Below the pieces are notes generated by a model. It had not been told where the DNA came from. It saw only the letters and a program-made list of their open reading frames with translations, and searched no databases. Shown here in pieces: positions 1 to 64,000 of a DNA stretch of 64,000 nt. Each line of letters starts with the position of its first letter. Position 1 is the first letter of the stretch. Both the position numbers and the translations under genes were made by a program. Origin of the DNA: Candidatus Bathyarchaeota archaeon (GTDB lineage Archaea; Thermoproteota; Bathyarchaeia; Bathyarchaeales; Bathycorpusculaceae); assembly GCA_026014585.1 (NCBI GenBank), contig JAOZIA010000002.1, forward strand, positions 231,677 to 295,676. The letters run 5' to 3'.

Positions 1-443
1 AACCATGGCAACGTAGTGTAATGTATCACGTCGACACGAGCGTTTTCAGCCGCGTTGAGTCCCGAAATTTTCTGGATTTTGCTGATTTCCGCTTTGGCAC
101 ATTTTACAAAATCATCGAAGTCACCGTTGTACTCAAAGAGGGCAAACCCAAATGTAGAATCTGCTCTGGCAACTGTTGTGCTTGCGTGTATTCGGTCAAA
201 CACCCAGACTTCGCCATCGATGATTCGGTAGCGGAAATTCTCCACCATGTTCATAGCCTTAATCGACTCATACATGTAGTAAAGAAAGAAAGAGGCTCCA
301 AGTTTTTTGCTGTTAGCAAAAGCAGCGGTGCAGTCAACATTTACAACCACGCCAAAGTATGGGTCATCACAACTGCCAAAATACTTGTAATGGTCTCTTC
401 TTGACCAGTTTTCGATATCCAGTTTAGTTTTCATAAAGCTCAT
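1..443 (-). CDS. Chloramphenicol acetyltransferase-like O-acetyltransferase (partial)
   Basis: The 3' end is cut off by the window edge; 147 codons are visible, reading leftward from ATG at 443 (a second in-frame ATG lies at 434). The translation begins MSFMKTKLDIENWSRRDHYK and continues with FFLYYMYESIKAMN and NFRYRIIDGEVWVFDRI. This is the N-terminal pattern of the trimeric CAT family (WxRxxHF, then Y..I.A.N...EFR.R). The catalytic His motif would lie beyond the edge and cannot be checked. Family members transfer acetyl from acetyl-CoA to a hydroxyl group. In environmental archaea such proteins are rarely shown to give resistance, so the substrate is unknown. It is a single gene and reads away from tRNA-Thr. 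Confidence 0.8.
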   Translation of the reverse strand, partial: MSFMKTKLDIENWSRRDHYKYFGSCDDPYFGVVVNVDCTAAFANSKKLGASFFLYYMYESIKAMNMVENFRYRIIDGEVWVFDRIHASTTVARADSTFGFALFEYNGDFDDFVKCAKAEISKIQKISGLNAAENARVDVIHYTTLPW

Positions 444-496
444 TTGTCAATTTCGGCTGTGGGCTTAAAAATTTTTAGGTATAATTTTTTGTGTGG

Positions 497-570
497 AGCC
501 TTCGGCGGGATTTGGACCCGCGACCATTACCTTACCAAGGTAACGCCCCACCGGGCTAGGCTACGAAGGC
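497..570 (-). tRNA. tRNA-Thr (GGT anticodon)
   Basis: The reverse strand folds as a full cloverleaf. The acceptor GCCTTCG pairs with CGAAGGC. The anticodon stem TTACC/GGTAA holds loop TTGGTAA, giving anticodon GGT. The T arm is GCGGG-TCCAAAT-CCCGC and the discriminator base is T. No intron and no encoded CCA are seen. Confidence 0.93.
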
Positions 571-723
571 GCAAATACACTGTGCTCATGAATCAACGCG
601 TCTTCTCAATAAAATGCTTACGGTTTAACAAACACAAAAAGTAGCGCCGAACCATTTTTTGCTGTGGAAAACTTCATATTAACTAACTGATACACTGAAT
701 AATTCACCTGCAAAAATGGGTGT

Positions 724-811
724 GCAGGGGTCTCCAAGCCAGGTCAACGGAGTAGGGCTTAGGACCCTATCGCGCAGGCGTTCGTGGGTTCGAATCCCAC
801 CCCCTGCACCA
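724..811 (+). tRNA. tRNA-Leu (TAG anticodon), CCA encoded
   Basis: The acceptor GCAGGGG pairs with CCCCTGC. The anticodon stem TAGGG/CCCTA holds loop CTTAGGA, giving anticodon TAG. The long variable arm is typical of class II tRNA-Leu. The T arm is GTGGG-TTCGAAT-CCCAC, the discriminator is A, and CCA is encoded at 809-811. The 3' part of this gene recurs at 3370-3408 and, more decayed, at 10013-10040, so it looks like an insertion target. Confidence 0.94.
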
Positions 812-915
812 AAAATAATCTGGGCGCATTGTAGCTTCCTGTACTTGAATGGGTAAATAGCTGATTTGGGCAATAGCGTTTTAATAATAATATTAATGAT
901 TTAGTTTGAAAAAAG

Positions 916-3333
916 TTGCCGACTTATTACTACTGCAAAAAATGTGGCAAACCCCACACGCACCAAGAATACAGCCAGAGCTTATTCTGCAAAGAATGCG
1001 GCACATTTCTAACACGAGGCAGCAAACCAAAAAATTTCAGACCACCTCCAATCAATAATTCATCACAGACTAAACCAGTAAACATCCCAAAGACAGAAAC
1101 CAGCCCCCAAGAAGTTCAACCCCAACAAACCCCTATTGCGCACACTCAAGAAATTCCTGCACAAGACGCATGTTATGGGGAACTGGATGAATCCCTTCCA
1201 GAAAACATAAGCGCCTATTTGCAAAGTAAGAATATTAAATTTTATTCTCATCAGGCAGAAGCCATAAACAAAGCACGGCAAGGCAAAAACGTAATTATTA
1301 ATACCCATACGGCGTCAGGAAAAACTTTGGCGTTTAATATTCCCGTTTTTGATGCCCTCATAAACGATAAAAAAGCAACAGCACTCTACATTTATCCCTC
1401 AAAAGCTCTAACAAATGATCAGCTCAAAGTTTTACAGGAAATCGAGAAAGACACGGGCATCAAAGCAGATTCTAACGTTTATGATGGTGACACACCAAAA
1501 GAGCAGCGCGCGTTTATACGGGAAAATTCCAGGATAATTTTGACTAACCCTTATGGTTTGCATCTGTACCTTCCTTGGCATAAGCTCTGGCGAGGTTTTT
1601 TTCAAAACTTAAAGTACATCATACTTGATGAAGCGCATGTTTACCGAGGCGTTTTTGGCTCAAACGTGGCCATGCTTCTACGAAGACTGCTAAGAATCTG
1701 CAATTTTTACCATGCAGACCCTCAAATCATACTCTCATCAGCAACCATAGCTAACCCGCAGGAACACGCAAAGAAACTAACTGGAAAAGATTTCGAAATA
1801 ATATCAAACGATGGCTCCCCAAGGGGTAAAAAATCGTTCATATTTTGGAATCCACCTTTCATTAATCCAGCAAAAACAATTCGCCGATCTACTCATCAAG
1901 AAACCAAAGACCTTCTAACCGTAAGCGTCATGAAGAATCTGCAGACCCTCTGCTTTACAACCTCACGACAAATGGCTGAGCTTATAACAAGATGGACTAA
2001 AGAAGACCTAAAACGAAGAAAGCCTAAGCTATACGGTTCAGTAACTGCCTACAGGGCAGGCTACCTTCCTCAAGAACGACGTGACATAGAGAATCGTCTA
2101 AAAACCAAGGACTTAATCGGTTTGGTTTCAACAAACGCGTTAGAGCTTGGCATCGACATAGGTTCTTTGGACGCAGTGATAATTTCGGGCTATCCAGGGA
2201 CAGTCATATCTACGTGGCAGCAAGCTGGACGTGCAGGCAGAAACAAAAACGATTCAACCGTAACCTTGGTTGCTTTCCAAAACCCTCTTGACCAATATTT
2301 CATGAAGCACCCACAAGACTTCTTTGATAGACCCCATGAACAAGCAATCATTAACCTGCACAATCTGAAAATTACTTCAGGTCATATTATGTGTGCAGCT
2401 GACGAGTTGCCGCTTACCGATTCTGACCAAAAATATTTTCCAGAGATCTTCAAAGAAAGCGGTCGAGCCCTTGTGCAAAAAAACCTTCTGAAAAAAACTG
2501 CGCAGGGTTGGACTTACTCTGGGCTGGAAAGGGCAACTAAAGTTGTTAATCTTGAAAGTATTAGCGGAAAAACAGTGAATGTACTTTGCAATGGGCATAT
2601 TCTTGAAACACTTCCCTTAAACAAGGCTTATGAAGAAACCCATGCAGGAGCAATCCTTCTACATCAAGGCGAAACCTACCGCTCAGAAGAACTAAATCTC
2701 CACAATTTCACTGCAACGGTTCGGAAAGAGAATACCAACTATTATACTGAAACACAAAAAAGCGTCGAAGTAGCAATCAAGAAAACATTGGAAGAAACGC
2801 AAACAAACCTCAAAACCTCTTTGGGCGAATTAATAATCACTGAAAATTGTCATTCATACGTAATTAAATCCAATGATGTAATCATCAAAAAACATACGCT
2901 TGATTTGCCCTCTTCGTCTTTCTCAACGGTTGGTATGTGGTTTATTGTTCCTGAACAGATTAGAGAAGAAGTTGAGGATAAAGGCTTGAATTTCGAGGGT
3001 GGATTGCATGCTCTTGAACATGCCATTATTGCGATGGCGCCAATGTTTGCAATGTGTGACCGTTGGGACATAGGCGGAATGTCAACAGCCGAGCATACAG
3101 ACACAGGAAAACCAACAATCTTCATTTACGATGGTTTTGAGGGAGGAATCGGTATTTCAGAAAACCTTTATTCAAACATAAAACCGCTATTAGAAAAAAC
3201 GTTAAAGTTGATTGAAACCTGCGAATGCAAAGAAGGCTGTCCATCCTGCATATACTCGCCTAAATGCGGAAACGGAAACGAGCCATTAGATAAAAAGGCA
3301 GCAAACATCATCTTGCAACGTTTAATTAAATAA
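916..3333 (+). CDS. DEAH-box superfamily 2 helicase with C-terminal DUF1998 (MrfA/Hrq1-like)
   Basis: 805 aa from a TTG start at 916. The N-terminus is a zinc ribbon (CKKCGKPH, then CKECG), followed by a low-complexity proline/threonine linker to about residue 100. Helicase core: motif I NTHTASGKT near residue 127, DEAH box (ILDEAHVY) near 237, motif III SSAT, and motif VI QQAGRAGR near 434. The C-terminus holds the DUF1998 cysteine cluster (CECKEGCPSCIYSPKCG, about residue 768). This layout is that of the MrfA/YprA and Hrq1 3'-5' DNA helicases linked to DNA repair, where the four-Cys cluster binds a metal. The added N-terminal zinc ribbon is archaeal in style. An A/T-rich TATA-like stretch lies at 879-890. 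The gene sits alone between intact tRNA-Leu and a tRNA-Leu 3' fragment, which suggests it arrived by insertion. Family assignment is firm; the cellular role is inferred. Confidence 0.88.
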   Translation: MPTYYYCKKCGKPHTHQEYSQSLFCKECGTFLTRGSKPKNFRPPPINNSSQTKPVNIPKTETSPQEVQPQQTPIAHTQEIPAQDACYGELDESLPENISAYLQSKNIKFYSHQAEAINKARQGKNVIINTHTASGKTLAFNIPVFDALINDKKATALYIYPSKALTNDQLKVLQEIEKDTGIKADSNVYDGDTPKEQRAFIRENSRIILTNPYGLHLYLPWHKLWRGFFQNLKYIILDEAHVYRGVFGSNVAMLLRRLLRICNFYHADPQIILSSATIANPQEHAKKLTGKDFEIISNDGSPRGKKSFIFWNPPFINPAKTIRRSTHQETKDLLTVSVMKNLQTLCFTTSRQMAELITRWTKEDLKRRKPKLYGSVTAYRAGYLPQERRDIENRLKTKDLIGLVSTNALELGIDIGSLDAVIISGYPGTVISTWQQAGRAGRNKNDSTVTLVAFQNPLDQYFMKHPQDFFDRPHEQAIINLHNLKITSGHIMCAADELPLTDSDQKYFPEIFKESGRALVQKNLLKKTAQGWTYSGLERATKVVNLESISGKTVNVLCNGHILETLPLNKAYEETHAGAILLHQGETYRSEELNLHNFTATVRKENTNYYTETQKSVEVAIKKTLEETQTNLKTSLGELIITENCHSYVIKSNDVIIKKHTLDLPSSSFSTVGMWFIVPEQIREEVEDKGLNFEGGLHALEHAIIAMAPMFAMCDRWDIGGMSTAEHTDTGKPTIFIYDGFEGGIGISENLYSNIKPLLEKTLKLIETCECKEGCPSCIYSPKCGNGNEPLDKKAANIILQRLIK

Positions 3334-3369
3334 CTTAAGAACCCTTTCAAAAACGTGTTTAACTTATCA

Positions 3370-3408
3370 CGTAGGCGTTAGTGGGTTCGAATCCCACCTC
3401 CTGCACCA
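3370..3408 (+). repeat. tRNA-Leu 3'-end fragment (att-like scar 1)
   Basis: 39 bases match the 3' end of tRNA-Leu (773-811) at 36 positions, covering part of the variable arm, the whole T arm, the 3' acceptor strand and CCA. No 5' half of a tRNA is present, so it cannot be a working tRNA. Duplicated tRNA 3' ends are the usual product of tyrosine-integrase insertion at a tRNA gene. No integrase gene is visible nearby. Confidence 0.85.
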
Positions 3409-3446
3409 AACGAACCTCAGATGATGAATACCACAGTTTAGATTAG

Positions 3447-4202
3447 TTAGACGGGAATTATTACTGGTCTACCCGCATAGTTTGCTACCGCAACAGGCAA
3501 GTCATATACTGCTTCGATGTTTTGAGGAGTTATTACTTCATGAGTACCAGCAACAAATATTGTTCCGTCTTTTATCATCAGGAATTTATCAGAGTACCGC
3601 AAAGCAAGATTAATGTCGTGCATAGTCATGATTGCAGTTAAATCATTTTGTTTCACAACGTTGACAAGAGCAGACATTATCCTGTGCTGGTTGCACAAGT
3701 CAAGACTACTGGTAGGCTCATCTAAGAGCAAAACTTTAGGTTCCTGCACTAAAGCACGAGCAATTTGGACCTTCTGAAGTTCACCACCGCTAATTTCATC
3801 GATGTACTTTAAAGAAAACTTGTTTAAATCAAGCTTGTCTATTATGTCTTTTACGAGTTGAAGGTCCCTTTTTGAAACATCCCATGTAATGTGGGGTTTT
3901 CGCCCCAGCAAAACAGAGTCAAAAACGGTAATCTGACAAACTTCAGCTCGTTGAGCCACATACCCGACCCGCTTAGCCACCTCAACGCGCCTCATTTTAC
4001 GGATTTCCTCACCATCCACCATAATAGTGCCATTGCGCGATTTCAGAAGGCCATTAATACATTTGAGCAGGGTAGTTTTGCCTACACCGTTGGGTCCTAA
4101 AATGGTTAAAAGCTCATTTGCGCCGACTTCCATTTGAATATTATCTAGCACTACTTTTCCGTTTTTATAGGAAAATTCAAGGTCTTTGATTTCTAGCTTC
4201 AT
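3447..4202 (-). CDS. ABC importer ATP-binding protein (FecE/BtuD type)
   Basis: 251 aa. Walker A is GPNGVGKTT (about residues 35-43), the signature is SGGELQKVQIARAL, and Walker B is LLLDEPTSSLD followed by the H-loop (MTMHDIN). Length and order fit the ATPase of type II importers for iron-siderophores, haem or cobalamin. It overlaps the permease stop/start by 4 bases and is the last gene of a four-gene leftward operon (binding protein, methyltransferase, permease, ATPase). The substrate cannot be told from sequence. Corrinoid is attractive in an organism with corrinoid methyl transfer; iron chelate is equally possible. Confidence 0.92.
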   Translation of the reverse strand: MKLEIKDLEFSYKNGKVVLDNIQMEVGANELLTILGPNGVGKTTLLKCINGLLKSRNGTIMVDGEEIRKMRRVEVAKRVGYVAQRAEVCQITVFDSVLLGRKPHITWDVSKRDLQLVKDIIDKLDLNKFSLKYIDEISGGELQKVQIARALVQEPKVLLLDEPTSSLDLCNQHRIMSALVNVVKQNDLTAIMTMHDINLALRYSDKFLMIKDGTIFVAGTHEVITPQNIEAVYDLPVAVANYAGRPVIIPV

Positions 4203-5266
4203 TTCTTATACCCCCTGATAAGTATGGCCAGAAACAGTGGTCCACCTAGAAAAGAGGTGATAACACCCACAGGAAGAATTAGCGGAGAAATTAAAGTTCG
4301 ACCTAGAGTGTCAGAAAGCACTAATATGAGGGCACCTGCTAAAGCGGAGGCGGGAATTACGAAGCGGTGGTCAGAGCCAATCACGCGTCGAACCATGTGT
4401 GGTGCTAATAGGCCTACAAAACCGATAACGCCCATTAGAGAAACGATTAATGCAGCGACAAGGGAAGCAAGAACCATTCCTACAGTTATGTGCCGGTCAA
4501 CATTTACACCTAGACTGCTTGCGGTGTCTATACCTGCATTGATAGAATTGTAGGTCCAGCGGTTATAAATGAAGTAGCCAAGCACAGGTAAAGACACTAC
4601 AGTGATTAGGGTAAGATTATCCCAGGTTATTCGGCTTAAATCGCCAAATGTCCAATAAACCATAGAAGCAAGTTGCACATCATTTGCGAAATACTGCAGG
4701 GCAGTACGAGCTGCCATAAAGATTGAGCCCATAACCACACCTGATAAAACTATAGCTTCAGGTGAAACCTTAGTTAGTCTAGTTAGGACAAGTACAACAC
4801 CGGTGGAGACTAAAGAGAACAGAAACGCACAGATAGTCACAGTATAGGGGTTACTTATTACTACAGCATCTCTGGAACTGCTAAACATTGCTCCGGCACC
4901 TAAGAACATAATTGCAAATGCTGCTCCGAAAGCAGCAGCTTGGCTAAGCCCAAGCGTATACGGTTCACTTAAAGGATTCTTAAGTAAACACTGCATAACT
5001 GTACCAGCAACTGCTAGCATTGCACCCGCAATTACACCCACTAATACACGGGGTAACCGAATACTCCAAGCTATGCCACTTTGGTTGGCTATTTGGCTAA
5101 TCACTTCAGAAATGCTAAGATTTGATGAACCAATAGATACAGCCACCAAGAAAATAACAACTAAGGCAATAGCACAAGCAACTATGAACATAACCTTTTT
5201 TCCAATATATTTGTTGTAGTCAGGCATGTCACTACTTGCTTTTTGTGCAATCTTGCTATTCACCAT
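4199..5266 (-). CDS. FecCD-family ABC importer permease
   Basis: About 355 aa with 9-10 hydrophobic segments. The segments RLPRVLVGVIAGAMLAVAG, PLSEPYTLGLSQAAAFGAA and GVIGFVGLLAPHMVRRVIG are hallmarks of the BtuC/FhuB/FecCD permease family. The last is the cytoplasmic coupling region that docks on the ATPase. The frame is open to an ATG at 5305, but the ATG at 5266 (MVNSKIAQ) is preferred. It sits one base after the methyltransferase stop and has a GGAGTGA Shine-Dalgarno 8 bases upstream. It would form a homodimeric channel with the ATPase at 3447. Confidence 0.92.
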   Translation of the reverse strand: MVNSKIAQKASSDMPDYNKYIGKKVMFIVACAIALVVIFLVAVSIGSSNLSISEVISQIANQSGIAWSIRLPRVLVGVIAGAMLAVAGTVMQCLLKNPLSEPYTLGLSQAAAFGAAFAIMFLGAGAMFSSSRDAVVISNPYTVTICAFLFSLVSTGVVLVLTRLTKVSPEAIVLSGVVMGSIFMAARTALQYFANDVQLASMVYWTFGDLSRITWDNLTLITVVSLPVLGYFIYNRWTYNSINAGIDTASSLGVNVDRHITVGMVLASLVAALIVSLMGVIGFVGLLAPHMVRRVIGSDHRFVIPASALAGALILVLSDTLGRTLISPLILPVGVITSFLGGPLFLAILIRGYKK

Positions 5267-5267
5267 T

Positions 5268-6314
5268 TTACTGGTCACTCCTGTCTGTGGAAGGTTTGTG
5301 TACAAAAATTATTTCAGACATCTTGTCCACGGGTTTACAGTCTATAATTTCTAAGCCAGCTACTTTTAGATGAGAAACATATTCGTCTTTACGCATGATT
5401 TTGTCAGATGAGTGAGGTTTTCTGCCAAGCTTTGTTCCTTTATAGTGGATTATGTTCCAATCCAGCGTTTGCATTGCGTCTCCTTTAGGGTTATCTTTGT
5501 GTCTGCGTACAATCAAGTCACCGTCAGGATTTAGAGCATCGACAAATTGTGGAATAAACTTGGGGTCATTACAAGTTTGGTTAAATGATGAAAAAATTGC
5601 ATCATAACCTTGCCCAATGCTATCCACATTAAAGTCTCCCGAAATCACGTGAACTTTTTGCGCTTTGTAAGCATTAATATACTCACGGGTTAGAGGAGTT
5701 ACAATGGGTTGGTCGAAAACAAAAGCGTCAAGCTGAGGGTTTAGGGCAGCAAAAGCAATAGAATAAAGACCATGCCCACCGCCAACATCAAGCAGACGAG
5801 TCCAACGATTGATATTCAAAGTTTTTGTTACAACATCCATAACGCTACAAACAGAACCTGCTTCAGACCATTCAGCGATTCGCAAAATGCGACCATCACT
5901 AAACATGTTTTTCTCTTTGACAATTGGACCATATTTAAGCAGAGTTGGTAATTGGCTCCAGATTTGAGCATTTATTTTCATATCTTTGAGCGTGTTTTGC
6001 ATGTACCGTGAAGACGAATGGTTCAAGTAAACACGTGTTAATGAAGAGTTAACATATTTGTCATCTTTTTTACTTAGAAGCCCAATGTCAGATAGGGCAT
6101 CACAAAACATTTGAGTCATTATCTCATGATAGCCGAATTGTGTGGCTATTTCTTGATATGTTTTAGGTGCAACTGTATACTCAAATATTCCATTTTCCCA
6201 AGCAGTCATTATCACATAATAACGCTGTAAGCCTTTTAGTGGCTCACCCACGGTAGAAGTAAATATTTTGGATTGGGGAGAGGGATAACTTAAGAGGTTG
6301 TTTATGTTTTTCAT
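5268..6314 (-). CDS. Class I SAM-dependent methyltransferase, acetylserotonin O-methyltransferase-like
   Basis: 348 aa. The first about 100 residues form a winged-helix dimerisation domain (YQEIATQFGYHEIMTQMFCDAL). It is followed by a Rossmann SAM-binding domain with motif I LLDVGGGHGLYSIAF near residue 165, an acidic FDQP loop, and a GDFNVDSIGQGYDAIF segment. This is the layout of small-molecule O-methyltransferases of the CrtF/ASMT group. It sits inside an importer operon, between the binding-protein and permease genes with one base to the next start. That placing is unusual and suggests it modifies the imported ligand or makes the chelator. The substrate is unknown. Confidence 0.82.
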   Translation of the reverse strand: MKNINNLLSYPSPQSKIFTSTVGEPLKGLQRYYVIMTAWENGIFEYTVAPKTYQEIATQFGYHEIMTQMFCDALSDIGLLSKKDDKYVNSSLTRVYLNHSSSRYMQNTLKDMKINAQIWSQLPTLLKYGPIVKEKNMFSDGRILRIAEWSEAGSVCSVMDVVTKTLNINRWTRLLDVGGGHGLYSIAFAALNPQLDAFVFDQPIVTPLTREYINAYKAQKVHVISGDFNVDSIGQGYDAIFSSFNQTCNDPKFIPQFVDALNPDGDLIVRRHKDNPKGDAMQTLDWNIIHYKGTKLGRKPHSSDKIMRKDEYVSHLKVAGLEIIDCKPVDKMSEIIFVHKPSTDRSDQ

Positions 6315-6403
6315 CTTTACTACTCCATCGTTAAGGGTATTTTTTTAAAAAAGGAAAGAGGGGAAATTTTTTTGTTCCAAAGGTTTACGCATTTTATTTA
6401 CAC

Positions 6404-7516
6404 CTAAGGAAGTAGGTTCACAGGACCAAATGCACCAAGAGTTGCTGCTACGTCATCGTATAGTGACATTCCTAATAGGAAGTTGTAGATTTCGTTGGCT
6501 TTTTCAACAGGGTCTATGTCTGCAAACTGGTCAGGGTACAAGATTGTGCCCACGTAGTATGCATCAGTTAGGGTTACATCGATTTGTGACCCATAAGAAC
6601 CATAGGGCATTACTCCGTAAACACGATTGTTTTGTATTGCGACCATATTGCTGTATACATCAGGGTGGTTAGCTACGTCGTCCTTGCAGAGGACAAAACC
6701 AGCATAGTCAATGAACATAACGTCAGGATTGAGTCCAGGAATAATTTCAGCGTCTATACTTACGGTATTGGTGACACCTTGAACCATTTCATCAGTAACT
6801 ACATTTTTGGCGTTTGTCAAAGTAAATGGTGCATAATATGCACTAGTTGAGATTAGTCCGTGTGTACCACGATATGAAAGTCCGCCGACATATACAGAGA
6901 GTTTTTCGGTGTCAGATATGCTAGATGTTCGGCTATCGAGGTCAGAAACTATGCCTTCGATGTAGTTGATGATTTCAGTTGCTCTATCTTCTTTATCTAG
7001 TATTTGACCCATGAGGTTTAACGCGTCATAAAATAGGTCAATTTCTTCAGGTGAGTCAATGCCAGGCGCGACAATGCCGATAACAGGTACACCTAATTGT
7101 GTTTGTAAGTTGTCAAGATTTGCGGTATCAACGTCTGCTTTGAATACAATGTCTGGGTTTTGGGCTCCAATAAGTTCAGGATCTCCACCGTGACCCGGAC
7201 CGACCAATGGCAAAGTAGCGTATTCGGGGTGTGCTATTGAGTAGGGTCTCGTACTGGGGTCTGTTTCAACTTCTTCGACTGCACAGATTAAGTCGCTGGC
7301 ACCAAGATAAGTGAGTAAACGTAAGGTACCGGTATTAACTGCGACAACACGGTTTATGCTAGTGGGTACAGTTACTGTACGACCAGCCATGTCGGTAATC
7401 TCTTGAGTTGTTGATACAGGTTCAGATGCTGGTGCATTATAAAGGCTGGCAAAAGAAACAGTTGCAATCAAAGCAATAGCGACTACAGCTAAAACAACAT
7501 ATAGTTTTTTCATCAA
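6404..7516 (-). CDS. Periplasmic-binding-type (FepB/BtuF) substrate-binding protein
   Basis: 370 aa. An N-terminal signal segment (MMKKLYVVLAVVAIALIA) lacks a lipobox Cys, so it is probably a membrane-anchored or released extracellular protein. It continues with DMAGRTVTVPTSINRVVAV and LLTYLGASDLICAVE, the entry to the PF01497 two-lobe fold joined by a long helix, and ends with a normal C-terminal lobe. It is the first gene of the operon, with a GGAGG ribosome site 10 bases before ATG and an AT-rich TATA-like element near 7569-7580. It delivers ligand to the FecCD permease. Ligand class (iron chelate or corrinoid) is open. Confidence 0.9.
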   Translation of the reverse strand: MMKKLYVVLAVVAIALIATVSFASLYNAPASEPVSTTQEITDMAGRTVTVPTSINRVVAVNTGTLRLLTYLGASDLICAVEEVETDPSTRPYSIAHPEYATLPLVGPGHGGDPELIGAQNPDIVFKADVDTANLDNLQTQLGVPVIGIVAPGIDSPEEIDLFYDALNLMGQILDKEDRATEIINYIEGIVSDLDSRTSSISDTEKLSVYVGGLSYRGTHGLISTSAYYAPFTLTNAKNVVTDEMVQGVTNTVSIDAEIIPGLNPDVMFIDYAGFVLCKDDVANHPDVYSNMVAIQNNRVYGVMPYGSYGSQIDVTLTDAYYVGTILYPDQFADIDPVEKANEIYNFLLGMSLYDDVAATLGAFGPVNLLP

Positions 7517-7581
7517 AATGTGCCTCCAATGCGAAGTATAGGTTGGTCATATTGGCAATTAACGTCGGTTTTATTTTTTGG

Positions 7582-7603
7582 ATTCATAGAAGTATCTATG
7601 AAT
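7582..7603. promoter_or_regulatory. Perfect inverted repeat upstream of the importer operon
   Basis: ATTCATAGA-AGTA-TCTATGAAT: 9-bp perfect arms with a 4-bp spacer, immediately upstream of the AT-rich box that would serve the leftward importer operon. Position and symmetry fit an operator for a dimeric metal- or ligand-sensing repressor. The regulator is not identified. Confidence 0.55.
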
Positions 7604-7639
7604 TTGGGATTCCTATGTTGTACACTCATTTTTTAACGT

Positions 7640-7677
7640 CCCTAATTGGTTGGATTATCCAGCCTATACCATTAGGG
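7640..7677. promoter_or_regulatory. Second palindromic region, importer/MarR intergenic
   Basis: CCCTAAT (7640-7646) and ATTAGGG (7671-7677) form outer arms. The perfect palindrome TGGATTATCCA (7651-7661) lies between them. This is a nested symmetric site in the 378-bp gap between the divergent importer and MarR operons. It could be a second operator or a structured leader. No gene is seen in the rest of the gap. Confidence 0.4.
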
Positions 7678-7860
7678 CTAATAAACCTTAAGTGAACATA
7701 ATTTAATCCACGGTTGAACAACTAAAGACCAAAAATAGCACAACTCACATAAAAACAGCCACTCAAAGCACAAAGGAGACAATTTGAGCGATAAGACACC
7801 GCAAATAGGCCTTAATGGAAGCTGTAGCTGACGAAGAGGCAGCACGACAAAGTTAATTAA

Positions 7861-7880
7861 TTAGTTAATCTAATCATTAG
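7861..7880. promoter_or_regulatory. Overlapping palindromes at the marR promoter
   Basis: TTAGTTAATCTAA (7861-7873) and CTAATCATTAG (7870-7880) are overlapping perfect palindromes, 15-34 bases before the TTG start of the MarR gene. They lie where the TATA box and transcription start should be. This is the usual place for MarR autorepression. Confidence 0.55.
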
Positions 7881-7894
7881 AAAGTGAAACTAAT

Positions 7895-8335
7895 TTGACT
7901 GTAACCAACCAAGAATGCGCCAAAGAAATCCTCGAAACTGTACCGCTAATCATGAAAGACATCCGCAGCCAAATGCGCAGCCGACGAACAAATGACCTCA
8001 CAGTACCCCAATTTCGCACACTAAACTTTGTAAACCGAAATGCAGGAGCATCACTCACCCAAGTCGCAGAACACATCGGAATCACTCTGCCATCCATGTC
8101 TAAACTTGCAGATGACCTTCTCCACAAAGGCTTACTCAAACGCGAAGAACACCCCACAGACCGTAGAAGAATAAAACTACAGACCACACCCCTTGGAGTA
8201 AAAATCACAGAAACCGCAAGAGAAGGAACAATGAAGTATCTATCGCAAAAACTTGAGGGTGTAAACAGTGAAGACTGCAAAGCCATCCTTGAAGCTATGG
8301 AAAAGTTACGGTCAGTTTTCAGAACAAATCAATAA
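7895..8335 (+). CDS. MarR-family transcriptional regulator
   Basis: 146 aa from a TTG start; the nearby GTG frame is closed by a stop. The winged-helix core is visible: LTVPQFRTLNFVNRNAGAS, LTQVAEHIGITLPSMSKLAD and the wing LLKREEHPTDRRRIKLQTT. The DRR sequence is typical of MarR wings. C-terminal helices form the dimer interface. It lies 2 bases before the exporter ATPase gene, so it very likely represses its own MarR-ABC exporter operon and responds to a small toxic ligand. Overlapping palindromes lie at its promoter. Confidence 0.92.
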   Translation: MTVTNQECAKEILETVPLIMKDIRSQMRSRRTNDLTVPQFRTLNFVNRNAGASLTQVAEHIGITLPSMSKLADDLLHKGLLKREEHPTDRRRIKLQTTPLGVKITETAREGTMKYLSQKLEGVNSEDCKAILEAMEKLRSVFRTNQ

Positions 8336-8337
8336 AC

Positions 8338-9147
8338 GTGACATATATAATGCCTATTTTAACCACAACAAACCTTTCGCGCAGATTCGGAGATTTTAAA
8401 GCCGTAGACAGCCTAAACATCTCAGTTGAAGAAGGTGAAATCTTTGGTTTACTGGGTCCCAACGGAGCAGGCAAAACGACCAGTATAAAAATGATAATTA
8501 CACTGCTACCTCCCACATCAGGGTCAGCAACGATCGGTGGCTACGAAATAACTCGCAACGCCTCACAAGTCAGACGCCTAATCGGATACGTTCCTCAAAT
8601 CCTCTCAGCAGATGGTTCTCTCACCGCCCGTGAAAACCTCACAGTATTTGCTAAACTGTACGACATACCTAGGAGCAGCCGCAACAAACTCATTGATGAA
8701 TCCCTTGAATTCATGGGACTCACTGAAGCTGCAAACAAGTTGGTGAAAAACTATTCGGGAGGCATGATTCGACGTTTAGAAATTGCGCAATCAATGCTAC
8801 ACAGACCTAAAGTACTCTTTTTAGATGAACCCACAATCGGATTAGACCCTGTTGGACGCAAAGTGGTCTGGGACCACATAGAAAAACTTCGGAAAGATTA
8901 TGGCACAACAATTTTCATTACTACTCACTATATGGAAGAAGCAGACAGTCTTTGCAGTCGCATAGGCATAATGAATCAGGGTAAACTGGCTATCATAGGA
9001 ACCCCCAAAGAGCTAAAAGCCCAACTAAAAACACCTAACGCCACCCTCGAAGAAGTTTTTACATACTATACTAACGGAACATTTGACAGCAATGAAAATT
9101 TCCGTGAAACATCCCTAACCCGACGCACAGCGCGGAGGCTTTCATAA
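8338..9147 (+). CDS. ABC-2 type exporter ATP-binding protein (DrrA-like)
   Basis: 269 aa from GTG at 8338; an in-frame ATG lies at 8350 (MPILTTTNLSRRFG). Walker A GPNGAGKTT, signature YSGGMIRRLEIAQSM, Walker B VLFLDEPTIGLD and H-loop ITTHYMEEAD are all intact. A short C-terminal region after about residue 225 is typical of the DrrA/CcmA drug and lipid exporters. It is cotranscribed with the upstream MarR gene and the permease that begins directly after its stop codon. The system probably exports a hydrophobic compound. Confidence 0.93.
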   Translation: MTYIMPILTTTNLSRRFGDFKAVDSLNISVEEGEIFGLLGPNGAGKTTSIKMIITLLPPTSGSATIGGYEITRNASQVRRLIGYVPQILSADGSLTARENLTVFAKLYDIPRSSRNKLIDESLEFMGLTEAANKLVKNYSGGMIRRLEIAQSMLHRPKVLFLDEPTIGLDPVGRKVVWDHIEKLRKDYGTTIFITTHYMEEADSLCSRIGIMNQGKLAIIGTPKELKAQLKTPNATLEEVFTYYTNGTFDSNENFRETSLTRRTARRLS

Positions 9148-9948
9148 ATGACAATAGAACTGCTCACTGAAAACCCTGTTGCTCGATTCTTCAAAAAAAC
9201 AATCAGCATAGTGGAAATGGATGTAAAAAAACTCCGTCATGACCCTATGGAACTGCTAACCCGTGCCATTCAGCCAGCATTATGGTTGCTTGTTTTTGGT
9301 GCGGTCTTCAGCCAACTTCGTGCCATACCAACAGGAGAATTATCCTACATAGCGTTTATGGCACCAGGCATTTTAGCACAAAGTATCCTGTTCATAGCCA
9401 TCTTCTACGGTATAACAATCATCTGGGAGAGGGACTTGGGCGTTATCCATAAATTCCTCGTCAGCCCTACACCCCGCACGGCTCTAGTACTGGGAAAAGC
9501 ATTATCAGCTGGTGTGCGCGCACTCTCCCAAGTAGCTATAGTATATGTGCTCGTGCTGTTGGTCGGCGTAGGCATCATGTGGAACCCCATAAACCTTGCC
9601 TTAGTCTCTCTGGTTGCAGTATTATCAGCAGGATTATTCTCAGGACTATCGCTTATCATTGCTTCGCTAGTTAAAACACGTGAAAGATTCATGGGTATAG
9701 GTCAAGTACTAACTATGCCCATGTTTTTCACGAGCAACGCCATCTACCCGTTATCGATGATGCCTGAATGGCTACAAGTCATCGCAAAACTGAACCCCCT
9801 CACATACACCGTGGATGCTTTGAGGGGGCTTATGGTTGTTGGTGGAACCAGCATGTTTGGTGTAGGCTGGGACATTTTAGTCTTGTTTTTAGTAATGACG
9901 GTTTTAGTGCTAATTGGCGCTAAACTCTATCCCAGAGTAGTGTTATAA
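9148..9948 (+). CDS. ABC-2 type exporter permease (DrrB-like)
   Basis: 266 aa with six predicted membrane segments. The ABC-2 signature region is seen around ERDLGVIHKFLVSPTPRTAL and KALSAGVRALSQ. The last third contains PMFFTSNAIYPLSMMPEWLQ and the conserved NPLTYTVDALRGLMV segment. The start codon follows the ATPase stop directly (TAA-ATG), so translation is coupled. It pairs with the ATPase as a homodimeric exporter under MarR control. A hairpin-plus-T terminator follows at 9972. Confidence 0.92.
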   Translation: MTIELLTENPVARFFKKTISIVEMDVKKLRHDPMELLTRAIQPALWLLVFGAVFSQLRAIPTGELSYIAFMAPGILAQSILFIAIFYGITIIWERDLGVIHKFLVSPTPRTALVLGKALSAGVRALSQVAIVYVLVLLVGVGIMWNPINLALVSLVAVLSAGLFSGLSLIIASLVKTRERFMGIGQVLTMPMFFTSNAIYPLSMMPEWLQVIAKLNPLTYTVDALRGLMVVGGTSMFGVGWDILVLFLVMTVLVLIGAKLYPRVVL

Positions 9949-9971
9949 AAAACCATTCCTGACTCTTTTTT

Positions 9972-10000
9972 GAACAGCAGGAAAAACACTGTTCTTTTTT
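9972..10000 (+). terminator. Hairpin terminator after the exporter operon
   Basis: GAACAG (9972-9977) pairs with CTGTTC (9989-9994) across an 11-base loop and is followed by six T residues. It lies 24 bases beyond the permease stop and just before the second tRNA-Leu scar. Confidence 0.6.
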
Positions 10001-10012
10001 AAGTCAATTATA

Positions 10013-10040
10013 GTTAGTTCGAAGCCCAGTTCCTGCACCA
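10013..10040 (+). repeat. tRNA-Leu 3'-end fragment (att-like scar 2, decayed)
   Basis: 22 of 28 bases match tRNA-Leu positions 784-811 (T loop, 3' acceptor strand and CCA). It shares the derived T (for C at 802) with scar 1, and the base just before it shares the derived A (for C at 783). It is less well kept than scar 1, as expected for an older insertion boundary. It is too short and diverged to be a tRNA. Confidence 0.6.
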
Positions 10041-10049
10041 AGAAATAGG

Positions 10050-10781
10050 TTAGGCGAAGCCTGTTTTTTCATCAAGCCAAACCATCCATTTAGGCTTGTT
10101 AAATCCGTTACGTTTGCCAACCCAGTAGCCCCAAACCGCACCAAGCATGGGCGCAACCACCAGCATAAAAACAAAATATTCACCTGTCCAAAAGAAACTG
10201 AGCAGATGTCTAGCAAACGTAGCCAGAACTATCCCCGCCACAAAGAAGGCGAAAGCAAACCCTAACCATGCCCCACCCAAGGGGTAAGCGGTTCGCATGC
10301 GTTTTTTCATCCTGTCAGAACCCAGCGGGGGCGGATTTATCATCATTTTGTACCCAAAATAGGACAGGGGCAAGCCAACAGCACAGTTAACGGATGCTTG
10401 AATAAGCCGTGTATAGTCAATGGAACCCAATAGATAGAGCACAATAAAACTTGCAAAGAGCACACTTTGCCCTATAGCCAGTAGCGACCAGAAAAATTTT
10501 TGGTTTTTGCGTTTGCTGACGGCGTTAGCTTCGGCGAAATTGTGCAGAACTGAAGAGGCAACTTTGCCTTTCTCGGTGAGGATGTATTGTCCTGCACGGT
10601 TTTTCGTGATGAGGTCGCCTAAAATTTTTAGGTGATAGTTGAGCAGACCGGTACTGCCGGTTTCGGATGCTTCTAGAAGTTCTGTGTAGCTGGCGCTGCC
10701 TTTTGTGTTTAGTATTTGGATTATGGTTTGGCGGTTTTCGTCTTTGAGTATCTTGTAGAGCGAGGATAGGTCAGAGTCCAT
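10050..10781 (-). CDS. Membrane-anchored ArsR-like winged-helix regulator
   Basis: 243 aa. Residues 1-75 are a winged-helix domain (LKDENRQTIIQILNTKGSAS, then LLNYHLKILGDLITKN and a wing GQYILTEKGKVA). This is followed by at least four hydrophobic segments (WSLLAIGQSVLFASFIVLYL, LGFAFAFFVAGIVLATF and others). Archaeal ArsR-like regulators with C-terminal membrane domains are common but poorly characterised. They are thought to sense membrane or envelope state. It ends only 10 bases from tRNA-Leu scar 2. A palindrome at 10816 overlaps its promoter, suggesting autoregulation. Confidence 0.8.
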   Translation of the reverse strand: MDSDLSSLYKILKDENRQTIIQILNTKGSASYTELLEASETGSTGLLNYHLKILGDLITKNRAGQYILTEKGKVASSVLHNFAEANAVSKRKNQKFFWSLLAIGQSVLFASFIVLYLLGSIDYTRLIQASVNCAVGLPLSYFGYKMMINPPPLGSDRMKKRMRTAYPLGGAWLGFAFAFFVAGIVLATFARHLLSFFWTGEYFVFMLVVAPMLGAVWGYWVGKRNGFNKPKWMVWLDEKTGFA

Positions 10782-10815
10782 AAAGGTAACTTGGTGGTTA
10801 TTGGATTTAGGGTTT

Positions 10816-10837
10816 TTTGACTATATAATTAGTCAAA
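10816..10837. promoter_or_regulatory. Operator-like palindrome enclosing a TATA box
   Basis: TTTGACTA-TATAAT-TAGTCAAA: 8-bp perfect arms around a TATA-like core, 35-56 bases upstream of the leftward membrane-anchored regulator. Binding here would block TBP, which fits autorepression. Confidence 0.6.
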
Positions 10838-10922
10838 CCCCATTTTCCGGCAAGACCTGAAAGTTTGAAAAATTTCAGGAAGGTTCTATTAATAAGAAGC
10901 TGCAAATCAATAGCGATAGCTC

Positions 10923-11471
10923 ATGACGATAAAGAAAGTCTGCATTTTCGGCAGCTACAAAGACTTAAGCCAAAAAACAAAAGAAGAAACAGTTCGGTTA
11001 GGCAAAATGCTCGCTGAGAGGGGCGTCACCGTGATTTCTGGCGGGTTTGGTGGTGCAATGGAAGATATTTCTCGTGGAGCCAAATCAGCAGGCGGCAAAA
11101 CCATTGGTGTCACCTGTTATCCGTGGGGAAAAGATGGACGCAGCGCTAATGAGTTTGTTGATGAGGAAGTTATTGCAGCCAGCTTTTCGGAACGCATCAA
11201 TATTATGCTTAAAGAGGCGGATGCTTTTGTGGTGTTTCCTGGTGGAACTGGAACTTTGCTGGAGTTGTCAGCTGCACTTGAAAGCGTCAATAAGGGGTTG
11301 ATGGAGCCTAAAGCGATAATTATTATGGGTGATTTCTGGTCGCCAGTTATTTCTTGTTTAAAAAATGAGCCAGTGTTTAATAAAAAAATGAAACAAGCAG
11401 GAATGTCGTGTTGTGCTGAACTGGTAACTTTTGTTAGCACTGCCGAGGAATGTGTTGAGAAACTCAAATGA
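10923..11471 (+). CDS. LOG-family (SLOG) Rossmann protein
   Basis: 182 aa. GSYKDLSQKTKEETVRLGKM and VISGGFGGAMEDISRGAKSA form the nucleotide-binding start. The family signature PGGTGTLLELSAALE, with its catalytic Glu, lies near residue 108-122. These features place it in the LOG / TIGR00725-like branch. LOG enzymes hydrolyse the N-glycosidic bond of nucleotide 5'-monophosphates; other SLOG proteins bind nucleotide signals. It is transcribed away from the membrane-anchored regulator and converges on the small membrane protein at 11492. The physiological substrate is not predictable. Confidence 0.82.
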   Translation: MTIKKVCIFGSYKDLSQKTKEETVRLGKMLAERGVTVISGGFGGAMEDISRGAKSAGGKTIGVTCYPWGKDGRSANEFVDEEVIAASFSERINIMLKEADAFVVFPGGTGTLLELSAALESVNKGLMEPKAIIIMGDFWSPVISCLKNEPVFNKKMKQAGMSCCAELVTFVSTAEECVEKLK

Positions 11472-11491
11472 GTAAACGGCTTTGTTTGGGT

Positions 11492-11911
11492 TTATGCTAA
11501 TAAGAATTTGAATACGCCCACAGCAACACCAAGATAGGCTGTTGCCACCAAACACGTCGCCACCATCAGTGATGGGTAGAGTCTGCTGGGTTTCATGCCG
11601 ACCAGCCTGCCAACTATTGCGAGTTGCATAGGTGAGAGAAAGCAGACGCCCATGACTATGCCGACGCAGCCGTATTTGTCGATGAGTTTTCTTCCTCTTG
11701 CGAGTCTTCGTTCAATCCAGTCTTTGAGTCCCCTTTTCCAGTTCAGTACGCGGTCCACTACTGAGACGGCTATCACTATGGTTATGAGGTTAATCAGTAT
11801 GGCTGCTGAGAAAACCATGATTGGTTCATATCCAATTCCGACACCGTATAAAATGCCCATACCGCTTTCAAAGATTAAAGATAACAGTATGAAGAAGAGT
11901 AACTCGTACAC
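11492..11911 (-). CDS. Small integral membrane protein of the COG2426 / small multidrug-export type
   Basis: 139 aa, with about four membrane segments separated by a basic loop (NWKRGLKDWIERRLARGRK). The family-like second half is VGVCFLSPMQLAIVGRLVGM. The pattern resembles PF06695 proteins, whose name reflects an old assumption rather than shown transport. It is convergent with the LOG gene (20 bases apart) and has no visible operon partner. Confidence 0.55.
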   Translation of the reverse strand: MYELLFFILLSLIFESGMGILYGVGIGYEPIMVFSAAILINLITIVIAVSVVDRVLNWKRGLKDWIERRLARGRKLIDKYGCVGIVMGVCFLSPMQLAIVGRLVGMKPSRLYPSLMVATCLVATAYLGVAVGVFKFLLA

Positions 11912-12094
11912 TTATACATCCGTCAGCTTAGGGATTGCTTTTGAGACAATATTAATTTTTTGGGACAGAGAAGACATTTCGGTTTAAAGCATACAGAGCA
12001 AAAAGGATAGATGCTTCAGTAAGGCTTTTTCTTTAGGATATGCTGAGTTCTGATTGTATATGCTGAATAAACAATATAACGTAACAGAACCATA

Positions 12095-12271
12095 ATGGAA
12101 TTTGAGGTTGCTTTGATGCCCAAGAAAGCCGTGGTAAAGGTTGTTTTAAGTAGGGAACAGGTTGTTTTTTTGGAGAAAACCTCTAAAATGTTTGGGCTTA
12201 GTCAAAGTGAAGTTTTAAGGATGGCATTGATGGATTACATGAAAGACATTGGGCTACTCCAAGCACATTAA
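12095..12271 (+). CDS. Small ribbon-helix-helix (CopG-like) protein
   Basis: 58 aa from ATG at 12095; an in-frame ATG at 12116 would give MPKKAVVK. The sequence contains a beta strand VVKVVLSREQVVFLEKTSK and a helix pair KMFGLSQSEVLRMALMDYM, the RHH DNA-binding pattern. Such proteins dimerise and act as local repressors or antitoxins. No toxin gene is adjacent; superoxide dismutase lies 100 bases downstream and could be regulated by it. Confidence 0.65.
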   Translation: MEFEVALMPKKAVVKVVLSREQVVFLEKTSKMFGLSQSEVLRMALMDYMKDIGLLQAH

Positions 12272-12374
12272 CAGGGTCATTGTTATCTGTTAGGCAGTGT
12301 AACAGTCAAGCGCTAATTAAAGTAAAGTATATTAGGTTAGGTGAGTTGGTTTTAACTGTTTTTGGTGAAATTTT

Positions 12375-12989
12375 ATGGAAAAAGTAAAACGGTTTACTCT
12401 CCCAAAACTCCCCTATGACTATAAAGCGCTTGAACCCTACATTTCAGAAGAACAATTAACACTGCACCACGACAAGCACCATCAAGGCTACGTGAACGGC
12501 GCTAACAAAATTTTTGAAAAACTCGAAAAAGCCCAACAAGAAAACACAGACTTAGACTTAAAATCAACCCTAAAAGAACTCTCCTTCCACATCGGCGGAC
12601 ATCTTCTGCACACAACCTTCTGGGAAAACATGGCACCCGCAGGCAAAGGTGGTGGAGGAGCACCTAATGGGGCGGTAGCAGACCTAATTAACACGGGTTT
12701 TGGAAGTTTTGAACGTTTCAAAAAAGAGTTCGCCTCTGTAGCTAACAGTGTAGAAGGTTCAGGTTGGGCGGCGTTGGCGGTTCATCCATGCATCGAAAAA
12801 CCGCTCATTATGCAAATAGAAAAGCACAACGTGAACATGTACCCGAATTTCCAGATATTGATGGTTGTGGATGTTTGGGAGCATGCGTACTATCTTGACT
12901 ACAAAAATGCGCGCCCCAAATTCATTGATGCCTTCTGGAACATCGTGAACTGGGAAAAAGTCAACAAAAACCTTAGCATCGTACAATAA
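12375..12989 (+). CDS. sod: Fe/Mn superoxide dismutase
   Basis: 204 aa, full length. The metal ligands are visible in their usual settings: His in [13 protein letters not shown], His in [11 protein letters not shown], and Asp and His in [13 protein letters not shown]. The N-terminal hairpin and the C-terminal alpha/beta domain are both present. It converts superoxide to hydrogen peroxide and oxygen in the cytoplasm and indicates occasional oxygen exposure in an otherwise anaerobic gene set. A GGTGA ribosome site lies before ATG (TTTTTGGTGAAATTTTATG). The metal (Fe or Mn) cannot be told from sequence alone. Confidence 0.96.
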
Positions 12990-13001
12990 ACACAATTGGG
13001 C

Positions 13002-13655
13002 TTAATGCCCACTCTTTATTTTCTTTAAAAAATCTGTTGTCTCTGTGGTTATGCCTTTTTGTAGGTAAATTGAGATAGCAGAGATTTTTTTTGCGGGGTC
13101 ATTTCGCATGTTAATTGAGTAGATGTGAATCAGTTTAACGCCGACTGGGTCTTTGGAGATTTGCCCTGAAGTCAGTTTAGTGGCAAGCAAAACCGCGTCC
13201 GTGATTGAGCCGCCAGCAGCGATGATTTTTATTTCATCAAACTTTGCCAGAGCAATCAAACTGCGTGTCAAAAGTTTTTCAACAGGAACATCTCGGCTAA
13301 CACTGATGGTGCGTTCGCCAATGTTGTCTAAAGCTTGTTCTTCTTCTGCGACTAATTGCTCATAATCCACAGATTGCTCCTGGGTTAAGTGTGCAAAAAC
13401 TGCGGCTGTTCTTCCCACATCTGGATATTCGAGACGTTCGATACCGATTTGGTTGATGTAGATTTTGGCGATTTCACAACTAAAATTTAGTGCTGAGCAC
13501 ACCAAAAAGATTGCATCGCCTATGCCGATGACGTCAAGCTCGCCTGTGCCGAGTATGCCACTGATGATTTTTTCGGTTACGTCACTTACTTTTAGGGTAG
13601 CATCTTGGGGTGGAATGATTACTACTTTGCTGTTTGATGCTTCACTCATAGCCAA
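13002..13655 (-). CDS. Two-domain Alba-like protein
   Basis: 217 aa. The second half matches the Alba fold in order: VPVEKLLTRSLIALAKFDEI (helix 1), KIIAAGGSITDAVLLATKLT (strand plus helix 2), VGVKLIHIYSI (strand) and KISAISIYLQKG (final strand). The first half has a similar, more diverged series: VSDVTEKIISGILGTGELDV, IGIGDAIFLVCSALNFSCEI, AKIYINQIGIERLEY and TAAVFAHLTQ. Alba proteins are normally about 90-100 aa nucleic-acid-binding dimers, so a fused pair would be a built-in dimer. Basic residues expected on the Alba DNA face (the RGRAISKAV helix) are replaced by AGGSITDAV and GIGDAIFLV, so it may not bind DNA in the usual way. It is convergent with sod, 12 bases apart. Confidence 0.6.
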   Translation of the reverse strand: MAMSEASNSKVVIIPPQDATLKVSDVTEKIISGILGTGELDVIGIGDAIFLVCSALNFSCEIAKIYINQIGIERLEYPDVGRTAAVFAHLTQEQSVDYEQLVAEEEQALDNIGERTISVSRDVPVEKLLTRSLIALAKFDEIKIIAAGGSITDAVLLATKLTSGQISKDPVGVKLIHIYSINMRNDPAKKISAISIYLQKGITTETTDFLKKIKSGH

Positions 13656-13763
13656 CGCACGGCATTGATATGGCGCGTCAGCGAATATAACAGTTGCTTA
13701 ACCGCTTAAGGGCACTTTTGACCACGAAATCAGCCATTACAGACCGCACCTTTTAGGACTTTA

Positions 13764-13810
13764 GACCCCTCTATAGATTCTGCAATGAGTTTCTAATAGC
13801 ATCCAAATAG
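13764..13810 (-). repeat. Dispersed palindromic repeat unit E2
   Basis: Read leftward, it starts with CTATTTGGATGCTATTAG (13810-13793), then AAACTCATTGCAGAATCTAT and AGAGGGG. It is the second unit of a tandem pair (period about 56 bp) lying downstream of Kelch gene A. A related tail (GTAATGGCTGATTT, 13740-13727) follows after an 18-23 bp insertion. Confidence 0.8.
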
Positions 13811-13817
13811 AAATGTG

Positions 13818-13866
13818 GACCTCTATCTATGTTTTCTGCATACTTTGGCTATTAGGCTCCAAATAG
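13818..13866 (-). repeat. Dispersed palindromic repeat unit E1
   Basis: Read leftward, it begins with the 18-bp near-palindrome CTATTTGGAGCCTAATAG (13866-13849), then a spacer, TGCAGAAAACATAGATAGAG and GTC. It begins 13 bases past the Kelch A stop codon. The same core and tail occur in five other units in this window (13764, 43618, 44870, 62529 and 62586). Confidence 0.85.
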
Positions 13867-13878
13867 GAATGGTATGCT

Positions 13879-14940
13879 TTATTTTATTGGGGTTTTGTTG
13901 GGTGTATGTTTGAAATGGTACACTGTTATTGCCGCAACTGTAACGATTGCTGTTGCCACAACTGACCCAACAATCAAGACTGTAGTGCCCACTGGACTTG
14001 GCTCGTGTGAATTGTCGCTAGGTGAGACAGATGGAACTGTACCATAACCCAAAGGAGTATACACATCAATAGCTTGCGTATATTCAAACCAGCCAACCGC
14101 ACCACCTATACAATAAATTTTGTCGTTTAATATTGCGTTAGCAAAAGCAAACCGTGCCGTAGGCATACTTGCCGCCAAAGCCCACGTATCAGACGCAACA
14201 TCATAAACAAAAGTCGCATTCACCACACTTTCAACAAACCCTACATACCCACCTAAAACATAAATTCTCTCAGGAGCACACTGCCCCGAAGTAGCTACGA
14301 CACCTGCACCGCTATAAAACTCAGGCATCTGCGCACCACTGCTCCACCCACCCGTTTTTGTATCATAAATAAGGGTACCTATGTTGGATATAACGTATAT
14401 TTTCTCGTTGACGCTGACAGGTTTTTGCTTCATGTCATTGTTGTTTATTGTGGTTATTTTTCTCCAAGTATCTGTTGCCGGGTTATACTGTTGAATGTCT
14501 TTATTGAGTACCACATAGATTTTATCACCTATAATACAGGCATCTGCAAAGTTACTTGTGTACGGAAAAGGCTTTTTTGTTTCCCAAGTGTCTGTTTGTG
14601 TGTCATAGACCTCATTAACATTTGTCGCATCAGTTAATCCCTCTCCGCCTATCAGATAGATTTTGTTGTCTACTGCTGCAATAGCAAAACTTGTCCTAGG
14701 CGTAGGCATAGCCGTTTTGTTTGTCAACGTATCAGTTTCTGGGTCATACATGTAAGTGGAAAACATGTGGAAAATAAATATTTGACCACCCACAGCAACA
14801 GCCTCCAAACCACCTACCTGTTGGACTGTGGCTGTTTTGGTTCCCCATGTGTCTCCTGTTTGCTGCTCAGCATTAGCTATCAAGGCAGGGCTTAATGTTG
14901 CTAAAAGAGCAAAACAAAGCAACAGGGTGGCAAGTTTCAT
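13879..14940 (-). CDS. Secreted, membrane-anchored Kelch-repeat protein A
   Basis: 353 aa from ATG at 14940, chosen because GGTGA lies 8 bases upstream; the frame extends to TTG at 14961. Signal peptide: MKLATLLLCFALLATLSPAL. About six Kelch motifs follow, with recurring YDPETDT, IYLIGG, IYVLGG and DTW elements, predicting a beta-propeller. A Ser/Pro-rich linker, one C-terminal membrane segment (VGSVVATAIVTVAAITVYHF) and a short basic tail close the protein. The layout is an extracellular propeller on a membrane stalk, usually adhesive or ligand-binding. The first about 75 coding bases with their upstream region, and the last about 100 bases, are identical at DNA level to Kelch gene B at 43781. 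The middle is strongly diverged. Confidence 0.85.
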   Translation of the reverse strand: MKLATLLLCFALLATLSPALIANAEQQTGDTWGTKTATVQQVGGLEAVAVGGQIFIFHMFSTYMYDPETDTLTNKTAMPTPRTSFAIAAVDNKIYLIGGEGLTDATNVNEVYDTQTDTWETKKPFPYTSNFADACIIGDKIYVVLNKDIQQYNPATDTWRKITTINNNDMKQKPVSVNEKIYVISNIGTLIYDTKTGGWSSGAQMPEFYSGAGVVATSGQCAPERIYVLGGYVGFVESVVNATFVYDVASDTWALAASMPTARFAFANAILNDKIYCIGGAVGWFEYTQAIDVYTPLGYGTVPSVSPSDNSHEPSPVGTTVLIVGSVVATAIVTVAAITVYHFKHTPNKTPIK

Positions 14941-15083
14941 GATTTTTTTCACCACACCCAAATGAAACCCACTTCACTTATTAGCCTATTGCAAAACACG
15001 TGCAAACGCGGCAATGTCAACATTAATCTTCTGCGATTTTTCCTCTTTACTGGTTTTTCATGTTTTCTGGGGGATGTTGGAAA

Positions 15084-15094
15084 ACTATATAATC
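15084..15094 (+). promoter_or_regulatory. TATA box for the tandem B12-radical SAM genes
   Basis: ACTATATAATC lies about 50 bases before the GTG start at 15142, giving a short leader of about 25 bases with a GGGG ribosome site. The second paralogue has a similar element, TAATATATTTAA, at 16566-16577, so each gene appears to have its own promoter. Confidence 0.6.
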
Positions 15095-15141
15095 CATTTC
15101 AACGTACAAACCAACACTAAGAGACAAAAGCGGGGAAAATA

Positions 15142-16527
15142 GTGAAAGTTACTCTCATTAATCCTCCTTACCCAAAAGACGCCCATGCCCACCCAGCATT
15201 CATACCCTTAGGGCTGGCATATCTTGGCGCCATGGCGGAACGTGAAGGACACGAAGTAAACGTTATCGACTGCCAAGCCGAGCACTTAACACCAGAATCT
15301 TTCAGACCACGAATCTCCGAAGTTAAAGCAGACGTAGTCGGCATAACATCCACCACGCTCCTATACAATCCCGCCAAAGAAATAATCACCATAGCAAAGC
15401 AGGTTCATCCAAACGCAGTAACTATGATGGGTGGTTCCCACGTGAGTTTCTGGGATGAAAACGCCCTCAACGAATGCCCAAGCCTTGACGTAATCGTACG
15501 TAAAGAAGGCGAATTAACCTTTGTTGAGTTACTCTCAAAAATCAAAAACCAAGCAAGCTTCGAAGATGTGCTAGGCATCACTTTCCGAAACAAAGACGGA
15601 AAAATCATCCGCAACGAAGACCGACCATACCTTCACGACCTTGACTCCTTACCCACCCCCGCATACCATCTACTTCCACTAGACGCTTTTCACCGAATGG
15701 GCAAAACCATTTTCCCGTTGGTTACCAGCCGCGGCTGCGTTCAATGGTGTGATTTTTGCAGTACCGTGCGTATGTTCGGTAGAGGTTATCGTGTCCGCAA
15801 TCCCAAAAAAGTTGTAGATGAAATGGAGTTTCTCCACAACAAATACGGACAAAGCCAATTCACTTTCTATGATGACGCTTTCACAGTGAACCGAGCCCAC
15901 ACATTGGCACTGTGCCAAGACCTTAAAAACCGCAAACTAAATCTGGAGTGGGACTGCGAGACCCGCGTGGACGCTGTTGATCAAGAGTTGCTTCAGACTA
16001 TGGCAGATAACGGATGCTTAACCGTCTGGTTTGGTGTCGAGTCGGGTTCAGAGAAAATCCTTGGCGAAATGCACAAGAAAATCAACCGCGACCAAATCCG
16101 CCAAGCCTTCAAAATGTCGCAGAAAACAGGTATGATGACTGTTGCCAGCGCCGTCCTTGGGTTCCCCGGAGAAACTGAGGAAACCGCCTGGGAAACAATC
16201 AACTTCATTAACTCACTAAACCCTGATGACATCGGCTTTTACATTGCTACACCCTACCCGGGCACGCCAATGTATGACACAGTCGTCAAAAACGGGTGGT
16301 TACGTATCACTGACTTTAACAAGTATGACACTGCACACCCAACGTTTGAGACGCCATGGTTGAGTATGCAAAAACTTCATGACATCCGATACAAGGGTTT
16401 CCAGAAATTCTACCTACGCCCGAGTTACATGTTACGTATGATACGGCGTGGTGGAACGTATGGTCGCTCAGGGTTGAAAACCTCGGCAGCGTATGCTTTG
16501 CGTGCAATGCACATAAGACTCTCCTAA
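15142..16527 (+). CDS. B12-binding-domain radical SAM protein, copy 1
   Basis: 461 aa from GTG. Residues 1-135 form a Rossmann B12-binding domain (INPPYPKDAHAHPAFIPLGL, VIDCQAEHL, GGSHVSFWDE). The radical SAM domain carries CX3CX2C in CVQWCDFCSTVRMFGRGYR near residue 198 and the GVESGSE segment. A C-terminal extension of about 80 residues follows. No DxHxxG motif is seen, so cobalamin would bind base-off without the His ligand, as in most of this class. Enzymes of this group methylate or rearrange unactivated carbons, including lipid (HpnR, Grs) and tetrapyrrole substrates. The substrate is unknown. It is a tandem duplicate of the next gene, ending 85 bases before it. Confidence 0.88.
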   Translation: MKVTLINPPYPKDAHAHPAFIPLGLAYLGAMAEREGHEVNVIDCQAEHLTPESFRPRISEVKADVVGITSTTLLYNPAKEIITIAKQVHPNAVTMMGGSHVSFWDENALNECPSLDVIVRKEGELTFVELLSKIKNQASFEDVLGITFRNKDGKIIRNEDRPYLHDLDSLPTPAYHLLPLDAFHRMGKTIFPLVTSRGCVQWCDFCSTVRMFGRGYRVRNPKKVVDEMEFLHNKYGQSQFTFYDDAFTVNRAHTLALCQDLKNRKLNLEWDCETRVDAVDQELLQTMADNGCLTVWFGVESGSEKILGEMHKKINRDQIRQAFKMSQKTGMMTVASAVLGFPGETEETAWETINFINSLNPDDIGFYIATPYPGTPMYDTVVKNGWLRITDFNKYDTAHPTFETPWLSMQKLHDIRYKGFQKFYLRPSYMLRMIRRGGTYGRSGLKTSAAYALRAMHIRLS

Positions 16528-16550
16528 TTTTTCCTTTTTTAATGGAAAAA
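16528..16550 (+). terminator. Hairpin between the tandem radical SAM genes
   Basis: TTTTTCC (16528-16534) pairs with GGAAAAA (16544-16550) around a T-rich loop directly after the first gene's stop. It supports separate transcription of the two copies, each with its own TATA box. Confidence 0.45.
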
Positions 16551-16612
16551 GCGGATTTAAGAAAGTAATATATTTAATCCAACAGCTAATTCTTCACGTC
16601 AAGGCGCATTCA

Positions 16613-17995
16613 ATGAATATCACTTTGGTTAACCCTCCTTACCCGATAGGCGTACATTCGCACCCTCCGTTTATCCCGTTGGGCATCGCGTATCTTGGGG
16701 CGGTTGCTGAGAAAGCAGGTTACAAAGTCACCGTTATCGACTGCCAAGCCGACCACCTCAACTATGAAGGCTTCCGCGAGCGCATCGCAAAGACGCCCTC
16801 AGATTTTATCGGCGTAACCGCAACAACGCTACTCTACAAGTCCGCCATGAAACTTATCACCATAGCCAAAGAGGTCCAGCCAGAAGCAGTCACTGTTTTA
16901 GGTGGTTCTCACGGGTCGTTTTGGGATGAAAATGCCCTAAGAGAGTACCCCGCCCTTGATGTTGTAGTTAGACAAGAAGGCGAAGTAACCTTCATTGAAT
17001 TGCTACAAAAACTTGAAGCCCGATCAAGCTTCAAAAATGTACTGGGAATAACCTACCGAGATGGAGAAAAAATCATCCGCAACGCCGAACGCCCCTTCAT
17101 AGAAGACTTAGATTCACTGCCCTTCCCAGCGCATCACCTGTTGCCGCTTGAAAACTTGAAGCACAATGGGCAAATCCTGTTCCCGCTGGTTTCAAGCCGC
17201 GGTTGTGTATTCTGGTGTGATTTTTGCAGTACCGTGCGTATGTTCGGTAGAGGTTATCGTATGCGTAGCGCCAAAAATGTGGTGGATGAGATGCAGTTTG
17301 TCCACGACAAATACGGCGTAGACCAAGTCACTTTTTATGATGACGCTTTTAGTGTTGACCGAGACCGTGTACTGCAGATTTGCAAGGAACTGCATGACCG
17401 AAAACTTGACATGAAATGGGACTGCGGAACCCGCGTGGACATGGTAGACCGAGAACTCATGACAACCATGAAAAATGCTGGATGCATAGCTGTTTGGCTT
17501 GGTGTTGAGTCGGGTTCGGAGTTGATTTTGGGTAAGATGAACAAGAGCATAAAGCTTGACCAGACCCGCAGAGCCTACAAGATTGCCAACGAGGTTGGGT
17601 TAATGCGTATCGCCAACGTTGTACTTGGTTTTCCCGGGGAAACTGAGCAAACCGCCAAAGAAACCATCAACTTCGTCAAGGAACTTAACCCTGACGATGT
17701 GGGCTTTTACGTGGCTACCCCCTACCCTGGAACCCCAATGTATGACCAAGTTATCAAAAACGGGTGGCTGCGGGTCACAGATTTTGACAAGTATGATACT
17801 TCTATTCCAACCTTTGAAACACCATGGCTTAGCATGGAGCAACTGGTTAAACTGCGCTATAAAGCCTACCAAGACTTCTACTTGCGCCCTGGCTATGTGC
17901 TTAGTATGATGCGTAAGGGAAGTTTTTATGGGATTTCAGCTGTGAAAACTTCGACTGCTTATTTACTGTGTGCTTTGCACATTAGGCTCTCTTAA
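16613..17995 (+). CDS. B12-binding-domain radical SAM protein, copy 2
   Basis: 460 aa. It is collinear with copy 1 over its whole length and very similar: NPPYPIGVHSHPPFIPLGIA, VIDCQADHL, CVFWCDFCSTVRMFGRGYR, WLGVESGSELILGKMNK and the TPYPGTPMYDQVIKNGW segment. All three cluster cysteines are intact. The duplicates retain full catalytic motifs, so they probably act on related substrates or successive steps, like GrsA/GrsB in tetraether-lipid cyclisation. That comparison is only a hypothesis. Its last 33 bases overlap the tail of the convergent DUF1616-like gene. Confidence 0.88.
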   Translation: MNITLVNPPYPIGVHSHPPFIPLGIAYLGAVAEKAGYKVTVIDCQADHLNYEGFRERIAKTPSDFIGVTATTLLYKSAMKLITIAKEVQPEAVTVLGGSHGSFWDENALREYPALDVVVRQEGEVTFIELLQKLEARSSFKNVLGITYRDGEKIIRNAERPFIEDLDSLPFPAHHLLPLENLKHNGQILFPLVSSRGCVFWCDFCSTVRMFGRGYRMRSAKNVVDEMQFVHDKYGVDQVTFYDDAFSVDRDRVLQICKELHDRKLDMKWDCGTRVDMVDRELMTTMKNAGCIAVWLGVESGSELILGKMNKSIKLDQTRRAYKIANEVGLMRIANVVLGFPGETEQTAKETINFVKELNPDDVGFYVATPYPGTPMYDQVIKNGWLRVTDFDKYDTSIPTFETPWLSMEQLVKLRYKAYQDFYLRPGYVLSMMRKGSFYGISAVKTSTAYLLCALHIRLS

Positions 17996-18352
17996 AATCT
18001 TGATTTTTCTTATGTAAGCGATTGCTGCAAGAGCCAACGTTAACGCGCTAAGGGTCACTGTTACGGTGTTAACGTAAATGCCCAGTGGAGATAATCCCAG
18101 AAATAGGCCTGCGATTCCAGCTAATCCAAAACTTAGCGCAACTGACAGGACAAGTTCTTCAATTAAATCTAGCCTGTCTCCTTTAACAAACAGTATATTA
18201 ACTAAACAGTAACCCGGCAGGAAAGCCACAAAAATAAAACTGAGAACATAACGAATTGCATAAAGCGTGGAGTCACCTGAAATGAGGTAAACTCCAGCTA
18301 AGGTGATAAGGGTAAACGCGATGATTGTTATGAGCCATCTGATTGGTTTCAA
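17963..18352 (-). CDS. DUF1616-like small membrane protein
   Basis: 129 aa with four membrane segments. The family-like middle is FVAFLPGYCLVNILFVKGDR followed by LDLIEELVLSVALSFGLAGI, matching the PGY.L...LFP...LD..ER..LS...S pattern of DUF1616. Its 3' end overlaps the convergent radical SAM gene by 33 bases. The function of DUF1616 is unknown; related domains occur in archaeal surface and glycosylation loci. Confidence 0.65.
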   Translation of the reverse strand: MKPIRWLITIIAFTLITLAGVYLISGDSTLYAIRYVLSFIFVAFLPGYCLVNILFVKGDRLDLIEELVLSVALSFGLAGIAGLFLGLSPLGIYVNTVTVTLSALTLALAAIAYIRKIKILREPNVQSTQ

Positions 18353-18393
18353 TTTTTTCTCTTCAAAAAATTAAACAAAAAATAAAAAGAGAA

Positions 18394-19302
18394 TTAGAGG
18401 AATTGTTTGTAGATTGGGTGTGATTCTTCTAATGGTCTTGTACCAAGGTCTGCTGCTGCGGATGCAATGTATGTGTCAACAACTGCGACTGCTGGGAAAA
18501 TCCATTCAGCTTGTTCAGCTGGGCCAATCATTAACCAGTTGCAACCCATTGTTTGCATGATTGCGTTTGTTGCGGTTCTGCATCCTGCACGGAATTCTTT
18601 TGCAATATTTGCTTTTACCCATCCCATGGTTGTGACAACGTTGCCACTGCCAAGGCCTACTGGGTGACCATACTTTTCTTTCATGATTGGTATGACACGT
18701 ACAGAAGTTCCCATGTCTGGTGCATAAGCAGGAATTGCAGTGTCGATGAGTGGTTTGGTGATGCCACCTTGATCTGCCAATGCTAGTGCTTCCTCGATAA
18801 CCTTCATTTTACCCTCTAAGGAGGTGTCTTTGGGGTCATCTGCTAGCACTATGGACATTTTAACGCCGCTTTCCTTTAGGTTTGCAAGTTCAGCATCAGT
18901 TACGCCTTTATAGACTGAGTTGTACAGACACCTGTCTGCTAAACCCATCTTTTTTGCCAAGTTTGCAGCCAGCATACGAGTCTTTGGACTCATAGCATCG
19001 AGCATCAATGGTGCGTCGCTGTGTGCAGCAACGAAGTCAATGTATTTCTCAAAAGCTGTCTCAGTTGTGCCGACAATGTCATAAGCAAACTGGACACCTG
19101 TGATGTCGCTTTGTGTTTCTACTGTGTTGATAATTTGCTCTGCAATTTTGGCGTCAAAAATGCCTTTGTTTGCATCTTGAACCATCTTTTGACCTAGCCA
19201 AAAGATTGAGCCAATAAGGAAAGTGGGCAGTTCTCCTGGTTGACCGCCGACTTTGAATTTTCCTATTTCGTAGATTTTTTGTTCGGTATTGAATCTTTGC
19301 AT
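18394..19302 (-). CDS. MtrH-like tetrahydromethanopterin methyltransferase
   Basis: 302 aa, matching the MtrH TIM-barrel family across its length: IGKFKVGGQPGELPTFLIGS, TGVQFAYDIVGTTETAFEKY, LDAMSPKTR, PVGLGSGNVVTTMGW and MQTMGCNWLMIGPAEQAEW. MtrH moves a methyl group between tetrahydromethanopterin and a corrinoid cofactor. No other mtr subunits are present. Instead the gene follows a small corrinoid protein by 19 bases, as in the corrinoid-MtrH pairs proposed for methylotrophic Bathyarchaeota and Asgard archaea. The pair likely passes methyl groups from a methylated donor into the C1 pathway that includes Ftr (46326), or the reverse. Confidence 0.9.
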   Translation of the reverse strand: MQRFNTEQKIYEIGKFKVGGQPGELPTFLIGSIFWLGQKMVQDANKGIFDAKIAEQIINTVETQSDITGVQFAYDIVGTTETAFEKYIDFVAAHSDAPLMLDAMSPKTRMLAANLAKKMGLADRCLYNSVYKGVTDAELANLKESGVKMSIVLADDPKDTSLEGKMKVIEEALALADQGGITKPLIDTAIPAYAPDMGTSVRVIPIMKEKYGHPVGLGSGNVVTTMGWVKANIAKEFRAGCRTATNAIMQTMGCNWLMIGPAEQAEWIFPAVAVVDTYIASAAADLGTRPLEESHPIYKQFL

Positions 19303-19321
19303 TTTACATCAACTGATGTTT

Positions 19322-19762
19322 TTATTGAGAGCCAGCCATCGCTTTCTTTGCTAACTCTACGGCTTCTTCCTTGTTTTTGCCGAAGAGTGCACCCATTGCA
19401 TCAGCGTCTTCTTTCTTGACTGCTGCGCCGCCCATGATGATGCCAACTTTGCCTTTAAGGCCTGATGACTTCAGTAGTTCGTCTAGCTTTGAAAGGTTGT
19501 TCTTTGCAGGGACAGTGTTTACTGAGAGTGCAATAACATTTGCGTTGCTTTCTTTGACTTTGTCAACGAAAACTTGTGGTGCAACGCTTTTGCCAACGTC
19601 GACTGTTTTGAATCCTGCACGTTTGAGTGTTCTGCGGACTGCTTCTTTTGCTGTATCATGCATGTCTGGTTCGATATTGCCTATAACGACAACGCCTAAT
19701 GGATTCGCTGGTTCTGGAGGCTCTTTTTCCATCATAGATTTTAGCCACGACATATTAAACAC
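19322..19762 (-). CDS. Small corrinoid protein (MtaC/MtbC-type B12 domain)
   Basis: 146 aa. It has a Rossmann cobalamin domain with DMHDTAKEAVRRTLKRAGFK, where the lower-ligand His sits in a DxHDxA variant of DxHDxG. It continues with VIALSVNT (the SxL/V position) and IIMGGAAV (the GG motif). The helical cap domain seen in MtaC/MtbC is absent; only about 20 residues precede the B12 domain. It is the first gene of a two-gene operon with the MtrH-like protein. AGGTG lies before ATG, and TATAAAAAG is near 19789-19797. It would carry the methyl group on cobalt. The Gly-to-Ala change next to the His is unusual and might affect His-on binding. Confidence 0.87.
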   Translation of the reverse strand: MFNMSWLKSMMEKEPPEPANPLGVVVIGNIEPDMHDTAKEAVRRTLKRAGFKTVDVGKSVAPQVFVDKVKESNANVIALSVNTVPAKNNLSKLDELLKSSGLKGKVGIIMGGAAVKKEDADAMGALFGKNKEEAVELAKKAMAGSQ

Positions 19763-19875
19763 CTTTTTCTCCGTTTTTAACTCTGGGCTTTTTATACTCG
19801 AATTTCATATTTAAACTTACTCTAACGCACAAGCATTAACTTTACAATAAAAACCCACAATTTAGGAAGGATGAT

Positions 19876-22167
19876 ATGGCTAAGATTTCAAACAAACTGC
19901 TGTTGCTTTTGTTCATTTTTGCTTTCTCCTTCATCTACCGCGTCATGTTAATGCTTTGGTCAGGTTTTCCCTCAGGCGCAGACATCGGTTTACACAACAG
20001 CATAATATACTCAATCATAAATCAGGGCAACACGGATTTTCTTTGGAACTTCTACCAAATCGGCGGTGGTTTATCCTTAACTTTTCCAGGCTACCACATC
20101 TACACCGCTATGATTATGATGCTGACAGGAATGCCGGATTACCTAGCACACACTATGGGGGTAGCTTTGCTTTCATCAACAACTGTTTTAGCCTCATACA
20201 TGTTAACAAAAGCGCTTTGGAATGAACAAGTCGGATTTATTGTGGCTTTCTTTGTTGCCGTCTCCCGTTTTGATATTGAATCACTTCTCTGGGCAGGCTA
20301 CCCAAACATTGCAGCCCTACTTCTAATTCCATTGCTGTTCGCGTTGCTTTTGCAGCAAGAACGCTTCTCCAAAAAAACTTTCCTAGCCGCAACCTCTATT
20401 TTGGCAGGCTCATTGTTTTTAACACACTCCTTAAGCGTGGTAATCTTTGTTGCAACAATGATGGGAACCATATTTTTAGGGCTGATTTTTTCCAAAAAAA
20501 TCAATTTTCCACGGCGAAAACTACTAAACTGGTTTTTGCCCATGGTTTTTGGTGCTGTTCTGGTTTTGCCTTTTCTGGTGCAAATTGTGCCTGCTTACTT
20601 GAGCGATTATGGCGGCGGTGCAGGTGGTTCTGAAGCAATAAAATTAGCCTTATTATCTCAAAAAATAATTCCTCTATACATTGTGCTTCCTCTTTTCTTA
20701 TGCATTCCTGCAGTTTGGATTTTTTCAAAGCAGTATCATGGACGCTTCAAAAACTTCTCTGCGCTATGGATGTTTGTTTGGATTTTTATTCCAACCGCTG
20801 CAACACAATGCTACCTGTTACACCTCTACATAGATTATAACAGGTTTTTGTACTTCACGATTTTGCCAGTAATAATGGTAACTGCACTTTTAATTGACCA
20901 CTTATCAACCTTTATAGCCTCAGCAATCTCAAAATCAGTAGCCCAACAAAAAACCGCATATAAATTCCAAACCGAATACGGAAAACTCGCAGCACACATA
21001 ATCCCGCGGATAACTAAGAAAAATGTTTACGCGATGAGTTTGTTGGCGATGTTGCTTTTCGCTTTTCTTGCAAGTCCATTATTTGTAACACCTGCAACAG
21101 GTGCGGGGGTTTCCATGTTTTATCAGACCGTAACTGATGCCAATTATGAGGGTATACAGTGGATTAGGGATAATACGCCTGTGGGGTCTGTGATTGTTGC
21201 TGACGCTAATTATGGCTGGTGGCTTTCAGGCTTTGCTCAAAGACCTACGCTTAGTGCTGTTCCGCCTGAATATTTGACGCTTACCCGTGAGTTTAAGCCT
21301 GCAGAAACCGCCCGTTATCTGCTTGATTCCGACTACGTGGTAGATAATGGTTTAATTCAGATACGCGAGGACGGCGGCTACATGGGCAGACATAACCCAA
21401 TGATTTCATCAAAAATCGAAGGTGACTACTACCCATACGCATTTTATAATTTTAACAGCCAAAACACTTGGATTTACTTCTACAACGGCACAGGCGATGA
21501 CCTAAACAGTTTACTTGATATTCCAGTGAAAAACATGCAAGTCATAAATGGCTCTGATTCCGTAACGATTTCTGTTGAGCGAGAAAACCAGTTTTTCAAC
21601 TTCACACAACAAACAACCGTGTACCAAGGCTGCAGGTTTGTGAACCTAACTGTGGCTTTTAGCTCAACTGTTGCGGGTGTTTATCTCACTGATATTGACT
21701 TCCAAATTGAATCAAAAGACTACTGCTACCGATACCCTGAAGACCAACCCATAAACGGGTCACTATCCTTCCTGGACCCAGGCACCCGCGTCATCGGGCA
21801 AATCATCTTCACAGAAGGGCAACCTACTGACAAGAACCCTCAAAGCTCCAACCCCTACGTTTTAGACTACAGCTTCAACCGTGCAGTCAGCGGGAAAGTG
21901 GAAATGTTTGCAACCGCATACCAACTCAGCAACGAAGAAACCCCATACATGGAACAAATCCTAAATGATAACCTGAGCACTTACACTCAGAAAGTTTCTG
22001 ATTTACCCATAGAGGTTTTTGATTACCAGCAAGCAATAGATGAAAACAACATTTCATACATTGCAATTCGTGACCTTGGTGTTTTGCCAAAATTCTTCAA
22101 GGACCCCCTGTTTTCTCAGGTATTTATTAATAAAGCAGTTGCAATATTCTCAACAAATAGAGGTTAA
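19876..22167 (+). CDS. GT-C fold membrane glycosyltransferase-like protein 1 (STT3-related)
   Basis: 763 aa. About 11-12 membrane segments occupy residues 1-400. The first extracellular loop has GADIGLHNSI, a D-x3-H pattern like the STT3/AglB DPYYH catalytic-metal motif. A C-terminal extracellular domain of about 350 residues begins with YEGIQWIRDNTP and contains ADANYGWWLSGFAQRPTLS, which occupies the place of the STT3 WWDYG region. It is not a canonical AglB because WWDYG is not intact. It likely transfers sugars from a polyprenyl carrier at the outer face of the membrane. It shares architecture with the next gene, whose reading frame begins directly after this stop in the same frame. Confidence 0.7.
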   Translation: MAKISNKLLLLLFIFAFSFIYRVMLMLWSGFPSGADIGLHNSIIYSIINQGNTDFLWNFYQIGGGLSLTFPGYHIYTAMIMMLTGMPDYLAHTMGVALLSSTTVLASYMLTKALWNEQVGFIVAFFVAVSRFDIESLLWAGYPNIAALLLIPLLFALLLQQERFSKKTFLAATSILAGSLFLTHSLSVVIFVATMMGTIFLGLIFSKKINFPRRKLLNWFLPMVFGAVLVLPFLVQIVPAYLSDYGGGAGGSEAIKLALLSQKIIPLYIVLPLFLCIPAVWIFSKQYHGRFKNFSALWMFVWIFIPTAATQCYLLHLYIDYNRFLYFTILPVIMVTALLIDHLSTFIASAISKSVAQQKTAYKFQTEYGKLAAHIIPRITKKNVYAMSLLAMLLFAFLASPLFVTPATGAGVSMFYQTVTDANYEGIQWIRDNTPVGSVIVADANYGWWLSGFAQRPTLSAVPPEYLTLTREFKPAETARYLLDSDYVVDNGLIQIREDGGYMGRHNPMISSKIEGDYYPYAFYNFNSQNTWIYFYNGTGDDLNSLLDIPVKNMQVINGSDSVTISVERENQFFNFTQQTTVYQGCRFVNLTVAFSSTVAGVYLTDIDFQIESKDYCYRYPEDQPINGSLSFLDPGTRVIGQIIFTEGQPTDKNPQSSNPYVLDYSFNRAVSGKVEMFATAYQLSNEETPYMEQILNDNLSTYTQKVSDLPIEVFDYQQAIDENNISYIAIRDLGVLPKFFKDPLFSQVFINKAVAIFSTNRG

Positions 22168-22179
22168 GGGGAACTAAAA

Positions 22180-24471
22180 ATCCTTAAAGTAACAATTCAC
22201 GGTAGAGAAATCTCTCTGGAAACCATATTCATACTGGTTTTCTCCACTCTAACCTCTGTTTTCCTCTACGCCCTCATCTCAGCCAACAACGGCTTAGTTC
22301 TCGGCAACGACCCAGCAGTTCATCTCTCACGGGCAGAAATGTTTCTTGCCATGGGCCATATTCCCGTAGGTGAAGTTTTTTGGTATCCGCCTCTCTACCA
22401 CGTTTGGCTCTCAACTTTCATATCCTTCACAGGCGCCGCAAGCATTGAACAGGCAATCTTTATGCTTAAATGCGTAACCGTTCTGGTTGATTGGCTTTTA
22501 ATTTTTTCAGTTTACCTGCTCGCTGGAAGATTTTTTGGCAAAAAAAGCGGGGTTTTTGCTGCCGCGTTTATGATGATTATTCTGCCGTTTTATGACCTTA
22601 ACTTTTGGGGTGCCTACACAAGCATTGCCAGCATTGCCCTTCTGGTTATGTTAATGTTTTATTTGTCATCTAACAAAAAAGACCCTGCGGCAACCTTGCT
22701 GATTTTCATGTTAACATTCTCTATGGTACTTACTCATCAGTTAACCACGTTTCTTGCTGTTCTCATTTTGGGACCTGTGGTTTTGGCTTCGTTTTTCCGT
22801 TCAAGAGGACGCTTCTCAAAAGTTTATCTTGCAGTCATTTTAGGCGGCGCTTTAGCATTCTTATTGTACTACTCACCAACAATTCTGCCTCATCTGGGTG
22901 ACATTATCACTTATCACCTTGCAACAGAAGTCCGCTCAATGACCTACCAAATTCCCCTAGTGAGCCCCCAATCAATATACCTAAGCTACGGGTTCCTGAT
23001 TGTTCTTGCAGCCTTGGGCATGGTTGCTGCCTTCTACAAAGCCCGAAAAATCAAGAACCTAACCGTTTTTGCACTTATAGCCCTAGGCTTTTTTGTGCCA
23101 TTTTTGCTGTCCCAAACCTACCTTATCGGCTTATTTTTGCCGTTCGAACGTTTCCTCAACTATATCGTTCCATTCACAGCAATCTTTGCAGGCATAGCCT
23201 GCGCTTTCATATTTGAATGGTACTTCTCAACCTACCAAAAACATCCCAACCGCAAACGCCTAATACAGACACTCACTGTTATCTTAATAGTCTTAGTGGC
23301 AGCTGTTGCAGTGACACGATTTGAAACTGTGGGCGTTCGCATCCATGACGGTATCTACTACTACTCATTAACCGACAACACTGCCTACGATGCCGCAGTC
23401 TGGCTACGCGAACACTACCCCGGCACATCCACAGTTGTTGTCTCCGAAAAACCAGGTGAATGGTTCGGGTTATACTCAGGTAAGATGATTATTGCTGCTC
23501 AAGACCCTATTGTTCAACGAAATCTGGCGGCGGAGTGTGTGCTGGATTTGGCTGACGAGGTTGAGACGCCTATAACTTTGCTTAGGGTTTATGATGCTAG
23601 AGGCAGTATTTCTGATGAATTGCAAATTAATGTTGATGGTGTCTGGCAGAGAATGTTTGTCTTTGACAAAACTGGTACCTCAATTTACTTTAACCAAAAC
23701 GGGCAATCATACCACTATTCCCTTTCCGAATTAACCCGCCAATTCACTTTAGATACCCAAAATAACACTGCTCAAATAAACACCACATACTCCAACCAAC
23801 AAATAGCCATAACCCAGAAAATCCAAGTTTCAAACGACAAGTACCCAATTAACTACGACTGGTCAATAACGCCGCTACAAGACCAAATAACCAATGTAAC
23901 TTTCCGCATGACCCTTTCCTTGTCCTTCGATGGCACAAAAGCCTATGTTCCAGGTGTCTTAAACTGGGAAAGCCCCTGGAAATACGCGCAGAACACAACA
24001 AAAGTAGCCTGGACCGTTGTTAATTTTACAAGTGCAGATGTCAGCGATAACTTCTTTGGAGTTTTTGACGAGAAAAATCAGGCTGCCTTTGCCCTAAAAC
24101 TTGGGCAGCTTCCAAGCTGGGGAAACATTGGTGCCGTGGCAACTGGATGGGTGGATAATCTTCGTCTGGAGTTCCCTGTTGCGGATATTGCTTTGGGGCA
24201 AAATCAATCTTTAACTTATCAGATTGAAACTTTCACCAAAACCAGCTACCCTGACATGCCACCGTTAGACCAGATGAAAACAGTATTTGATGTGCAAGCC
24301 AGCTACACCATTTATTCACGAAGCTTTATGGACTACATTAAAGACCAAAATATCGGCTTTATAGTCTACGATAAACCCAGCTTTTACCCGCAACTAACAG
24401 AGTCAAACATTCTAAATGTGGTCTACGAAAACAACAATTACGTAATCTGCAAAATCAAAACCTTGCCCTAA
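22180..24471 (+). CDS. GT-C fold membrane glycosyltransferase-like protein 2, non-standard start
   Basis: The open frame runs from the upstream stop (22165) to 24471. The first ATG, at 22339, would remove the first membrane helix (TIFILVFSTLTSVFLYALIS) and the GNDPAVHLSRAE loop, which matches STT3 DPYYH and gene 1 DIGLH. No ATG, GTG or TTG lies upstream in frame. The best candidate is ATC at 22180, 9 bases after AAGGGG. From there the protein is 763 aa; from 22339 it would be 710 aa. About 11 membrane segments are followed by an extracellular domain starting at DNTAYDAAVWLREHYPG. The role is probably outer-surface glycosylation with gene 1. An initiation codon other than NTG, or a sequence error, must be considered. 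Confidence 0.65.
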   Translation: MLKVTIHGREISLETIFILVFSTLTSVFLYALISANNGLVLGNDPAVHLSRAEMFLAMGHIPVGEVFWYPPLYHVWLSTFISFTGAASIEQAIFMLKCVTVLVDWLLIFSVYLLAGRFFGKKSGVFAAAFMMIILPFYDLNFWGAYTSIASIALLVMLMFYLSSNKKDPAATLLIFMLTFSMVLTHQLTTFLAVLILGPVVLASFFRSRGRFSKVYLAVILGGALAFLLYYSPTILPHLGDIITYHLATEVRSMTYQIPLVSPQSIYLSYGFLIVLAALGMVAAFYKARKIKNLTVFALIALGFFVPFLLSQTYLIGLFLPFERFLNYIVPFTAIFAGIACAFIFEWYFSTYQKHPNRKRLIQTLTVILIVLVAAVAVTRFETVGVRIHDGIYYYSLTDNTAYDAAVWLREHYPGTSTVVVSEKPGEWFGLYSGKMIIAAQDPIVQRNLAAECVLDLADEVETPITLLRVYDARGSISDELQINVDGVWQRMFVFDKTGTSIYFNQNGQSYHYSLSELTRQFTLDTQNNTAQINTTYSNQQIAITQKIQVSNDKYPINYDWSITPLQDQITNVTFRMTLSLSFDGTKAYVPGVLNWESPWKYAQNTTKVAWTVVNFTSADVSDNFFGVFDEKNQAAFALKLGQLPSWGNIGAVATGWVDNLRLEFPVADIALGQNQSLTYQIETFTKTSYPDMPPLDQMKTVFDVQASYTIYSRSFMDYIKDQNIGFIVYDKPSFYPQLTESNILNVVYENNNYVICKIKTLP

Positions 24472-24482
24472 CGCCCATTTGC

Positions 24483-24863
24483 TTAGCCCTTCTTAGAAAA
24501 AAGAGCATCAATGAACGGTGCCGAAGACTGGTGGGTCTGCATGCTAATTTGGCTCTTTTTCCACCTGCCCGATTTGTTGTAGGCTGTCTGGATTGCTTGA
24601 AGAAAGATTTTCCCATCTTCTGTGAGCTGGTATTTGCCGTGTTCAGGCTTCTTGATGAGTTCCTGCTCAATCAGAATTGCCAGATGGTTTGATAATGCGG
24701 TTTTTTTGAGTTGAGTTTCGTGTTTTAAGGCATCAAAAGATTTTGGTCCGGTTTGCAGGGTTATTAGGATTTGAAGTCTTTTCTCATTGCCTATTGCTTT
24801 TGCTATGTTTAGGATGTCAACAAAAGATTGTCCCGTAGGGTCAGTTGATGTTTTTTCGGTCAT
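24483..24863 (-). CDS. ArsR-family winged-helix regulator
   Basis: 126 aa. It has a helix-turn-helix core (IGNEKRLQILITLQTGPKSF, then LKKTALSNHLAILIEQELI) and a wing KPEHGKYQLTEDGK. No metal-binding cysteines are present, so it is not a classic metal sensor. Its start overlaps the stop of the upstream GyrI-like gene by 4 bases (ATGA), so the two are co-translated. The GyrI-like partner may supply ligand sensing. An operator-like palindrome lies upstream of the operon at 25387. Confidence 0.85.
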   Translation of the reverse strand: MTEKTSTDPTGQSFVDILNIAKAIGNEKRLQILITLQTGPKSFDALKHETQLKKTALSNHLAILIEQELIKKPEHGKYQLTEDGKIFLQAIQTAYNKSGRWKKSQISMQTHQSSAPFIDALFSKKG

Positions 24864-25369
24864 TGTTGTTTCTCCTTTACGGGTATGTACCAGTCAATTT
24901 CGGATTCACTGTCATCTACACTTTTGAATCTGCGGTAGTCATAGGCTTCAATAACGTAGGGGTATGCTTGAATATAGCCGTGTTTGGGCATCCACTCATT
25001 AAAAATTGTGGCGCCTTCATCTTTGTTGGACATTTTGGTGGTGAACTGCAGGTAGTGTGTTTCGGGAAGTATTTTTATGACCGTTTCTAAGGGGACTTCT
25101 TTGATTTCGTTGATTTCCATGCCTACAAATACGTAGTAGTTTTGGGTGGTTTTGTATTCTTCGGGTTCGATGTGGACTTCGTAGCCTATGGGGGTTGGGC
25201 ATATTTTTGAGAGAAGCGTTTGGTATTTTGTGGATAGAGTCATGAATTGTTGCCAGAGTTTGCCGATTTCGTTTTGGGTGCTCCATTCTTTGGCTGTGTG
25301 AAAGGGGTTGCCGTAGTAGGTGCATCCTATTAGTTGTAGCTTTTTTTTGGGTGTGATTGTAGGCTCCAT
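24860..25369 (-). CDS. GyrI-like / AraC effector-binding domain protein
   Basis: 169 aa. YYVFVGMEINEIKEVPLETV, ILPETHYLQFTTKM and AYPYVIEAYDYRRF followed by IDWYIPV are typical of the SRPBCC-unrelated GyrI-like small-molecule-binding fold (two SHS2 modules). The conserved Glu near IEAYD fits the ligand site. It is a stand-alone effector-binding protein cotranscribed with an ArsR regulator, so sensing and DNA binding appear to be split between two proteins that are often fused in bacteria. Confidence 0.8.
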   Translation of the reverse strand: MEPTITPKKKLQLIGCTYYGNPFHTAKEWSTQNEIGKLWQQFMTLSTKYQTLLSKICPTPIGYEVHIEPEEYKTTQNYYVFVGMEINEIKEVPLETVIKILPETHYLQFTTKMSNKDEGATIFNEWMPKHGYIQAYPYVIEAYDYRRFKSVDDSESEIDWYIPVKEKQQ

Positions 25370-25386
25370 AGTTATTCACTTTTTTT

Positions 25387-25408
25387 AGGAACATAGTTCT
25401 ATGTTTCT
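25387..25408. promoter_or_regulatory. Operator-like palindrome, GyrI/ArsR operon
   Basis: AGGAACATAG-TT-CTATGTTTCT: 10-bp arms with one mismatch. It lies at the expected transcription start of the leftward operon, beside a TATA-like TTTAAATATTCC (25410-25421, complement). It probably binds the ArsR protein. The divergent TrmO gene shares this 86-bp gap. Confidence 0.6.
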
Positions 25409-25455
25409 AGGAATATTTAAATCTGCCCCAACAACAAATAAACACGTGAACAACC

Positions 25456-26502
25456 ATGACAAAACCCAACCAACAATTCACCCTCACACCAATCGGCAAG
25501 GTAACCACAGCCGAAGATGGCTTTAACATAGAAATCTATGAACCCTGCCACCCCGCCCTAAAACAACTAAACCAATTCAGCCACGTCATCGTCATCTGGT
25601 GGGCAAACCAACACGACAACAAAGAAAGCCGCAACATCACCCAAACAACCCCACCATACGCAAACAAATTAACCGGTGTTTTTGCATGCAGAGCTGAATA
25701 CCGCCCCAACCCCATTGCCATAACAACATGCGCCATCCTAGACGTAGACGAACAAAAAGGCATCGTCAAAGTTCCCTGGATAGATGCATACGACGGTACC
25801 CCAGTCTTGGACTTGAAAGCGTACTTCCCCGTATCTGACCGCGTAAAAGACCCCCACATCCCAAAATGGCTCGCCAACTGGCCCCAATGGATACCCGATA
25901 GCGATTTTGACCCAGAAGCACTCACAGAGGAATCAGCACAAGAGAGCGGTAAATTGCCCACTTCGGGACGTATTGGCAGGTTAGCCGAAACTATAGCTGA
26001 GCAAACAAGCATCCAGACTGCCCAAGAGGTTTTTGAGGCATGGAACCAGCAGAAAATAGGCAAATCAAAAGACCCCGAAAAAATCCAAAACCTGATGGTC
26101 GCGCTTGAACAGAAAGTAGGCAAAGAAAAAGCAATAGAAATTATGCATGAATGCGGCAGGAAATGTTATGATTCAATTGCGTATCTGCAAAAATCCGCCG
26201 AGGAACTAAAAAACAAACACCCAGCATCTCTGCAAGAGCATGTGAAAAACCTAAACAAAAAGTTCGCAAGCACCTCAAAAATTGAATTAACCAGCGATAA
26301 TACCCTAATTTATCAACAACTCAAATGCTACTGCATGGTAAAAAACCCTGAAAAACCCCTTGACAACAAAAACTACTGCCAATGCGGAGTAGGATGCAGA
26401 CAGAAATTTTTTGAAGCAATCTTTGAAAAACCTGTCAAGGTTGAACTTTTAGAGTCAATTGCAACTGGCGGTGAAAGCTGCAAGTTTTTAATTAAACCCT
26501 AA
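25456..26502 (+). CDS. TrmO (TsaA) domain fused to a cysteine-rich domain
   Basis: 348 aa. Residues 1-160 are a TrmO/YaeB beta-barrel (TPIGKV, FSHVIVIWWANQHD, GVFACRAEYRPNPIAITTC, DGTPVLDLKAYFPVSD). TrmO uses SAM to methylate t6A37 of tRNA-Thr. Residues 175-348 are a second domain with HECGRKCYDS, CYCMVKNPEKPLDNKNYCQC, GVGCRQKFFE and GGESCKFLIKP. This pattern is like the DUF6144-type proteins usually encoded separately. The cysteine set suggests metal or cluster binding. The fusion may couple tRNA methylation with a redox or sulfur function, but this is inference. Confidence 0.8.
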   Translation: MTKPNQQFTLTPIGKVTTAEDGFNIEIYEPCHPALKQLNQFSHVIVIWWANQHDNKESRNITQTTPPYANKLTGVFACRAEYRPNPIAITTCAILDVDEQKGIVKVPWIDAYDGTPVLDLKAYFPVSDRVKDPHIPKWLANWPQWIPDSDFDPEALTEESAQESGKLPTSGRIGRLAETIAEQTSIQTAQEVFEAWNQQKIGKSKDPEKIQNLMVALEQKVGKEKAIEIMHECGRKCYDSIAYLQKSAEELKNKHPASLQEHVKNLNKKFASTSKIELTSDNTLIYQQLKCYCMVKNPEKPLDNKNYCQCGVGCRQKFFEAIFEKPVKVELLESIATGGESCKFLIKP

Positions 26503-26563
26503 ATCACTATTTCTTTTTTAGTATCCTAAAAATAAAATAAAGAAAAGAGGTTATGCCGCTGGC

Positions 26564-27655
26564 TTATGGGTTTGCCTGCATCTTCTCAAGATACTTGGGG
26601 TCCTCACGGAGGACTTTGGGGATGTAATTGCAGGCTGGGTCTGACTCAAACAAGTCACCTGTGTAGTATTCAGCGCGTGTTCTGCATCCACCGCAGATTT
26701 CGCGGTACTCACAAACGCCACATTTGCCTTTGATGTTGCTTTTGTCGCGTAGTTTCATGTGTAGTGGGCTTTGCTGGAGGTCTTCCCATGCTTGGCTTAA
26801 GTGTTTATTTTTTACGTTGCCAATGCGGTAACCTTCGTGGAATCCACAGCTTCGGTAGTCACCGTTCTCGGTGATGCCGATGTAGTTGCCGCCGATAGTG
26901 CATCTACCAAGGTAGCCTTCATTGTACCAGTCCCAGAAGTCAACTGGGTTTTTCTGGCGGACAATGCGTGCGTAGAAAGGTGAGTAAACGTTGACTTTGA
27001 CTTTGCCGTAAAGTTTACGTTGAATATCATAAATTTCGTTGAATGCTGTTTCGTACTGGTCAGGCGTAGGCGCTAAGTCTGGCATGTTGCTGCCTGCTCT
27101 GCCAACTGGGACAAGGTTGTGGTAAACCATCATTCGAGCGTTGTATTTTTCTGCGAGGTATGCAGGGTGCGCCATGTGTTCAATGTTGTATTTTGTCATG
27201 GTTGTGACAATACAGTCCAGTAATCCTACCTTGCCAAGCTTATCCATAGCGCTTACAGCTTTAGCATAACTGCCTTTACGTCGGATAATTTCGTTTGATT
27301 CCTCATTGCCATCAATGCTGACGGCTGTGTGGACTTCATACTTTTGAAGATTTTCATATCTCTTTTCATCCCACGCAAAACCGCTTGTTATGAGGCTAAC
27401 TTCCATGCCGTGTTCTTCCCGAGCATATTTGATGATTTCAAAAATGTCTGGGCGGACCAGTGGTTCTCCTCCACTGATTCCAAACCAATGTGAGCCAAAA
27501 TTGTGGATTTCATCAACCATCTTTTTTGCTTCTTCAGTACTTAATTCCTGATCCTTGGCGTACTCTTTAGTATAACTGCAATACATGCAGTTTCCAACAC
27601 AATTTCTTGTGCAGCGCCAAACCACCATGAATAATGGTGCTCTTTTCCCGCTCAT
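26564..27655 (-). CDS. Radical SAM/SPASM protein (NirJ/AhbC-like)
   Basis: 363 aa from ATG at 27655; an upstream TTG at 27682 is possible. The SAM-cluster motif is CVGNCMYC near residue 20, with GISGGEPLVRPD next. The C-terminal SPASM region carries CTIGG, CGFHEGYRIGN, CGVCEYREICGGCRTRAEYY and PACNYIP. The sequence around CGGCRTRAEYYTGDLFESDP closely resembles the ends of NirJ and AhbC/AhbD, which process siroheme-derived side chains. Other SPASM enzymes modify peptides. No precursor peptide gene is visible and no other Ahb genes are adjacent, so the substrate is open. Confidence 0.82.
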   Translation of the reverse strand: MSGKRAPLFMVVWRCTRNCVGNCMYCSYTKEYAKDQELSTEEAKKMVDEIHNFGSHWFGISGGEPLVRPDIFEIIKYAREEHGMEVSLITSGFAWDEKRYENLQKYEVHTAVSIDGNEESNEIIRRKGSYAKAVSAMDKLGKVGLLDCIVTTMTKYNIEHMAHPAYLAEKYNARMMVYHNLVPVGRAGSNMPDLAPTPDQYETAFNEIYDIQRKLYGKVKVNVYSPFYARIVRQKNPVDFWDWYNEGYLGRCTIGGNYIGITENGDYRSCGFHEGYRIGNVKNKHLSQAWEDLQQSPLHMKLRDKSNIKGKCGVCEYREICGGCRTRAEYYTGDLFESDPACNYIPKVLREDPKYLEKMQANP

Positions 27656-27906
27656 ATATCTCAACAGACAGTGAATAGACAAGCTTAGTGATATAAGATT
27701 TACGATAAAAAATCCTATATTTGATTTTAAGTCAAAAGAAGTGACTATTAGAAGTTTTAATGCTTGAAAGCTTGCTTTTTAGCTTGGGGCACCTCTAATT
27801 ATGTTTTGTTTTAACTTACGGACTATTGCGTAGCTTCATTTTAGAAAGTCTTATTAACTTATCAATGCCAATTTGCTTAGCATTCAATCAAGGAGAAATT
27901 GAAATC

Positions 27907-30060
27907 ATGTCTCAAACAAAAGAATACTCAATTATGACTAAAGATAGACTAATGACCTACACTTTCATTGCACTATTAGCAGTAACAATCGTATCAGCAA
28001 TTATCTGGTGGCCAGTTACGCCACAAAGTCCTATGTTCGAAACAGTCGCTCCAATAAACTTAGGACTTACCCTCATTTTATGCGCATTAATCTCTGTTGG
28101 TGTCGCTGTAGGAATTGACGTTCTCTTTGCTAAACTTGTATCAGACAGCCAATTGAACATCATGTCTGCTGCAGTTTTCGGTTTAATAGTCACTGACTCT
28201 TACACTTTAGGCTTACCTTTAATGGCAACCGAAGCAGGACTTCCAGTTGATGCACCAGGAGCACTAATTTATGTTGCATTAATCAGCATGGTCGGCATGG
28301 TTCTCTTCAAAAAAGTCGCAAACATGGCTGGGCGAAAATACGTTAACCCCGCTGCAGCTGCTAAATTCCTTGTTTTCCTGCCCGGAGCTGGCTCAGTTCT
28401 CATCGCTGCAAACCACCTCAACATTGGCATGGAACTGCCTCGTCTCGCTGGTAAAATAACCGCTTTCGGAAGCTATGATTCATTTGCTACATTTATGAGT
28501 GCATGCTTTGGAAATCCAAATCTAACAACTCAACCAGACCTCGCCTACCTCATGATTGTTGAAAAATTCCACGGTTGGGCTGGTGGTGCCTGCAGTATCG
28601 CTGTTATAATTGCTGGTCTTGCGCTATTCGTAGTTGCTCGCAGATACATTAAATGGAGAATTACTCTTGCATACTTTGTTTCAATTGCTGCTATGTCTTT
28701 GATATTGTCCTTTGTTTATGCAGATGTTGACTTAATTACACGGTTACTCTGGACTGTTTTCATCGGTAGCTCAATATTCTTGGGCTTCTTCATGGCAACA
28801 GACCCAGCGACTACGCCTGTAGGCCGCTACGGACAAATAATCTTCGGTGTCGGCTTAGGTGTCCTCACCGTACTAATTCAAACATACATGAACTTCTTCG
28901 GCGGCTCACTCCTAGCACTACTTATCATGAACCTGCTCACACCAAAGATTGACGGCATCGGCAGACTAAAACCAATGGAAGGCGGAAAAGAACCCTCACT
29001 TCCAAAAGCAAAGAAATTCGACAAAATCAAAACCTATCCATGTATGCGCTGTGGTGCATGCATGAGCGTATGCTGCAACAAACTTAGCCCAATTCTCATC
29101 AAACAAGCACGCGACAAACAAGATATGAAGACACTGCTCAAACTTGACGCTGACTTCTGTGCTGGCTGTGGAAACTGCAACTTCATATGCCCATCAAGAA
29201 TTGACCTCAAGAGCAACCTGCTAAACACAGTGCTAACTGCTGAAGATGAAGAAACAATTGAACAAAGCTTCCTTATCGGCAATCCAGACGAAAACATTGG
29301 CGTTTACAAAGAAATGTTCTCAGCCAAGAGCAAATACGAAGGACAAGACGGTGGTATGGTAACAGCCCTGCTGATTTCCGGCATGGAGAAAGGCATCTTT
29401 GACTCTGCAATAGTAGTCAAGAAGACCAAAGGTTACCTCTCAGAAGCATACGTCGCAGAAAGCGCAGAAGACATCATCCAAGCTAAAGGCACAAAATACA
29501 TGCGCGTACGCCTAATGTCAAAGGTAGGCGAACTCATCGCTAAAGGCAAACGCAAAATCGCAGTAGTCGGCACACCATGCGAAATCAGAGCAGCAAGACG
29601 CGTACAGCAAGCAATGATGACCGACGTTCCAGACCTAGAATTGACCATGATTGGCCTATTCTGCTTTGAAAACTTCGAATACCCCAAGCTAAAAGAAGAA
29701 ATCAAGACAAAACTCGGCGTTGACTTAGATGCAGCAGAAAAGACACAGATTAGCAAAGGTAAATTCATCGTTACAGTTGACGGAAAAGATAGTGCAATCG
29801 CAGTCAAAGAGCTCAGCAGTGCAGTTGAAAACATGTGCTTATCATGCCCAGACTTCAGCTCAAAGTTCGCTGATATCTCCGTTGGTTCAGTTGGTAGCGA
29901 AGCAGGCAAATCAACAGTTATTGTCCGCTCATCAATCGGTGAGCAACTAGTTGAAGGTCTTGACATAACCAAGAGCGAAGCTAAACTTGAAGAAGTCTCA
30001 AAGCTGTCAGTTCTCAAGAAGAACCGTGCAGAAAAAACAGTTGCTGGCGAATCTGAATAA
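27907..30060 (+). CDS. RnfD/NqrB-like membrane domain fused to 2x[4Fe-4S] and FrhB-type domain
   Basis: 717 aa from ATG at 27907, chosen for AAGGAG 10 bases upstream; the frame extends to TTG at 27826. Residues 1-360 have about 9-10 membrane segments with RKYVNPAAAAKF and FFMATDPATTPVGRYG, as in NqrB/RnfD. The covalent-flavin SGAT motif of RnfD/NqrB is not seen. Residues 378-430 hold two clusters, CMRCGACMSVCC and CAGCGNCNFICP. Residues 480-700 are FrhB-like (DGGMVTALL, VVGTPCEIRAARR, CLSCPDFSSKFADISVGSVG), the F420- and flavin-binding module of FrhB/FpoF. One chain therefore links a soluble F420H2/ferredoxin-type oxidoreductase to an ion-pump-like membrane module. A strong hairpin terminator follows, and a membrane partner gene lies 200 bases downstream. 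Confidence 0.87.
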   Translation: MSQTKEYSIMTKDRLMTYTFIALLAVTIVSAIIWWPVTPQSPMFETVAPINLGLTLILCALISVGVAVGIDVLFAKLVSDSQLNIMSAAVFGLIVTDSYTLGLPLMATEAGLPVDAPGALIYVALISMVGMVLFKKVANMAGRKYVNPAAAAKFLVFLPGAGSVLIAANHLNIGMELPRLAGKITAFGSYDSFATFMSACFGNPNLTTQPDLAYLMIVEKFHGWAGGACSIAVIIAGLALFVVARRYIKWRITLAYFVSIAAMSLILSFVYADVDLITRLLWTVFIGSSIFLGFFMATDPATTPVGRYGQIIFGVGLGVLTVLIQTYMNFFGGSLLALLIMNLLTPKIDGIGRLKPMEGGKEPSLPKAKKFDKIKTYPCMRCGACMSVCCNKLSPILIKQARDKQDMKTLLKLDADFCAGCGNCNFICPSRIDLKSNLLNTVLTAEDEETIEQSFLIGNPDENIGVYKEMFSAKSKYEGQDGGMVTALLISGMEKGIFDSAIVVKKTKGYLSEAYVAESAEDIIQAKGTKYMRVRLMSKVGELIAKGKRKIAVVGTPCEIRAARRVQQAMMTDVPDLELTMIGLFCFENFEYPKLKEEIKTKLGVDLDAAEKTQISKGKFIVTVDGKDSAIAVKELSSAVENMCLSCPDFSSKFADISVGSVGSEAGKSTVIVRSSIGEQLVEGLDITKSEAKLEEVSKLSVLKKNRAEKTVAGESE

Positions 30061-30064
30061 GCCA

Positions 30065-30096
30065 AGAAAAAGCTTTAACCCCTTTTTCTTTTTTTG
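30065..30096 (+). terminator. Hairpin terminator after the RnfD-FrhB fusion
   Basis: AGAAAAAG (30065-30072) pairs perfectly with CTTTTTCT (30082-30089) around a 9-base loop and is followed by a T run. It separates the fusion gene from its downstream neighbour, which has its own TATA box. Confidence 0.6.
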
Positions 30097-30193
30097 TTGT
30101 CTGTTTATTTTTTTGTCTTTGTTTTTGTAAGACCATTTTTTTTTATTCAAACTTGCCTTAATCTTGGTTTAAGGGCACGTTCGAAGGATTAAA

Positions 30194-30201
30194 TTTATAA
30201 A
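30194..30201 (+). promoter_or_regulatory. TATA box for the downstream membrane protein
   Basis: TTTATAAA within AAATTTATAAAC, about 68 bases before ATG at 30262. The predicted start near 30220-30225 is followed by a GAGGG ribosome site at 30230-30234. That site is well placed for ACG at 30241 and badly placed for the ATG. Confidence 0.5.
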
Positions 30202-30261
30202 CGCCTCAGAGCCAATTAATGAATCAAAAGAGGGATAAATACGGAACCAGAAAAATTTAAA

Positions 30262-30957
30262 ATGAAAGACGTTCTCTGGGGCTTAGTAATTCCAGTTCTT
30301 GTCGGTTTATTAATAATTGCTTTCCCAGCGATTTTCCGTCCAGGACTAGATGGTCTATTTCCACCAGCAGACATGGCAGCAGGAACATCCGCACACCCCT
30401 TAGCAGTCATCACCACAATTCTAACCCACGGTTTCGCCTTGATAGTAGTTTTCGCTATCCCTGTCGTCTTAGGCCTACTTTGGAATAAATGGGCTGGAGG
30501 CGCAGCAGGCTTTATCATGGGCACGCTATACTACATCGCATTCGCAGCATACAACAACTGGGAAAACATGCTAAACTTCCTTCCATTCACAGTTTCAGAC
30601 GGCGCAATCAACGGAGCCGCACTTAACTCTTATCTACCAAACCTCTTCAATGACTCAAGCTTCATCGGCGCATACATTATTGGCGGTATACTAATCGGCT
30701 ACATCGCAGGTGCACTATGCAATGGCTCAACAAACTTCCTACGTATGCTCGGCTCAGGTTTAACCGCAGCACTCACAGTTGGCATCATCACTTTCGTCCT
30801 TAACTACACTGTCTCTTACGGTGCATGGATGACTCAGAACAACCCAGGCTTTGCCCTGTTCACAACAATGCTTCCTTTGATACTCTTAGGCATTATCGCG
30901 CCAGTCATCTCTAAAGTAATGACATGGTACGGTATAACCCCAACACAGAAATACTAA
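30262..30957 (+). CDS. Six-helix membrane protein, probable partner of the RnfD-FrhB fusion
   Basis: 231 aa with about six membrane segments (WGLVIPVLVGLLIIAFPAIF, IVVFAIPVVLGLL, IGAYIIGGILIGYIAGAL, ALTVGIITFVLNY and others). No recognised family. The only Shine-Dalgarno-like site (GAGGG) sits 6 bases before an in-frame ACG at 30241, which would add seven residues (TEPEKFK). The stated ATG start is therefore conservative. Its codon use and orientation match the fusion gene 200 bases upstream. It may be a second membrane subunit of that complex, but no sequence motif proves this. Confidence 0.6.
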   Translation: MKDVLWGLVIPVLVGLLIIAFPAIFRPGLDGLFPPADMAAGTSAHPLAVITTILTHGFALIVVFAIPVVLGLLWNKWAGGAAGFIMGTLYYIAFAAYNNWENMLNFLPFTVSDGAINGAALNSYLPNLFNDSSFIGAYIIGGILIGYIAGALCNGSTNFLRMLGSGLTAALTVGIITFVLNYTVSYGAWMTQNNPGFALFTTMLPLILLGIIAPVISKVMTWYGITPTQKY

Positions 30958-31018
30958 ACCAAACCCTTTCCTTTTTTTATTTTTTTTAAAAATTTTAGAA
31001 ATTAAAAAAAGAAAAAAA

Positions 31019-32356
31019 TTAGAGCTTGCTTTTGCTCTTGTCAAGATTTGAGAATTCCCAAGCAATGTTGCCTTTCCAGATGTCACCGAGCCTTGTGATT
31101 TTAACTTCTTCATCGTTAACTTCAATTAAGCCCTTTGCAACAAGGTTTTTGATTTGCTCTGGGAAGACATCTTCTGGTCGTTTGCCGAATTTCTCCATGA
31201 ACTCGGCTTTGCTTACTGGTAACCGTAAGTAGAGGCGACTCATTTCTCTGCGCATCATGTCTTCATCGTTTGATTTTGAGAGTCTGCTGATTGGGAACTT
31301 ACCTGTTTTTACAGCTTCTATGTATTGGTTAATGTCTTCAATGTTAGAGTAGCTGAAACGTTGCAGATAGCCCATGAAGCATCCTGCGCCAGTGGTTAAT
31401 ATGCCACCCCATGGCCAACCGTTGAGGCAGTTTTCTCGTACGTGCCATTCAACTCTTGTGAATCGGTCGTGTCCAACAGCTTTGTAGCCTGCTTTTGTTA
31501 GCAGGTCGTATGCTGCCAGATACAGTTTTTCGCCGTGTTTGGCGTCTCCTTGTGGTGGTGCCTTTCCTGCTTTAATTGATTTGTCTAATGCTGTTCCAGG
31601 ATGAATTTCCAAATGGTATGTGTCAATTTCTACGTCTAAGTCGATTGCTTTCTGTAAGGTTTCCACCCAGCTTTCAACTGTTTGTCCTGGCAGGTTATAC
31701 ATCAGGTCGATACAAACACACATGCCCAGTTTCCGCGCGGTTTTGATGGCTTCTTCTACGTGTTCTGCTGGGTCGGGTAGGCAAAGGAACTTGCGGACTT
31801 GGTTGTCAAAAGATTGGGCACCCATGTCTAGTTGGTAAACTCCGTATTCTGCGAGTTTCTCAATTTTGTGTGGAGCCAAAGTTTTAGATGAACCGGTTAC
31901 TTTAATGAAGTATTCTTTACTAGTGGTAAAGTTTGCCTTACAATAATCTAGTATGTCAATTATTTGCTCAGCTGACAGGATGCTTGGGGTTCCACCACCT
32001 AAAACTATCTCGTCAAAAACGCTTGTTTTTACGTATTTTGTTTTAGCATACATGCCTAGCTCTTTTTTGAGAGCAATAAGGTACTCGTCCACGCTTGCCT
32101 TGTTTGTGGCTGTGGTTGGGAAATAGCAGAATGCGCATCTTGAATCACAAAAGGATACCCATGGCTGAAGCTCCATTAGCCTGTTAGAAGTATTTTCAGT
32201 GTCAAGGAACTTCATGTAAGATTGATAGGTTTCTGGTTTTATGTCAGGGTAATCCCTGTAGGTGTATGGTGGCCAGGTTTCTCTGGCTTCAAAGGCGTCT
32301 TTTTTGTTTTGCTCGGTTTTTGTTTCCATAATTTTTTGGCCTTCGGACATTTTCAA
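31019..32356 (-). CDS. HemN/HemW-like radical SAM protein
   Basis: 445 aa. The cluster motif is CDSRCAFCYF near residue 70, with VLGGGTPSILSAEQIIDILD, GAQSFDNQVRKFL and CIDLMYNLPGQTVESW, all hallmarks of the HemN/HemW superfamily. The C-terminus has the winged HemN_C-like region (LYLRLPVSKAEFMEKFGK). HemW is a haem chaperone, HemN is coproporphyrinogen dehydrogenase, and ChuW-type relatives methylate and open haem. Nothing in this sequence decides between them. Three successive leftward or adjacent radical SAM genes and the redox fusion next door suggest a shared low-potential electron supply. Confidence 0.82.
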   Translation of the reverse strand: MKMSEGQKIMETKTEQNKKDAFEARETWPPYTYRDYPDIKPETYQSYMKFLDTENTSNRLMELQPWVSFCDSRCAFCYFPTTATNKASVDEYLIALKKELGMYAKTKYVKTSVFDEIVLGGGTPSILSAEQIIDILDYCKANFTTSKEYFIKVTGSSKTLAPHKIEKLAEYGVYQLDMGAQSFDNQVRKFLCLPDPAEHVEEAIKTARKLGMCVCIDLMYNLPGQTVESWVETLQKAIDLDVEIDTYHLEIHPGTALDKSIKAGKAPPQGDAKHGEKLYLAAYDLLTKAGYKAVGHDRFTRVEWHVRENCLNGWPWGGILTTGAGCFMGYLQRFSYSNIEDINQYIEAVKTGKFPISRLSKSNDEDMMRREMSRLYLRLPVSKAEFMEKFGKRPEDVFPEQIKNLVAKGLIEVNDEEVKITRLGDIWKGNIAWEFSNLDKSKSKL

Positions 32357-32435
32357 ATCGTTTTATGTGTATAATAAAGTTTCGTTAAAACACCAGAAAC
32401 AAAACAAACAAAAAATAAACGTGGTTTGAGCCTGT

Positions 32436-33800
32436 TTACATCTTGAGAACTTGTTTAAGAACATGCAAAGCGCCTTCACGGCGTATTTTGCGCAAAATAC
32501 GTTTAGGTGAACGGTTAAAACTCACATGCATACTCCGCTGTATCTTCATCATTTGGTCAAAATCAAACTCCTTTGTCTTCACGTAATAGATGAAGTCCTC
32601 TACACGGTCATAGTAGTGGTTAGCTAAAACTTCCTCATGCAACACGCTGCCCGGGTACGACAGGAAAATGTTAAAGCTACACCAGTCAGGGTCAATCTTC
32701 TTTGCAAACTTGAGCGTGGTTTCCATGTCCTTTATGGTTTCGCCGGGGATGCCGATCATGAATGAGCAGGCAACTTGGATTCCCGCATCGTGACACAGCT
32801 GAACTCCCTTAGCTGATTGCTCAACTGTTATGCCTTTATTGATTTTTTTAAGAATTGGCGGCGAACCTGATTCTAAACCAAACCATATGGTTTTGCATCC
32901 TGCATCTTTCATAGCAGAAAGCATCTCTGGGTCAATTAAGTCCACGCGGGTATCACAAACCCACTGCATATCCAAATTTCTTTCTTTGAGTTCACGGCAA
33001 AACTCCAAGGTTTCTTTCTGTTTAAGCGTGAAGTTGTCACTGATTAAGTAGACGCCTTTGCTGCCAAAATTCTTAGACAAGTCTTCCATTTCGTCAACGA
33101 TTCGTTTGGGGCTAAACATTCGGCAGGTCTTACCCCACAAGGGTGCAATGTCACAGTAAGCGCAACTATAGGGGCAACCACGTGTAACACTCATTATGTC
33201 AACAGGTTCTACATCCAAAAACTCAATTCGTCTACCATATTGATCCATTGGCAGTAGGTGCCGTGCGGGAAAAGGAATCGAGTCAATGTCTTTGATGAAT
33301 TTAGCGGGGTTCTTTATGTTTTGACCCATTTTCCTGTAAACAACACCCGCTATGTCAGGGACGCCTTTGCCTGTGTTGATATAGTTAGCAAGCTCAGCCA
33401 TCGCCTGCTCCCCCTCACCCATGACAACATAATCAATTACGGGTTGCTCAATTAGGCTTTCAGGGGAATAAGAAGCATGCCATCCACCCACGACAACTTT
33501 GCAGTTTGGGTCAACCTCCTTAATTGCTGCGGCGGTTTCGATGCAACGTTGATAGGTTGCTGAGCCACAAGTCATGCCTACGATTTGGGGTTTTTTGGTT
33601 TGAATAATCTGCTTAACTTCCTCAATGGGCTTGTTAAGCATGTAATTGTCCAATATTTCAACTTCAAAACCGCATTTTTCAAGGTAGCCAGCAACAAACG
33701 CTAATCCTAAGGGGGGCAGTTTTCTTCCAAGATACCATGGTGCATTCGATGGCGGTGCAGTGGTCATTAATAAAATCATTTTTTTATCCCAAATCGGCAT
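32436..33800 (-). CDS. B12-binding-domain radical SAM protein, copy 3
   Basis: 454 aa. The N-terminal Rossmann B12 domain (PPLGLAFVAGYLEKCGFEVE, ILDNYMLNK, VVVGGWHASYSPE, YVVMGEGEQAMAEL) is followed by radical SAM CX3CX2C in CPYSCAYCDIAPLWGKTCR near residue 215. The barrel (GVYLISDNFTLK, TIWFGLESGSPPILKKINKG) and a basic C-terminal tail (SPKRILRKIRREGALHVLK) complete it. It shares length and order with the tandem pair at 15142 and 16613 but is clearly more distant. A start at 33779 (MILLMTTAPPS) is also possible. Expected chemistry is methylation or rearrangement of an unactivated carbon; the substrate is unknown. Confidence 0.87.
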   Translation of the reverse strand: MPIWDKKMILLMTTAPPSNAPWYLGRKLPPLGLAFVAGYLEKCGFEVEILDNYMLNKPIEEVKQIIQTKKPQIVGMTCGSATYQRCIETAAAIKEVDPNCKVVVGGWHASYSPESLIEQPVIDYVVMGEGEQAMAELANYINTGKGVPDIAGVVYRKMGQNIKNPAKFIKDIDSIPFPARHLLPMDQYGRRIEFLDVEPVDIMSVTRGCPYSCAYCDIAPLWGKTCRMFSPKRIVDEMEDLSKNFGSKGVYLISDNFTLKQKETLEFCRELKERNLDMQWVCDTRVDLIDPEMLSAMKDAGCKTIWFGLESGSPPILKKINKGITVEQSAKGVQLCHDAGIQVACSFMIGIPGETIKDMETTLKFAKKIDPDWCSFNIFLSYPGSVLHEEVLANHYYDRVEDFIYYVKTKEFDFDQMMKIQRSMHVSFNRSPKRILRKIRREGALHVLKQVLKM

Positions 33801-33856
33801 GTTGCTGTCAAGTTAAATCAATATTTTTGGTTCCCAACTTAATATAACTATTGGAA

Positions 33857-34783
33857 TTAAGTTGCTGCGGATGTTTGGCTTGGTTTTGTGGTGGTTTGGG
33901 TTTTTTCTGAGTAAAACAGCAGTGGTAAACCAAGAATCGGCAACATCATAATCCATAAATCAACATTATGCCCAAGGAACCACGCATTCCACATACTCCA
34001 ACCACCCACATTGCCAAACACAATCCACTGAAGATACGTCCCAAAATAGTACAAACCCAGCCCTATCAAAATCACAGCCGCAGCCCTGACCGCAACAAAA
34101 TCTTCACGTGTGGCTCTTTTTGCCATCACAGCAGAATAAATTGTCAAAGTCAACAATCCAACAGCAGTAACAGCAAAGCTAAAAATGTTTAAGGGCTCAG
34201 CGATTAGGTACTGATTTCCTCTTTCTATGACTGCGCCAATCCAGTTGCCAAAATTATTTACCCAAAACCCGAAAAGATACACTGCACCAGCAATAAATGC
34301 CCATCGGATTGCGTTTTTAGCTGGCTTGTTTGGGCTAATTTTTAAAATCAGCACTGCTAACGCTGCGGGAATGGCTATGGATTCAACCGCGCAGGGTAGT
34401 GTCCAGTACATAAAAACTGCGTAGGGGTCACCGAAGTTTTGAGCCTGCAGGACTGCCCAGACTGTGGATGGAAAGAACGTGACCAGATTGTAGCCTGCCT
34501 CAAATAGAAGTAGCCATTTAAGAGACAACAAAACTTCGGGAACCGCAATTTTTTCTCTAAACAAAAACGCTACAACAGTGACTACAGCAATTAACCCTGC
34601 TGCTACCCTCAAGCCAAGACCAAAAGCGGATGCGGTATCGGTTACGTAAATCCAAAAGCCCCATGATGGTCCACCGCCGTGTATGATGTTTATGAGAAAC
34701 TCGTAAATGGTGAAAGTAAAGTAAGATAACGCAACCAGTAACAAACCTAATTTCACAGGCAGATTTAACTTGACACCTGTCAT
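33857..34783 (-). CDS. Eight-helix membrane protein of unknown family
   Basis: 308 aa with about eight membrane segments, a short N-terminus and a Thr/Ser-rich tail (TQTTTKPSQTSAAT). Several Trp, His and Asn residues in or near the helices are notable (YWTLPCAVESIAIPAALAV, WFLGHNVDLWIMMLPILGLP). They could bind haem or quinone, but no family is recognised. It reads away from a small two-helix membrane protein gene at 34924. Confidence 0.6.
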   Translation of the reverse strand: MTGVKLNLPVKLGLLLVALSYFTFTIYEFLINIIHGGGPSWGFWIYVTDTASAFGLGLRVAAGLIAVVTVVAFLFREKIAVPEVLLSLKWLLLFEAGYNLVTFFPSTVWAVLQAQNFGDPYAVFMYWTLPCAVESIAIPAALAVLILKISPNKPAKNAIRWAFIAGAVYLFGFWVNNFGNWIGAVIERGNQYLIAEPLNIFSFAVTAVGLLTLTIYSAVMAKRATREDFVAVRAAAVILIGLGLYYFGTYLQWIVFGNVGGWSMWNAWFLGHNVDLWIMMLPILGLPLLFYSEKTQTTTKPSQTSAAT

Positions 34784-34923
34784 TTCTACACTTGCCCCTT
34801 GCCTCGAAAATCTCCAATAAACATTAACTACACGTCACATTTAAAACAAACGCTCTATTGCACCTTTGCAATCGAAATTCTTTTAAACGCTACCTCCCAA
34901 CCTTTAATCTAGGTAAATCAGGC

Positions 34924-35166
34924 ATGTCACGCGTTCTGAGTACCCGTCAATCAACAGGTTTTTTCCTGCTTTTGCAAGCCGTAGGCGTAACCTTTTTTGT
35001 CCTTTTCTCAGCAGCATATTGGATTCCGTTTCAAACCAAAAACCTGCTTCACGCAGAACCGTTTTTCCACTGGGCACTCTCCATCACAGGCGGCGTTTTC
35101 CTTTTGCTTGTCCTAATCGCTGTTGTGTTGTGTTTTGTTGCTAAACCTCAGCGGGTTGAGGCTTAA
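34924..35166 (+). CDS. Small two-helix membrane protein
   Basis: 80 aa from ATG at 34924. A TATA-like TTCTTTTAAAC at 34874-34884 and AGGT 10 bases before ATG support this start over one at 34858. Two hydrophobic segments (GFFLLLQAVGVTFFVLFSAA, LSITGGVFLLLVLIAVVLCF) flank a short extracellular loop. No family recognised; it is divergent from the eight-helix protein gene and may share its regulation. Confidence 0.6.
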   Translation: MSRVLSTRQSTGFFLLLQAVGVTFFVLFSAAYWIPFQTKNLLHAEPFFHWALSITGGVFLLLVLIAVVLCFVAKPQRVEA

Positions 35167-35246
35167 AAATCAGCATTTTTACGGGGTGTTCTTCCTTTTG
35201 GGGTTTGATGGTTAAAGGTTAATAAGTATAAAATTGTTGAAAATAC

Positions 35247-36311
35247 ATGCTCGCGATGAATATGCCCCAACAATACCAAGAAATGCACATCAAAACCGCA
35301 TTAGGCAACCTCGGCATCTTAAACACGCGGTTCTGGACTAAACACTGCTTTGACCCCTACGTAAACTGCGCAATAGGCTGCCTCTACTGCAACACCAGCA
35401 CACAACAATTCATCCAAGGCACACAGCAGCAAGTGAAAGTTTACGCAAAAACCAATGCGCCCCCAATTCTGGTAAGAGAACTGGCGGGGCTAAAAAAACG
35501 GGGTATGGTCGCCATTGGTTTGGCGATGGATGCGTATCAGCCTGTTGAACGCGAGTTGGGTTTAACTCGGAAAATTTTGCAGGTTCTTTGTGATTATAGT
35601 ACACCGTTTTCGCTTGGAACCAAATCCGACATGGTCCTGCGAGACATCGACGTTTTATCAGCTGCTAGCAAAAAAGCACCCTGTCTGGTTTCGTTGAGCA
35701 TAACAACTTTGGATGAAGATTTTGCCAAGCTAATTGAGCCCAACGCTTCCCCACCGCAGAAACGTCTTGAGGCAGTCCGAAAACTCAACGCGGCTGGTGT
35801 GCAGGCTGGGGTGTGGTTTTCTCCAATTCTGCCCTTCATCTCGGACAATGATGAGACCGTGGAAGGCGTGATTAAAGCCTCCGCAGAGTACGGTGCCAAA
35901 TACATCTTAGGCGGCGCCTTGGACACTCGCTCATTGTTAGGTATCAAAAAATTCCTTGCTGACCGCTACCCCGAATTGATTCCAAAGTATGAAGCTATTT
36001 ACCATAAACCCGACGGTTCCTACTCCTACTACCCGCACGAATCCTACATGTATCCCCTATACAAGAAAATGTGCCGTTACTGCAAAAAATACGGCATCAA
36101 ACATTTCATGTCCCACTTCGCCGCACGAACGCAGGCTATGCTGTTTTACATTCGCCATTTCGGTATAGAGGAGCCTTCGCTGAGGCAATTTATGCCCGTT
36201 TTCAATTATCTCTCGCCATCGCAGGAGATACTGCAAAACATCAATTTGGTCTGCAAAGACACAGCCTTAACCCGTGGGGTGCTTAACACTTTGGGTTACT
36301 TCCCGCATTAG
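35247..36311 (+). CDS. SPL/Rv2578c-type radical SAM protein
   Basis: 354 aa. The cluster motif is CAIGCLYC (with HCFDPYVN before it). The downstream blocks SLGTKSDMVLRDIDVL, VSLSITTLDEDFAKLIEP and AGVQAGVWFSPILPFISD match the SPL-like radical SAM branch (COG1533). That branch includes spore photoproduct lyase and many stand-alone proteins of unknown function. Archaea do not sporulate, so a DNA-repair role is only one option. A C-terminal cysteine pair (MCRYCKKYG) is present and could bind a further metal or cluster. It is a single gene. Confidence 0.82.
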   Translation: MLAMNMPQQYQEMHIKTALGNLGILNTRFWTKHCFDPYVNCAIGCLYCNTSTQQFIQGTQQQVKVYAKTNAPPILVRELAGLKKRGMVAIGLAMDAYQPVERELGLTRKILQVLCDYSTPFSLGTKSDMVLRDIDVLSAASKKAPCLVSLSITTLDEDFAKLIEPNASPPQKRLEAVRKLNAAGVQAGVWFSPILPFISDNDETVEGVIKASAEYGAKYILGGALDTRSLLGIKKFLADRYPELIPKYEAIYHKPDGSYSYYPHESYMYPLYKKMCRYCKKYGIKHFMSHFAARTQAMLFYIRHFGIEEPSLRQFMPVFNYLSPSQEILQNINLVCKDTALTRGVLNTLGYFPH

Positions 36312-36450
36312 GCTTTATATCTAATGTCTCAACGCCCGTCTTCATTATATGAAGAACAAGCGCTTTAACTTTAACATAGCAAAGGCGTTTTTGGGTAAGG
36401 GGTTTTGAGCCAAAGGGAATGGTTATAAGCCTTTTAAATTAAAGTTAATA

Positions 36451-36615
36451 ATGGGTAAACCAGCTGGGAGAATGATGGAGAAAACGCCTCAAGTGCGACT
36501 TTGTCCCACATGCTATGAAGAAATGGAAGCTGTACGGGACAGCAAAAACCAAATAATTTATCATAAATGCCCCAAATGCGGAGCAAAAATCCTCTTCAGC
36601 CACGCAGGACACTAA
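36451..36615 (+). CDS. Small zinc-ribbon protein
   Basis: 54 aa from ATG at 36451, or 47 aa from ATG at 36472; the TATA-like TTTTAAATT at 36432-36440 favours the shorter form. Two CxxC pairs, CPTCYEE and CPKCGAK, are separated by 25 residues and a short beta hairpin (SKNQIIYHK), the pattern of a single zinc ribbon. The tail is FSHAGH. It probably binds RNA or protein; no partner is evident. It lies next to tRNA-Arg. Confidence 0.7.
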   Translation: MGKPAGRMMEKTPQVRLCPTCYEEMEAVRDSKNQIIYHKCPKCGAKILFSHAGH

Positions 36616-36624
36616 AGCGAATGG

Positions 36625-36703
36625 TGGCGGGCCCGCTGGGATTTGAACCCAGGATTCTCGGCTCCGGAGGCCGATGCCTTAATCCGTGCTAGACTACGAG
36701 CCC
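36625..36703 (-). tRNA. tRNA-Arg (CCG anticodon), CCA encoded
   Basis: On the reverse strand the acceptor GGGCTCG pairs with CGGGCCC (one G-U). The D stem is GTCT/AGGC. The anticodon stem TCGGC/GCCGA holds loop CTCCGGA, giving anticodon CCG. The T arm is CTGGG-TTCAAAT-CCCAG and the discriminator is G. CCA is encoded (complement of 36625-36627). Confidence 0.9.
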
Positions 36704-36748
36704 CGCTGCTGCAACAAAAACACTGCTTTGGAATTTAAAGGTACTTTG

Positions 36749-37249
36749 TTATTCTTGGATTATTTCTTCGTTTATCCACCATGCCTTCTTTTTGCCTGCT
36801 TTTTCTCCTGCATAGTAGTAGATGATGGGTTTGCCGTTTTGTTTTTTACTGGTTTTCTGAATTTTCAGTAGCCGATTCAGCACTAGCCAGCGGTTAGTTT
36901 TGATGTAGTCCGCCAGTTCGGGTGTGGTGGCTCCTTTGTAATGGAGCAGGTACTCAATGATTTTGTGGTCCAACTCGTCGATGCCGTAATTGTGTGGGTT
37001 AATTTTGCCTTCCTGATACGTCATAATTTCCAGGTCGGCCAAGTATTTGCGGATTTGCCCAAACTCAGCTTCCATCCTACCAACGCGTTTTTCAAGCGCC
37101 AGTAGTTTATCGGGTTTGGGTGTGACTTGGAGTTTTTCAGATATGGCTTCTCTTATGAAGCTGCTTCGGTCGCCTTCGGGGATGCGTAGTGCTAATTCGT
37201 TGTAGACTTCTTCTGGCAGCTTTACTGTGACTATTTTGGTGTCAACCAA
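36749..37249 (-). CDS. Ribbon-helix-helix regulator with C-terminal winged-helix domain
   Basis: 166 aa. Residues 1-45 are RHH (TVKLPEEVYNELALRIPEGD, then RSSFIREAISEKL). A coiled region with LEKRVGRMEAEFGQI follows. The last 80 residues look winged-helix (DHKIIEYLLHYKGATTPELA, YIKTNRWLVLNRLLKIQ). This two-DNA-binding-domain layout is uncommon. Inverted copies of CGGTCCCT flank its promoter (37253-37311), probably its own operator. It is divergent from the aldolase-FBPase operon, which it may control. Confidence 0.75.
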   Translation of the reverse strand: MVDTKIVTVKLPEEVYNELALRIPEGDRSSFIREAISEKLQVTPKPDKLLALEKRVGRMEAEFGQIRKYLADLEIMTYQEGKINPHNYGIDELDHKIIEYLLHYKGATTPELADYIKTNRWLVLNRLLKIQKTSKKQNGKPIIYYYAGEKAGKKKAWWINEEIIQE

Positions 37250-37252
37250 CCT

Positions 37253-37311
37253 CGGTCCCTTTGATGTTTCTATTGTTTTTCTTATTATTTCACGTTTTCC
37301 ATGAGGGACCG
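37253..37311. promoter_or_regulatory. Widely spaced inverted octamers between RHH regulator and aldolase operon
   Basis: CGGTCCCT (37253-37260) and AGGGACCG (37304-37311) are exact inverted copies 43 bp apart, flanking the AT-rich promoter region. Spaced half-sites are typical of RHH proteins that bind as tetramers or loop DNA. Confidence 0.5.
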
Positions 37312-37383
37312 CTTAGTTGATTGTCTGCCAAAAACAATAGTAATTTATTTGAGAAGTGCACAGTAGTGGGACAGGTGACAAAA

Positions 37384-38301
37384 ATGTCGATTGACTGGTC
37401 CCAAAAAGAATTATTAATTCTAGCTTTTGATCATCGTGGATCTTTTCTTGAAAAAATGTTCGGTATAAAAGGTCGACAACCAACCCCTGAAGAGAAAAAA
37501 ATGATTGAAGATTACAAAAAAATGATTTTTGAAGGCTTCCGACTTGCCACAAAAACCAATGTACCCCCAGAAATCGCGGGTTTACTGGTGGATGAAGAAT
37601 TTGGCACCAGCGTTTTGTGGGAAGCCAAAAAAGACGGCTTAACTTTTGCAATGCCCGTTGAAAAGTCAGGTCAAGAGGAATTCGACTTCGAATACGGCGA
37701 CAAATTTGTTGAGCATATAGAAGAATTTGAACCTAACTTCGTCAAAGTTCTGGTCCGCTACAACCCACAAAGCGACCCCGAAATGAACAAGCGCCAGCTT
37801 GAAAAGCTTAAAACTCTTAGCGATTACCTGCACAAATCAAACCGTGCATTCCTCTTTGAACTAATCGTGCCCGCAACCAAACTGCAACTAGAAAACTTGG
37901 AAGGTTCCAAAGAAAAATACGACCAAAACCTGCGTCCTAAATTAATGGTTGACAGTATAAAAGAAATCCAAGACGCAGGCGTAGAACCAGCAATCTGGAA
38001 ACTCGAAGGCGTCGACAAAGCCGAAGCAGCAAACGCCGTAGTTGGCCAAGCAAGAAGCGGCGGCAGAAACGTTGGCGTTATCACGTTGGGACGCGGAGAA
38101 TCCAAAGAGAAAGTTCAAGAATGGCTTAAAGTAGGCGCAAAAATCTCAGGCGTAATCGGCTTTGCGGTTGGCAGAACCATTTTCTGGGAACCACTAGCCG
38201 AGTTTAAAGCAGGCAAAATCACATGTCCACAAGCAGTTGAAAAAATCGCTAAAAACTATGGCGAGTTTACACAACTCTGGCTCGCCGAATGCAAACAGTG
38301 A
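37384..38301 (+). CDS. DUF2090-family aldolase (IolC C-terminal-like)
   Basis: 305 aa from ATG at 37384, preceded by AGGTGA 6 bases upstream; the frame is open further to 37321. LLILAFDHRGSFLEKMFG, PPEIAGLLVDEEFGTS, FELIVPATKLQLENLEG, IWKLEGVDKAEAANAV and ITLGRGESKEKVQEWLKVGA match DUF2090, a TIM-barrel class I aldolase fold found fused to IolC kinases. Lys in IWKLEG or FVKVLVRYN could form the Schiff base. It lies 6 bases before a GlpX-type fructose-1,6-bisphosphatase gene. The pair may make fructose 6-phosphate from triose phosphates, replacing the bifunctional archaeal FBP aldolase/phosphatase. Reaction specificity is inferred from context. Confidence 0.78.
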   Translation: MSIDWSQKELLILAFDHRGSFLEKMFGIKGRQPTPEEKKMIEDYKKMIFEGFRLATKTNVPPEIAGLLVDEEFGTSVLWEAKKDGLTFAMPVEKSGQEEFDFEYGDKFVEHIEEFEPNFVKVLVRYNPQSDPEMNKRQLEKLKTLSDYLHKSNRAFLFELIVPATKLQLENLEGSKEKYDQNLRPKLMVDSIKEIQDAGVEPAIWKLEGVDKAEAANAVVGQARSGGRNVGVITLGRGESKEKVQEWLKVGAKISGVIGFAVGRTIFWEPLAEFKAGKITCPQAVEKIAKNYGEFTQLWLAECKQ

Positions 38302-38307
38302 TGCACC

Positions 38308-39294
38308 ATGACCTCTCTTAGAGCCCTATCTCCATCCTTAACCAGAATCACCACAGCAGGCGCAGTCGGAGCAGCACTTCACATCGGAAAAGGTGACCCA
38401 GACAAAGTTGACCAAACAGCCCTTGACTTTTCACGTGCAGTCCTAAACCAAACTGAGATTGACGGAGAAGTCATCTGTTGTGAGGGACCCAAAGACAACG
38501 CCCCAGCCTTTAACAACCGCGAAAAAGTAGGCACTGGCAGCGGACCTAAAGTTGAATTTGTTATTGACCAAGTTGACGGAACAACTGCTACTTCTAAAGG
38601 TAAAAAGGATGCCATCTCTGCATTGGCGTGTGCTCCTTCAGGTTGCCTGCAGGTGTTGCCTGATGATGGTTACTACTTTAAAGTGGCAACCAACGGCATA
38701 GCTAAAGGAAAAATCAATCTTGATATGTCCATCGAAGAAATCGTCACAACCATCTCTGAACTCAAAAACAAGCCACTATCCAACTTTACCGTAATAATGT
38801 TGGAGCGCTCCCGACACGATGAAGTGCTTGGGCGCCTACGAAAAATGGGTGTAAGAATCATCCTAATCGCTGACGGCGACATCGCTGGTTCTATCGTTAC
38901 TTGTTTACCTGAATCAGGTGTTGACTTGCTTGTTGGTGCTGGTGCAGGTGCAGAAGCCACAATTGCAGCTACTGCAGTCAAATGCTTGGGCGGTACCATG
39001 TTGGTGAAGGTTTGGAAGGACAAAAAAGATGATGCGGGCAGAATGGACAGGCTAAAAGCGGCAGGTGTGGACGTAACCAAAACTTACACTGAAGACGAGT
39101 TAGCTAAGGGTAACGAGATGATTTTTGCAGCCTCAGGCATAACTAAAGGCGAAATGCTTGACGGCGTAAGATTCACCTCAAAAGGCGCTATTGTGCAGTC
39201 AATCTGTACAAGATTGCCCAGTGGAACCCTGGAGCGCTCAGAAACCATCCTTAAATTCAAAGGTCACCCCGTCTACAGTCAATTTACCAAGTAG
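38308..39294 (+). CDS. glpX: Class II fructose-1,6-bisphosphatase (GlpX type)
   Basis: 328 aa. The family features are all visible: SLTRITTAGAVGAALHIGKG, IDGEVICCEGPKDNAP, VIDQVDGTT (Li-sensitive phosphatase metal site DxxDGT), IMLERSRHD, LIADGDIAGSI, VDLLVGAGAGAEATIAATAV and IFAASGITKGEMLDGVRF. It removes the 1-phosphate of fructose 1,6-bisphosphate using Mn or Mg. GlpX is mainly bacterial, and archaea usually have the type V bifunctional enzyme, so its presence here suggests transfer or replacement. It is cotranscribed with the DUF2090 aldolase. A symmetrical terminator follows directly. Confidence 0.92.
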   Translation: MTSLRALSPSLTRITTAGAVGAALHIGKGDPDKVDQTALDFSRAVLNQTEIDGEVICCEGPKDNAPAFNNREKVGTGSGPKVEFVIDQVDGTTATSKGKKDAISALACAPSGCLQVLPDDGYYFKVATNGIAKGKINLDMSIEEIVTTISELKNKPLSNFTVIMLERSRHDEVLGRLRKMGVRIILIADGDIAGSIVTCLPESGVDLLVGAGAGAEATIAATAVKCLGGTMLVKVWKDKKDDAGRMDRLKAAGVDVTKTYTEDELAKGNEMIFAASGITKGEMLDGVRFTSKGAIVQSICTRLPSGTLERSETILKFKGHPVYSQFTK

Positions 39295-39296
39295 AC

Positions 39297-39325
39297 AGGG
39301 AAATTTTTTCCCTATTTTACTCTTT
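39297..39325. terminator. Bidirectional hairpin terminator
   Basis: AGGGAAA (39297-39303), TTT loop, TTTCCCT (39307-39313): perfect 7-bp stem followed by a T-rich tract. It lies between the convergent glpX and DUF5752 genes. Confidence 0.55.
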
Positions 39326-39348
39326 TTAAAAATTGTTTTTAAGAAAAT

Positions 39349-39948
39349 TTAGTGTACGTGTTCGTGGTGATGTTCCTGTTCATCTATGGGTTGGCCTGCA
39401 AGTTTTGCCAACTCAACATAGCGGTGCTCAACAATATGCTGCAGTTCACTTTGCAATGCCTCTCCAGCTAATTTTTTCTCTTTAAGCAGGTTTGTTTTCT
39501 TTGCCAATTCTGCATCGCCAATGCCGATGAACCATGCTTGGAAGTCTCCTCTGCCAACATGGAACTCTACTGCTTTAGTGTCTATTCTTCCAATTTTGTT
39601 TGCAAAGTCTCGCAGGGTATGAGCATGCATACCCATTGGCTTGTCAACGTCACTGTAGAAACTGAATGCTTGGTCGTGGGGTTTGTAGCTTAAGATTGCT
39701 TGGGCTTTTTCTTTGCTGATTTCTGGCTTGTCAACTGCCTTTTTGCCTTTTTCTGTGGCCTTGAATTTTCCTTTTTCAGGCGTCACGACGTAGCCCATGC
39801 GGATTAAGCCAAGCAGATGCATTGTCACCATTTTTGGTTCTTCTTTGATTTCCTGCGCAATGTCTGCTGCTTTTTGTGGTTCTGTCTGGATTAACAGGAA
39901 ATCCATTATTTTTGTTTTAATTGGCGATAAACTCAATTTTACAAGCAC
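39349..39948 (-). CDS. Winged-helix protein with DUF5752 domain and His-rich tail
   Basis: 199 aa. Residues 1-70 are a winged helix (LSPIKTKIMDFLLIQTEPQK, KMVTMHLLGLIRMGYVVTPE). Residues 85-175 match DUF5752: AFSFYSDVDKPMGMHAHTLR, then AVEFHVGRGDFQAWFIGIGD and ELAKKTN. The tail is EQEHHHEHVH, which may bind metal. DUF5752 is often encoded beside archaeal glycogen/trehalose-type glycosyltransferases and amylases. Here the divergent neighbour is a GT4 glycosyltransferase, so it may regulate or assist polysaccharide metabolism. Confidence 0.75.
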   Translation of the reverse strand: MLVKLSLSPIKTKIMDFLLIQTEPQKAADIAQEIKEEPKMVTMHLLGLIRMGYVVTPEKGKFKATEKGKKAVDKPEISKEKAQAILSYKPHDQAFSFYSDVDKPMGMHAHTLRDFANKIGRIDTKAVEFHVGRGDFQAWFIGIGDAELAKKTNLLKEKKLAGEALQSELQHIVEHRYVELAKLAGQPIDEQEHHHEHVH

Positions 39949-40097
39949 CTTGCTTAGTTAGCTAATACACAATCAAGCTAATCAAAGTTTTCCTCAATAT
40001 AATCTATAAAATGACGGTTTTTAGGATGCGTGAAGGGTTTAAATAACCACTCTAAGTATATTTAATTCTGAACCTAACGTTAAAATGGTGACACCCA

Positions 40098-41348
40098 GTG
40101 AAGATAGCTGTTTTTGTTTATGAATATCCACCTAAAATCGTGGGTGGTCTAGGAACCTACGCGGCAGAAATAACACGAAAATTCGTCCTAAATGACCATG
40201 ATGTTACAGTTTTCACAATGAACGACGATGAAGGCACATTGCCCACCCGAGAAATCTGGCGAGGCATCGAAATCCACCGCCCTTTCCACATTGACGTTTC
40301 CGATTCGCTGCCTGACGTTATTGCTGATGACATCAAAAAATGGGGCAGAGGTTTGCATTTGTTTGGTAAACTGATGGTTTACAATTATCTTTCGGCAGCA
40401 AAAATGATTAACGAGCTCATGAAAAAGGAAGGTATCAAGTATGATGTGGTTGTTGCGCATGATTGGCTCTCCGTTATGGGTGGCGTGACTGTTAAACGTG
40501 AAACAGGGTTGCCGCTGGTTTTTCATGTGCATTCCACCGAGAAGGGCAGAACTCTTGGCGGCGGCTCAGGCGTAGTTAGCAACATTGAACTGCGTGGGGC
40601 TAATATGGCGGATATGATAGTTACTGTTTCTTATGCTATGAAAGATGAACTAATCCAGCTTGGTTTTCCTAAAGAGAAAATTGAGGTCAGCTATAACGGG
40701 GTGGACCCACAAAAATATGACCCCTCCACAGTTACCAAAGAGCAAATTAAACGAATCCGCAACTTGTATGGCATCAAAGATGATGAGCATATGATTTTGT
40801 TCCTTGGCCGATTAGTCGCGGTTAAGGGAGTGGATAAGCTGATTATGGCTATGCCACATATTCTAACAAAGATTCCCAAAGCCAAACTCGTGATTGTCGG
40901 TGTTGGGGAACTTCAAGAATACCTGATGAACCTAACCCGAACCATACGACTGGAACAATACGTTAAATTCAGATTTGACTTCATTTCCGAAGAAGAACGC
41001 ATACACCACTACGCAGCCTGCGACTTAGCAGTTTTCCCCAGCCACTACGAACCATTCGGAATCGTTGCGTTGGAAGCCATGAGCATGGAAAAAGCTGTCG
41101 TAGTCGGTGCGGCTGGCGTTAGCGGCATGCGTGAAATCGTAATTTGCTGTGGCGAAGAACAATGCGGCTACCATATTGACCCAAACAACCCCTCTGACAT
41201 TGCGTGGGGTGTAATTAGCGCGCTTGAAAGCCCTGAGCGGCGTGAATTGTTTGGTAAAAACGGCAGGAAACGAGTGCTTGCAGAGTTCACGTGGAATCGT
41301 ATCGCTGAAAAAACCATTCAGCTATATGAGAAAGTAGCTAAACGTTAG
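40098..41348 (+). CDS. GT4-family glycosyltransferase (glycogen synthase-like)
   Basis: 416 aa from GTG at 40098 with GGTGA 6 bases upstream. The N-terminal acceptor domain starts VFVYEYPPKIVGGLGTYAAE, the KxGGL-like loop of starch and glycogen synthases. The C-terminal donor domain has ILFLGRLVAVKGVDKLIMAM, AKLVIVGVGELQEYL and the E-x7-E motif in HYEPFGIVALEAMSMEKAVV. It builds or extends an alpha-glucan or a related glycoconjugate from a nucleotide sugar in the cytoplasm. The DUF5752 neighbour supports an archaeal glucan synthase role. It is followed 12 bases later by a nucleotidyltransferase gene. Confidence 0.85.
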   Translation: MKIAVFVYEYPPKIVGGLGTYAAEITRKFVLNDHDVTVFTMNDDEGTLPTREIWRGIEIHRPFHIDVSDSLPDVIADDIKKWGRGLHLFGKLMVYNYLSAAKMINELMKKEGIKYDVVVAHDWLSVMGGVTVKRETGLPLVFHVHSTEKGRTLGGGSGVVSNIELRGANMADMIVTVSYAMKDELIQLGFPKEKIEVSYNGVDPQKYDPSTVTKEQIKRIRNLYGIKDDEHMILFLGRLVAVKGVDKLIMAMPHILTKIPKAKLVIVGVGELQEYLMNLTRTIRLEQYVKFRFDFISEEERIHHYAACDLAVFPSHYEPFGIVALEAMSMEKAVVVGAAGVSGMREIVICCGEEQCGYHIDPNNPSDIAWGVISALESPERRELFGKNGRKRVLAEFTWNRIAEKTIQLYEKVAKR

Positions 41349-41360
41349 CGCTGGTGGATT

Positions 41361-41969
41361 TTGAAGCCTGAAACCAACTTAGCATGTACTGTAGCTAAGG
41401 AAGCTGCTACTCTTCTTTATTTTGGTGCTGAAAAAGAGTACAAGCAAGCCAAACTAAAAGCCGCTAGGACCCTTGGCACAAAATTTTTGCCTTCCAACCT
41501 TGAAGTAGCCCTTGAGCTAGACAAGATAGCGCAGGAAAACGAGGGGCAAACGCGGCAGACTCAGCTTTTAGAGATGCGCAGGGATGCCTTGGCGATTATG
41601 CGTGTTTTGCAAGATTTCTCTCCTGTGCTGATTGGAAGTGTTTGGCGTGGAACCGCAAGATGCGGAAGCGACATCGACATCGCCGTGTACACTGATAAGC
41701 CCGAAACTGTTTTATCTAAATTGAAAGCTGCAAACGTGAAAATCCAAAAAACCCAATGGACAGCCGTAAACAAGCACGGCGAAACCCTCCAATCATTGCA
41801 CATTTACGCTCACAACCGTTACAGCCTTGAAATTGTTGCTCGAAGCGCAGGTGAGGCTGGGCAAAAGCGTCGTTGCGAGGTTTTCGGTGACCAAATCAAG
41901 GGGTTAACGTTAAAAGAGCTTGCGCGACTTTTGGAAAGTGACCCATTTGCACGTTTTGTTCCCGAGTAG
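41361..41969 (+). CDS. Nucleotidyltransferase (MNT-type) domain protein
   Basis: 202 aa from TTG. An N-terminal helical region (TVAKEAATLLYFGAEKEYKQ) precedes the pol-beta-like core LIGSVWRGTARCGSDIDIAV. The GS plus DxD metal-binding motif is intact near residues 92-110, and a basic segment follows. Such proteins transfer a nucleotide to a protein, RNA or small molecule; stand-alone ones are often called MNT or Cca-like. It is cotranscribed with the glycosyltransferase (12-base gap). No HEPN partner is adjacent, so it is not an obvious toxin-antitoxin pair. Confidence 0.78.
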   Translation: MKPETNLACTVAKEAATLLYFGAEKEYKQAKLKAARTLGTKFLPSNLEVALELDKIAQENEGQTRQTQLLEMRRDALAIMRVLQDFSPVLIGSVWRGTARCGSDIDIAVYTDKPETVLSKLKAANVKIQKTQWTAVNKHGETLQSLHIYAHNRYSLEIVARSAGEAGQKRRCEVFGDQIKGLTLKELARLLESDPFARFVPE

Positions 41970-42040
41970 TTTGCTTTTTTTGGGTAAAAAAACACTTAAA
42001 CCACTTTTCCCAGTAAAATAGTGAACAGCTTCGGTAGTTG

Positions 42041-42424
42041 ATGTTTATGGCTATTGAAAAAAAATCCTTCAAGAAAATGTTCCCCAAACTATACGATGAG
42101 CTTGAAGAAGGCGAAAACAAAGTCTCAATTGATGCCGTACGCAAAACCCCCGAGGAAGAAGCTGAAGAACTCCAAGATGCCCTGGAGTTTGAACAGTCCA
42201 TACCTGACAAGTTCCGTCATTTCTCACCCTCAGCGGTAGATTTTATCCGCAGATGCGACACTCACGAGCAGGCAGAAGAAATAATCGCTTACCTTGAAAA
42301 GAAAGGCGAATTATCCTGTGAGGACGCAAAGAAAATGCGTTGTCAACTAAAAAATGAGGGCTTACGCAGTTTCGGATGCAAAAAAGAAGACAACTACTAC
42401 TTCAAAGAAGCAGGGCTCAGCTAA
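42041..42424 (+). CDS. DUF2095-family archaeal protein
   Basis: 128 aa from ATG at 42041 (42047 also possible). KKSFKKMFPKLYDELEEGEN is followed by VRKTPEEEAEELQDALEFEQ, FSPSAVDFIRRCDTHEQAEE and MRCQLKNEGLRSFGCKKEDN. It is highly charged and predicted helical, like the archaeal DUF2095 family of unknown function. Its stop overlaps the stop of the convergent primase-like gene by 4 bases. No partner can be inferred. Confidence 0.7.
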   Translation: MFMAIEKKSFKKMFPKLYDELEEGENKVSIDAVRKTPEEEAEELQDALEFEQSIPDKFRHFSPSAVDFIRRCDTHEQAEEIIAYLEKKGELSCEDAKKMRCQLKNEGLRSFGCKKEDNYYFKEAGLS

Positions 42425-43185
42425 ATCAGAAATTTTGGCACGCACCGCTTATCCGTGATAGGGTCAAATTTTTCCAGTTCATCTTTTTGAAGAGGTAGCA
42501 CAATTCTTGAAACTAACCCGTTTAGGCTAAAGGGCAAACGTATCAGGCGCATCTCTCCAGAGGTCACCCAAGCGTCAATGTGGAACCCTGCGGCTTTGGC
42601 GTTTTCAGCAATTTTCTGCCGCTCCACCATGGATAATTCGTAGGCGGCTTGGTCAAGAACGTGAATGTGAAAGCCCCTGCCCGAGTAAACCACCGTGAGC
42701 TCAGAGAACGTTTGCTCCAAAAACTCATAGAGGCAAATTGTTTCCTGTCTAACCATATCCAGTTCCAACTCGCAAAAACTCAACCCTTGATTTTTCGCCA
42801 TCTTATCCGCTAATGTGCCGTGCACTGGGCAGGTGATGTTTTCGGGGTCCAAGTCAAAGGCGAGTTCCTGACCAATTTTTTCGTCATTTGGGTCGTAGAT
42901 GTTTCGATCATAGTAAACAGCTTCAGACAAAAAATCCAAAATCTGCCTCTGTACATCTTCTAAACTGCTGTATTGGTCAATTATGATTGTGGTTGATGTA
43001 TCTTGGCGATATTTTTCGGGGTAAATTTTGGTGTGCCTGCCAATTATGACTGCAAACCATGTCCTGCCTGGTTTAGTCTTGAGCCATTCTGCGATGGCTT
43101 GCAGGTTAAACTCGCTCATGTAAAATTGTTTTCGTTCCTCAAGTGTCGCGTACCGCATTCCACTAGGCAAGATATACCGAGTCAA
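42421..43185 (-). CDS. Archaeo-eukaryotic primase (AEP) superfamily protein
   Basis: 254 aa. The three AEP motifs are recognisable: ELAFDLDPENI (motif I, metal acids, about residue 107), VYSGRGFHIHVLD (motif II, SGRGxHxHV) and MRLIRLPFSLNGLVSRIVLP (motif III). It is shorter than PriS (330-400 aa), and its N-terminal 90 residues do not resemble PriS. The region between motifs I and II has one Cys-x2-His (CPVHG) rather than a full zinc knuckle. It could be a divergent PriS, a repair primase-polymerase (LigD/PrimPol-like) or an element-borne primase. Confidence 0.72.
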   Translation of the reverse strand: MTRYILPSGMRYATLEERKQFYMSEFNLQAIAEWLKTKPGRTWFAVIIGRHTKIYPEKYRQDTSTTIIIDQYSSLEDVQRQILDFLSEAVYYDRNIYDPNDEKIGQELAFDLDPENITCPVHGTLADKMAKNQGLSFCELELDMVRQETICLYEFLEQTFSELTVVYSGRGFHIHVLDQAAYELSMVERQKIAENAKAAGFHIDAWVTSGEMRLIRLPFSLNGLVSRIVLPLQKDELEKFDPITDKRCVPKFLI

Positions 43186-43285
43186 TCAAAAACCCCACGT
43201 TACTATTGTTTTCGTTTCAAAAAATCTTTACGTATCCTACACTAGAAACCCTAATATCACTCGCGTACTCAATTTTAAATGGTGA

Positions 43286-43609
<324 letters not shown>

Positions 43610-43617
43610 CTACCAGC

Positions 43618-43664
43618 CTATTTGGTTCCTATTAGTAATTCATTGCAGAAACCATAGAAGGGTA
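43618..43664 (+). repeat. Dispersed palindromic repeat unit C
   Basis: CTATTTGGTTCCTATTAG, then spacer, TGCAGAAACCATAGAAGGGT and AGAGG, followed by TTTTAATGGCGAGTTTT. It lies 117 bases upstream of Kelch gene B in the same orientation as unit D downstream, so the gene is bracketed by direct repeats. Confidence 0.8.
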
Positions 43665-43780
43665 GAGGTTTTAATGGCGAGTTTTCAAGCCAAAAATTCC
43701 AGGTCACTTTTTGTTTTGCACGTTTTTTGCATTAAGCTAATAAGTGAAGTGGGTTTCATTTGGGTGTGGTGAAAAAAATC

Positions 43781-44857
43781 ATGAAACTTGCCACCCTGTT
43801 GCTTTGTTTTGCTCTTTTAGCAACATTAAGCCCTGCCTTGATAGCTAATGCTGAGCAGCAAACAGGAGACACATGGGAAACTAAAACGCCAATACCGCAG
43901 ACTGGAGATATGAAAGCTGTTGCTGTTGAAGATAAAATCTATGTTTTCCAGGACTCATCCACCTACATGTACGACCCTGCAACAGACGCATGGACACAAA
44001 AAACAGCCATGCCAACCCCCAGAGGAAAATTCTTTGCTGCCACAGCAATAAACACTACAATATACACAATAGGTGAAGGCGTAAATGAAGCCTACAACAC
44101 GCTAACGGATACTTGGGAAACCAAACAGGTTCCACCTTACTATGCTAGGGTTATGGGTGCAAGTGTGGTTGACGGAAAAATATACGTTATCGGTGGAGCA
44201 GGTCAGGGAAATAATCAGAATCAAGTGTATGACCCTGCAACTAACTCGTGGACACCGTTAGCGCCTATGCCTACAGGGTTTGGGTACTATTTCATAACCA
44301 CCTGCCTTGACAAACAAATTTATTTCATACTTTCAGATGGAACAAACCTGATCTATGACACAACAACTGACACATGGACCACAGGAGCAACAATACCCCA
44401 GAAATACTCAGAATCAGTCATAGCAGCCACCACAGGGCAGTATGTGCCAGAACGCATCTATGTTATTGGTGGTTGTATTGTTCATGGGTTAGCGCAGACT
44501 ACCGCGGTTAATTCAACTTTCTGTCATGATCCTGTATCTGATGTGTGGAGTCAAATGGCTGATGCACCAACTAGAAGAAGCAGCTGCGCAGTCGCAGTTG
44601 TAGATGACAAAATCTACGTGATTGGCGGCAGCCTTGATGTCTCCACGCTCACAGGTAACCCAACAAACATTGTTGAGGTCTATACTCCAGCTGGTTACAG
44701 TACAGCACAACCATCTGGTGATAATTCGCCTCAGCCAAGTCCAGTAGAAAACTTAAGCCTGATTGTTGGGTCAGTTGTGGCAACAGCAATCGTTACAGTT
44801 GCGGCAATAACAGTGTACCATTTCAAACATACACCCAACAAAACCCCAATAAAATAA
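43781..44857 (+). CDS. Secreted, membrane-anchored Kelch-repeat protein B
   Basis: 358 aa from ATG at 43781 with GGTGA 8 bases upstream. The signal peptide MKLATLLLCFALLATLSPAL is identical to protein A. Six or so Kelch motifs follow (YDPATDAWTQ, IYVIGGAGQG, YDPATNSWTPLAPMP, IYVIGGCIVHG, IYVIGGSLD). A Ser/Pro linker and the same C-terminal membrane segment (VGSVVATAIVTVAAITVYHF) complete it. DNA from 43736 to 43877 and from 44760 to 44859 is base-for-base identical to gene A, while the propeller is roughly half identical in protein. This mosaic implies recent exchange of the ends or cassette-like replacement of the middle. It is bracketed by repeat units C and D. Confidence 0.85.
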   Translation: MKLATLLLCFALLATLSPALIANAEQQTGDTWETKTPIPQTGDMKAVAVEDKIYVFQDSSTYMYDPATDAWTQKTAMPTPRGKFFAATAINTTIYTIGEGVNEAYNTLTDTWETKQVPPYYARVMGASVVDGKIYVIGGAGQGNNQNQVYDPATNSWTPLAPMPTGFGYYFITTCLDKQIYFILSDGTNLIYDTTTDTWTTGATIPQKYSESVIAATTGQYVPERIYVIGGCIVHGLAQTTAVNSTFCHDPVSDVWSQMADAPTRRSSCAVAVVDDKIYVIGGSLDVSTLTGNPTNIVEVYTPAGYSTAQPSGDNSPQPSPVENLSLIVGSVVATAIVTVAAITVYHFKHTPNKTPIK

Positions 44858-44869
44858 AGTATACCATTC

Positions 44870-44920
44870 CTATTAGGCTCCAAATAGAAACTCATTGCAA
44901 AAACTATAGAGGGATAGGTT
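44870..44920 (+). repeat. Dispersed palindromic repeat unit D (inverted core)
   Basis: CTATTAGGCTCCAAATAG, then AAACTCATTGCAAAAACTAT and AGAGGGATAGGT. The 18-bp core is the exact reverse complement of the E1 core (CTATTTGGAGCCTAATAG), while the flanks keep the same orientation. It begins 13 bases after the Kelch B stop, exactly as E1 follows Kelch A. Confidence 0.82.
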
Positions 44921-44984
44921 GCTATTGACGCTTTTCCAAGCCAAAAACCCGTTCCGTATACAAAAGCATCAACCAAACACAAGT

Positions 44985-46256
44985 TTAACTCTGCATTTTA
45001 TACCGCAAAATCGCCGCGATACCACCAAACGCACTCTTTAGCATTTGACCTTCCTCAGTCTCCGTGGAAACAACCTCAACATCCGCATTAGAAATCTCTG
45101 CCAACGCTGCTAAGTCATCAATAACGTCCTGCTTATCCACGATTGTGTATGAGGGTGCTTTGCATTTGCTACAGGGTTTTCCCGAGATGTTTTGCTCAAA
45201 AGTTTGCAAATCCACATTTTTTACGGTGTGCTGTTCTTCATTGTTGCAGGCGCCGCATTTTATGGTAACGCGGGTCATGTCAAGGTTTTCAGAAACAATC
45301 AACGTGCGCACCATGCCCGCTTGGAGCATTTGACGAACTTCAGCTTCACCGTAAGTTATCATGCCGCTGTCGTGTCCGACTTCGTAGAGGAATTTCTGCA
45401 TGATTTCTTTCTCCTCGATGTAGCGGACTTTACGCATTATTTCAGGGGCTTTATCCACCACTTCCTTAACCCCTTGCTCCTCCACATATGCCGTGTCAAC
45501 GATGTCAATTACTTTCTTTTTAAGCTGATAATTAAGAAAATCGCCCTTCTCAAAATCATACTTGGTTGGTCCAGGACCACCCAAAATGATGCCTTTTAGG
45601 TTTTCAAGAGGCAAAAAAATCTCGTTAGCATGATGCCCCACACGAACAAAATACTCATTAAGCTGCATATCCCGCAACCGTTCATAACGCCTAGCTGACT
45701 GACCACCCGCACGGGTTTTACCTGCAACACCCGAATGCATCTCAGTAACAATCTGCAAACGCTTACCCTCAAGAGTAGCAATAGTCGCGCCAGAAGCATC
45801 CACAAGCAAAATACCATAGGTTTCTTTTTCCCTAAGCATCTCCTGCAGGTGCTCAGTATGAAAACGTGAATCACAACGATACAGAAAAATACGAATCGGT
45901 TCAGGCGGAACAATCACGAAAGATTCCATGCGCTCAGTTCCAGGTCCACCGCCCTCTTGAGGACGTGCACCAGTAAAGATTACAATTCCCCTTTCGCCGG
46001 GGTCTTTGAAGAGTTTGAGTTTTTGTTGAGCTTTAGTGATGGCGTCAAGCACGTTTTTTCTTGTCACGTTTGATTTGATGTTGCTTGCTGTGCCGTACTC
46101 GTTGCGTAGCAGGTTAACGGCGTCGCTGATTTGCTTGTCAGGTGGCACATAAATGGTGATAAGTTCTGTGTGGCTACCCTCTTTGCTGGCTAAGGCATTG
46201 ATCATTTTTCGAAGCCGAAACAGCTCAAGAGAGGATTTTTTTGCGGTGCTCAACAT
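44985..46256 (-). CDS. prf1: Archaeal peptide chain release factor 1 (aRF1)
   Basis: 423 aa, full length. Domain 1 carries the stop-codon-reading NIKS motif (residues 59-62). Domain 2 has GGQ in KTRAGGQSARRYERLRD near residue 190. Domain 3 contains the CGACNNEEQHTVKN and CSKCKAPSY zinc-ribbon insert seen in many archaeal homologues. It recognises all three stop codons in the ribosomal A site and triggers peptide release. It is a single gene, convergent with Kelch gene B across repeat unit D. Confidence 0.96.
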   Translation of the reverse strand: MLSTAKKSSLELFRLRKMINALASKEGSHTELITIYVPPDKQISDAVNLLRNEYGTASNIKSNVTRKNVLDAITKAQQKLKLFKDPGERGIVIFTGARPQEGGGPGTERMESFVIVPPEPIRIFLYRCDSRFHTEHLQEMLREKETYGILLVDASGATIATLEGKRLQIVTEMHSGVAGKTRAGGQSARRYERLRDMQLNEYFVRVGHHANEIFLPLENLKGIILGGPGPTKYDFEKGDFLNYQLKKKVIDIVDTAYVEEQGVKEVVDKAPEIMRKVRYIEEKEIMQKFLYEVGHDSGMITYGEAEVRQMLQAGMVRTLIVSENLDMTRVTIKCGACNNEEQHTVKNVDLQTFEQNISGKPCSKCKAPSYTIVDKQDVIDDLAALAEISNADVEVVSTETEEGQMLKSAFGGIAAILRYKMQS

Positions 46257-46325
46257 AATTCACTAAATTTTATTATCTAACGTTAATTAGGATAAAATAA
46301 AAGTTGCGACATAAAAAGAAGAAGG

Positions 46326-47327
46326 CTACGCTTTAGCCTTTGCTGGGGCTTCAGGTTTTGGCATTGGAACCCCGATGGCTTCACGCAGGTAAGCCTTGAA
46401 AGGACCAAGTTTACCGCCGTAGTTGCCAGCGGAAATCTTTACGACGCCTGGAACAGAAACTGCTGCGGTGACGCCTTCTGCCATGGCTTTCTTTACTGCA
46501 TCCAATGTTAAGCCGTTCATAACGATTTCGTAAACACAGTTTACGCCTTCTGGAACCACTGTGTCTGGCACTATGGTTCGCAGTGTTGGACAGTAAGTTT
46601 GGTTAGTTGAAGCTTTAAGTTTGTATTTTAGTGAACCAGCTTTACTTCCAGAACGGCATATTCCACCTGGGAACTGCATGATCACGTCTGGAGCGTTTGC
46701 ACGGATTGCATCTGCCGCGGCTTCGGCTGCTTGAAGACCTGACTCGGCGTCTTTTGCGAAAATCATAAAGTTGCCGCCTGCAACTGCTTCCATCGCGCCA
46801 AACCCATCTTCCACATAGAAGTTGCCTTCCATAACTGGGATTTTCCAGCATTTCCTGCCACCGTACATGGCTTTCTTTTGGAAGCCGTCACCAAAATAGC
46901 GAAGGCTACTGCCAACGTTTAGAGTACGTTTGCCGACTAACCCGTTAAACGCTGCAGTTGTTGGACAGGTTAAAGTGCACTGCCCAATGCGTTGCATGAG
47001 TTGGTTTTTGAGTTCAAAGCGGTCACGGTTATAAATTTGAATATACACGCCTGGGCGTTTGTCTGGTGTTTGGTCTGCTGGGATAGCGCGTTCTATTGCT
47101 GCTTCTGCGGTTGCTTCAATAACGCTTGTGGCAAACCCGGTGGTTATGCTTCCAGCGATTTGCGCCCATTTCTCGTTTTTGGCTGTGATTAAAACTCTCC
47201 CTACCCATAGCGGGAACATTTCTGCAAAAGTGTCTGCGACTTGAACAATGCTGCCACTTGGGGTTTTTACATAAAACATTTTTTCGCTTTCATCATATCG
47301 TTGGATTTCAAGCTGGTTGTTTGACAT
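46326..47327 (-). CDS. ftr: Formylmethanofuran:tetrahydromethanopterin N-formyltransferase
   Basis: 333 aa. It matches Ftr along the length: GSITTGFATSVIEATAEAAI, GQCTLTCPTTAAFNGL, RYFGDGFQKKAMYGGRKCWK, IPVMEGNFYVEDGFGA, CRSGSKAGSLKYKLKASTNQ and KISAGNYGGKLGPFKAYLRE. It moves the formyl group between methanofuran and tetrahydromethanopterin. This is the second step of the archaeal methyl branch of the Wood-Ljungdahl pathway, or of formyl oxidation in reverse. It functionally links to the MtrH-like/corrinoid pair at 18394-19762. The C-terminal tail KPEAPAKAKA is an extra extension. Single gene. Confidence 0.96.
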   Translation of the reverse strand: MSNNQLEIQRYDESEKMFYVKTPSGSIVQVADTFAEMFPLWVGRVLITAKNEKWAQIAGSITTGFATSVIEATAEAAIERAIPADQTPDKRPGVYIQIYNRDRFELKNQLMQRIGQCTLTCPTTAAFNGLVGKRTLNVGSSLRYFGDGFQKKAMYGGRKCWKIPVMEGNFYVEDGFGAMEAVAGGNFMIFAKDAESGLQAAEAAADAIRANAPDVIMQFPGGICRSGSKAGSLKYKLKASTNQTYCPTLRTIVPDTVVPEGVNCVYEIVMNGLTLDAVKKAMAEGVTAAVSVPGVVKISAGNYGGKLGPFKAYLREAIGVPMPKPEAPAKAKA

Positions 47328-47417
47328 GGAAGAGACCTTGCATGTGAGTTACGAGATGGAACAATTTAAGAGTTTTTGTAAAGGGTAGCTTGTTTTTTCC
47401 ATGTTAAATGTTAATGG

Positions 47418-48473
47418 TTAAAAAATTGAGGATGGAAAAGTTATGCCTGAGGGGTGCATTTTGCCTTTTATTGGGAGATGGCGTCCGCAGACGGTACAAT
47501 TCATGTTATCGGTTAGGTTCCATTCGGTTATGTCAAAGCTGAAGCGTTTAATCACTGCCGTGCCACAGTTCGGGCAATACGTGTTCTCTGCAGGATGCCC
47601 CGCAACGTTACCAAGATAAACATAATTTAGCCCAGTCTCCTTAGCAGTCAAATATGCTTGCTCCATATCCTCAACGGGAGTAGCCTGCAAACCAGTCATT
47701 TTATACTCAGGATGAAAACGCAAAAGATGAAACGGCGTGTCCCTGCCCAAATTGTCACGTATCCACTCAGACAACTTAGTAATCCTGTTCATGTCATCGC
47801 CGATTTTAGGCACAACCAAATTTGTGATTTCAAGGTGGATACCGTTTAGTTTGAACTCTTTTAGCGCCTCATAAATCGCTTCAACGTGAGGCACCGCAGA
47901 TTGAGACCTGTAAAATTCAGGGTCTCCACCACCTTTAAAATCCACAGTTGCCGCATCCAAATAAGGCGCAATGGTCTTTACGGCTTCAGGTGTCATGTAC
48001 CCGTTGGTTACAAACGTGTTAAACAAGCCTGCTTCATGCGCGAGTTTGGCGGTGTCGTAGGCGTATTCCATGAAGATTGTGGGTTCAGTGTAGGTGTAGC
48101 TGATTCCTTGACATTTGCTGTCTTGTGCAGCCTTCACAATTTGCTCTGGCGTGAAAGCTCGCCCATCAACCTCATGATTTTGGCTAATCATCCAATTATC
48201 ACAGAATTGACAGCGAAAGTTGCAGCCAGCAGCCGCAAACGAGAGTACCGAAGCACCAGGGTTAAAGTGTGAGAGCGGTTTTTTGCCGATGGGGTCAACA
48301 CCGATGGAAACGGCTTTGCCGTAATTGAGTGTGTAGAGTGTGCCTTCTTGGTTTTTGCGAACCATACAAAACCCCCTTGCACCATCACTGATTAGGCAGC
48401 GTCGTGCGCACAGGTTGCATTTGACTTTGTTTTGGGCTTGTTTTTCGTAGAGCATTGCTTCATGAAGCGACAT
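47418..48473 (-). CDS. amrS: AmmeMemoRadiSam-system radical SAM enzyme (PflA-like)
   Basis: 351 aa. The N-terminal cysteine motif CNLCARRCLISDGARGFC precedes the cluster motif CNFRCQFCDNWMISQ near residue 80. YTYTEPTIFMEYAYDTA, FVTNGYMTPEAVKTIAPYLD, NLVVPKIGDDMNRI and LLRFHPEYKM then follow, and C-terminal CPNCGTA and CTVCGRHLP close the protein. This is the radical SAM component commonly encoded with Memo and AMMECR1 proteins; those partners are not in this window. It resembles pyruvate formate-lyase activases, but its target is unknown. Confidence 0.88.
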   Translation of the reverse strand: MSLHEAMLYEKQAQNKVKCNLCARRCLISDGARGFCMVRKNQEGTLYTLNYGKAVSIGVDPIGKKPLSHFNPGASVLSFAAAGCNFRCQFCDNWMISQNHEVDGRAFTPEQIVKAAQDSKCQGISYTYTEPTIFMEYAYDTAKLAHEAGLFNTFVTNGYMTPEAVKTIAPYLDAATVDFKGGGDPEFYRSQSAVPHVEAIYEALKEFKLNGIHLEITNLVVPKIGDDMNRITKLSEWIRDNLGRDTPFHLLRFHPEYKMTGLQATPVEDMEQAYLTAKETGLNYVYLGNVAGHPAENTYCPNCGTAVIKRFSFDITEWNLTDNMNCTVCGRHLPIKGKMHPSGITFPSSIF

Positions 48474-48585
48474 AAATTTCCACTAATCCCTGCAGTTAAA
48501 AGAGAACGGTTCTGTTTAAAAGTTTAATCGCAAAGGCAAAGTTGAATTCATCGTTTTTTAGCTATTCAAATGCTTAATAGTTATA

Positions 48586-48603
48586 ACTACATCGTTATGT
48601 AGT
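48586..48603. promoter_or_regulatory. Perfect palindrome upstream of a membrane protein gene
   Basis: ACTACAT-CGTT-ATGTAGT: 7-bp arms with a 4-bp spacer in the 223-bp gap between divergent amrS and the gene at 48697. Candidate operator; nothing else is recognised in the gap. Confidence 0.45.
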
Positions 48604-48696
48604 GAATAAGTTGAGTAAGCCCTGAAACCTTTAGGTCTAAAGATAGAAGGATAATGACTATGACACTCTTGTTAGAACAAAAGGTGTTGTATCAGA

Positions 48697-49782
48697 GTGG
48701 GTAAAGTAAGAAAAATCGGATTATTAACAGGTTTATCTTTGAGTTTAATCGGAATATATCACATAATATCTTTTCCGTGGTATGGGATAGTTGTAGGAAT
48801 ATTAATTTTAATTCTAGGGTTAATCTTGATTGCTATTGCACCTGAAGGTAAAAAAGAACCCAGAACTCAACCGAACGGCGTGACTTTGTTTGGTTACGTT
48901 GCTTTCTTTAGTTCGTTGATCGTTGGCTTTTTTTCCTATATGATGGTAATATTTGGATTTGGGGTATCCAGAGGGCTGTATTTAATTTGGTTTCTTGGAT
49001 TTTTTGCTTTGACAAGTCTGCCCTTGTCAATACTTGTTCTTCGTAAGGTTTGTTCAAAATATTTGTGGCACGCCATAATGGTGTTTCTGAGCGCTCTTCT
49101 TGTATTAAGTTTTATCCGCGATTTAGTATGGAAAATAATACCTGTTGCCGCCAATCAACCAGAGTTCTATTATTTTGTCTTACCAACTTACATTTTTTCA
49201 ATCAGTTTCATTATATATTTTTTAACTAAAAAAACAAGACAATATTATGGGCAAGTTGGAAGTACCTTTTGTTATACCCGAAGCGTTTACGCTGGCGCTA
49301 TGGTCGGTGTTTCAGTTTTCCTATTGTTGATTCAAATATTTGGGGTTCCGTTTTGGTGGACTTTCAGCGGTCTAAACACCCAAGATAGCGTTTACGTTAG
49401 TTCCTTGAATCCCCAAAACCCCGAAATAGGCGAAAACATTACATTTCAAGTCACAACTTGGGTGTCGTATAAGACTTATTCACGGTTTTACAATATTAGT
49501 AATGCAGTGATAACCGTAGAAGCAAACGGAATAAAGCCGTATACAGTCTATGCTGATGAGAACGGCGTCGCGTCTTTTGTTTATCAAGCTCAACCAACTA
49601 TCTTTAGAGTCTACGATGGCGAGGATCATTCTTTATATCATGTCATTCCAGCAACACCGCAAGAATGGGAAATGAGCTGTTTTATAGCAGTTGTTGGCGC
49701 TATTTCTCTTGGTTCATTGGCAGGGTTTATAATGTTTAAACGAAAAACACCTCCTCAAAAAACAAGTCAGACTCCAAAATAG
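48697..49782 (+). CDS. Membrane protein with extracellular Ig-like domain
   Basis: 361 aa from GTG. Six membrane segments occupy residues 1-225 (ISFPWYGIVVGILILILGLI, GVTLFGYVAFFSSLIVGFFS and others). An extracellular beta-rich domain of about 110 residues follows (VYVSSLNPQNPEIGENITFQ, NAVITVEANGIKPYTVYADE, NGVASFVYQAQ), of the kind used in surface Ig-like or carboxypeptidase-regulatory-like folds. A last helix and basic tail (FKRKTPPQKT) close the protein. No family recognised. It is convergent with the his operon end. Confidence 0.65.
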   Translation: MGKVRKIGLLTGLSLSLIGIYHIISFPWYGIVVGILILILGLILIAIAPEGKKEPRTQPNGVTLFGYVAFFSSLIVGFFSYMMVIFGFGVSRGLYLIWFLGFFALTSLPLSILVLRKVCSKYLWHAIMVFLSALLVLSFIRDLVWKIIPVAANQPEFYYFVLPTYIFSISFIIYFLTKKTRQYYGQVGSTFCYTRSVYAGAMVGVSVFLLLIQIFGVPFWWTFSGLNTQDSVYVSSLNPQNPEIGENITFQVTTWVSYKTYSRFYNISNAVITVEANGIKPYTVYADENGVASFVYQAQPTIFRVYDGEDHSLYHVIPATPQEWEMSCFIAVVGAISLGSLAGFIMFKRKTPPQKTSQTPK

Positions 49783-49826
49783 TCTCGTGTAAATAAGTGG
49801 GGCAAACTTTTTTTTTAAAAAAAAAA

Positions 49827-50159
49827 TTAGAAGAGTTTGTTGAAGAAGCAGCTGTATTCGCCAGTGTGGCAGGCTGGTCCAGTTTGCTCAACAACGTACA
49901 GTAGCGAATCGTAATCGCAGTCGGTGCTGACGCTGATGACTTTTTGTGTGTGTCCACTGGTTTCGCCTTTTACCCAGATTTCACTGCGGCTTCGGCTCCA
50001 GTACGTGGCTTTCTTGGTTTTCAGCGTAAGTTCTACGGCTTCGCGGTTAGCGTATGCTTGCATTAGCACGGCTTTGGTGTTTGCGTCTTGCACTACAACG
50101 GGGATGAGTCCGTCGCCTTTTTTGAAGTCAAGTTTCTCTAAGAGCCCAGTTGGGGTCAT
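49827..50159 (-). CDS. hisI: Phosphoribosyl-AMP cyclohydrolase
   Basis: 110 aa. KFDKKG-like opening ([19 protein letters not shown]), [40 protein letters not shown], and the zinc-binding [21 protein letters not shown]. It opens the purine ring of PR-AMP, step 3 of histidine synthesis. It is the last gene of the operon and overlaps hisF by 4 bases. The protein ends right after the HisI domain, so there is no fused HisE (PR-ATP pyrophosphohydrolase). Confidence 0.96.
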
Positions 50160-50959
50160 GTTCTAATATTCACCCCCGCCTTACGCAAATAATCCTTCAC
50201 AATTGGAACAGGATAACTATTATAGTGAAAAATTGAAGCTGCCAACGCCGCATCAGCCTTGCCATCAGTGAACACATCTAAGAGGTGCTTTGGTTCTCCA
50301 GCTCCACCGCTTGCAATGACTGGAACGTTGGTGCGTTCACTGATTTCCCTTGTTAATTCGATGTCGTAGCCATCTTTTGTGCCGTCCTTATCCATCGAGG
50401 TAACGAGGAATTCACCTGCACCCAGCCGTTCAGCCTGCATAGCCCACGCCAAAGCGTCAATACCAGTGGGTTTTCTGCCCCCATAAGTGACAACTTCAAA
50501 CCACAACTTACCCTCAGCCGTGTCCACCATAATTTTACCCTCAGATGGGGTGCGGTTACGTTTAGCATCAATAGCGCAGACAACGCATTGGCGTCCGAAA
50601 ACGTCGGCAAGTTCAGTTATGAGCTTTGGGTTTTCTACTGCTGCCGTGTTTACTGAGACTTTGTCTGCACCACTGCATAACACTGAGCGGGCGTCGGCTA
50701 CGCTTCGGATTCCTCCGCCTACAGTGAAGGGGATGCTAATTGCTTTAGCGACACCTTCTACGTACTTGCGCATGATATCGCGTTTCTCACTTGAAGCAGT
50801 GATATCGAGAAAAACAAGTTCGTCTGCGCCGTCGTCGCTGTAGCGTTTTGCCATCTCAACTGGGTCGCCTGCACATTTAGGATTGAGAAAGTTTATGCAT
50901 TTGACGACTTTGCCGTGGTCAACATCAAGACAGGGTACTATACGTTTTGCTAATGGCAT
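50156..50959 (-). CDS. hisF: Imidazole glycerol phosphate synthase cyclase subunit
   Basis: 267 aa TIM barrel. [18 protein letters not shown] carries catalytic Asp11; [47 protein letters not shown] (second catalytic Asp) and [18 protein letters not shown] follow. It forms the cyclase half of the HisH-HisF complex, releasing IGP and AICAR. It overlaps hisI by 4 bases and follows hisA by 4. Confidence 0.97.
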
Positions 50960-50963
50960 CTTG

Positions 50964-51689
50964 TTAGGCTCCTAGTTTTTGTATTGCTTCTTTTAGCGTG
51001 AATCTTCCCTCATATAGAGCTTTACCAATAACTGCGCCCTCACAACCGATTTCGCGTAGCGCTTCTAAATCGCCGATGGTGTCGATGCCGCCTGCCGCGA
51101 TGATTTTTGCGTTTGGGTACATGGCGGCTGAGCTGAGGGTTTGCAGGTCGGGACCTGTGAGCATGCCGTCTTGGGCGATGCTGGTTATCAAGAAAGTGCT
51201 CACACCCATCGTGGTGTATTTTTCTAATGCCAAGTCAACGTTCATGGCGGTTTTGGTTTGCCAGCCCTCAACCATGATTTGACCATCCTTATTATCTAAA
51301 GCCACAATCACGGAGTCATTGCCGAATTTCTCCTGAATCTGAATGATGGCATCGGGGTTAGTGAATGCTAAAGCGCCCAGTATCACCTGCTTAACGCCAG
51401 CTTGCAACACTTTAGTTGCGGTTTCAACGCTGCGAATTCCGCCGCCGACTTGAATGGGTAAAGCAACATTTTTGGCAATCTCAGCAATAACGCCTCGGTT
51501 GTCGCCGATGCCAAATGCTGCATCCAAATCGATAATGTGCAGTTTGCCTGCGCCCTCAGACTGCCAACGCTGGGCAGCTTGCAGGGGTGTTCCAAATTGG
51601 CTGGTGTAGTTTTTGGCGGTTTCAGCTGCTCCGCGGGTTAACCGTACAATGTTGCCGCTCATCAAATCTATAGCTGGTATCAACTGCAT
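50964..51689 (-). CDS. hisA: ProFAR isomerase
   Basis: 241 aa TIM barrel. LIPAIDLMSGNIVRLTRGAA (catalytic Asp8), [52 protein letters not shown] and IAAGGIDTIGDLEALREIGC are seen. It performs the Amadori isomerisation ahead of HisF/HisH. It follows hisH by 7 bases in the operon. Confidence 0.96.
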   Translation of the reverse strand: MQLIPAIDLMSGNIVRLTRGAAETAKNYTSQFGTPLQAAQRWQSEGAGKLHIIDLDAAFGIGDNRGVIAEIAKNVALPIQVGGGIRSVETATKVLQAGVKQVILGALAFTNPDAIIQIQEKFGNDSVIVALDNKDGQIMVEGWQTKTAMNVDLALEKYTTMGVSTFLITSIAQDGMLTGPDLQTLSSAAMYPNAKIIAAGGIDTIGDLEALREIGCEGAVIGKALYEGRFTLKEAIQKLGA

Positions 51690-51696
51690 ACCTTGT

Positions 51697-52302
51697 TTAC
51701 CTCACGACTATTTTGGCGAAGTTACGTAGGATTGCTAATCCGATTTCGCCTGATTTTTCTGGGTGAAATTGTGTACCATAAACGCTGCCTTTAGCTACAG
51801 CGGATGTGAAAGTTTGTTCATATTCGGTTTTGGTGCAGATTATGGATTTGTCAGTTGGCTCTGGATAGAGAGAGTGCACAAAGTAGACGTAGCTGCCGTT
51901 CTCGATGCCGTTGAAGAGCTCGTTTGGCTTGACAATGTCTAGCGTGTTCCAGCCCATATGAGGCACTTTCACCTTTCCCTTTAAGGAAACATTTGTGCCG
52001 CCAAAAAAGCCTAAGCCTTCGCCTGGACCTTCCTCGCTGGAATCAAAAAAGAGCTGCAGGCCTAAGCAAATCCCTAAAAGGGGCGTGCCATCTGCTACTT
52101 TCTGCTGCAAAACCTCTTTGACGGCGTCCAGTTTTGAGGATGCCGCAGTGAAGCTTCCTACGCCTGGGAGTGCAAGGGCGTCTGCGTCTTTGAGGTCGTC
52201 GGCTGTTGTGCCGATGGTGGCGGTTAAGCCTGCTTTTTCAAGAGCGGTTTTGAGGCTGAGCAGGTTGCCTACGCCGTAGTCGAAGATTACTGCTTTTGCC
52301 AC
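51697..52302 (-). CDS. hisH: Imidazole glycerol phosphate synthase glutaminase subunit
   Basis: 201 aa class I glutamine amidotransferase. The nucleophile Cys lies in LLGICLGLQLFFDSSEEGPG near residue 78, and the triad His/Glu in YGTQFHPEKSGEIGL near the end. The N-terminus is FDYGVGNLLSLKTALEKAG. It supplies ammonia to HisF through the barrel. Its start overlaps the hisB stop by one base. Confidence 0.97.
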   Translation of the reverse strand: MAKAVIFDYGVGNLLSLKTALEKAGLTATIGTTADDLKDADALALPGVGSFTAASSKLDAVKEVLQQKVADGTPLLGICLGLQLFFDSSEEGPGEGLGFFGGTNVSLKGKVKVPHMGWNTLDIVKPNELFNGIENGSYVYFVHSLYPEPTDKSIICTKTEYEQTFTSAVAKGSVYGTQFHPEKSGEIGLAILRNFAKIVVR

Positions 52303-52877
52303 TACATTGCACCTTTACTACTTGGAACACCTTTACGCCGTGGGTCTATGGCTACCGCTTGTCTTAGCGATAGCGCGAGGGCTTTGATTGCAGCTTCTGC
52401 TTTGTGGTGATCATTGCTGCCGTATTCTATGTAAACGTGCACATTGGATTGTAAACTGGTTGATAGGGATTCAAAGAAGTGCACGATGTCTTCGGTTGGC
52501 ATTTCCTCTACTTTTCGTCCTCTTAGTTTGAGGTCGATTTTGAAGTAGGGACGCTTAACTAAATCCACGGCTGCAAACGCAAGTGAGCAATCCATTGGGG
52601 CGGCTGCGTTGCCAAACCGCACGATACCTTCTCGTGTGCCCAATGCCTTGTTTAGGGCTTCGCCTAAGCCGATGGCGATGTCTTCTACCATGTGGTGTAC
52701 TAGGTCGCCTTTGACGGATGCGGTCATGTCGATTAGGCTGTGTGTGGCAAGTGAGGTGAGCATGTGGTCAAGGAAGGGTATGTTGGTGCTAATTTGGGCT
52801 TTTCCTTCCCCGTCTAAGTTCACGGATACTTGCACGTCGGTTTCTTTGGTTTTACGGCTAATTTGTGCTGTCCTCAT
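52302..52877 (-). CDS. hisB: Imidazoleglycerol-phosphate dehydratase
   Basis: 191 aa from ATG at 52877, which lies 1 base after the hisC stop (a GTG at 52886 is also open). The metal-binding pair of motifs is intact: FLDHMLTSLATHSLIDM with HHMVEDIAIGLG, and YIEYGSNDHHKAEAAIKAL. It is monofunctional, without the phosphatase domain of bacterial HisNB. It dehydrates IGP to imidazole acetol phosphate. Confidence 0.95.
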   Translation of the reverse strand: MRTAQISRKTKETDVQVSVNLDGEGKAQISTNIPFLDHMLTSLATHSLIDMTASVKGDLVHHMVEDIAIGLGEALNKALGTREGIVRFGNAAAPMDCSLAFAAVDLVKRPYFKIDLKLRGRKVEEMPTEDIVHFFESLSTSLQSNVHVYIEYGSNDHHKAEAAIKALALSLRQAVAIDPRRKGVPSSKGAM

Positions 52878-52878
52878 A

Positions 52879-53997
52879 CTAGTCACTTTGAATTTGTTTT
52901 AATGCCTCGATTAGTTTGCGGTTCATTTCAGGCAAGCCAACGGTTACGCGGAAACAGTTTTCGTAGCGCAGGATTGGGCTGCCCCATTTCTTGAGCATAA
53001 TTCCTTTCGCCATCAGTTTCTCGTAAACTTCATCAGCTGGCTTGGAAGTGTTCACCAGCAGAAAGTCGGCTTGCGAATCGAAGGCTACTACACCGTTTAT
53101 TTGGTTTAATGCTTTAATGAGCTTTCCCCGCTCTGCAATGAGTTCTGCAGCGGCGGTCGTCATTAAAGCCACGTTGTCAAGCATTTTGCCCCCCATACGC
53201 AACGTAAACCCACTAACCGGGTAGGGTAAGGGGGATTTTTCTGAGATAAGTTTAGCTAACTCAGGGTTTGCAACCGCATAACCCAACCTGAGCGCGGCGA
53301 GCCCAAACGCTTTGGAGAACGTGCGCAAAATCACCATGTTAGGAAACTCACTGATTCGGTGCACAAACGAGTAATCCGCAAACTCACCATACGCCTCATC
53401 CAAAATGACAATACCTGGGAAGGCTTTGGCTAATTCCGCGATGTCTTCGGGTTTGAATTGGGTCGAGGTTGGGTTGTTTGGTGAACAGATATAGAGAAGC
53501 CTTGTTTTTTCGTTGAATTGTGCTTTTAGTCCTGCCACATTAAGCTGCAAATTATCAAGTAAAGGTACCGCGATGTAGTCGCCCTTCTGCCGCTTGATGC
53601 ACAAACGTGGAATACTGAAAGTTGGAGAGAAAGAAACCGCAACTTCACCTTCCTCAATGAAGAGCCGCACTATGCGGTCAATGAGTTCGTCGCTGCCGTT
53701 GCCCACTATGAGGCAGTTTTCGGGTGCACCGATGTAGCCTGAGAGTTTTTTGAAGAATTTGGGGATTTCATCTTCGGGGTACATGCGCAGGTCAAACTCG
53801 TCGGCGAGTTCTCGCACCAGTTTTGCCTGTTCTTTGCGGTCAACAAAGAAGCTCTCGTTAAAGTTGAGCTTGACGATTTCATCTGTTGAGACGCCAAGGT
53901 TTTTGGCGACTGTTTCAGGCGTGGCTCCCGCTGAGTAACAGTCTATTGCTGCGAGTTTTTGCTTTTTTTGCTGTAACCAGTTTTGATATGAGCTCAT
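52879..53997 (-). CDS. hisC: Histidinol-phosphate aminotransferase
   Basis: 372 aa fold-type I PLP enzyme. LNFNESFFVDRKEQAKLV opens it; NGSDELIDRIVRLFIEEGE, CSPNNPTSTQFKPEDIAELA and VILDEAYGEFADYS follow. The PLP Lys lies in RTFSKAFGLAALRLGYAVAN, and the Arg in LRYENCFRVTVGLPEMN. It converts imidazole acetol phosphate to histidinol phosphate. It overlaps hisD by 4 bases. Confidence 0.95.
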   Translation of the reverse strand: MSSYQNWLQQKKQKLAAIDCYSAGATPETVAKNLGVSTDEIVKLNFNESFFVDRKEQAKLVRELADEFDLRMYPEDEIPKFFKKLSGYIGAPENCLIVGNGSDELIDRIVRLFIEEGEVAVSFSPTFSIPRLCIKRQKGDYIAVPLLDNLQLNVAGLKAQFNEKTRLLYICSPNNPTSTQFKPEDIAELAKAFPGIVILDEAYGEFADYSFVHRISEFPNMVILRTFSKAFGLAALRLGYAVANPELAKLISEKSPLPYPVSGFTLRMGGKMLDNVALMTTAAAELIAERGKLIKALNQINGVVAFDSQADFLLVNTSKPADEVYEKLMAKGIMLKKWGSPILRYENCFRVTVGLPEMNRKLIEALKQIQSD

Positions 53998-55295
53998 TTT
54001 TGGAATCTTGCCTCTATTGCTTTGTAGTGATTGGGAAGGTTTTCAGCAGTCGTTAGGATTTTGATGTTTTCTTTTACTTGCTCTAAGCCTTGCTGTGAAG
54101 CTTCTACGATGCTAACGCGCCGTGTGTAGTCAAATGCGGATAATCCTGAAAAGGACTGGGCAAATGCTCCCGTGGGCAGTACGTGATTGGTTCCGCTGCC
54201 ATAGTCACTTAGCGGCACTGGACTGTATGGTCCCAGAAGAATTAAGCCCGCGACGAGTTTTTCTGCGACCTCTTGGGGGTTTGCCACTAACACTTCAAGG
54301 TGCTCAGCAGCGAACTTGTTAGTTAACTCTATCATTTCTGAGAGGTTTTTGCATGTGATTATGAAACCAAACTTTTCCAGTGAAACAATGATTTTTTCGC
54401 TTCGCTCAGCTTTAACTGCAAGTTCGGATAGGTTTTCCTGCACTTTAGCAACTAACGCCTCAGAAGTTGTAATCAACCCGGCTACGCTGTCGCCGCCATG
54501 TTCAGCCTGTGAAATCATGTCATAAGCAATCAATCTTGCATCCGCTGTCTCGTCGGCAATCACCAAAACCTCGCTGGGACCAGCGGGCATGTCAATAGCA
54601 ACGTCTTGAGAAACCAGAACCTTGGCTGCGGTAACATATTTGCTGCCTGGACCAACAATTTTTTGCACATGAGCAATTGTTTCTGTGCCGTAAGCCAGCG
54701 CGGCTATTGCTTGGGCTCCTCCAACCTTGTAAACCTCATCCACCTTGCAAATGTCTGCGACAACCAACACGAGAGGGTTAACGTTTCCCAACGCATCAGA
54801 TGGAGAAACCGCCACGATTCGGGGTACGCCTGCAACTTTAGCTGGAACAGCAGTCATAACCAAAGTGCTTGGGTAAGAGGCTTGCCCACCTGGCACGTAA
54901 CATCCCACGCTTGCGATTGGCTGCAGGCTGGTTTCTACGGTTATGCCGTCGGTTTGGGTTTGGTTTTTGGTTTTGCTAAACAGTTGTGTTTGGAAGTTTT
55001 CGACTTTTTCTTTCATGAATTTTAAAGCTGCAACCTGCTGTGGAGAAATTATTTTGTAGGCTTCCTCGAGTTCTGCTTCTGATACTTTCAGGCGTGTACT
55101 TGTCAATTTAGCCTTGTCAAATTTTAGCGCAAACTCCAGCAGTGCCTCATCGCCTTTTTGTTTTACTTGGCTTATGATTTCTTTAACGCTATCTTCCACT
55201 GCTTGGCTGGCTTGCGGGTCAGCTTTTTCCCTCTTAAACCAGTCAGAGGGAAGGTTTTTGGAATTATAGAGTTTTATTCCAACTTTGTTTGACAC
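53994..55295 (-). CDS. hisD: Histidinol dehydrogenase
   Basis: 433 aa from GTG at 55295, overlapping hisG by 22 bases. CYVPGGQASYPSTLVMTAVP, VYKVGGAQAIAALAYGTETI, GPGSKYVTAAKVLVSQDVAI, DMISQAEHGGDSVAGLITTS (zinc-ligand Gln and His), NKFAAEHLEVLV (catalytic EH) and GTNHVLPTGAFAQSFSGLSA are present. It oxidises histidinol to histidine with NAD in two steps, the last of the pathway. Confidence 0.97.
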   Translation of the reverse strand: MSNKVGIKLYNSKNLPSDWFKREKADPQASQAVEDSVKEIISQVKQKGDEALLEFALKFDKAKLTSTRLKVSEAELEEAYKIISPQQVAALKFMKEKVENFQTQLFSKTKNQTQTDGITVETSLQPIASVGCYVPGGQASYPSTLVMTAVPAKVAGVPRIVAVSPSDALGNVNPLVLVVADICKVDEVYKVGGAQAIAALAYGTETIAHVQKIVGPGSKYVTAAKVLVSQDVAIDMPAGPSEVLVIADETADARLIAYDMISQAEHGGDSVAGLITTSEALVAKVQENLSELAVKAERSEKIIVSLEKFGFIITCKNLSEMIELTNKFAAEHLEVLVANPQEVAEKLVAGLILLGPYSPVPLSDYGSGTNHVLPTGAFAQSFSGLSAFDYTRRVSIVEASQQGLEQVKENIKILTTAENLPNHYKAIEARFQK

Positions 55296-56275
55296 GTTTT
55301 CTCCTCTCTTTGACCAATCTCATCCAACGCCAAAACCTGTCGCGGCTCATACACGACCAAGCCCTGAGCGATTTTACGGATTTTCGGCAACAGCACAATT
55401 AAGCTGTCTTTTTCGATAACCGTGTTAACGCCAACCCATTCCTCATCTGCCAAGGGTGCAATAGTTGGGTTCTTCAAGGCAGGCAACTCTGTGAGCAAGG
55501 TTTGCAGATTCTCTTTTTTGACGTTCATAAATACATGAATCCTCTTAGAACCATCCACAACACCCTTGAGCAACGCAACAATGTCAAAGATTTTAGCGCG
55601 TTTCTCTGGGTCTTGTAAGGCTTTCTTGTTTGCAATAAGAATCGCTGAGGACCGCATGACTGTGTCAATTATGCGCAGGTTATTGGCTTCAATTGTGGTT
55701 CCTGTTTCGGTGACATCCATGATGCAGTCGCTGTTTTCTGGTGGCTTTGCTTCGGTTGCGCCAAAGCTTAGGAAGATTTTTACGCGGGGATTGTCGCCTT
55801 TTCTCCACCATGGCGTCATAAGCATTGGGTCAGCATCACCAAAACGGGCTTTGTATTCGGGGGTGCTTTTGAGGTATTCGCTGGCTATTGTTAGGTATTC
55901 GGTGCTGACGCGGAAGTTTTTGCCTTCGCTCCAAATGGATTCCATAAATTGTCCAAGTGTTGTGCCTTCGGGAACACTGTTTGGGACTGCTATGACGAGG
56001 CGGATTTTTCCGTATTCTAGATTCTGGAGAACTTCAACGTCGGCGCGGTTTTCTCTGACCCAGTCTTCGCCTGTTATGCCAAGGTCTTGTAGGCCTTCGC
56101 TGACAAACACGGGGATTTCTTGGGGTCGTAGGACTTTCATTTCTATTTGGGGGTCGTTTATTGATGGGCGGTAGGTTCGGTCGGATGAGCCTATTCTAAA
56201 TCCTGATTTTGAGAAGAATTCTGCTGTTGCTTTTTGCAGAGAACCTTTTGGGATTGCAAATTTTATTTTTTCCAT
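55274..56275 (-). CDS. hisG: ATP phosphoribosyltransferase (long form)
   Basis: 333 aa. FAIPKGSLQKATAEFFSKSG, VFVSEGLQDLGITGEDWVRE, ATEAKPPENSDCIMDVTETG and TTIEANNLRI are the catalytic domains I and II. The last about 75 residues (VHVFMNVKKENLQTLLTELP, EEWVGVNTVIEKDSL) are the ACT-like regulatory domain of the long HisG. It therefore does not need HisZ and should be inhibited by histidine. It is the first gene of the operon, with GGTGA 6 bases before ATG. It commits ATP and PRPP to histidine synthesis. Confidence 0.96.
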   Translation of the reverse strand: MEKIKFAIPKGSLQKATAEFFSKSGFRIGSSDRTYRPSINDPQIEMKVLRPQEIPVFVSEGLQDLGITGEDWVRENRADVEVLQNLEYGKIRLVIAVPNSVPEGTTLGQFMESIWSEGKNFRVSTEYLTIASEYLKSTPEYKARFGDADPMLMTPWWRKGDNPRVKIFLSFGATEAKPPENSDCIMDVTETGTTIEANNLRIIDTVMRSSAILIANKKALQDPEKRAKIFDIVALLKGVVDGSKRIHVFMNVKKENLQTLLTELPALKNPTIAPLADEEWVGVNTVIEKDSLIVLLPKIRKIAQGLVVYEPRQVLALDEIGQREEKTCQTKLE

Positions 56276-56511
56276 AATTTTTCACCAAGTTTAGAGAATG
56301 GTCTGTTTGTTTTTTGTTTTGAAGAATTTTTGATGTTGAGGGCTACAGCTAACAAAGTATTAGTTAAGCTATACGGTTTTGGATTGCTTTTAATGAACGC
56401 AATCGCCTTGTATGAATATAATCCCTCATCATACACCACTGAGCACACCACAACGTTACCTGCCATATAAATCTGCCCCCCTAATATTTAACTACTAAAC
56501 AACAAGCCAAG

Positions 56512-57090
56512 CTAAACGGGGGTGCTGTTGTTTTTTATTTCAAAAACCAGTGGAGACGCCGAGTTTCTTGTCTGCAATTTTATACCCAGCAACCCCTCCA
56601 TGAGACCTTCCCAGATTTGAGAGTCATTGATAAAGGGGGTTTTTATGAGCAGGTACTTGTCTTTGAGGTAAAAATCTCCAAATCCTTGGATGCGTAGGCG
56701 TTTAAAGACGTCTTCCCAGTTTTCCTGATTGGACAGGTCAATGTCAAGACTAGTTTCCATAGAGACCCTGAGGGCTTCACCCATGTTTTTTCCCATTTCA
56801 ACCCATTTGTCTTTGGGAAGATATTGCAGGGCAATATTAACAAGTTCCACATTAATGAATGCGACACGGCTTATGCCGCAGTAGTATTCACCTGGAAAGC
56901 GCCAGTCATAAATCATCATGCTACGGTAAACGTCGAGCATTTTGCTGATGAGGGGTTTGATGCCGGGTTCTTTGCCTTGCTTGATTAGGTTGTCGATGAA
57001 TTCGCGTTCTTCTTTGTCCAGGATGATTGTGGTTCGTCTGGTTTCTTCGGGTTTGTCTAGGTCCTGGAGCTTTTTTTTGGCATCAAGCAT
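56512..57090 (-). CDS. Ribbon-helix-helix-type regulator of unknown ligand
   Basis: 192 aa. The N-terminal 60 residues (RRTTIILDKEEREFIDNLIK, then ISKMLDVYRSMMIYDWRF) suggest an RHH-like domain. The remaining about 120 residues form a mixed alpha/beta region (VELVNIALQYLPKDKWVEMG, LRIQGFGDFYLKDKYLLIKT, GLMEGLLGIKL) that slightly resembles V4R or small heme/ligand-sensing domains. No family is secured. It lies between the his promoter and a C/D-box RNA candidate. Confidence 0.6.
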   Translation of the reverse strand: MLDAKKKLQDLDKPEETRRTTIILDKEEREFIDNLIKQGKEPGIKPLISKMLDVYRSMMIYDWRFPGEYYCGISRVAFINVELVNIALQYLPKDKWVEMGKNMGEALRVSMETSLDIDLSNQENWEDVFKRLRIQGFGDFYLKDKYLLIKTPFINDSQIWEGLMEGLLGIKLQTRNSASPLVFEIKNNSTPV

Positions 57091-57201
57091 AATTGGTAGT
57101 TCGTTGGTTTTTGCATTTATGCTTTGTGTATAGTGAATATAGCTTCAGAATTATTGTGTATGGGGTAAGAAAACTTTAATGGATGGAGGATAGATTTAGG
57201 G

Positions 57202-57260
57202 GTGCCGATGAAGAATCTTAACTGCTGATTAGATGATGCACCCTAGGGTATCTGAGGCAA
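57202..57260 (+). ncRNA. Candidate C/D-box guide sRNA
   Basis: Ordered boxes: stem GCC (57204-57206), C-box core GATGA (57207-57211), 13-base guide, D' box CTGA (57225-57228), 4-base spacer, C' box ATGATGC (57233-57239), 12-base guide, D box CTGA (57252-57255), stem GGC (57256-57258). Box order, spacings and closing stem match archaeal C/D sRNAs that direct 2'-O-methylation. The C box is one or two bases off RUGAUGA. Targets were not tested. It lies in the 174-bp gap between two leftward genes. Confidence 0.6.
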
Positions 57261-57264
57261 AATT

Positions 57265-57504
57265 TTAGGTTATAACTTTCTGTTTTATCAGATACACCAT
57301 CAAGCCCAAGCCCGCAATGAACAGGACTAAGCCTGTCAGAATGGAGGCGATGTAGTTTATGCCTGCGACTTCAAACATGGCATACGGCACATAGGTTGGA
57401 CCCGCAAAAATCAGAATCATTGTGATTAGCATCATGAATACGCGGTTGAATTTAGACTGCAGGAAACCTGCCTGATTTTCAATGTTTTGGTTTTGCGTCA
57501 TCAT
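57265..57504 (-). CDS. Small two-helix membrane protein
   Basis: 79 aa. Two membrane segments (RVFMMLITMILIFAGPTYVP, then IASILTGLVLFIAGLGLMVYLI) follow a polar N-terminus rich in Gln and Asn. No family recognised. It follows the PAC2 gene by 9 bases and is probably cotranscribed with it. Confidence 0.7.
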   Translation of the reverse strand: MMTQNQNIENQAGFLQSKFNRVFMMLITMILIFAGPTYVPYAMFEVAGINYIASILTGLVLFIAGLGLMVYLIKQKVIT

Positions 57505-57513
57505 GCACCCTCT

Positions 57514-58185
57514 CTAAACTTGCTCAACAACACTGTTTTCCTTTAATCCTTCTTTTATCTCTTTTCCTAAACTCTTCATCAAGAACTTAAAAACCATAAG
57601 TCCAGCGCCCTTATCGGCACTAAACCCAGTAGTCGCACCCAGCAAAGATACGCCGTCAAGCTTGTGTTCTTTTGCCAATGCTAATGTTAAACCCGTTCCG
57701 CCAACAATTCTGCCTTTACTGTAAATAACTGCGCCTTTTTCCATAAATTCTGTGGCTAACTGCTGGTTGGTCGCGGCAATGTACACCTGTGCCTTGTCCT
57801 CTGTGATGGGGACGCCGCCCATGGTAACTACAAACTTGCAGCCTAATGACTCAACAAATTTGATGACTTCTTGGCAGACCACATAATGCGCCACTACATC
57901 ATCAAAGCTGGGCTGCACTTCGCCTGTCATGATGATTAGCGTGTTTTTTTCCATTGGGGCTGAGTAGAATTCGTATCGGGGCAGGTGCGCGATGCCTTTG
58001 CTGGTTATGGAGATGTAATCGGGAAAGCTGGGAGCGTAGAGTTCCGCGAACGGTTTGGCGTCGCAGAAGTTGATGAGCAGATGCGCGGCGATGCGTCCCA
58101 CGTTGCCAAAACCTGGCAGTCCCTGAACAAATATGGGATTCTCTAAGACGGGTTCGGAAAGTTTACGAATAATAGGCTCCATCAT
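57514..58185 (-). CDS. PAC2-family proteasome assembly chaperone
   Basis: 223 aa from ATG at 58185, chosen for GGAAGG 8 bases upstream; the frame extends to 58242. FVQGLPGFGNVGRIAAHLLI, FPDYISITSKGIAHLPRYEF, LIIMTGEVQPSFDDVVAHYV, TMGGVPITEDKAQVYIAATN and GTGLTLALAKEHKLDGVSLL match the PAC2/PbaB superfamily. Archaeal members assist 20S proteasome assembly. The C-terminus (ENSVVEQV) lacks the HbYX motif that PbaB uses to dock on the alpha ring, so it may be a PbaA-like or another PAC2 paralogue. Confidence 0.88.
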   Translation of the reverse strand: MMEPIIRKLSEPVLENPIFVQGLPGFGNVGRIAAHLLINFCDAKPFAELYAPSFPDYISITSKGIAHLPRYEFYSAPMEKNTLIIMTGEVQPSFDDVVAHYVVCQEVIKFVESLGCKFVVTMGGVPITEDKAQVYIAATNQQLATEFMEKGAVIYSKGRIVGGTGLTLALAKEHKLDGVSLLGATTGFSADKGAGLMVFKFLMKSLGKEIKEGLKENSVVEQV

Positions 58186-58317
58186 GACGCATGCCTTCCT
58201 TTCCAGTAGGGTAACCCCCATAACTAAAAACCTTTCCCACAAACAGAAAAAAACCCTTTAATATCTGAGACGCACCCTACATAGAATGCACGCCAAAAAC
58301 AGCGCGCAACACATCGA

Positions 58318-58393
58318 AGCGGGGTGGGGTAGCCAGGATTAACCCGCTGGGCTCATAACCCAGAGATCGGTAGTTCAAATCTACTCCCCGCTA
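58318..58393 (+). tRNA. Initiator tRNA-Met (CAT)
   Basis: AGCGGGG pairs with CCCCGCT, giving the archaeal initiator A1-U72 pair. The anticodon stem CTGGG/CCCAG supplies the three G-C pairs of initiators, with loop CTCATAA and anticodon CAT. D stem GGGT/ACCC, T arm GGTAG-TTCAAAT-CTACT, discriminator A. No intron, no encoded CCA. Confidence 0.95.
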
Positions 58394-58503
58394 CTAAACA
58401 ATTTTAAGTAACCACCTAAAAAGTCTCAACAAATCCCAATTGATAGTTTGATATGTACAGACTATCTTTAAAAGTGTATAGCGCAAATATATAACAGATA
58501 TAT

Positions 58504-59640
58504 ATGAGCCAGCCCCTACTGCAGGACATAAAAGTTTACTATGAAAACGACTCTAGGAAAATACAGTGTTTTTGTGGAAAAATATGTAACCGTGCGCTGG
58601 TTCCTCACCTAAAAAGAGAGCATCCAGATGTATGGGAAAAGTGGACGATTGATTTTGTACACCAGTTAGCTGAAGGGAAAAGTCCAAATCAGATAATGAA
58701 GCGCTATCGTCTACCTGACGGTAAATTACTTTTTAGCTGGACTGTAGTTGAAAGAGCCATTCGTAAATTGGTGGAAACAAATAAAGTAAAACCAATTTTT
58801 GCCAGGAAAAAAAATATTGATAAATGGGAACCAGAAAATTTTGTTCTTGAAAACACTACTGTTTGGGATTTCAAGGATAGGGGGAACTGGGCTGTTCACC
58901 AAAATGATTACAGAGGGAATTGGTCACCAAAACTTGTACGCAATTTATTGCTGCGTTATACAAAACCAGGTGATTGGGTGATAGATCCCTTTGTTGGAGG
59001 CGGTACAACCTTAATTGAAGCATGGCTTATGGACAGAAAAAGCATTGGCATAGACATAAGCCCTTTTGCAATTGAAATGACAAAACAAAGGGTGTCTCAA
59101 CTTAAAGAAAAAAATCTGGAAAGTTGCATTAAAAAGCTCGATAAAAATATAGCACCCGTTATAGAATTGGGAGATTCGAAAGAACTAGAAAAAATCTTGC
59201 AAGAAAAAAATATTCCAAATTTGTTTTCTTTTGCTGCAGTCCACCCACCTTATTTTGATGCATTTCAATACTCAGAAACAATAGATGGTGATCTCTCACG
59301 AATACATTGTATGGACAAATTTTGCCAAGACCTTAACTTGATTGCAACCAAAATATGGCAATGTCTAAAAGACGACGGAAAGTGTGGAGTACTAATTGGC
59401 GACGTGAGAAAAAACAAGTGTGTTGTCCCTGTCGGCTTTAAAGTCTTAAATATTTTCTCAGAAGCAGGTTTTTCTTTGAAAGAGATAATAATTAAAGTAC
59501 AGCATAATGATAAATCAACAGAATTTTGGTTTAATAAAATTGATTTTCTCATAGCGCACGAATACCTTTATGTGTTTGAAAAGATAAAGAAAGATAACCA
59601 AACAGGTGAACCAATTGTCAAGACAACAAGTACCACCTGA
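58504..59640 (+). CDS. DNA N4/N6 methyltransferase with HPPY catalytic motif
   Basis: 378 aa. The N-terminal 75 residues hold a possible zinc site and MucR-like segment (CFCGKICNRALVPHLKREHP) and a helix-turn-helix-like stretch. The methyltransferase has motif I WVIDPFVGGGTTLIEAW near residue 160. Motif IV is HPPYFDAFQYS near residue 246 instead of D/N/S-PPY, and VLIGDVRKNKCVVPVGFKVL follows. It probably methylates N4-cytosine or N6-adenine in DNA. A TTTAAA box lies about 35 bases before ATG. It is the first gene of an AT-rich three-gene operon directly downstream of tRNA-iMet. It overlaps the ParB-like gene by 35 bases. No restriction enzyme with a standard motif is adjacent, and the substrate site is unknown. 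Confidence 0.83.
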   Translation: MSQPLLQDIKVYYENDSRKIQCFCGKICNRALVPHLKREHPDVWEKWTIDFVHQLAEGKSPNQIMKRYRLPDGKLLFSWTVVERAIRKLVETNKVKPIFARKKNIDKWEPENFVLENTTVWDFKDRGNWAVHQNDYRGNWSPKLVRNLLLRYTKPGDWVIDPFVGGGTTLIEAWLMDRKSIGIDISPFAIEMTKQRVSQLKEKNLESCIKKLDKNIAPVIELGDSKELEKILQEKNIPNLFSFAAVHPPYFDAFQYSETIDGDLSRIHCMDKFCQDLNLIATKIWQCLKDDGKCGVLIGDVRKNKCVVPVGFKVLNIFSEAGFSLKEIIIKVQHNDKSTEFWFNKIDFLIAHEYLYVFEKIKKDNQTGEPIVKTTSTT

Positions 59641-60577
59641 GGGAGAAGTTGCCCAAGTCCACCCTGACCTGATAGTACGCAATGATGATAATCCTCGACT
59701 TATTTTTCCTCAAAGCGAAATGCAAGCCCTACAGGAATCTATTGAAGAAGTAGGCATACTTGTTCCACTAACAGTTTTTGAAAAAGAAAATGAGAAATAC
59801 ACGCTTGTAGACGGCGAAAGACGATGGCTTTGTGCGTTAAGGCTAAATCTAAAAGCTATCCCTGTTAACATTATCGCACGACCTGCAAGTAAAGTCGAGT
59901 ATGTTTTACGCATGTTTAACATTCACAACGTTCGAGAAGATTGGAAATTAATGCCTACAGCATTAAAACTGAAAGTTATACTGGAAGCATTCCCAGACAA
60001 AAGTGATAAAGAGCTTGCCAAGATAACAGGAATGACTGTGAGCACTTTACAGAGATGTAAAGAACTGCTAAAACTTCCTTTAGAATACCAAAGTATGATC
60101 TTGGAAGAGGAAGAAAAAGAAGTAAAAAAGCCAAAATATTCTGAAGATTTTTTCCTAGAGATGATGGGCGCAATTCGTTCAATAAAGAAATTCCATGCCA
60201 ACATCTACCAACAACATTCAGATGAAGGGATAATTAAAAAATTTGTAGAAAAAAGGGAAAATGGAAAAATAAAGAATGAAACCGATTTCAGAAAAATACC
60301 TAAAGTTATTGCAGCTGGCAGGAAAGGAGTATCAGACGTTAAAGTGGAAAAAACAATTGCTCGAGTAATTGATGATGAAGATTATACAATTGACGATGCA
60401 TACAAAATAGCAGTTCCTACAATTGAAAGTGTTGGAGTAGAGAAACAGTGCACCCAATTAATAGATTCTCTCAATGACTTGGACGCCAGACTAAATCAAC
60501 AAAGGAAACAAAATTTGGCATCGCTACTAAAAGAACTTAGAAAGATAATTGACAGCACTCTTAGGAAAATAGAGTGA
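59606..60577 (+). CDS. ParB/RepB-like domain protein
   Basis: 323 aa from GTG at 59606 (TTG at 59615 is also possible). The ParB/Srx N-domain is clear: PRLIFPQSEMQALQESIEEV, GILVPLTVFEKENEKYTLVD and GERRWLCALRL (the GERR nucleotide-binding box, residues 70-73). A helix-turn-helix follows (SDKELAKITGMTVSTLQRCK, about 131-150). The C-terminal half is helical and charged, rich in Lys/Glu. ParB proteins are CTP-dependent DNA clamps, but related proteins also act as nucleases or in defence. No ParA is present, which argues against plasmid partition. It is translationally coupled to both neighbours, overlapping the methyltransferase by 35 bases and the next gene by 4. Confidence 0.85.
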   Translation: MNQLSRQQVPPEGEVAQVHPDLIVRNDDNPRLIFPQSEMQALQESIEEVGILVPLTVFEKENEKYTLVDGERRWLCALRLNLKAIPVNIIARPASKVEYVLRMFNIHNVREDWKLMPTALKLKVILEAFPDKSDKELAKITGMTVSTLQRCKELLKLPLEYQSMILEEEEKEVKKPKYSEDFFLEMMGAIRSIKKFHANIYQQHSDEGIIKKFVEKRENGKIKNETDFRKIPKVIAAGRKGVSDVKVEKTIARVIDDEDYTIDDAYKIAVPTIESVGVEKQCTQLIDSLNDLDARLNQQRKQNLASLLKELRKIIDSTLRKIE

Positions 60578-61497
60578 AAATAATGGCGGGTCTATCAACA
60601 CAGCAAATAGACATGCTAAAAAACACTTGCATAAAATATTTTAAACAAAGATGCCAGGTTCACATAGATGTTCCTATTTCCGACGATATTCGATGGAGAC
60701 CACACGTTTATGCAAAAAACCATGAAGAACTCATTTTGGACATTTTGACAACTGAAGACATACCTGAAAGCCAGATAGAAAAATATATCACCATTAAAAA
60801 TAGATTTCCAGAAATTAATATCTACTTAGCAATAATTGATGATGTGCGGTATTCATATCCTGGAGTGATCGAGAAGTGTTCACGCTATGGCATAGGGATT
60901 TACATAATAAATGATAATCAGATGCATTTAATGATTGCTGCAAAAGCTCCAACAATTGAACAGATAAGATCTCATCATAATACTGCAATCGCCCCTAACG
61001 CACCCTTTGGAAATATTCTTGCTCTAAAAAAATGCTTTCGTAACTGTAAGGAATATTTATTTTGGATTGAAAAAAATTTACCAAAAAAGGTTTTTGAAGT
61101 CATTTATAACGCGATTAAAGATGGCGATATTACTGGAGTCGATCAAATTAGATTGCTCAGAGTATTTGATGAATCTGTCGACGAACGATTTCGAAATGAG
61201 TTCGAAAGACTTAGGGGGGAACTGATAGATTATGGAATAAATATAGAATTAAGAGTAATTTGCAATAAATTAACTGCAACTTCAGTGCATGGACGATTTA
61301 TATATACAAAAGACCAGCAATATCAATTGCCACCATTAAATTCTTTACTTGCTAACCAATGGGACAACATATTTCGTGACCCCAAGATTCCACAATTTGA
61401 GGATTATTGGAAAAGTGGCTTAGATGTTGTAACCAAATGGTCCGATATACAAAAAAGTGCCCAAACATTTTTACAGAAACAGAAAGTCCATAGTTAA
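60574..61497 (+). CDS. Unknown protein, possible degenerate nuclease plus PLD-like end
   Basis: 307 aa from GTG overlapping the ParB stop (GTGA); ATG at 60583 is also possible. Residues 30-120 read like a restriction-endonuclease-like order (RWRPHVYAKNHEELILDILT, TEDIPESQIEKYITIKNRFP, INIYLAIIDD, GIGIYIINDN), but the expected D/E-x-K is D-I-L, so it may be inactive. Near residue 239, VHGRFIYTKDQQYQLPPLNS resembles HxK/R plus D phospholipase-D-like or MIT-C-type catalytic ends. Neither assignment is secure. It forms a tight operon with a DNA methyltransferase and a ParB-like protein, which suggests the effector of a methylation-linked defence or element-maintenance system. Confidence 0.6.
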   Translation: MKIMAGLSTQQIDMLKNTCIKYFKQRCQVHIDVPISDDIRWRPHVYAKNHEELILDILTTEDIPESQIEKYITIKNRFPEINIYLAIIDDVRYSYPGVIEKCSRYGIGIYIINDNQMHLMIAAKAPTIEQIRSHHNTAIAPNAPFGNILALKKCFRNCKEYLFWIEKNLPKKVFEVIYNAIKDGDITGVDQIRLLRVFDESVDERFRNEFERLRGELIDYGINIELRVICNKLTATSVHGRFIYTKDQQYQLPPLNSLLANQWDNIFRDPKIPQFEDYWKSGLDVVTKWSDIQKSAQTFLQKQKVHS

Positions 61498-61615
61498 CAA
61501 TCAAACCGATAAACATAAAATTAGTTTTTTAGTCAAAAGAAGCACTATTTTCAGGGTTTTTTGTTTAGTGGGTTAATTTTTTATATGTAAGTTGTTATGG
61601 GAACTTGGTGTTTGT

Positions 61616-61765
61616 TTAGTTTTTGTAGTGGAAGGTGTAGTGGGTTTGTTTTTTGTTTTGATTTTTTATAAAAGCTGTAAAGCCTGTTTGGTTGATGCAT
61701 TCTTTGAATAGTTCGCGTTGCTGCTCTGACGTCATGCCTGTTACGTTATACGTGGCTTTTTGCAT
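61616..61765 (-). CDS. Mini-protein 3 of an overlapping gene cascade
   Basis: 49 aa: begins MQKATYNVTGMTSEQQRELF and ends QTHYTFHYKN. Its ATG lies inside the 3' end of the previous mini-gene in another frame, a 25-base overlap. It is polar and lysine-rich, with no membrane segment and no recognised family. Its reality is supported mainly by the chain of overlapping starts and stops. Confidence 0.45.
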   Translation of the reverse strand: MQKATYNVTGMTSEQQRELFKECINQTGFTAFIKNQNKKQTHYTFHYKN

Positions 61766-61920
61766 TTTTCAGACCCCCTCTTTTCGAGAACAGTTACTTT
61801 ATGGGTTTTCAGCAGCCAATCACACTGGAGGCTTTCGCTGATTTCTGTCTCTATTTGGCTGTTTGCTGTTTCTTTGGCTTCTGGGACTAAGTAAATGGCG
61901 ATTATAGCTATTTTATCCAT
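61741..61920 (-). CDS. Mini-protein 2 of an overlapping gene cascade
   Basis: 59 aa from ATG at 61920: MDKIAIIAIYLVPEAKETAN followed by SQIETEISESLQCDWLLKTH. The frame stays open upstream to 62205, but the zinc-ribbon frame is clearly coding there, so the internal ATG is preferred. It overlaps the zinc-ribbon gene by 13 bases and mini-protein 3 by 25. Predicted as a strand-helix-strand small domain; no family recognised. Confidence 0.5.
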   Translation of the reverse strand: MDKIAIIAIYLVPEAKETANSQIETEISESLQCDWLLKTHKVTVLEKRGSEKCKKPRIT

Positions 61921-62147
61921 GTTTCTTTTTCTCCTAACGGGTTTTCTTTTAGACTTATGTATTGAGCAACCACTCTGCCGCATTGCGGACAATGCACATG
62001 GTAGCCTTTGGGGTAACTTGGACCACCCGACAGTTGCGCGTCTTTTTTGGGGATTATGCAGCCGCATTGGCATTTCCATGCTTTTGTATTTTTTATAGAC
62101 AAATGGGGCAGGTGTATCTTTGGGGACAGCTGCATTTTTATCCACAC
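61908..62147 (-). CDS. Zinc-ribbon / rubredoxin-like small protein
   Basis: 79 aa; MWIKMQLSPK start at 62147, with an in-frame ATG at 62135. CQCGC and CPQCG are separated by a loop (IIPKKDAQLSGGPSYPKGYH). The spacing is like a zinc ribbon, with an extra Cys in the first pair. It is first in a three-gene overlapping cascade reading leftward and divergent from an RHH gene. It may be a regulatory or metal-handling protein. Confidence 0.6.
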   Translation of the reverse strand: MWIKMQLSPKIHLPHLSIKNTKAWKCQCGCIIPKKDAQLSGGPSYPKGYHVHCPQCGRVVAQYISLKENPLGEKETWIK

Positions 62148-62237
62148 TACAAATAGTATTACTTAGTAGTATTAAAGATTTTACAGTAAGATAAAGTAGC
62201 AACAATACTTAAACAATTAGCCAAGCCATAATCAACC

Positions 62238-62390
62238 ATGCCACGAAAAGCAAAAAAGAAAATCAGCCTATCAATCGACTCCGGCTTGCTTGAATGGATA
62301 GACCAAAACGTCTCAAACTTTACATTCCAAAACCGTAGCCACGCAATCGAGCAAGCAGTTTGCCGCATGAAAAAAGAAATGAACCAATAA
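62238..62390 (+). CDS. Small CopG-like ribbon-helix-helix protein
   Basis: 50 aa: MPRKAKKKISLSIDSGLLEW is the basic arm and strand; IDQNVSNFTFQNRSHAIEQA is the helix pair, with the NRSHAIEQA turn typical of RHH. It is divergent from the overlapping mini-gene cascade across a 90-bp gap and probably represses it. An antitoxin role would need one of the mini-proteins to be a toxin. Confidence 0.7.
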   Translation: MPRKAKKKISLSIDSGLLEWIDQNVSNFTFQNRSHAIEQAVCRMKKEMNQ

Positions 62391-62528
62391 TACACCTATT
62401 TTATGATTTTTCTATATGGTTTTTTGTTCCTGAAAATTCTTTTTATCCCAACCACACCCCCTTTGTTGCCAGTGGGCGGAAAAATGTTTTGCTCAGGGCT
62501 ATTCTTTATGCCCCAGTTCATTGGCAAC

Positions 62529-62579
62529 CTATTTGGAGCCTAATAGCCAACCCATGCAGAAACTATAGAGAGAGAGGTC
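62529..62579 (+). repeat. Dispersed palindromic repeat unit A
   Basis: CTATTTGGAGCCTAATAG, spacer, TGCAGAAACTATAGAGAGAG and AGGTC. It is the first unit of a tandem pair that copies the E1/E2 arrangement, but no Kelch gene is next to it. Confidence 0.85.
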
Positions 62580-62585
62580 AACCAG

Positions 62586-62636
62586 CATATTTGGAGCCTA
62601 TTAGAAATACAATGCAGAACCTATAGAGGGGAGGTC
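62586..62636 (+). repeat. Dispersed palindromic repeat unit B
   Basis: ATATTTGGAGCCTATTAG, spacer, TGCAGAACCTATAGAGGGGA and GGTC, followed by the common tail GGTAATGGCTGATTTT (62637-62652). The period to unit A is 57 bp. No coding content is seen from 62391 to 62745 apart from this pair. Confidence 0.85.
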
Positions 62637-62757
62637 GGTAATGGCTGATTTTCACAATCAAAACCCGCTACTTGCACCCTAAGCCAAACCAAAAGCCCAA
62701 CATGCCCGGGTTCTTGTGTAAGCTTTTTATTTTGGGTGTTACTTTGTGGGTTGCGGG

Positions 62758-63132
62758 ATGATTTGCTTGGATCGAGCCAACGTAATCAAAGAAGAATTAG
62801 CCGCTGGAGACACAACGTTTTTGGCAGTTTATGTGGAAGCACAAAACAGCATCCTAATCCTGCTCAGCGAACGAGTGGATAAGATGGGAACCATCGCGGT
62901 TGCTGTACCCAAACCCGCCGAACTCCTTGGAACCGTCACTTCCTCAATTCTTATGGGCGACAAAAACGCGATATCTGCCCGCATGTTTGCCGAGCACATC
63001 GCAGCCAAAAAAGGCAAAATCGCGATGGTCTCCATATATCTGGAACGCGCCAGCGAGTTGGATGCACAAAAATTCTTTATGCGCCTGCTCGAAAAAGTCA
63101 TGCAACCCCAAAAAGAGCCCACTCCAGCCTAA
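62758..63132 (+). CDS. PAC4-like (proteasome assembly chaperone 4-type) protein
   Basis: 124 aa from ATG at 62758; an upstream GTG at 62746 is possible. A TTTTTATTTT box at 62724-62733 suggests an almost leaderless mRNA. Sequence order is strand VYVEAQNSILILLSER, strand MGTIAVAVPKPAELLGTVTS, SILMGDKNAISARMFAEHIA (helix) and GKIAMVSIYL, then a final helix. This closely follows eukaryotic PSMG4/Poc4 (loop ending TxLLGD, then SxxxAxRLA, then VSxxL). Archaeal PAC4-like proteins are not well described, so this is a fold hypothesis. A PAC2 protein lies 4.6 kb away. It is followed 2 bases later by sua5. Confidence 0.5.
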   Translation: MICLDRANVIKEELAAGDTTFLAVYVEAQNSILILLSERVDKMGTIAVAVPKPAELLGTVTSSILMGDKNAISARMFAEHIAAKKGKIAMVSIYLERASELDAQKFFMRLLEKVMQPQKEPTPA

Positions 63133-63134
63133 CC

Positions 63135-64000
63135 ATGGCGAACCCAATGAAAACCCGCCTCATCAAAATAAACCCAAACAATCCCGAACCAGAAAAAATC
63201 CAAATCGCCGCAGACATCATACAACGCGGCGGATTAGTTGCGTTCCCAACCGAAACCGTCTATGGCTTGGGCGCAGACGCCCTCAACGGAGAGGCAGTTC
63301 AACACCTATTTGCCGCTAAAAATCGCCCACTGGATAATCCACCAATCATACACATCGCAGACACCAACCAAATCCAAAAACTCGCCAAAGAAGTGCCCAA
63401 GGTTGCGGAGATGCTAACGAGTAAGTTTTGGCCTGGACCCCTAACTTTAGTGTTTAAACGTTCAAACAATGTTCCAAAAGAAGCCGTTGCAGGCTTAGAC
63501 ACAATCGCCATCCGAATGCCCAATCACCCAGTCGCACTTGCATTAATCAGACAGAGCAGTTGCCCAATCGCGGCACCAAGCGCAAATTTGTCAGGAAAAC
63601 CCAGTCCCACCACAGCTAAACACGTTTTGGATGATTTAGAGGACAGCATTGATGCAGTATTGGATGGCGGCGCTACCAGTGTAGGGGTGGAATCTACTGT
63701 TTTGGATTTAAGTGTGGAGCCTCCGATGCTTTTGCGTCCAGGCGGAATCAGCTTTGAAGCCCTCAAAGCTGTTCTGGGTACAGTTGTGCTGCATCCGTTT
63801 GTGGCTTCAGAAAAAGAATTGTCGCTCAAAGAGTCACGCTCTCCTGGAATGATGCATAAACATTACGCACCCAAAGCCCAAGTTGTACTAATTGAAGGTG
63901 AACAAGGTGTGGTTGAGAAGAAAATCAAAGAACTCACACAATCCTACAAACAAAACGGCTGCAAAGTTGGAGTTTTAGCCACAATGGAAACGACAAGAAA
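63135..64000 (+). CDS. sua5: Threonylcarbamoyl-AMP synthase (Sua5/TsaC), 3' end outside window
   Basis: 288 codons are visible; the 3' end lies beyond the window. YrdC domain: GGLVAFPTETVYGLGADALN, FAAKNRPLDNPPIIHIADTN, FWPGPLTLVFKR, IAIRMPNHPVALALI, IAAPSANLSGKPSPTT and GVESTVLDLS. It is followed by SPGMMHKHYAPKAQVVLIEG, the linker and start of the Sua5 C-terminal domain, so it is the long Sua5 form. It makes threonylcarbamoyl-AMP from Thr, bicarbonate and ATP for t6A37 of ANN-decoding tRNAs. A TrmO-domain protein that would methylate t6A is encoded at 25456. It is coupled to the PAC4-like gene by a 2-base gap. Confidence 0.95.
   Translation, partial: MANPMKTRLIKINPNNPEPEKIQIAADIIQRGGLVAFPTETVYGLGADALNGEAVQHLFAAKNRPLDNPPIIHIADTNQIQKLAKEVPKVAEMLTSKFWPGPLTLVFKRSNNVPKEAVAGLDTIAIRMPNHPVALALIRQSSCPIAAPSANLSGKPSPTTAKHVLDDLEDSIDAVLDGGATSVGVESTVLDLSVEPPMLLRPGGISFEALKAVLGTVVLHPFVASEKELSLKESRSPGMMHKHYAPKAQVVLIEGEQGVVEKKIKELTQSYKQNGCKVGVLATMETTR

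Follow-up and report, generated by a model that had tools for sequence, protein, structure and literature searches.

Bathyarchaeia are abundant archaea that are largely uncultured. Their source of F420H2 is stated to be unclear in a study that reports no RnfABCDEG (PMC7886697); the literature on Rnf and F420 in Bathyarchaea that we searched reports only partial Rnf matches or none. The window analysed here, a stretch of 64,000 nucleotides from a bathyarchaeon close to Ca. Bathycorpusculum, holds a gene that joins Rnf-like and F420-type domains in one chain, and the question is what such a protein might do. The first-pass annotation proposed that it may form, together with a six-helix protein encoded behind it, a minimal two-subunit F420H2:ferredoxin ion-translocating oxidoreductase.

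The gene is confirmed as a genuine three-part fusion: its frame contains no internal stop, and Pfam matches and cysteine motifs bear out the domain order first read from the translation, an RnfD/NqrB membrane domain followed by two [4Fe-4S] clusters and an F420-type FrhB domain (Table 1). The N-termini of homologs (MSKxKEYSxMTKD) agree with the ATG at 27907 as the start, rather than with the TTG at 27826. A search for the same fusion across genomes added four carriers (L078, L079, L080 and L081, the last with its N-terminus cut off by the contig end); with five genomes carrying it, an assembly artefact is ruled out. Structural modelling agrees, as the AlphaFold2 halves match the RnfD and FrhB folds, with low confidence for the ferredoxin linker and for residues 169-176 in the Cys/His/His region.

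Table 1. Features of the fusion locus, in positions of the window.
Feature	Position	Strand	Evidence
Radical SAM/SPASM protein, conserved neighbour	26564..27682	-	Best NCBIfam match AhbD, below cut-off
RnfD-ferredoxin-FrhB fusion protein, 717 aa	27907..30060	+	Pfam, NCBIfam, PDB sequence and fold matches; homolog-supported start
RnfD/NqrB-like membrane domain, aa 1-355, N-terminus predicted inside	27907..28971	+	PF03116; AlphaFold2 fold; charge bias
N147, equivalent of A. woodii RnfD N123 (putative riboflavin ligand)	28345..28347	+	Profile alignment; homolog conservation
Predicted extracytoplasmic five-helix linker, aa 166-229, H170/C200/H222 replacing flavinylated threonine	28402..28593	+	Homolog conservation
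D299 of FMATDP motif, equivalent of A. woodii D249 and NqrB D346 (putative riboflavin ligand)	28801..28803	+	Homolog conservation
2x[4Fe-4S] ferredoxin domain, aa 373-440, most like RnfC C-terminal domain	29023..29226	+	NCBIfam rnfC; PDB RnfC chains
FrhB F420-oxidoreductase domain, aa 465-713	29299..30045	+	PF04422/PF04432; PDB sequence and fold matches
Six-helix membrane companion, 231 aa from first ATG	30262..30957	+	Co-occurrence; alignments; AlphaFold2
HemN/HutW-like radical SAM protein, conserved neighbour	31019..32356	-	Match below family cut-off
B12-binding radical SAM protein, conserved neighbour	32436..33800	-	Best match BchE, below cut-off

In the membrane domain, PF03116 (NQR2_RnfD_RnfE) covers residues 13-351 (E 1.4e-31; 110 bits against a cut-off of 27.7), ten TM helices are predicted, and the modelled half resembles RnfD structures (9eri_D, TMt 0.73; also 8ahx_D and 7zc6_D). 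The predicted loops carry 12 K/R on the inner side versus 3 on the outer side, and this positive-inside topology would put the ferredoxin and FrhB domains inside and the Cys/His/His residues outside. Both riboflavin ligands of A. woodii RnfD, an Asn and an Asp, have been proven essential (PMC11889175); their equivalents are kept in 53 of the 53 homologs having a residue at the position of N147 and in all 54 homologs at D299, and we infer from these alignments that the domain binds riboflavin. The corresponding linker in Rnf bears the FMN-carrying threonine (PMC9588780), in place of which the homologs hold H170 (54/54), H222 (54/54) and C200 (52/54, with Ser in the other two). The SGAT flavin site that had not been visible at first sight is indeed absent, as no [S/D]GAT is aligned in the linker of the 54 homologs; two isolated TGAT strings among them lie at non-equivalent positions and were put down to chance.

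The ferredoxin domain, with the motifs C379-x2-C382-x2-C385-x3-C389 and C418-x2-C421-x2-C424-x3-C428, matches positions 354-422 of NCBIfam rnfC (E 9e-11), and RnfC chains in the PDB match as well. In Rnf structures the proximal cluster of RnfC exchanges electrons with the riboflavin of RnfD (PMC12174285; PMC9588780); therefore, the fusion appears to retain the RnfD-cluster junction, with the terminal module changed. That module contains FrhB_N (PF04422, 471-536, E 4.9e-15) and FrhB_C (PF04432, 549-688, E 1.2e-36), the motifs QDGG and GSVGS, and the cluster cysteines C558, C586, C644 and C647; its PDB sequence matches include 7np8_A (2e-41) and 9r51_B (2e-36), and its model superposes on the latter with TMt 0.82. 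These domains, motifs and fold are shared with FrhB, FpoF, FqoF and the N-terminal part of Fsr, which are attached to a hydrogenase, a complex I-like arm, Hdr or a sulfite reductase, whereas here the attachment is to an RnfD membrane domain. The NCBIfam FpoF model, whose cut-off is 475, gives 148.8 bits, and the FrhB equivalog cut-off is also unreached. CofD of F420 biosynthesis scores above its cut-off in the host genome, and the FrhB domain is probably specific for F420.

The first-pass remark that RnfC, RnfG and other Rnf parts are missing holds genome-wide. The host genome, whose completeness of 95.6% makes absences strong but not absolute, has no PF02508 (RnfA/RnfE, the central Fe-S cluster pair; controls positive) and no PF01512 (the NADH/FMN domain of RnfC/NuoF, present in termite relatives), and neither PF04205 (FMN_bind, RnfG) nor PF02424 (ApbE) occurs in it or in 10 relatives (controls positive for both). 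On these four families, a complete Rnf elsewhere in the genome was rejected. Compared with RnfABCDGE, the fusion system shares the RnfD fold, the Asn and Asp riboflavin ligands and the RnfC-type 2x[4Fe-4S] domain, but is without RnfA, RnfE, RnfG or a covalent FMN site, and FrhB replaces the NADH/FMN part of RnfC.

Most relatives have RnfD-ferredoxin alone, without FrhB, and in termite-gut Bathycorpusculum (L041-L044, L101-L125) a separate RnfC gene (rnfC, 411 bits) overlaps the RnfD gene. The same RnfD lineage carries an exchangeable input, which is RnfC (NADH), none, or FrhB (F420), and because of these stand-alone and RnfC-using forms FrhB is not essential for the RnfD unit. The termite-gut pair shares with the fusion locus the RnfD lineage, the kind of neighbours and the six-helix companion, but its input is an NADH-type RnfC in a gene of its own instead of ferredoxin-FrhB. 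In the trees the FrhB halves of the fusions cluster together (91/85), whereas their RnfD halves are spread over four positions among the stand-alone forms, and the fusion FrhB half groups with 'long' NuoEF-linked FrhBs. Capture of this half from the stand-alone FrhB that lies beside CofE and a 241-aa protein is ruled out by the tree. The 241-aa protein resembled MetF on inspection but matches neither Pfam nor NCBIfam, and therefore we make no claim about a C1 pathway; a search of the host genome for it, run without a positive control, gave no match.

The six-helix protein is real (alignments A2/A4; AlphaFold2 pLDDT 81), and its frame may, judging from homologs, begin upstream at 30241, an ACG. 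It occurs in 44 of the 45 RnfD-bearing genomes and at ortholog level in none of 19 without RnfD, so that the protein first seen simply behind the fusion gene is a conserved second membrane protein. Its gene has a TATA-like box of its own, preceded by a T-rich stretch; a sigma-70 promoter scan scored no higher than on shuffled sequence, which is what one expects of archaeal DNA. In ars loci, paralogs of this protein are found next to small ferredoxins.

Our preferred reading, to which we give an even chance, is that the fusion is a reduced, Rnf/Nqr-derived transmembrane electron-transfer unit whose cytoplasmic substrate is F420 rather than NADH, a wire with no Rnf-type ion pump. In this scheme, FAD of the FrhB domain would take up a hydride from F420H2. 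The electrons would then run through the FrhB [4Fe-4S] cluster and both clusters of the RnfC-type ferredoxin part to riboflavin, held by RnfD close to the inner face, cross the membrane to an outer-linker site formed by H170, C200 and H222, and end on an acceptor in the membrane or outside the cytoplasm. For the six-helix protein we envisage the role of a second subunit, or of a carrier or cofactor handler that works with the fusion. This path and its direction are proposals. Against them stands that the genes linked to the fusion locus include no extracytoplasmic redox protein (FMN_bind, multihaem) that could take the electrons, and the unit could alternatively serve an intramembrane or cytoplasmic substrate. 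As a wire, the fusion is best read as a version for F420 of the 'Nqr/Rnf-like' systems in the literature (Meheust et al. 2021, PMC8238504; Huang et al. 2024, PMC10979944), in which one chain likewise combines an NqrB/RnfD membrane part with a cytosolic part for electron input. Common to both are a lost flavinylated Thr (subunits without it are reported in PMC10979944), an apparently retained non-covalent flavin site, a second subunit, and the absence of RnfA/E. However, the published systems have a PF00175 NAD-binding input and, in flavinylation-associated clusters, ApbE and a partner of the FMN_bind (NqrC/RnfG-like) type, whereas the fusion has ferredoxin and FrhB (F420) with no PF00175 match, its host lacks FMN_bind and ApbE, and its partner is an unrelated six-helix protein. 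F420 is not mentioned in the text of either paper.

Among the alternatives, a reductase in the membrane that acts on a cofactor or metal after its import survives best, although we consider it unlikely: an S-component-like six-helix carrier would bring or move a vitamin, corrinoid, flavin or tetrapyrrole, RnfD-ferredoxin-FrhB would reduce this cargo with F420H2, and the radical SAM neighbours would use or modify it. ECF S-components (ThiT, RibU) do occupy the top Foldseek ranks of the six-helix model (prob 0.77-1.00, TMt 0.45-0.60), the ars-locus paralogs beside ferredoxins fit such a role, and the best matches of the neighbours act on tetrapyrroles (AhbD, HutW/HemN, BchE), one of them binding B12; but the Foldseek E of 0.3 is poor, the Pfam ECF match is negligible (E 0.22, in 2 of 27), and no EcfT/EcfA is seen adjacent to the locus. 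Every radical SAM score is also under its family cut-off, and the siroheme decarboxylases AhbA/B were not found in the host genome or most relatives, which likewise demoted the idea that the radical SAM neighbours make a heme or tetrapyrrole cofactor for RnfD itself.

Somewhat less probable is an F420H2:lipid-soluble carrier oxidoreductase, in which the NqrB-like RnfD would reduce a quinone-like membrane molecule, as Fqo and Fpo are precedents for F420H2:quinone and F420H2:methanophenazine enzymes. NqrB hands riboflavin electrons to ubiquinone (PMC9325719), but methanophenazine biosynthesis is reported missing in Bathy-6 (PMC7886697). No quinol-consuming downstream enzyme is linked to the locus, either. 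FrhB enzymes are generally reversible, and the unit might run backwards, with F420 reduced by a donor in the membrane or on its outer side, which we hold to be improbable. Such a reaction would be a possible source of F420H2 in termite Bathyarchaeia, where that source is stated to be unclear (PMC7886697), but in the termite genomes concerned RnfD is paired with RnfC instead of FrhB, and there is no candidate donor. The minimal ion-pumping F420H2:ferredoxin oxidoreductase is very improbable, although RnfD was formerly proposed as an ion channel (PMC9588780) and the two-protein unit is supported: ion translocation is unsupported because RnfA/E, the subunits credited with pumping (Na+ in A. woodii Rnf, PMC11889175), are missing, as is RnfG, mutational and simulation work gives RnfD no ion transport or ion path (PMC11889175), and the ferredoxin domain is an RnfC-like internal wire, with nothing to indicate a separate, soluble ferredoxin substrate.

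The first-pass suggestion that the gene may not have been described before is in keeping with the literature searched, in which we found no published description of a fusion of FrhB with RnfD/NqrB. Tentatively, and with more doubt than for the wire as such, it may represent an undescribed class of F420-linked transmembrane conduit, made of RnfD, an RnfC-derived ferredoxin and a lineage-swapped plug-in FrhB cassette, with an S-component-like partner and with outer Cys/His/His residues that form a redox or metal site where Rnf has covalent FMN; Bathyarchaeia might use it to unload F420H2 outwards or to take up electrons from outside. The family-wide RnfD unit with its swappable NADH (RnfC) or F420 (FrhB) input is a concrete, testable candidate for the disposal or supply of F420H2 in Bathyarchaeia, and it widens the idea of one-way transmembrane electron transfer by Nqr/Rnf-like systems to F420; RnfD without a pump in these archaea is also a natural experiment on what RnfD is capable of.

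The genome that holds the window (2.31 Mb; window at positions 231677-295676 of contig C2) is that of a bathyarchaeon, since its congeners in the classification include Ca. Bathycorpusculum. Its single PF03116 gene joins an RnfD/NqrB membrane half to a ferredoxin domain and an FrhB half (see table), a fusion proposed in the first-pass annotation and borne out by both Pfam domains and AlphaFold2 folds. The model (mean pLDDT 79.5; confident at about residues 12-165, 190-350 and 470-710) matched RnfD and FrhB chains in the PDB with its two folds. In the membrane half, 12 Lys/Arg fall on the predicted inner loops and 3 on the outer ones, so both its termini, and hence ferredoxin and FrhB, are predicted to lie inside. 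The ferredoxin domain, like that of the RnfD-ferredoxin proteins described below, is most similar to the C-terminal domain of RnfC.

Features of the fusion gene and its radical SAM neighbours
Feature	Position	Strand	Remarks
Fusion gene	27907-30060	+	717 aa
Membrane half	aa 13-351		PF03116, far over Pfam cut-off
Two ferredoxin motifs	aa 379-389 and 418-428		
F420 half	aa 471-688		FrhB_N/FrhB_C, far over Pfam cut-off
AhbD-like radical SAM gene	26564-27682		
HutW/HemN-like radical SAM gene	31019-32356		
BchE-like radical SAM gene	32436-33800		

In A. woodii Rnf, N123 and D249 are the residues that bind the riboflavin of RnfD; Ala substitutions there abolish activity (PMC11889175). Their counterparts in the fusion, N147 (VNPAA) and D299 (FMATDP), are conserved in 53/53 and 54/54 homologs. 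The Thr that binds FMN covalently in RnfD (T153 or T156) sits in the outer five-helix linker (PMC9588780, PMC11889175); it occurs in none of the 54 homologs (the first reading saw no SGAT site in the fusion itself), and the linker carries in its place H170 (54/54), C200 (52/54) and H222 (54/54). Huang et al. describe loss of the Thr alongside a retained flavin pocket in Nqr/Rnf-like subunits (PMC10979944). The FrhB half retains QDGG, GSVGS and four cluster cysteines (C558, C586, C644, C647).

RnfC and RnfG had been called missing, and a search for separate RnfA/E, RnfC and RnfG genes gave the same picture: with positive controls detected, neither PF02508 (RnfA/E) nor PF01512 (RnfC/NuoF) matched in this 95.6% complete genome, and PF04205 (RnfG/NqrC FMN_bind) and PF02424 (ApbE) matched neither there nor in ten relatives, including RnfC-bearing ones. 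CofD scored over its cut-off, so the host can probably make F420. Five further FrhB_C genes are present; those that could be aligned share only some 25% identity with the fusion and sit in apparent polysaccharide clusters. In other loci (L055-L067, L042:3781-4641) a stand-alone FrhB adjoins CofE (F420 gamma-glutamyl ligase) and a conserved protein of 241 aa that neither Pfam nor NCBIfam models match.

Scanning 84,980 species genomes with an RnfD-ferredoxin alignment returned 61 loci. Of these, 48 form the bathyarchaeal set (L078-L125), into which some loci with the title Nitrososphaerota or Crenarchaeota also fall; the others belong to distant bacterial relatives, and several of those lie within canonical Rnf operons. 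The bathyarchaeal loci show three architectures: (i) the full fusion, found in the window and again in L078, L079, L080 and L081; (ii) an RnfD-ferredoxin protein that lacks FrhB (some 436-474 aa), the most frequent form outside the termite group; and (iii) an RnfD that lacks ferredoxin (some 361-416 aa) and is in nearly all cases overlapped by a following RnfC gene (430 aa; TIGR01945 411 bits versus a cut-off of 246), in termite-gut and related Bathycorpusculum.

In the FrhB-domain tree the five fusion halves form a single group (support 91/85), nested in a clade of 475-490 aa FrhBs adjoining NuoE/NuoF-like proteins, and in the RnfD-domain tree the four complete fusions do not group but branch at four different points among the stand-alone RnfD-ferredoxin proteins. 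Pairwise identities agree with this: between L079 and L081 (also L033) they are 57% (RnfD), 76% (ferredoxin) and 80% (FrhB), and between L079 and L080 72%, 78% and 71%. An old fusion that repeatedly lost FrhB would fit the partial agreement of the two trees; the simplest reading of the sequences, however, is that a ferredoxin-FrhB cassette was swapped between resident RnfD genes. Some 475-490 aa FrhBs (L053, L063, L064, L068, L071) lie in apparent operons that also encode NuoE-/NuoF-like proteins and subunits of CO dehydrogenase/acetyl-CoA synthase; such a candidate module would connect CODH with NAD(P)H and F420.

The six-helix protein, whose copy in the window matched no Pfam or NCBIfam model, accompanies RnfD: counted per genome, an ortholog is present in 44/45 RnfD-bearing genomes (the exception being G160), in six of the 44 as fragments only, mostly at contig ends, and in 0/19 RnfD-less genomes, three of which hold more distant paralogs. 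Fragment-only genes occur in several termite-gut assemblies (G144, G141, G175, G177, G189, G167). It is usually the next gene after RnfD, but in the window it is preceded by a T-rich stretch and then a TATA-like sequence of its own, and in L050/L051 it lies on the opposite strand; we therefore regard it as a companion and not strictly as a partner in an operon. Its AlphaFold2 model (pLDDT 81) ranked ECF S-components (ThiT, RibU) highest, at E-values of 0.3 and above, and the only Pfam ECF match of the family was E 0.22 in 2/27 members; the modelled fold appears S-component-like, and we do not call the protein an S-component. Homologs start METEKFK, and the window has an in-frame ACG-GAA-CCA-GAA-AAA-TTT-AAA upstream of the first ATG (30230-30262), and a GAGGG lies six bases upstream of this ACG; a non-ATG or altered start codon is possible. 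Paralogs occur in arsenic-type loci (ArsR, SBF/ACR3 transporter, ArsC, ArsM; L170-L179 and L169:7148-7756, the latter in the window's own genome at C23:61162), often adjoining small 2x[4Fe-4S] ferredoxins.

Three radical SAM proteins recur on either side of RnfD in the majority of bathyarchaeal loci. Their best NCBIfam matches (AhbD, HutW/HemN, BchE), all below cut-off, hint at tetrapyrrole-like chemistry; AhbA/B were not found in the window's genome. That the unit may give electrons to these neighbours, or take them from them, is only an idea.

In Rnf, RnfD carries electrons between outer RnfG and inner RnfC clusters (PMC12174285, PMC11889175), and in A. woodii RnfA/E form the Na+ route (PMC11889175). 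Because the RnfD and RnfC-cluster parts are kept and RnfA/E and RnfG dropped, the best reading of the unit is a putative transmembrane wire without a pump. The domain anatomy, the conservation of the ligands, the missing genes and the companion are observed; we infer cofactor binding, F420 use and direction, and give an even chance to a path in which electrons would pass between F420 and the FAD and cluster of FrhB, between that cluster, the two ferredoxin clusters and riboflavin in RnfD, and between riboflavin and an outer site, across the membrane. The one-way Nqr/Rnf-like transmembrane model (PMC8238504) agrees with such a wire, but uses NAD(P)H where F420 would serve here. The literature searched, largely without subscription journals, held no description of FrhB joined with RnfD or NqrB, in line with the novelty first suggested; one study of Siberian Bathyarchaeota reported isolated RnfD and RnfC matches and did not interpret them in this way (PMC9534799), and a termite Bathyarchaeia study reported no RnfABCDEG (PMC7886697). 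The unit would work like a Nqr/Rnf-like system, but it lacks two defining features of such systems (PF00175 domain, FMN_bind partner) and most features of the Rnf complex, so we treat it as a new variant rather than a member of either. Taken with the RnfC-like ferredoxin, the three architectures mean that the same RnfD occurs with a module for NADH, with one for F420, or with no more than a two-cluster domain.
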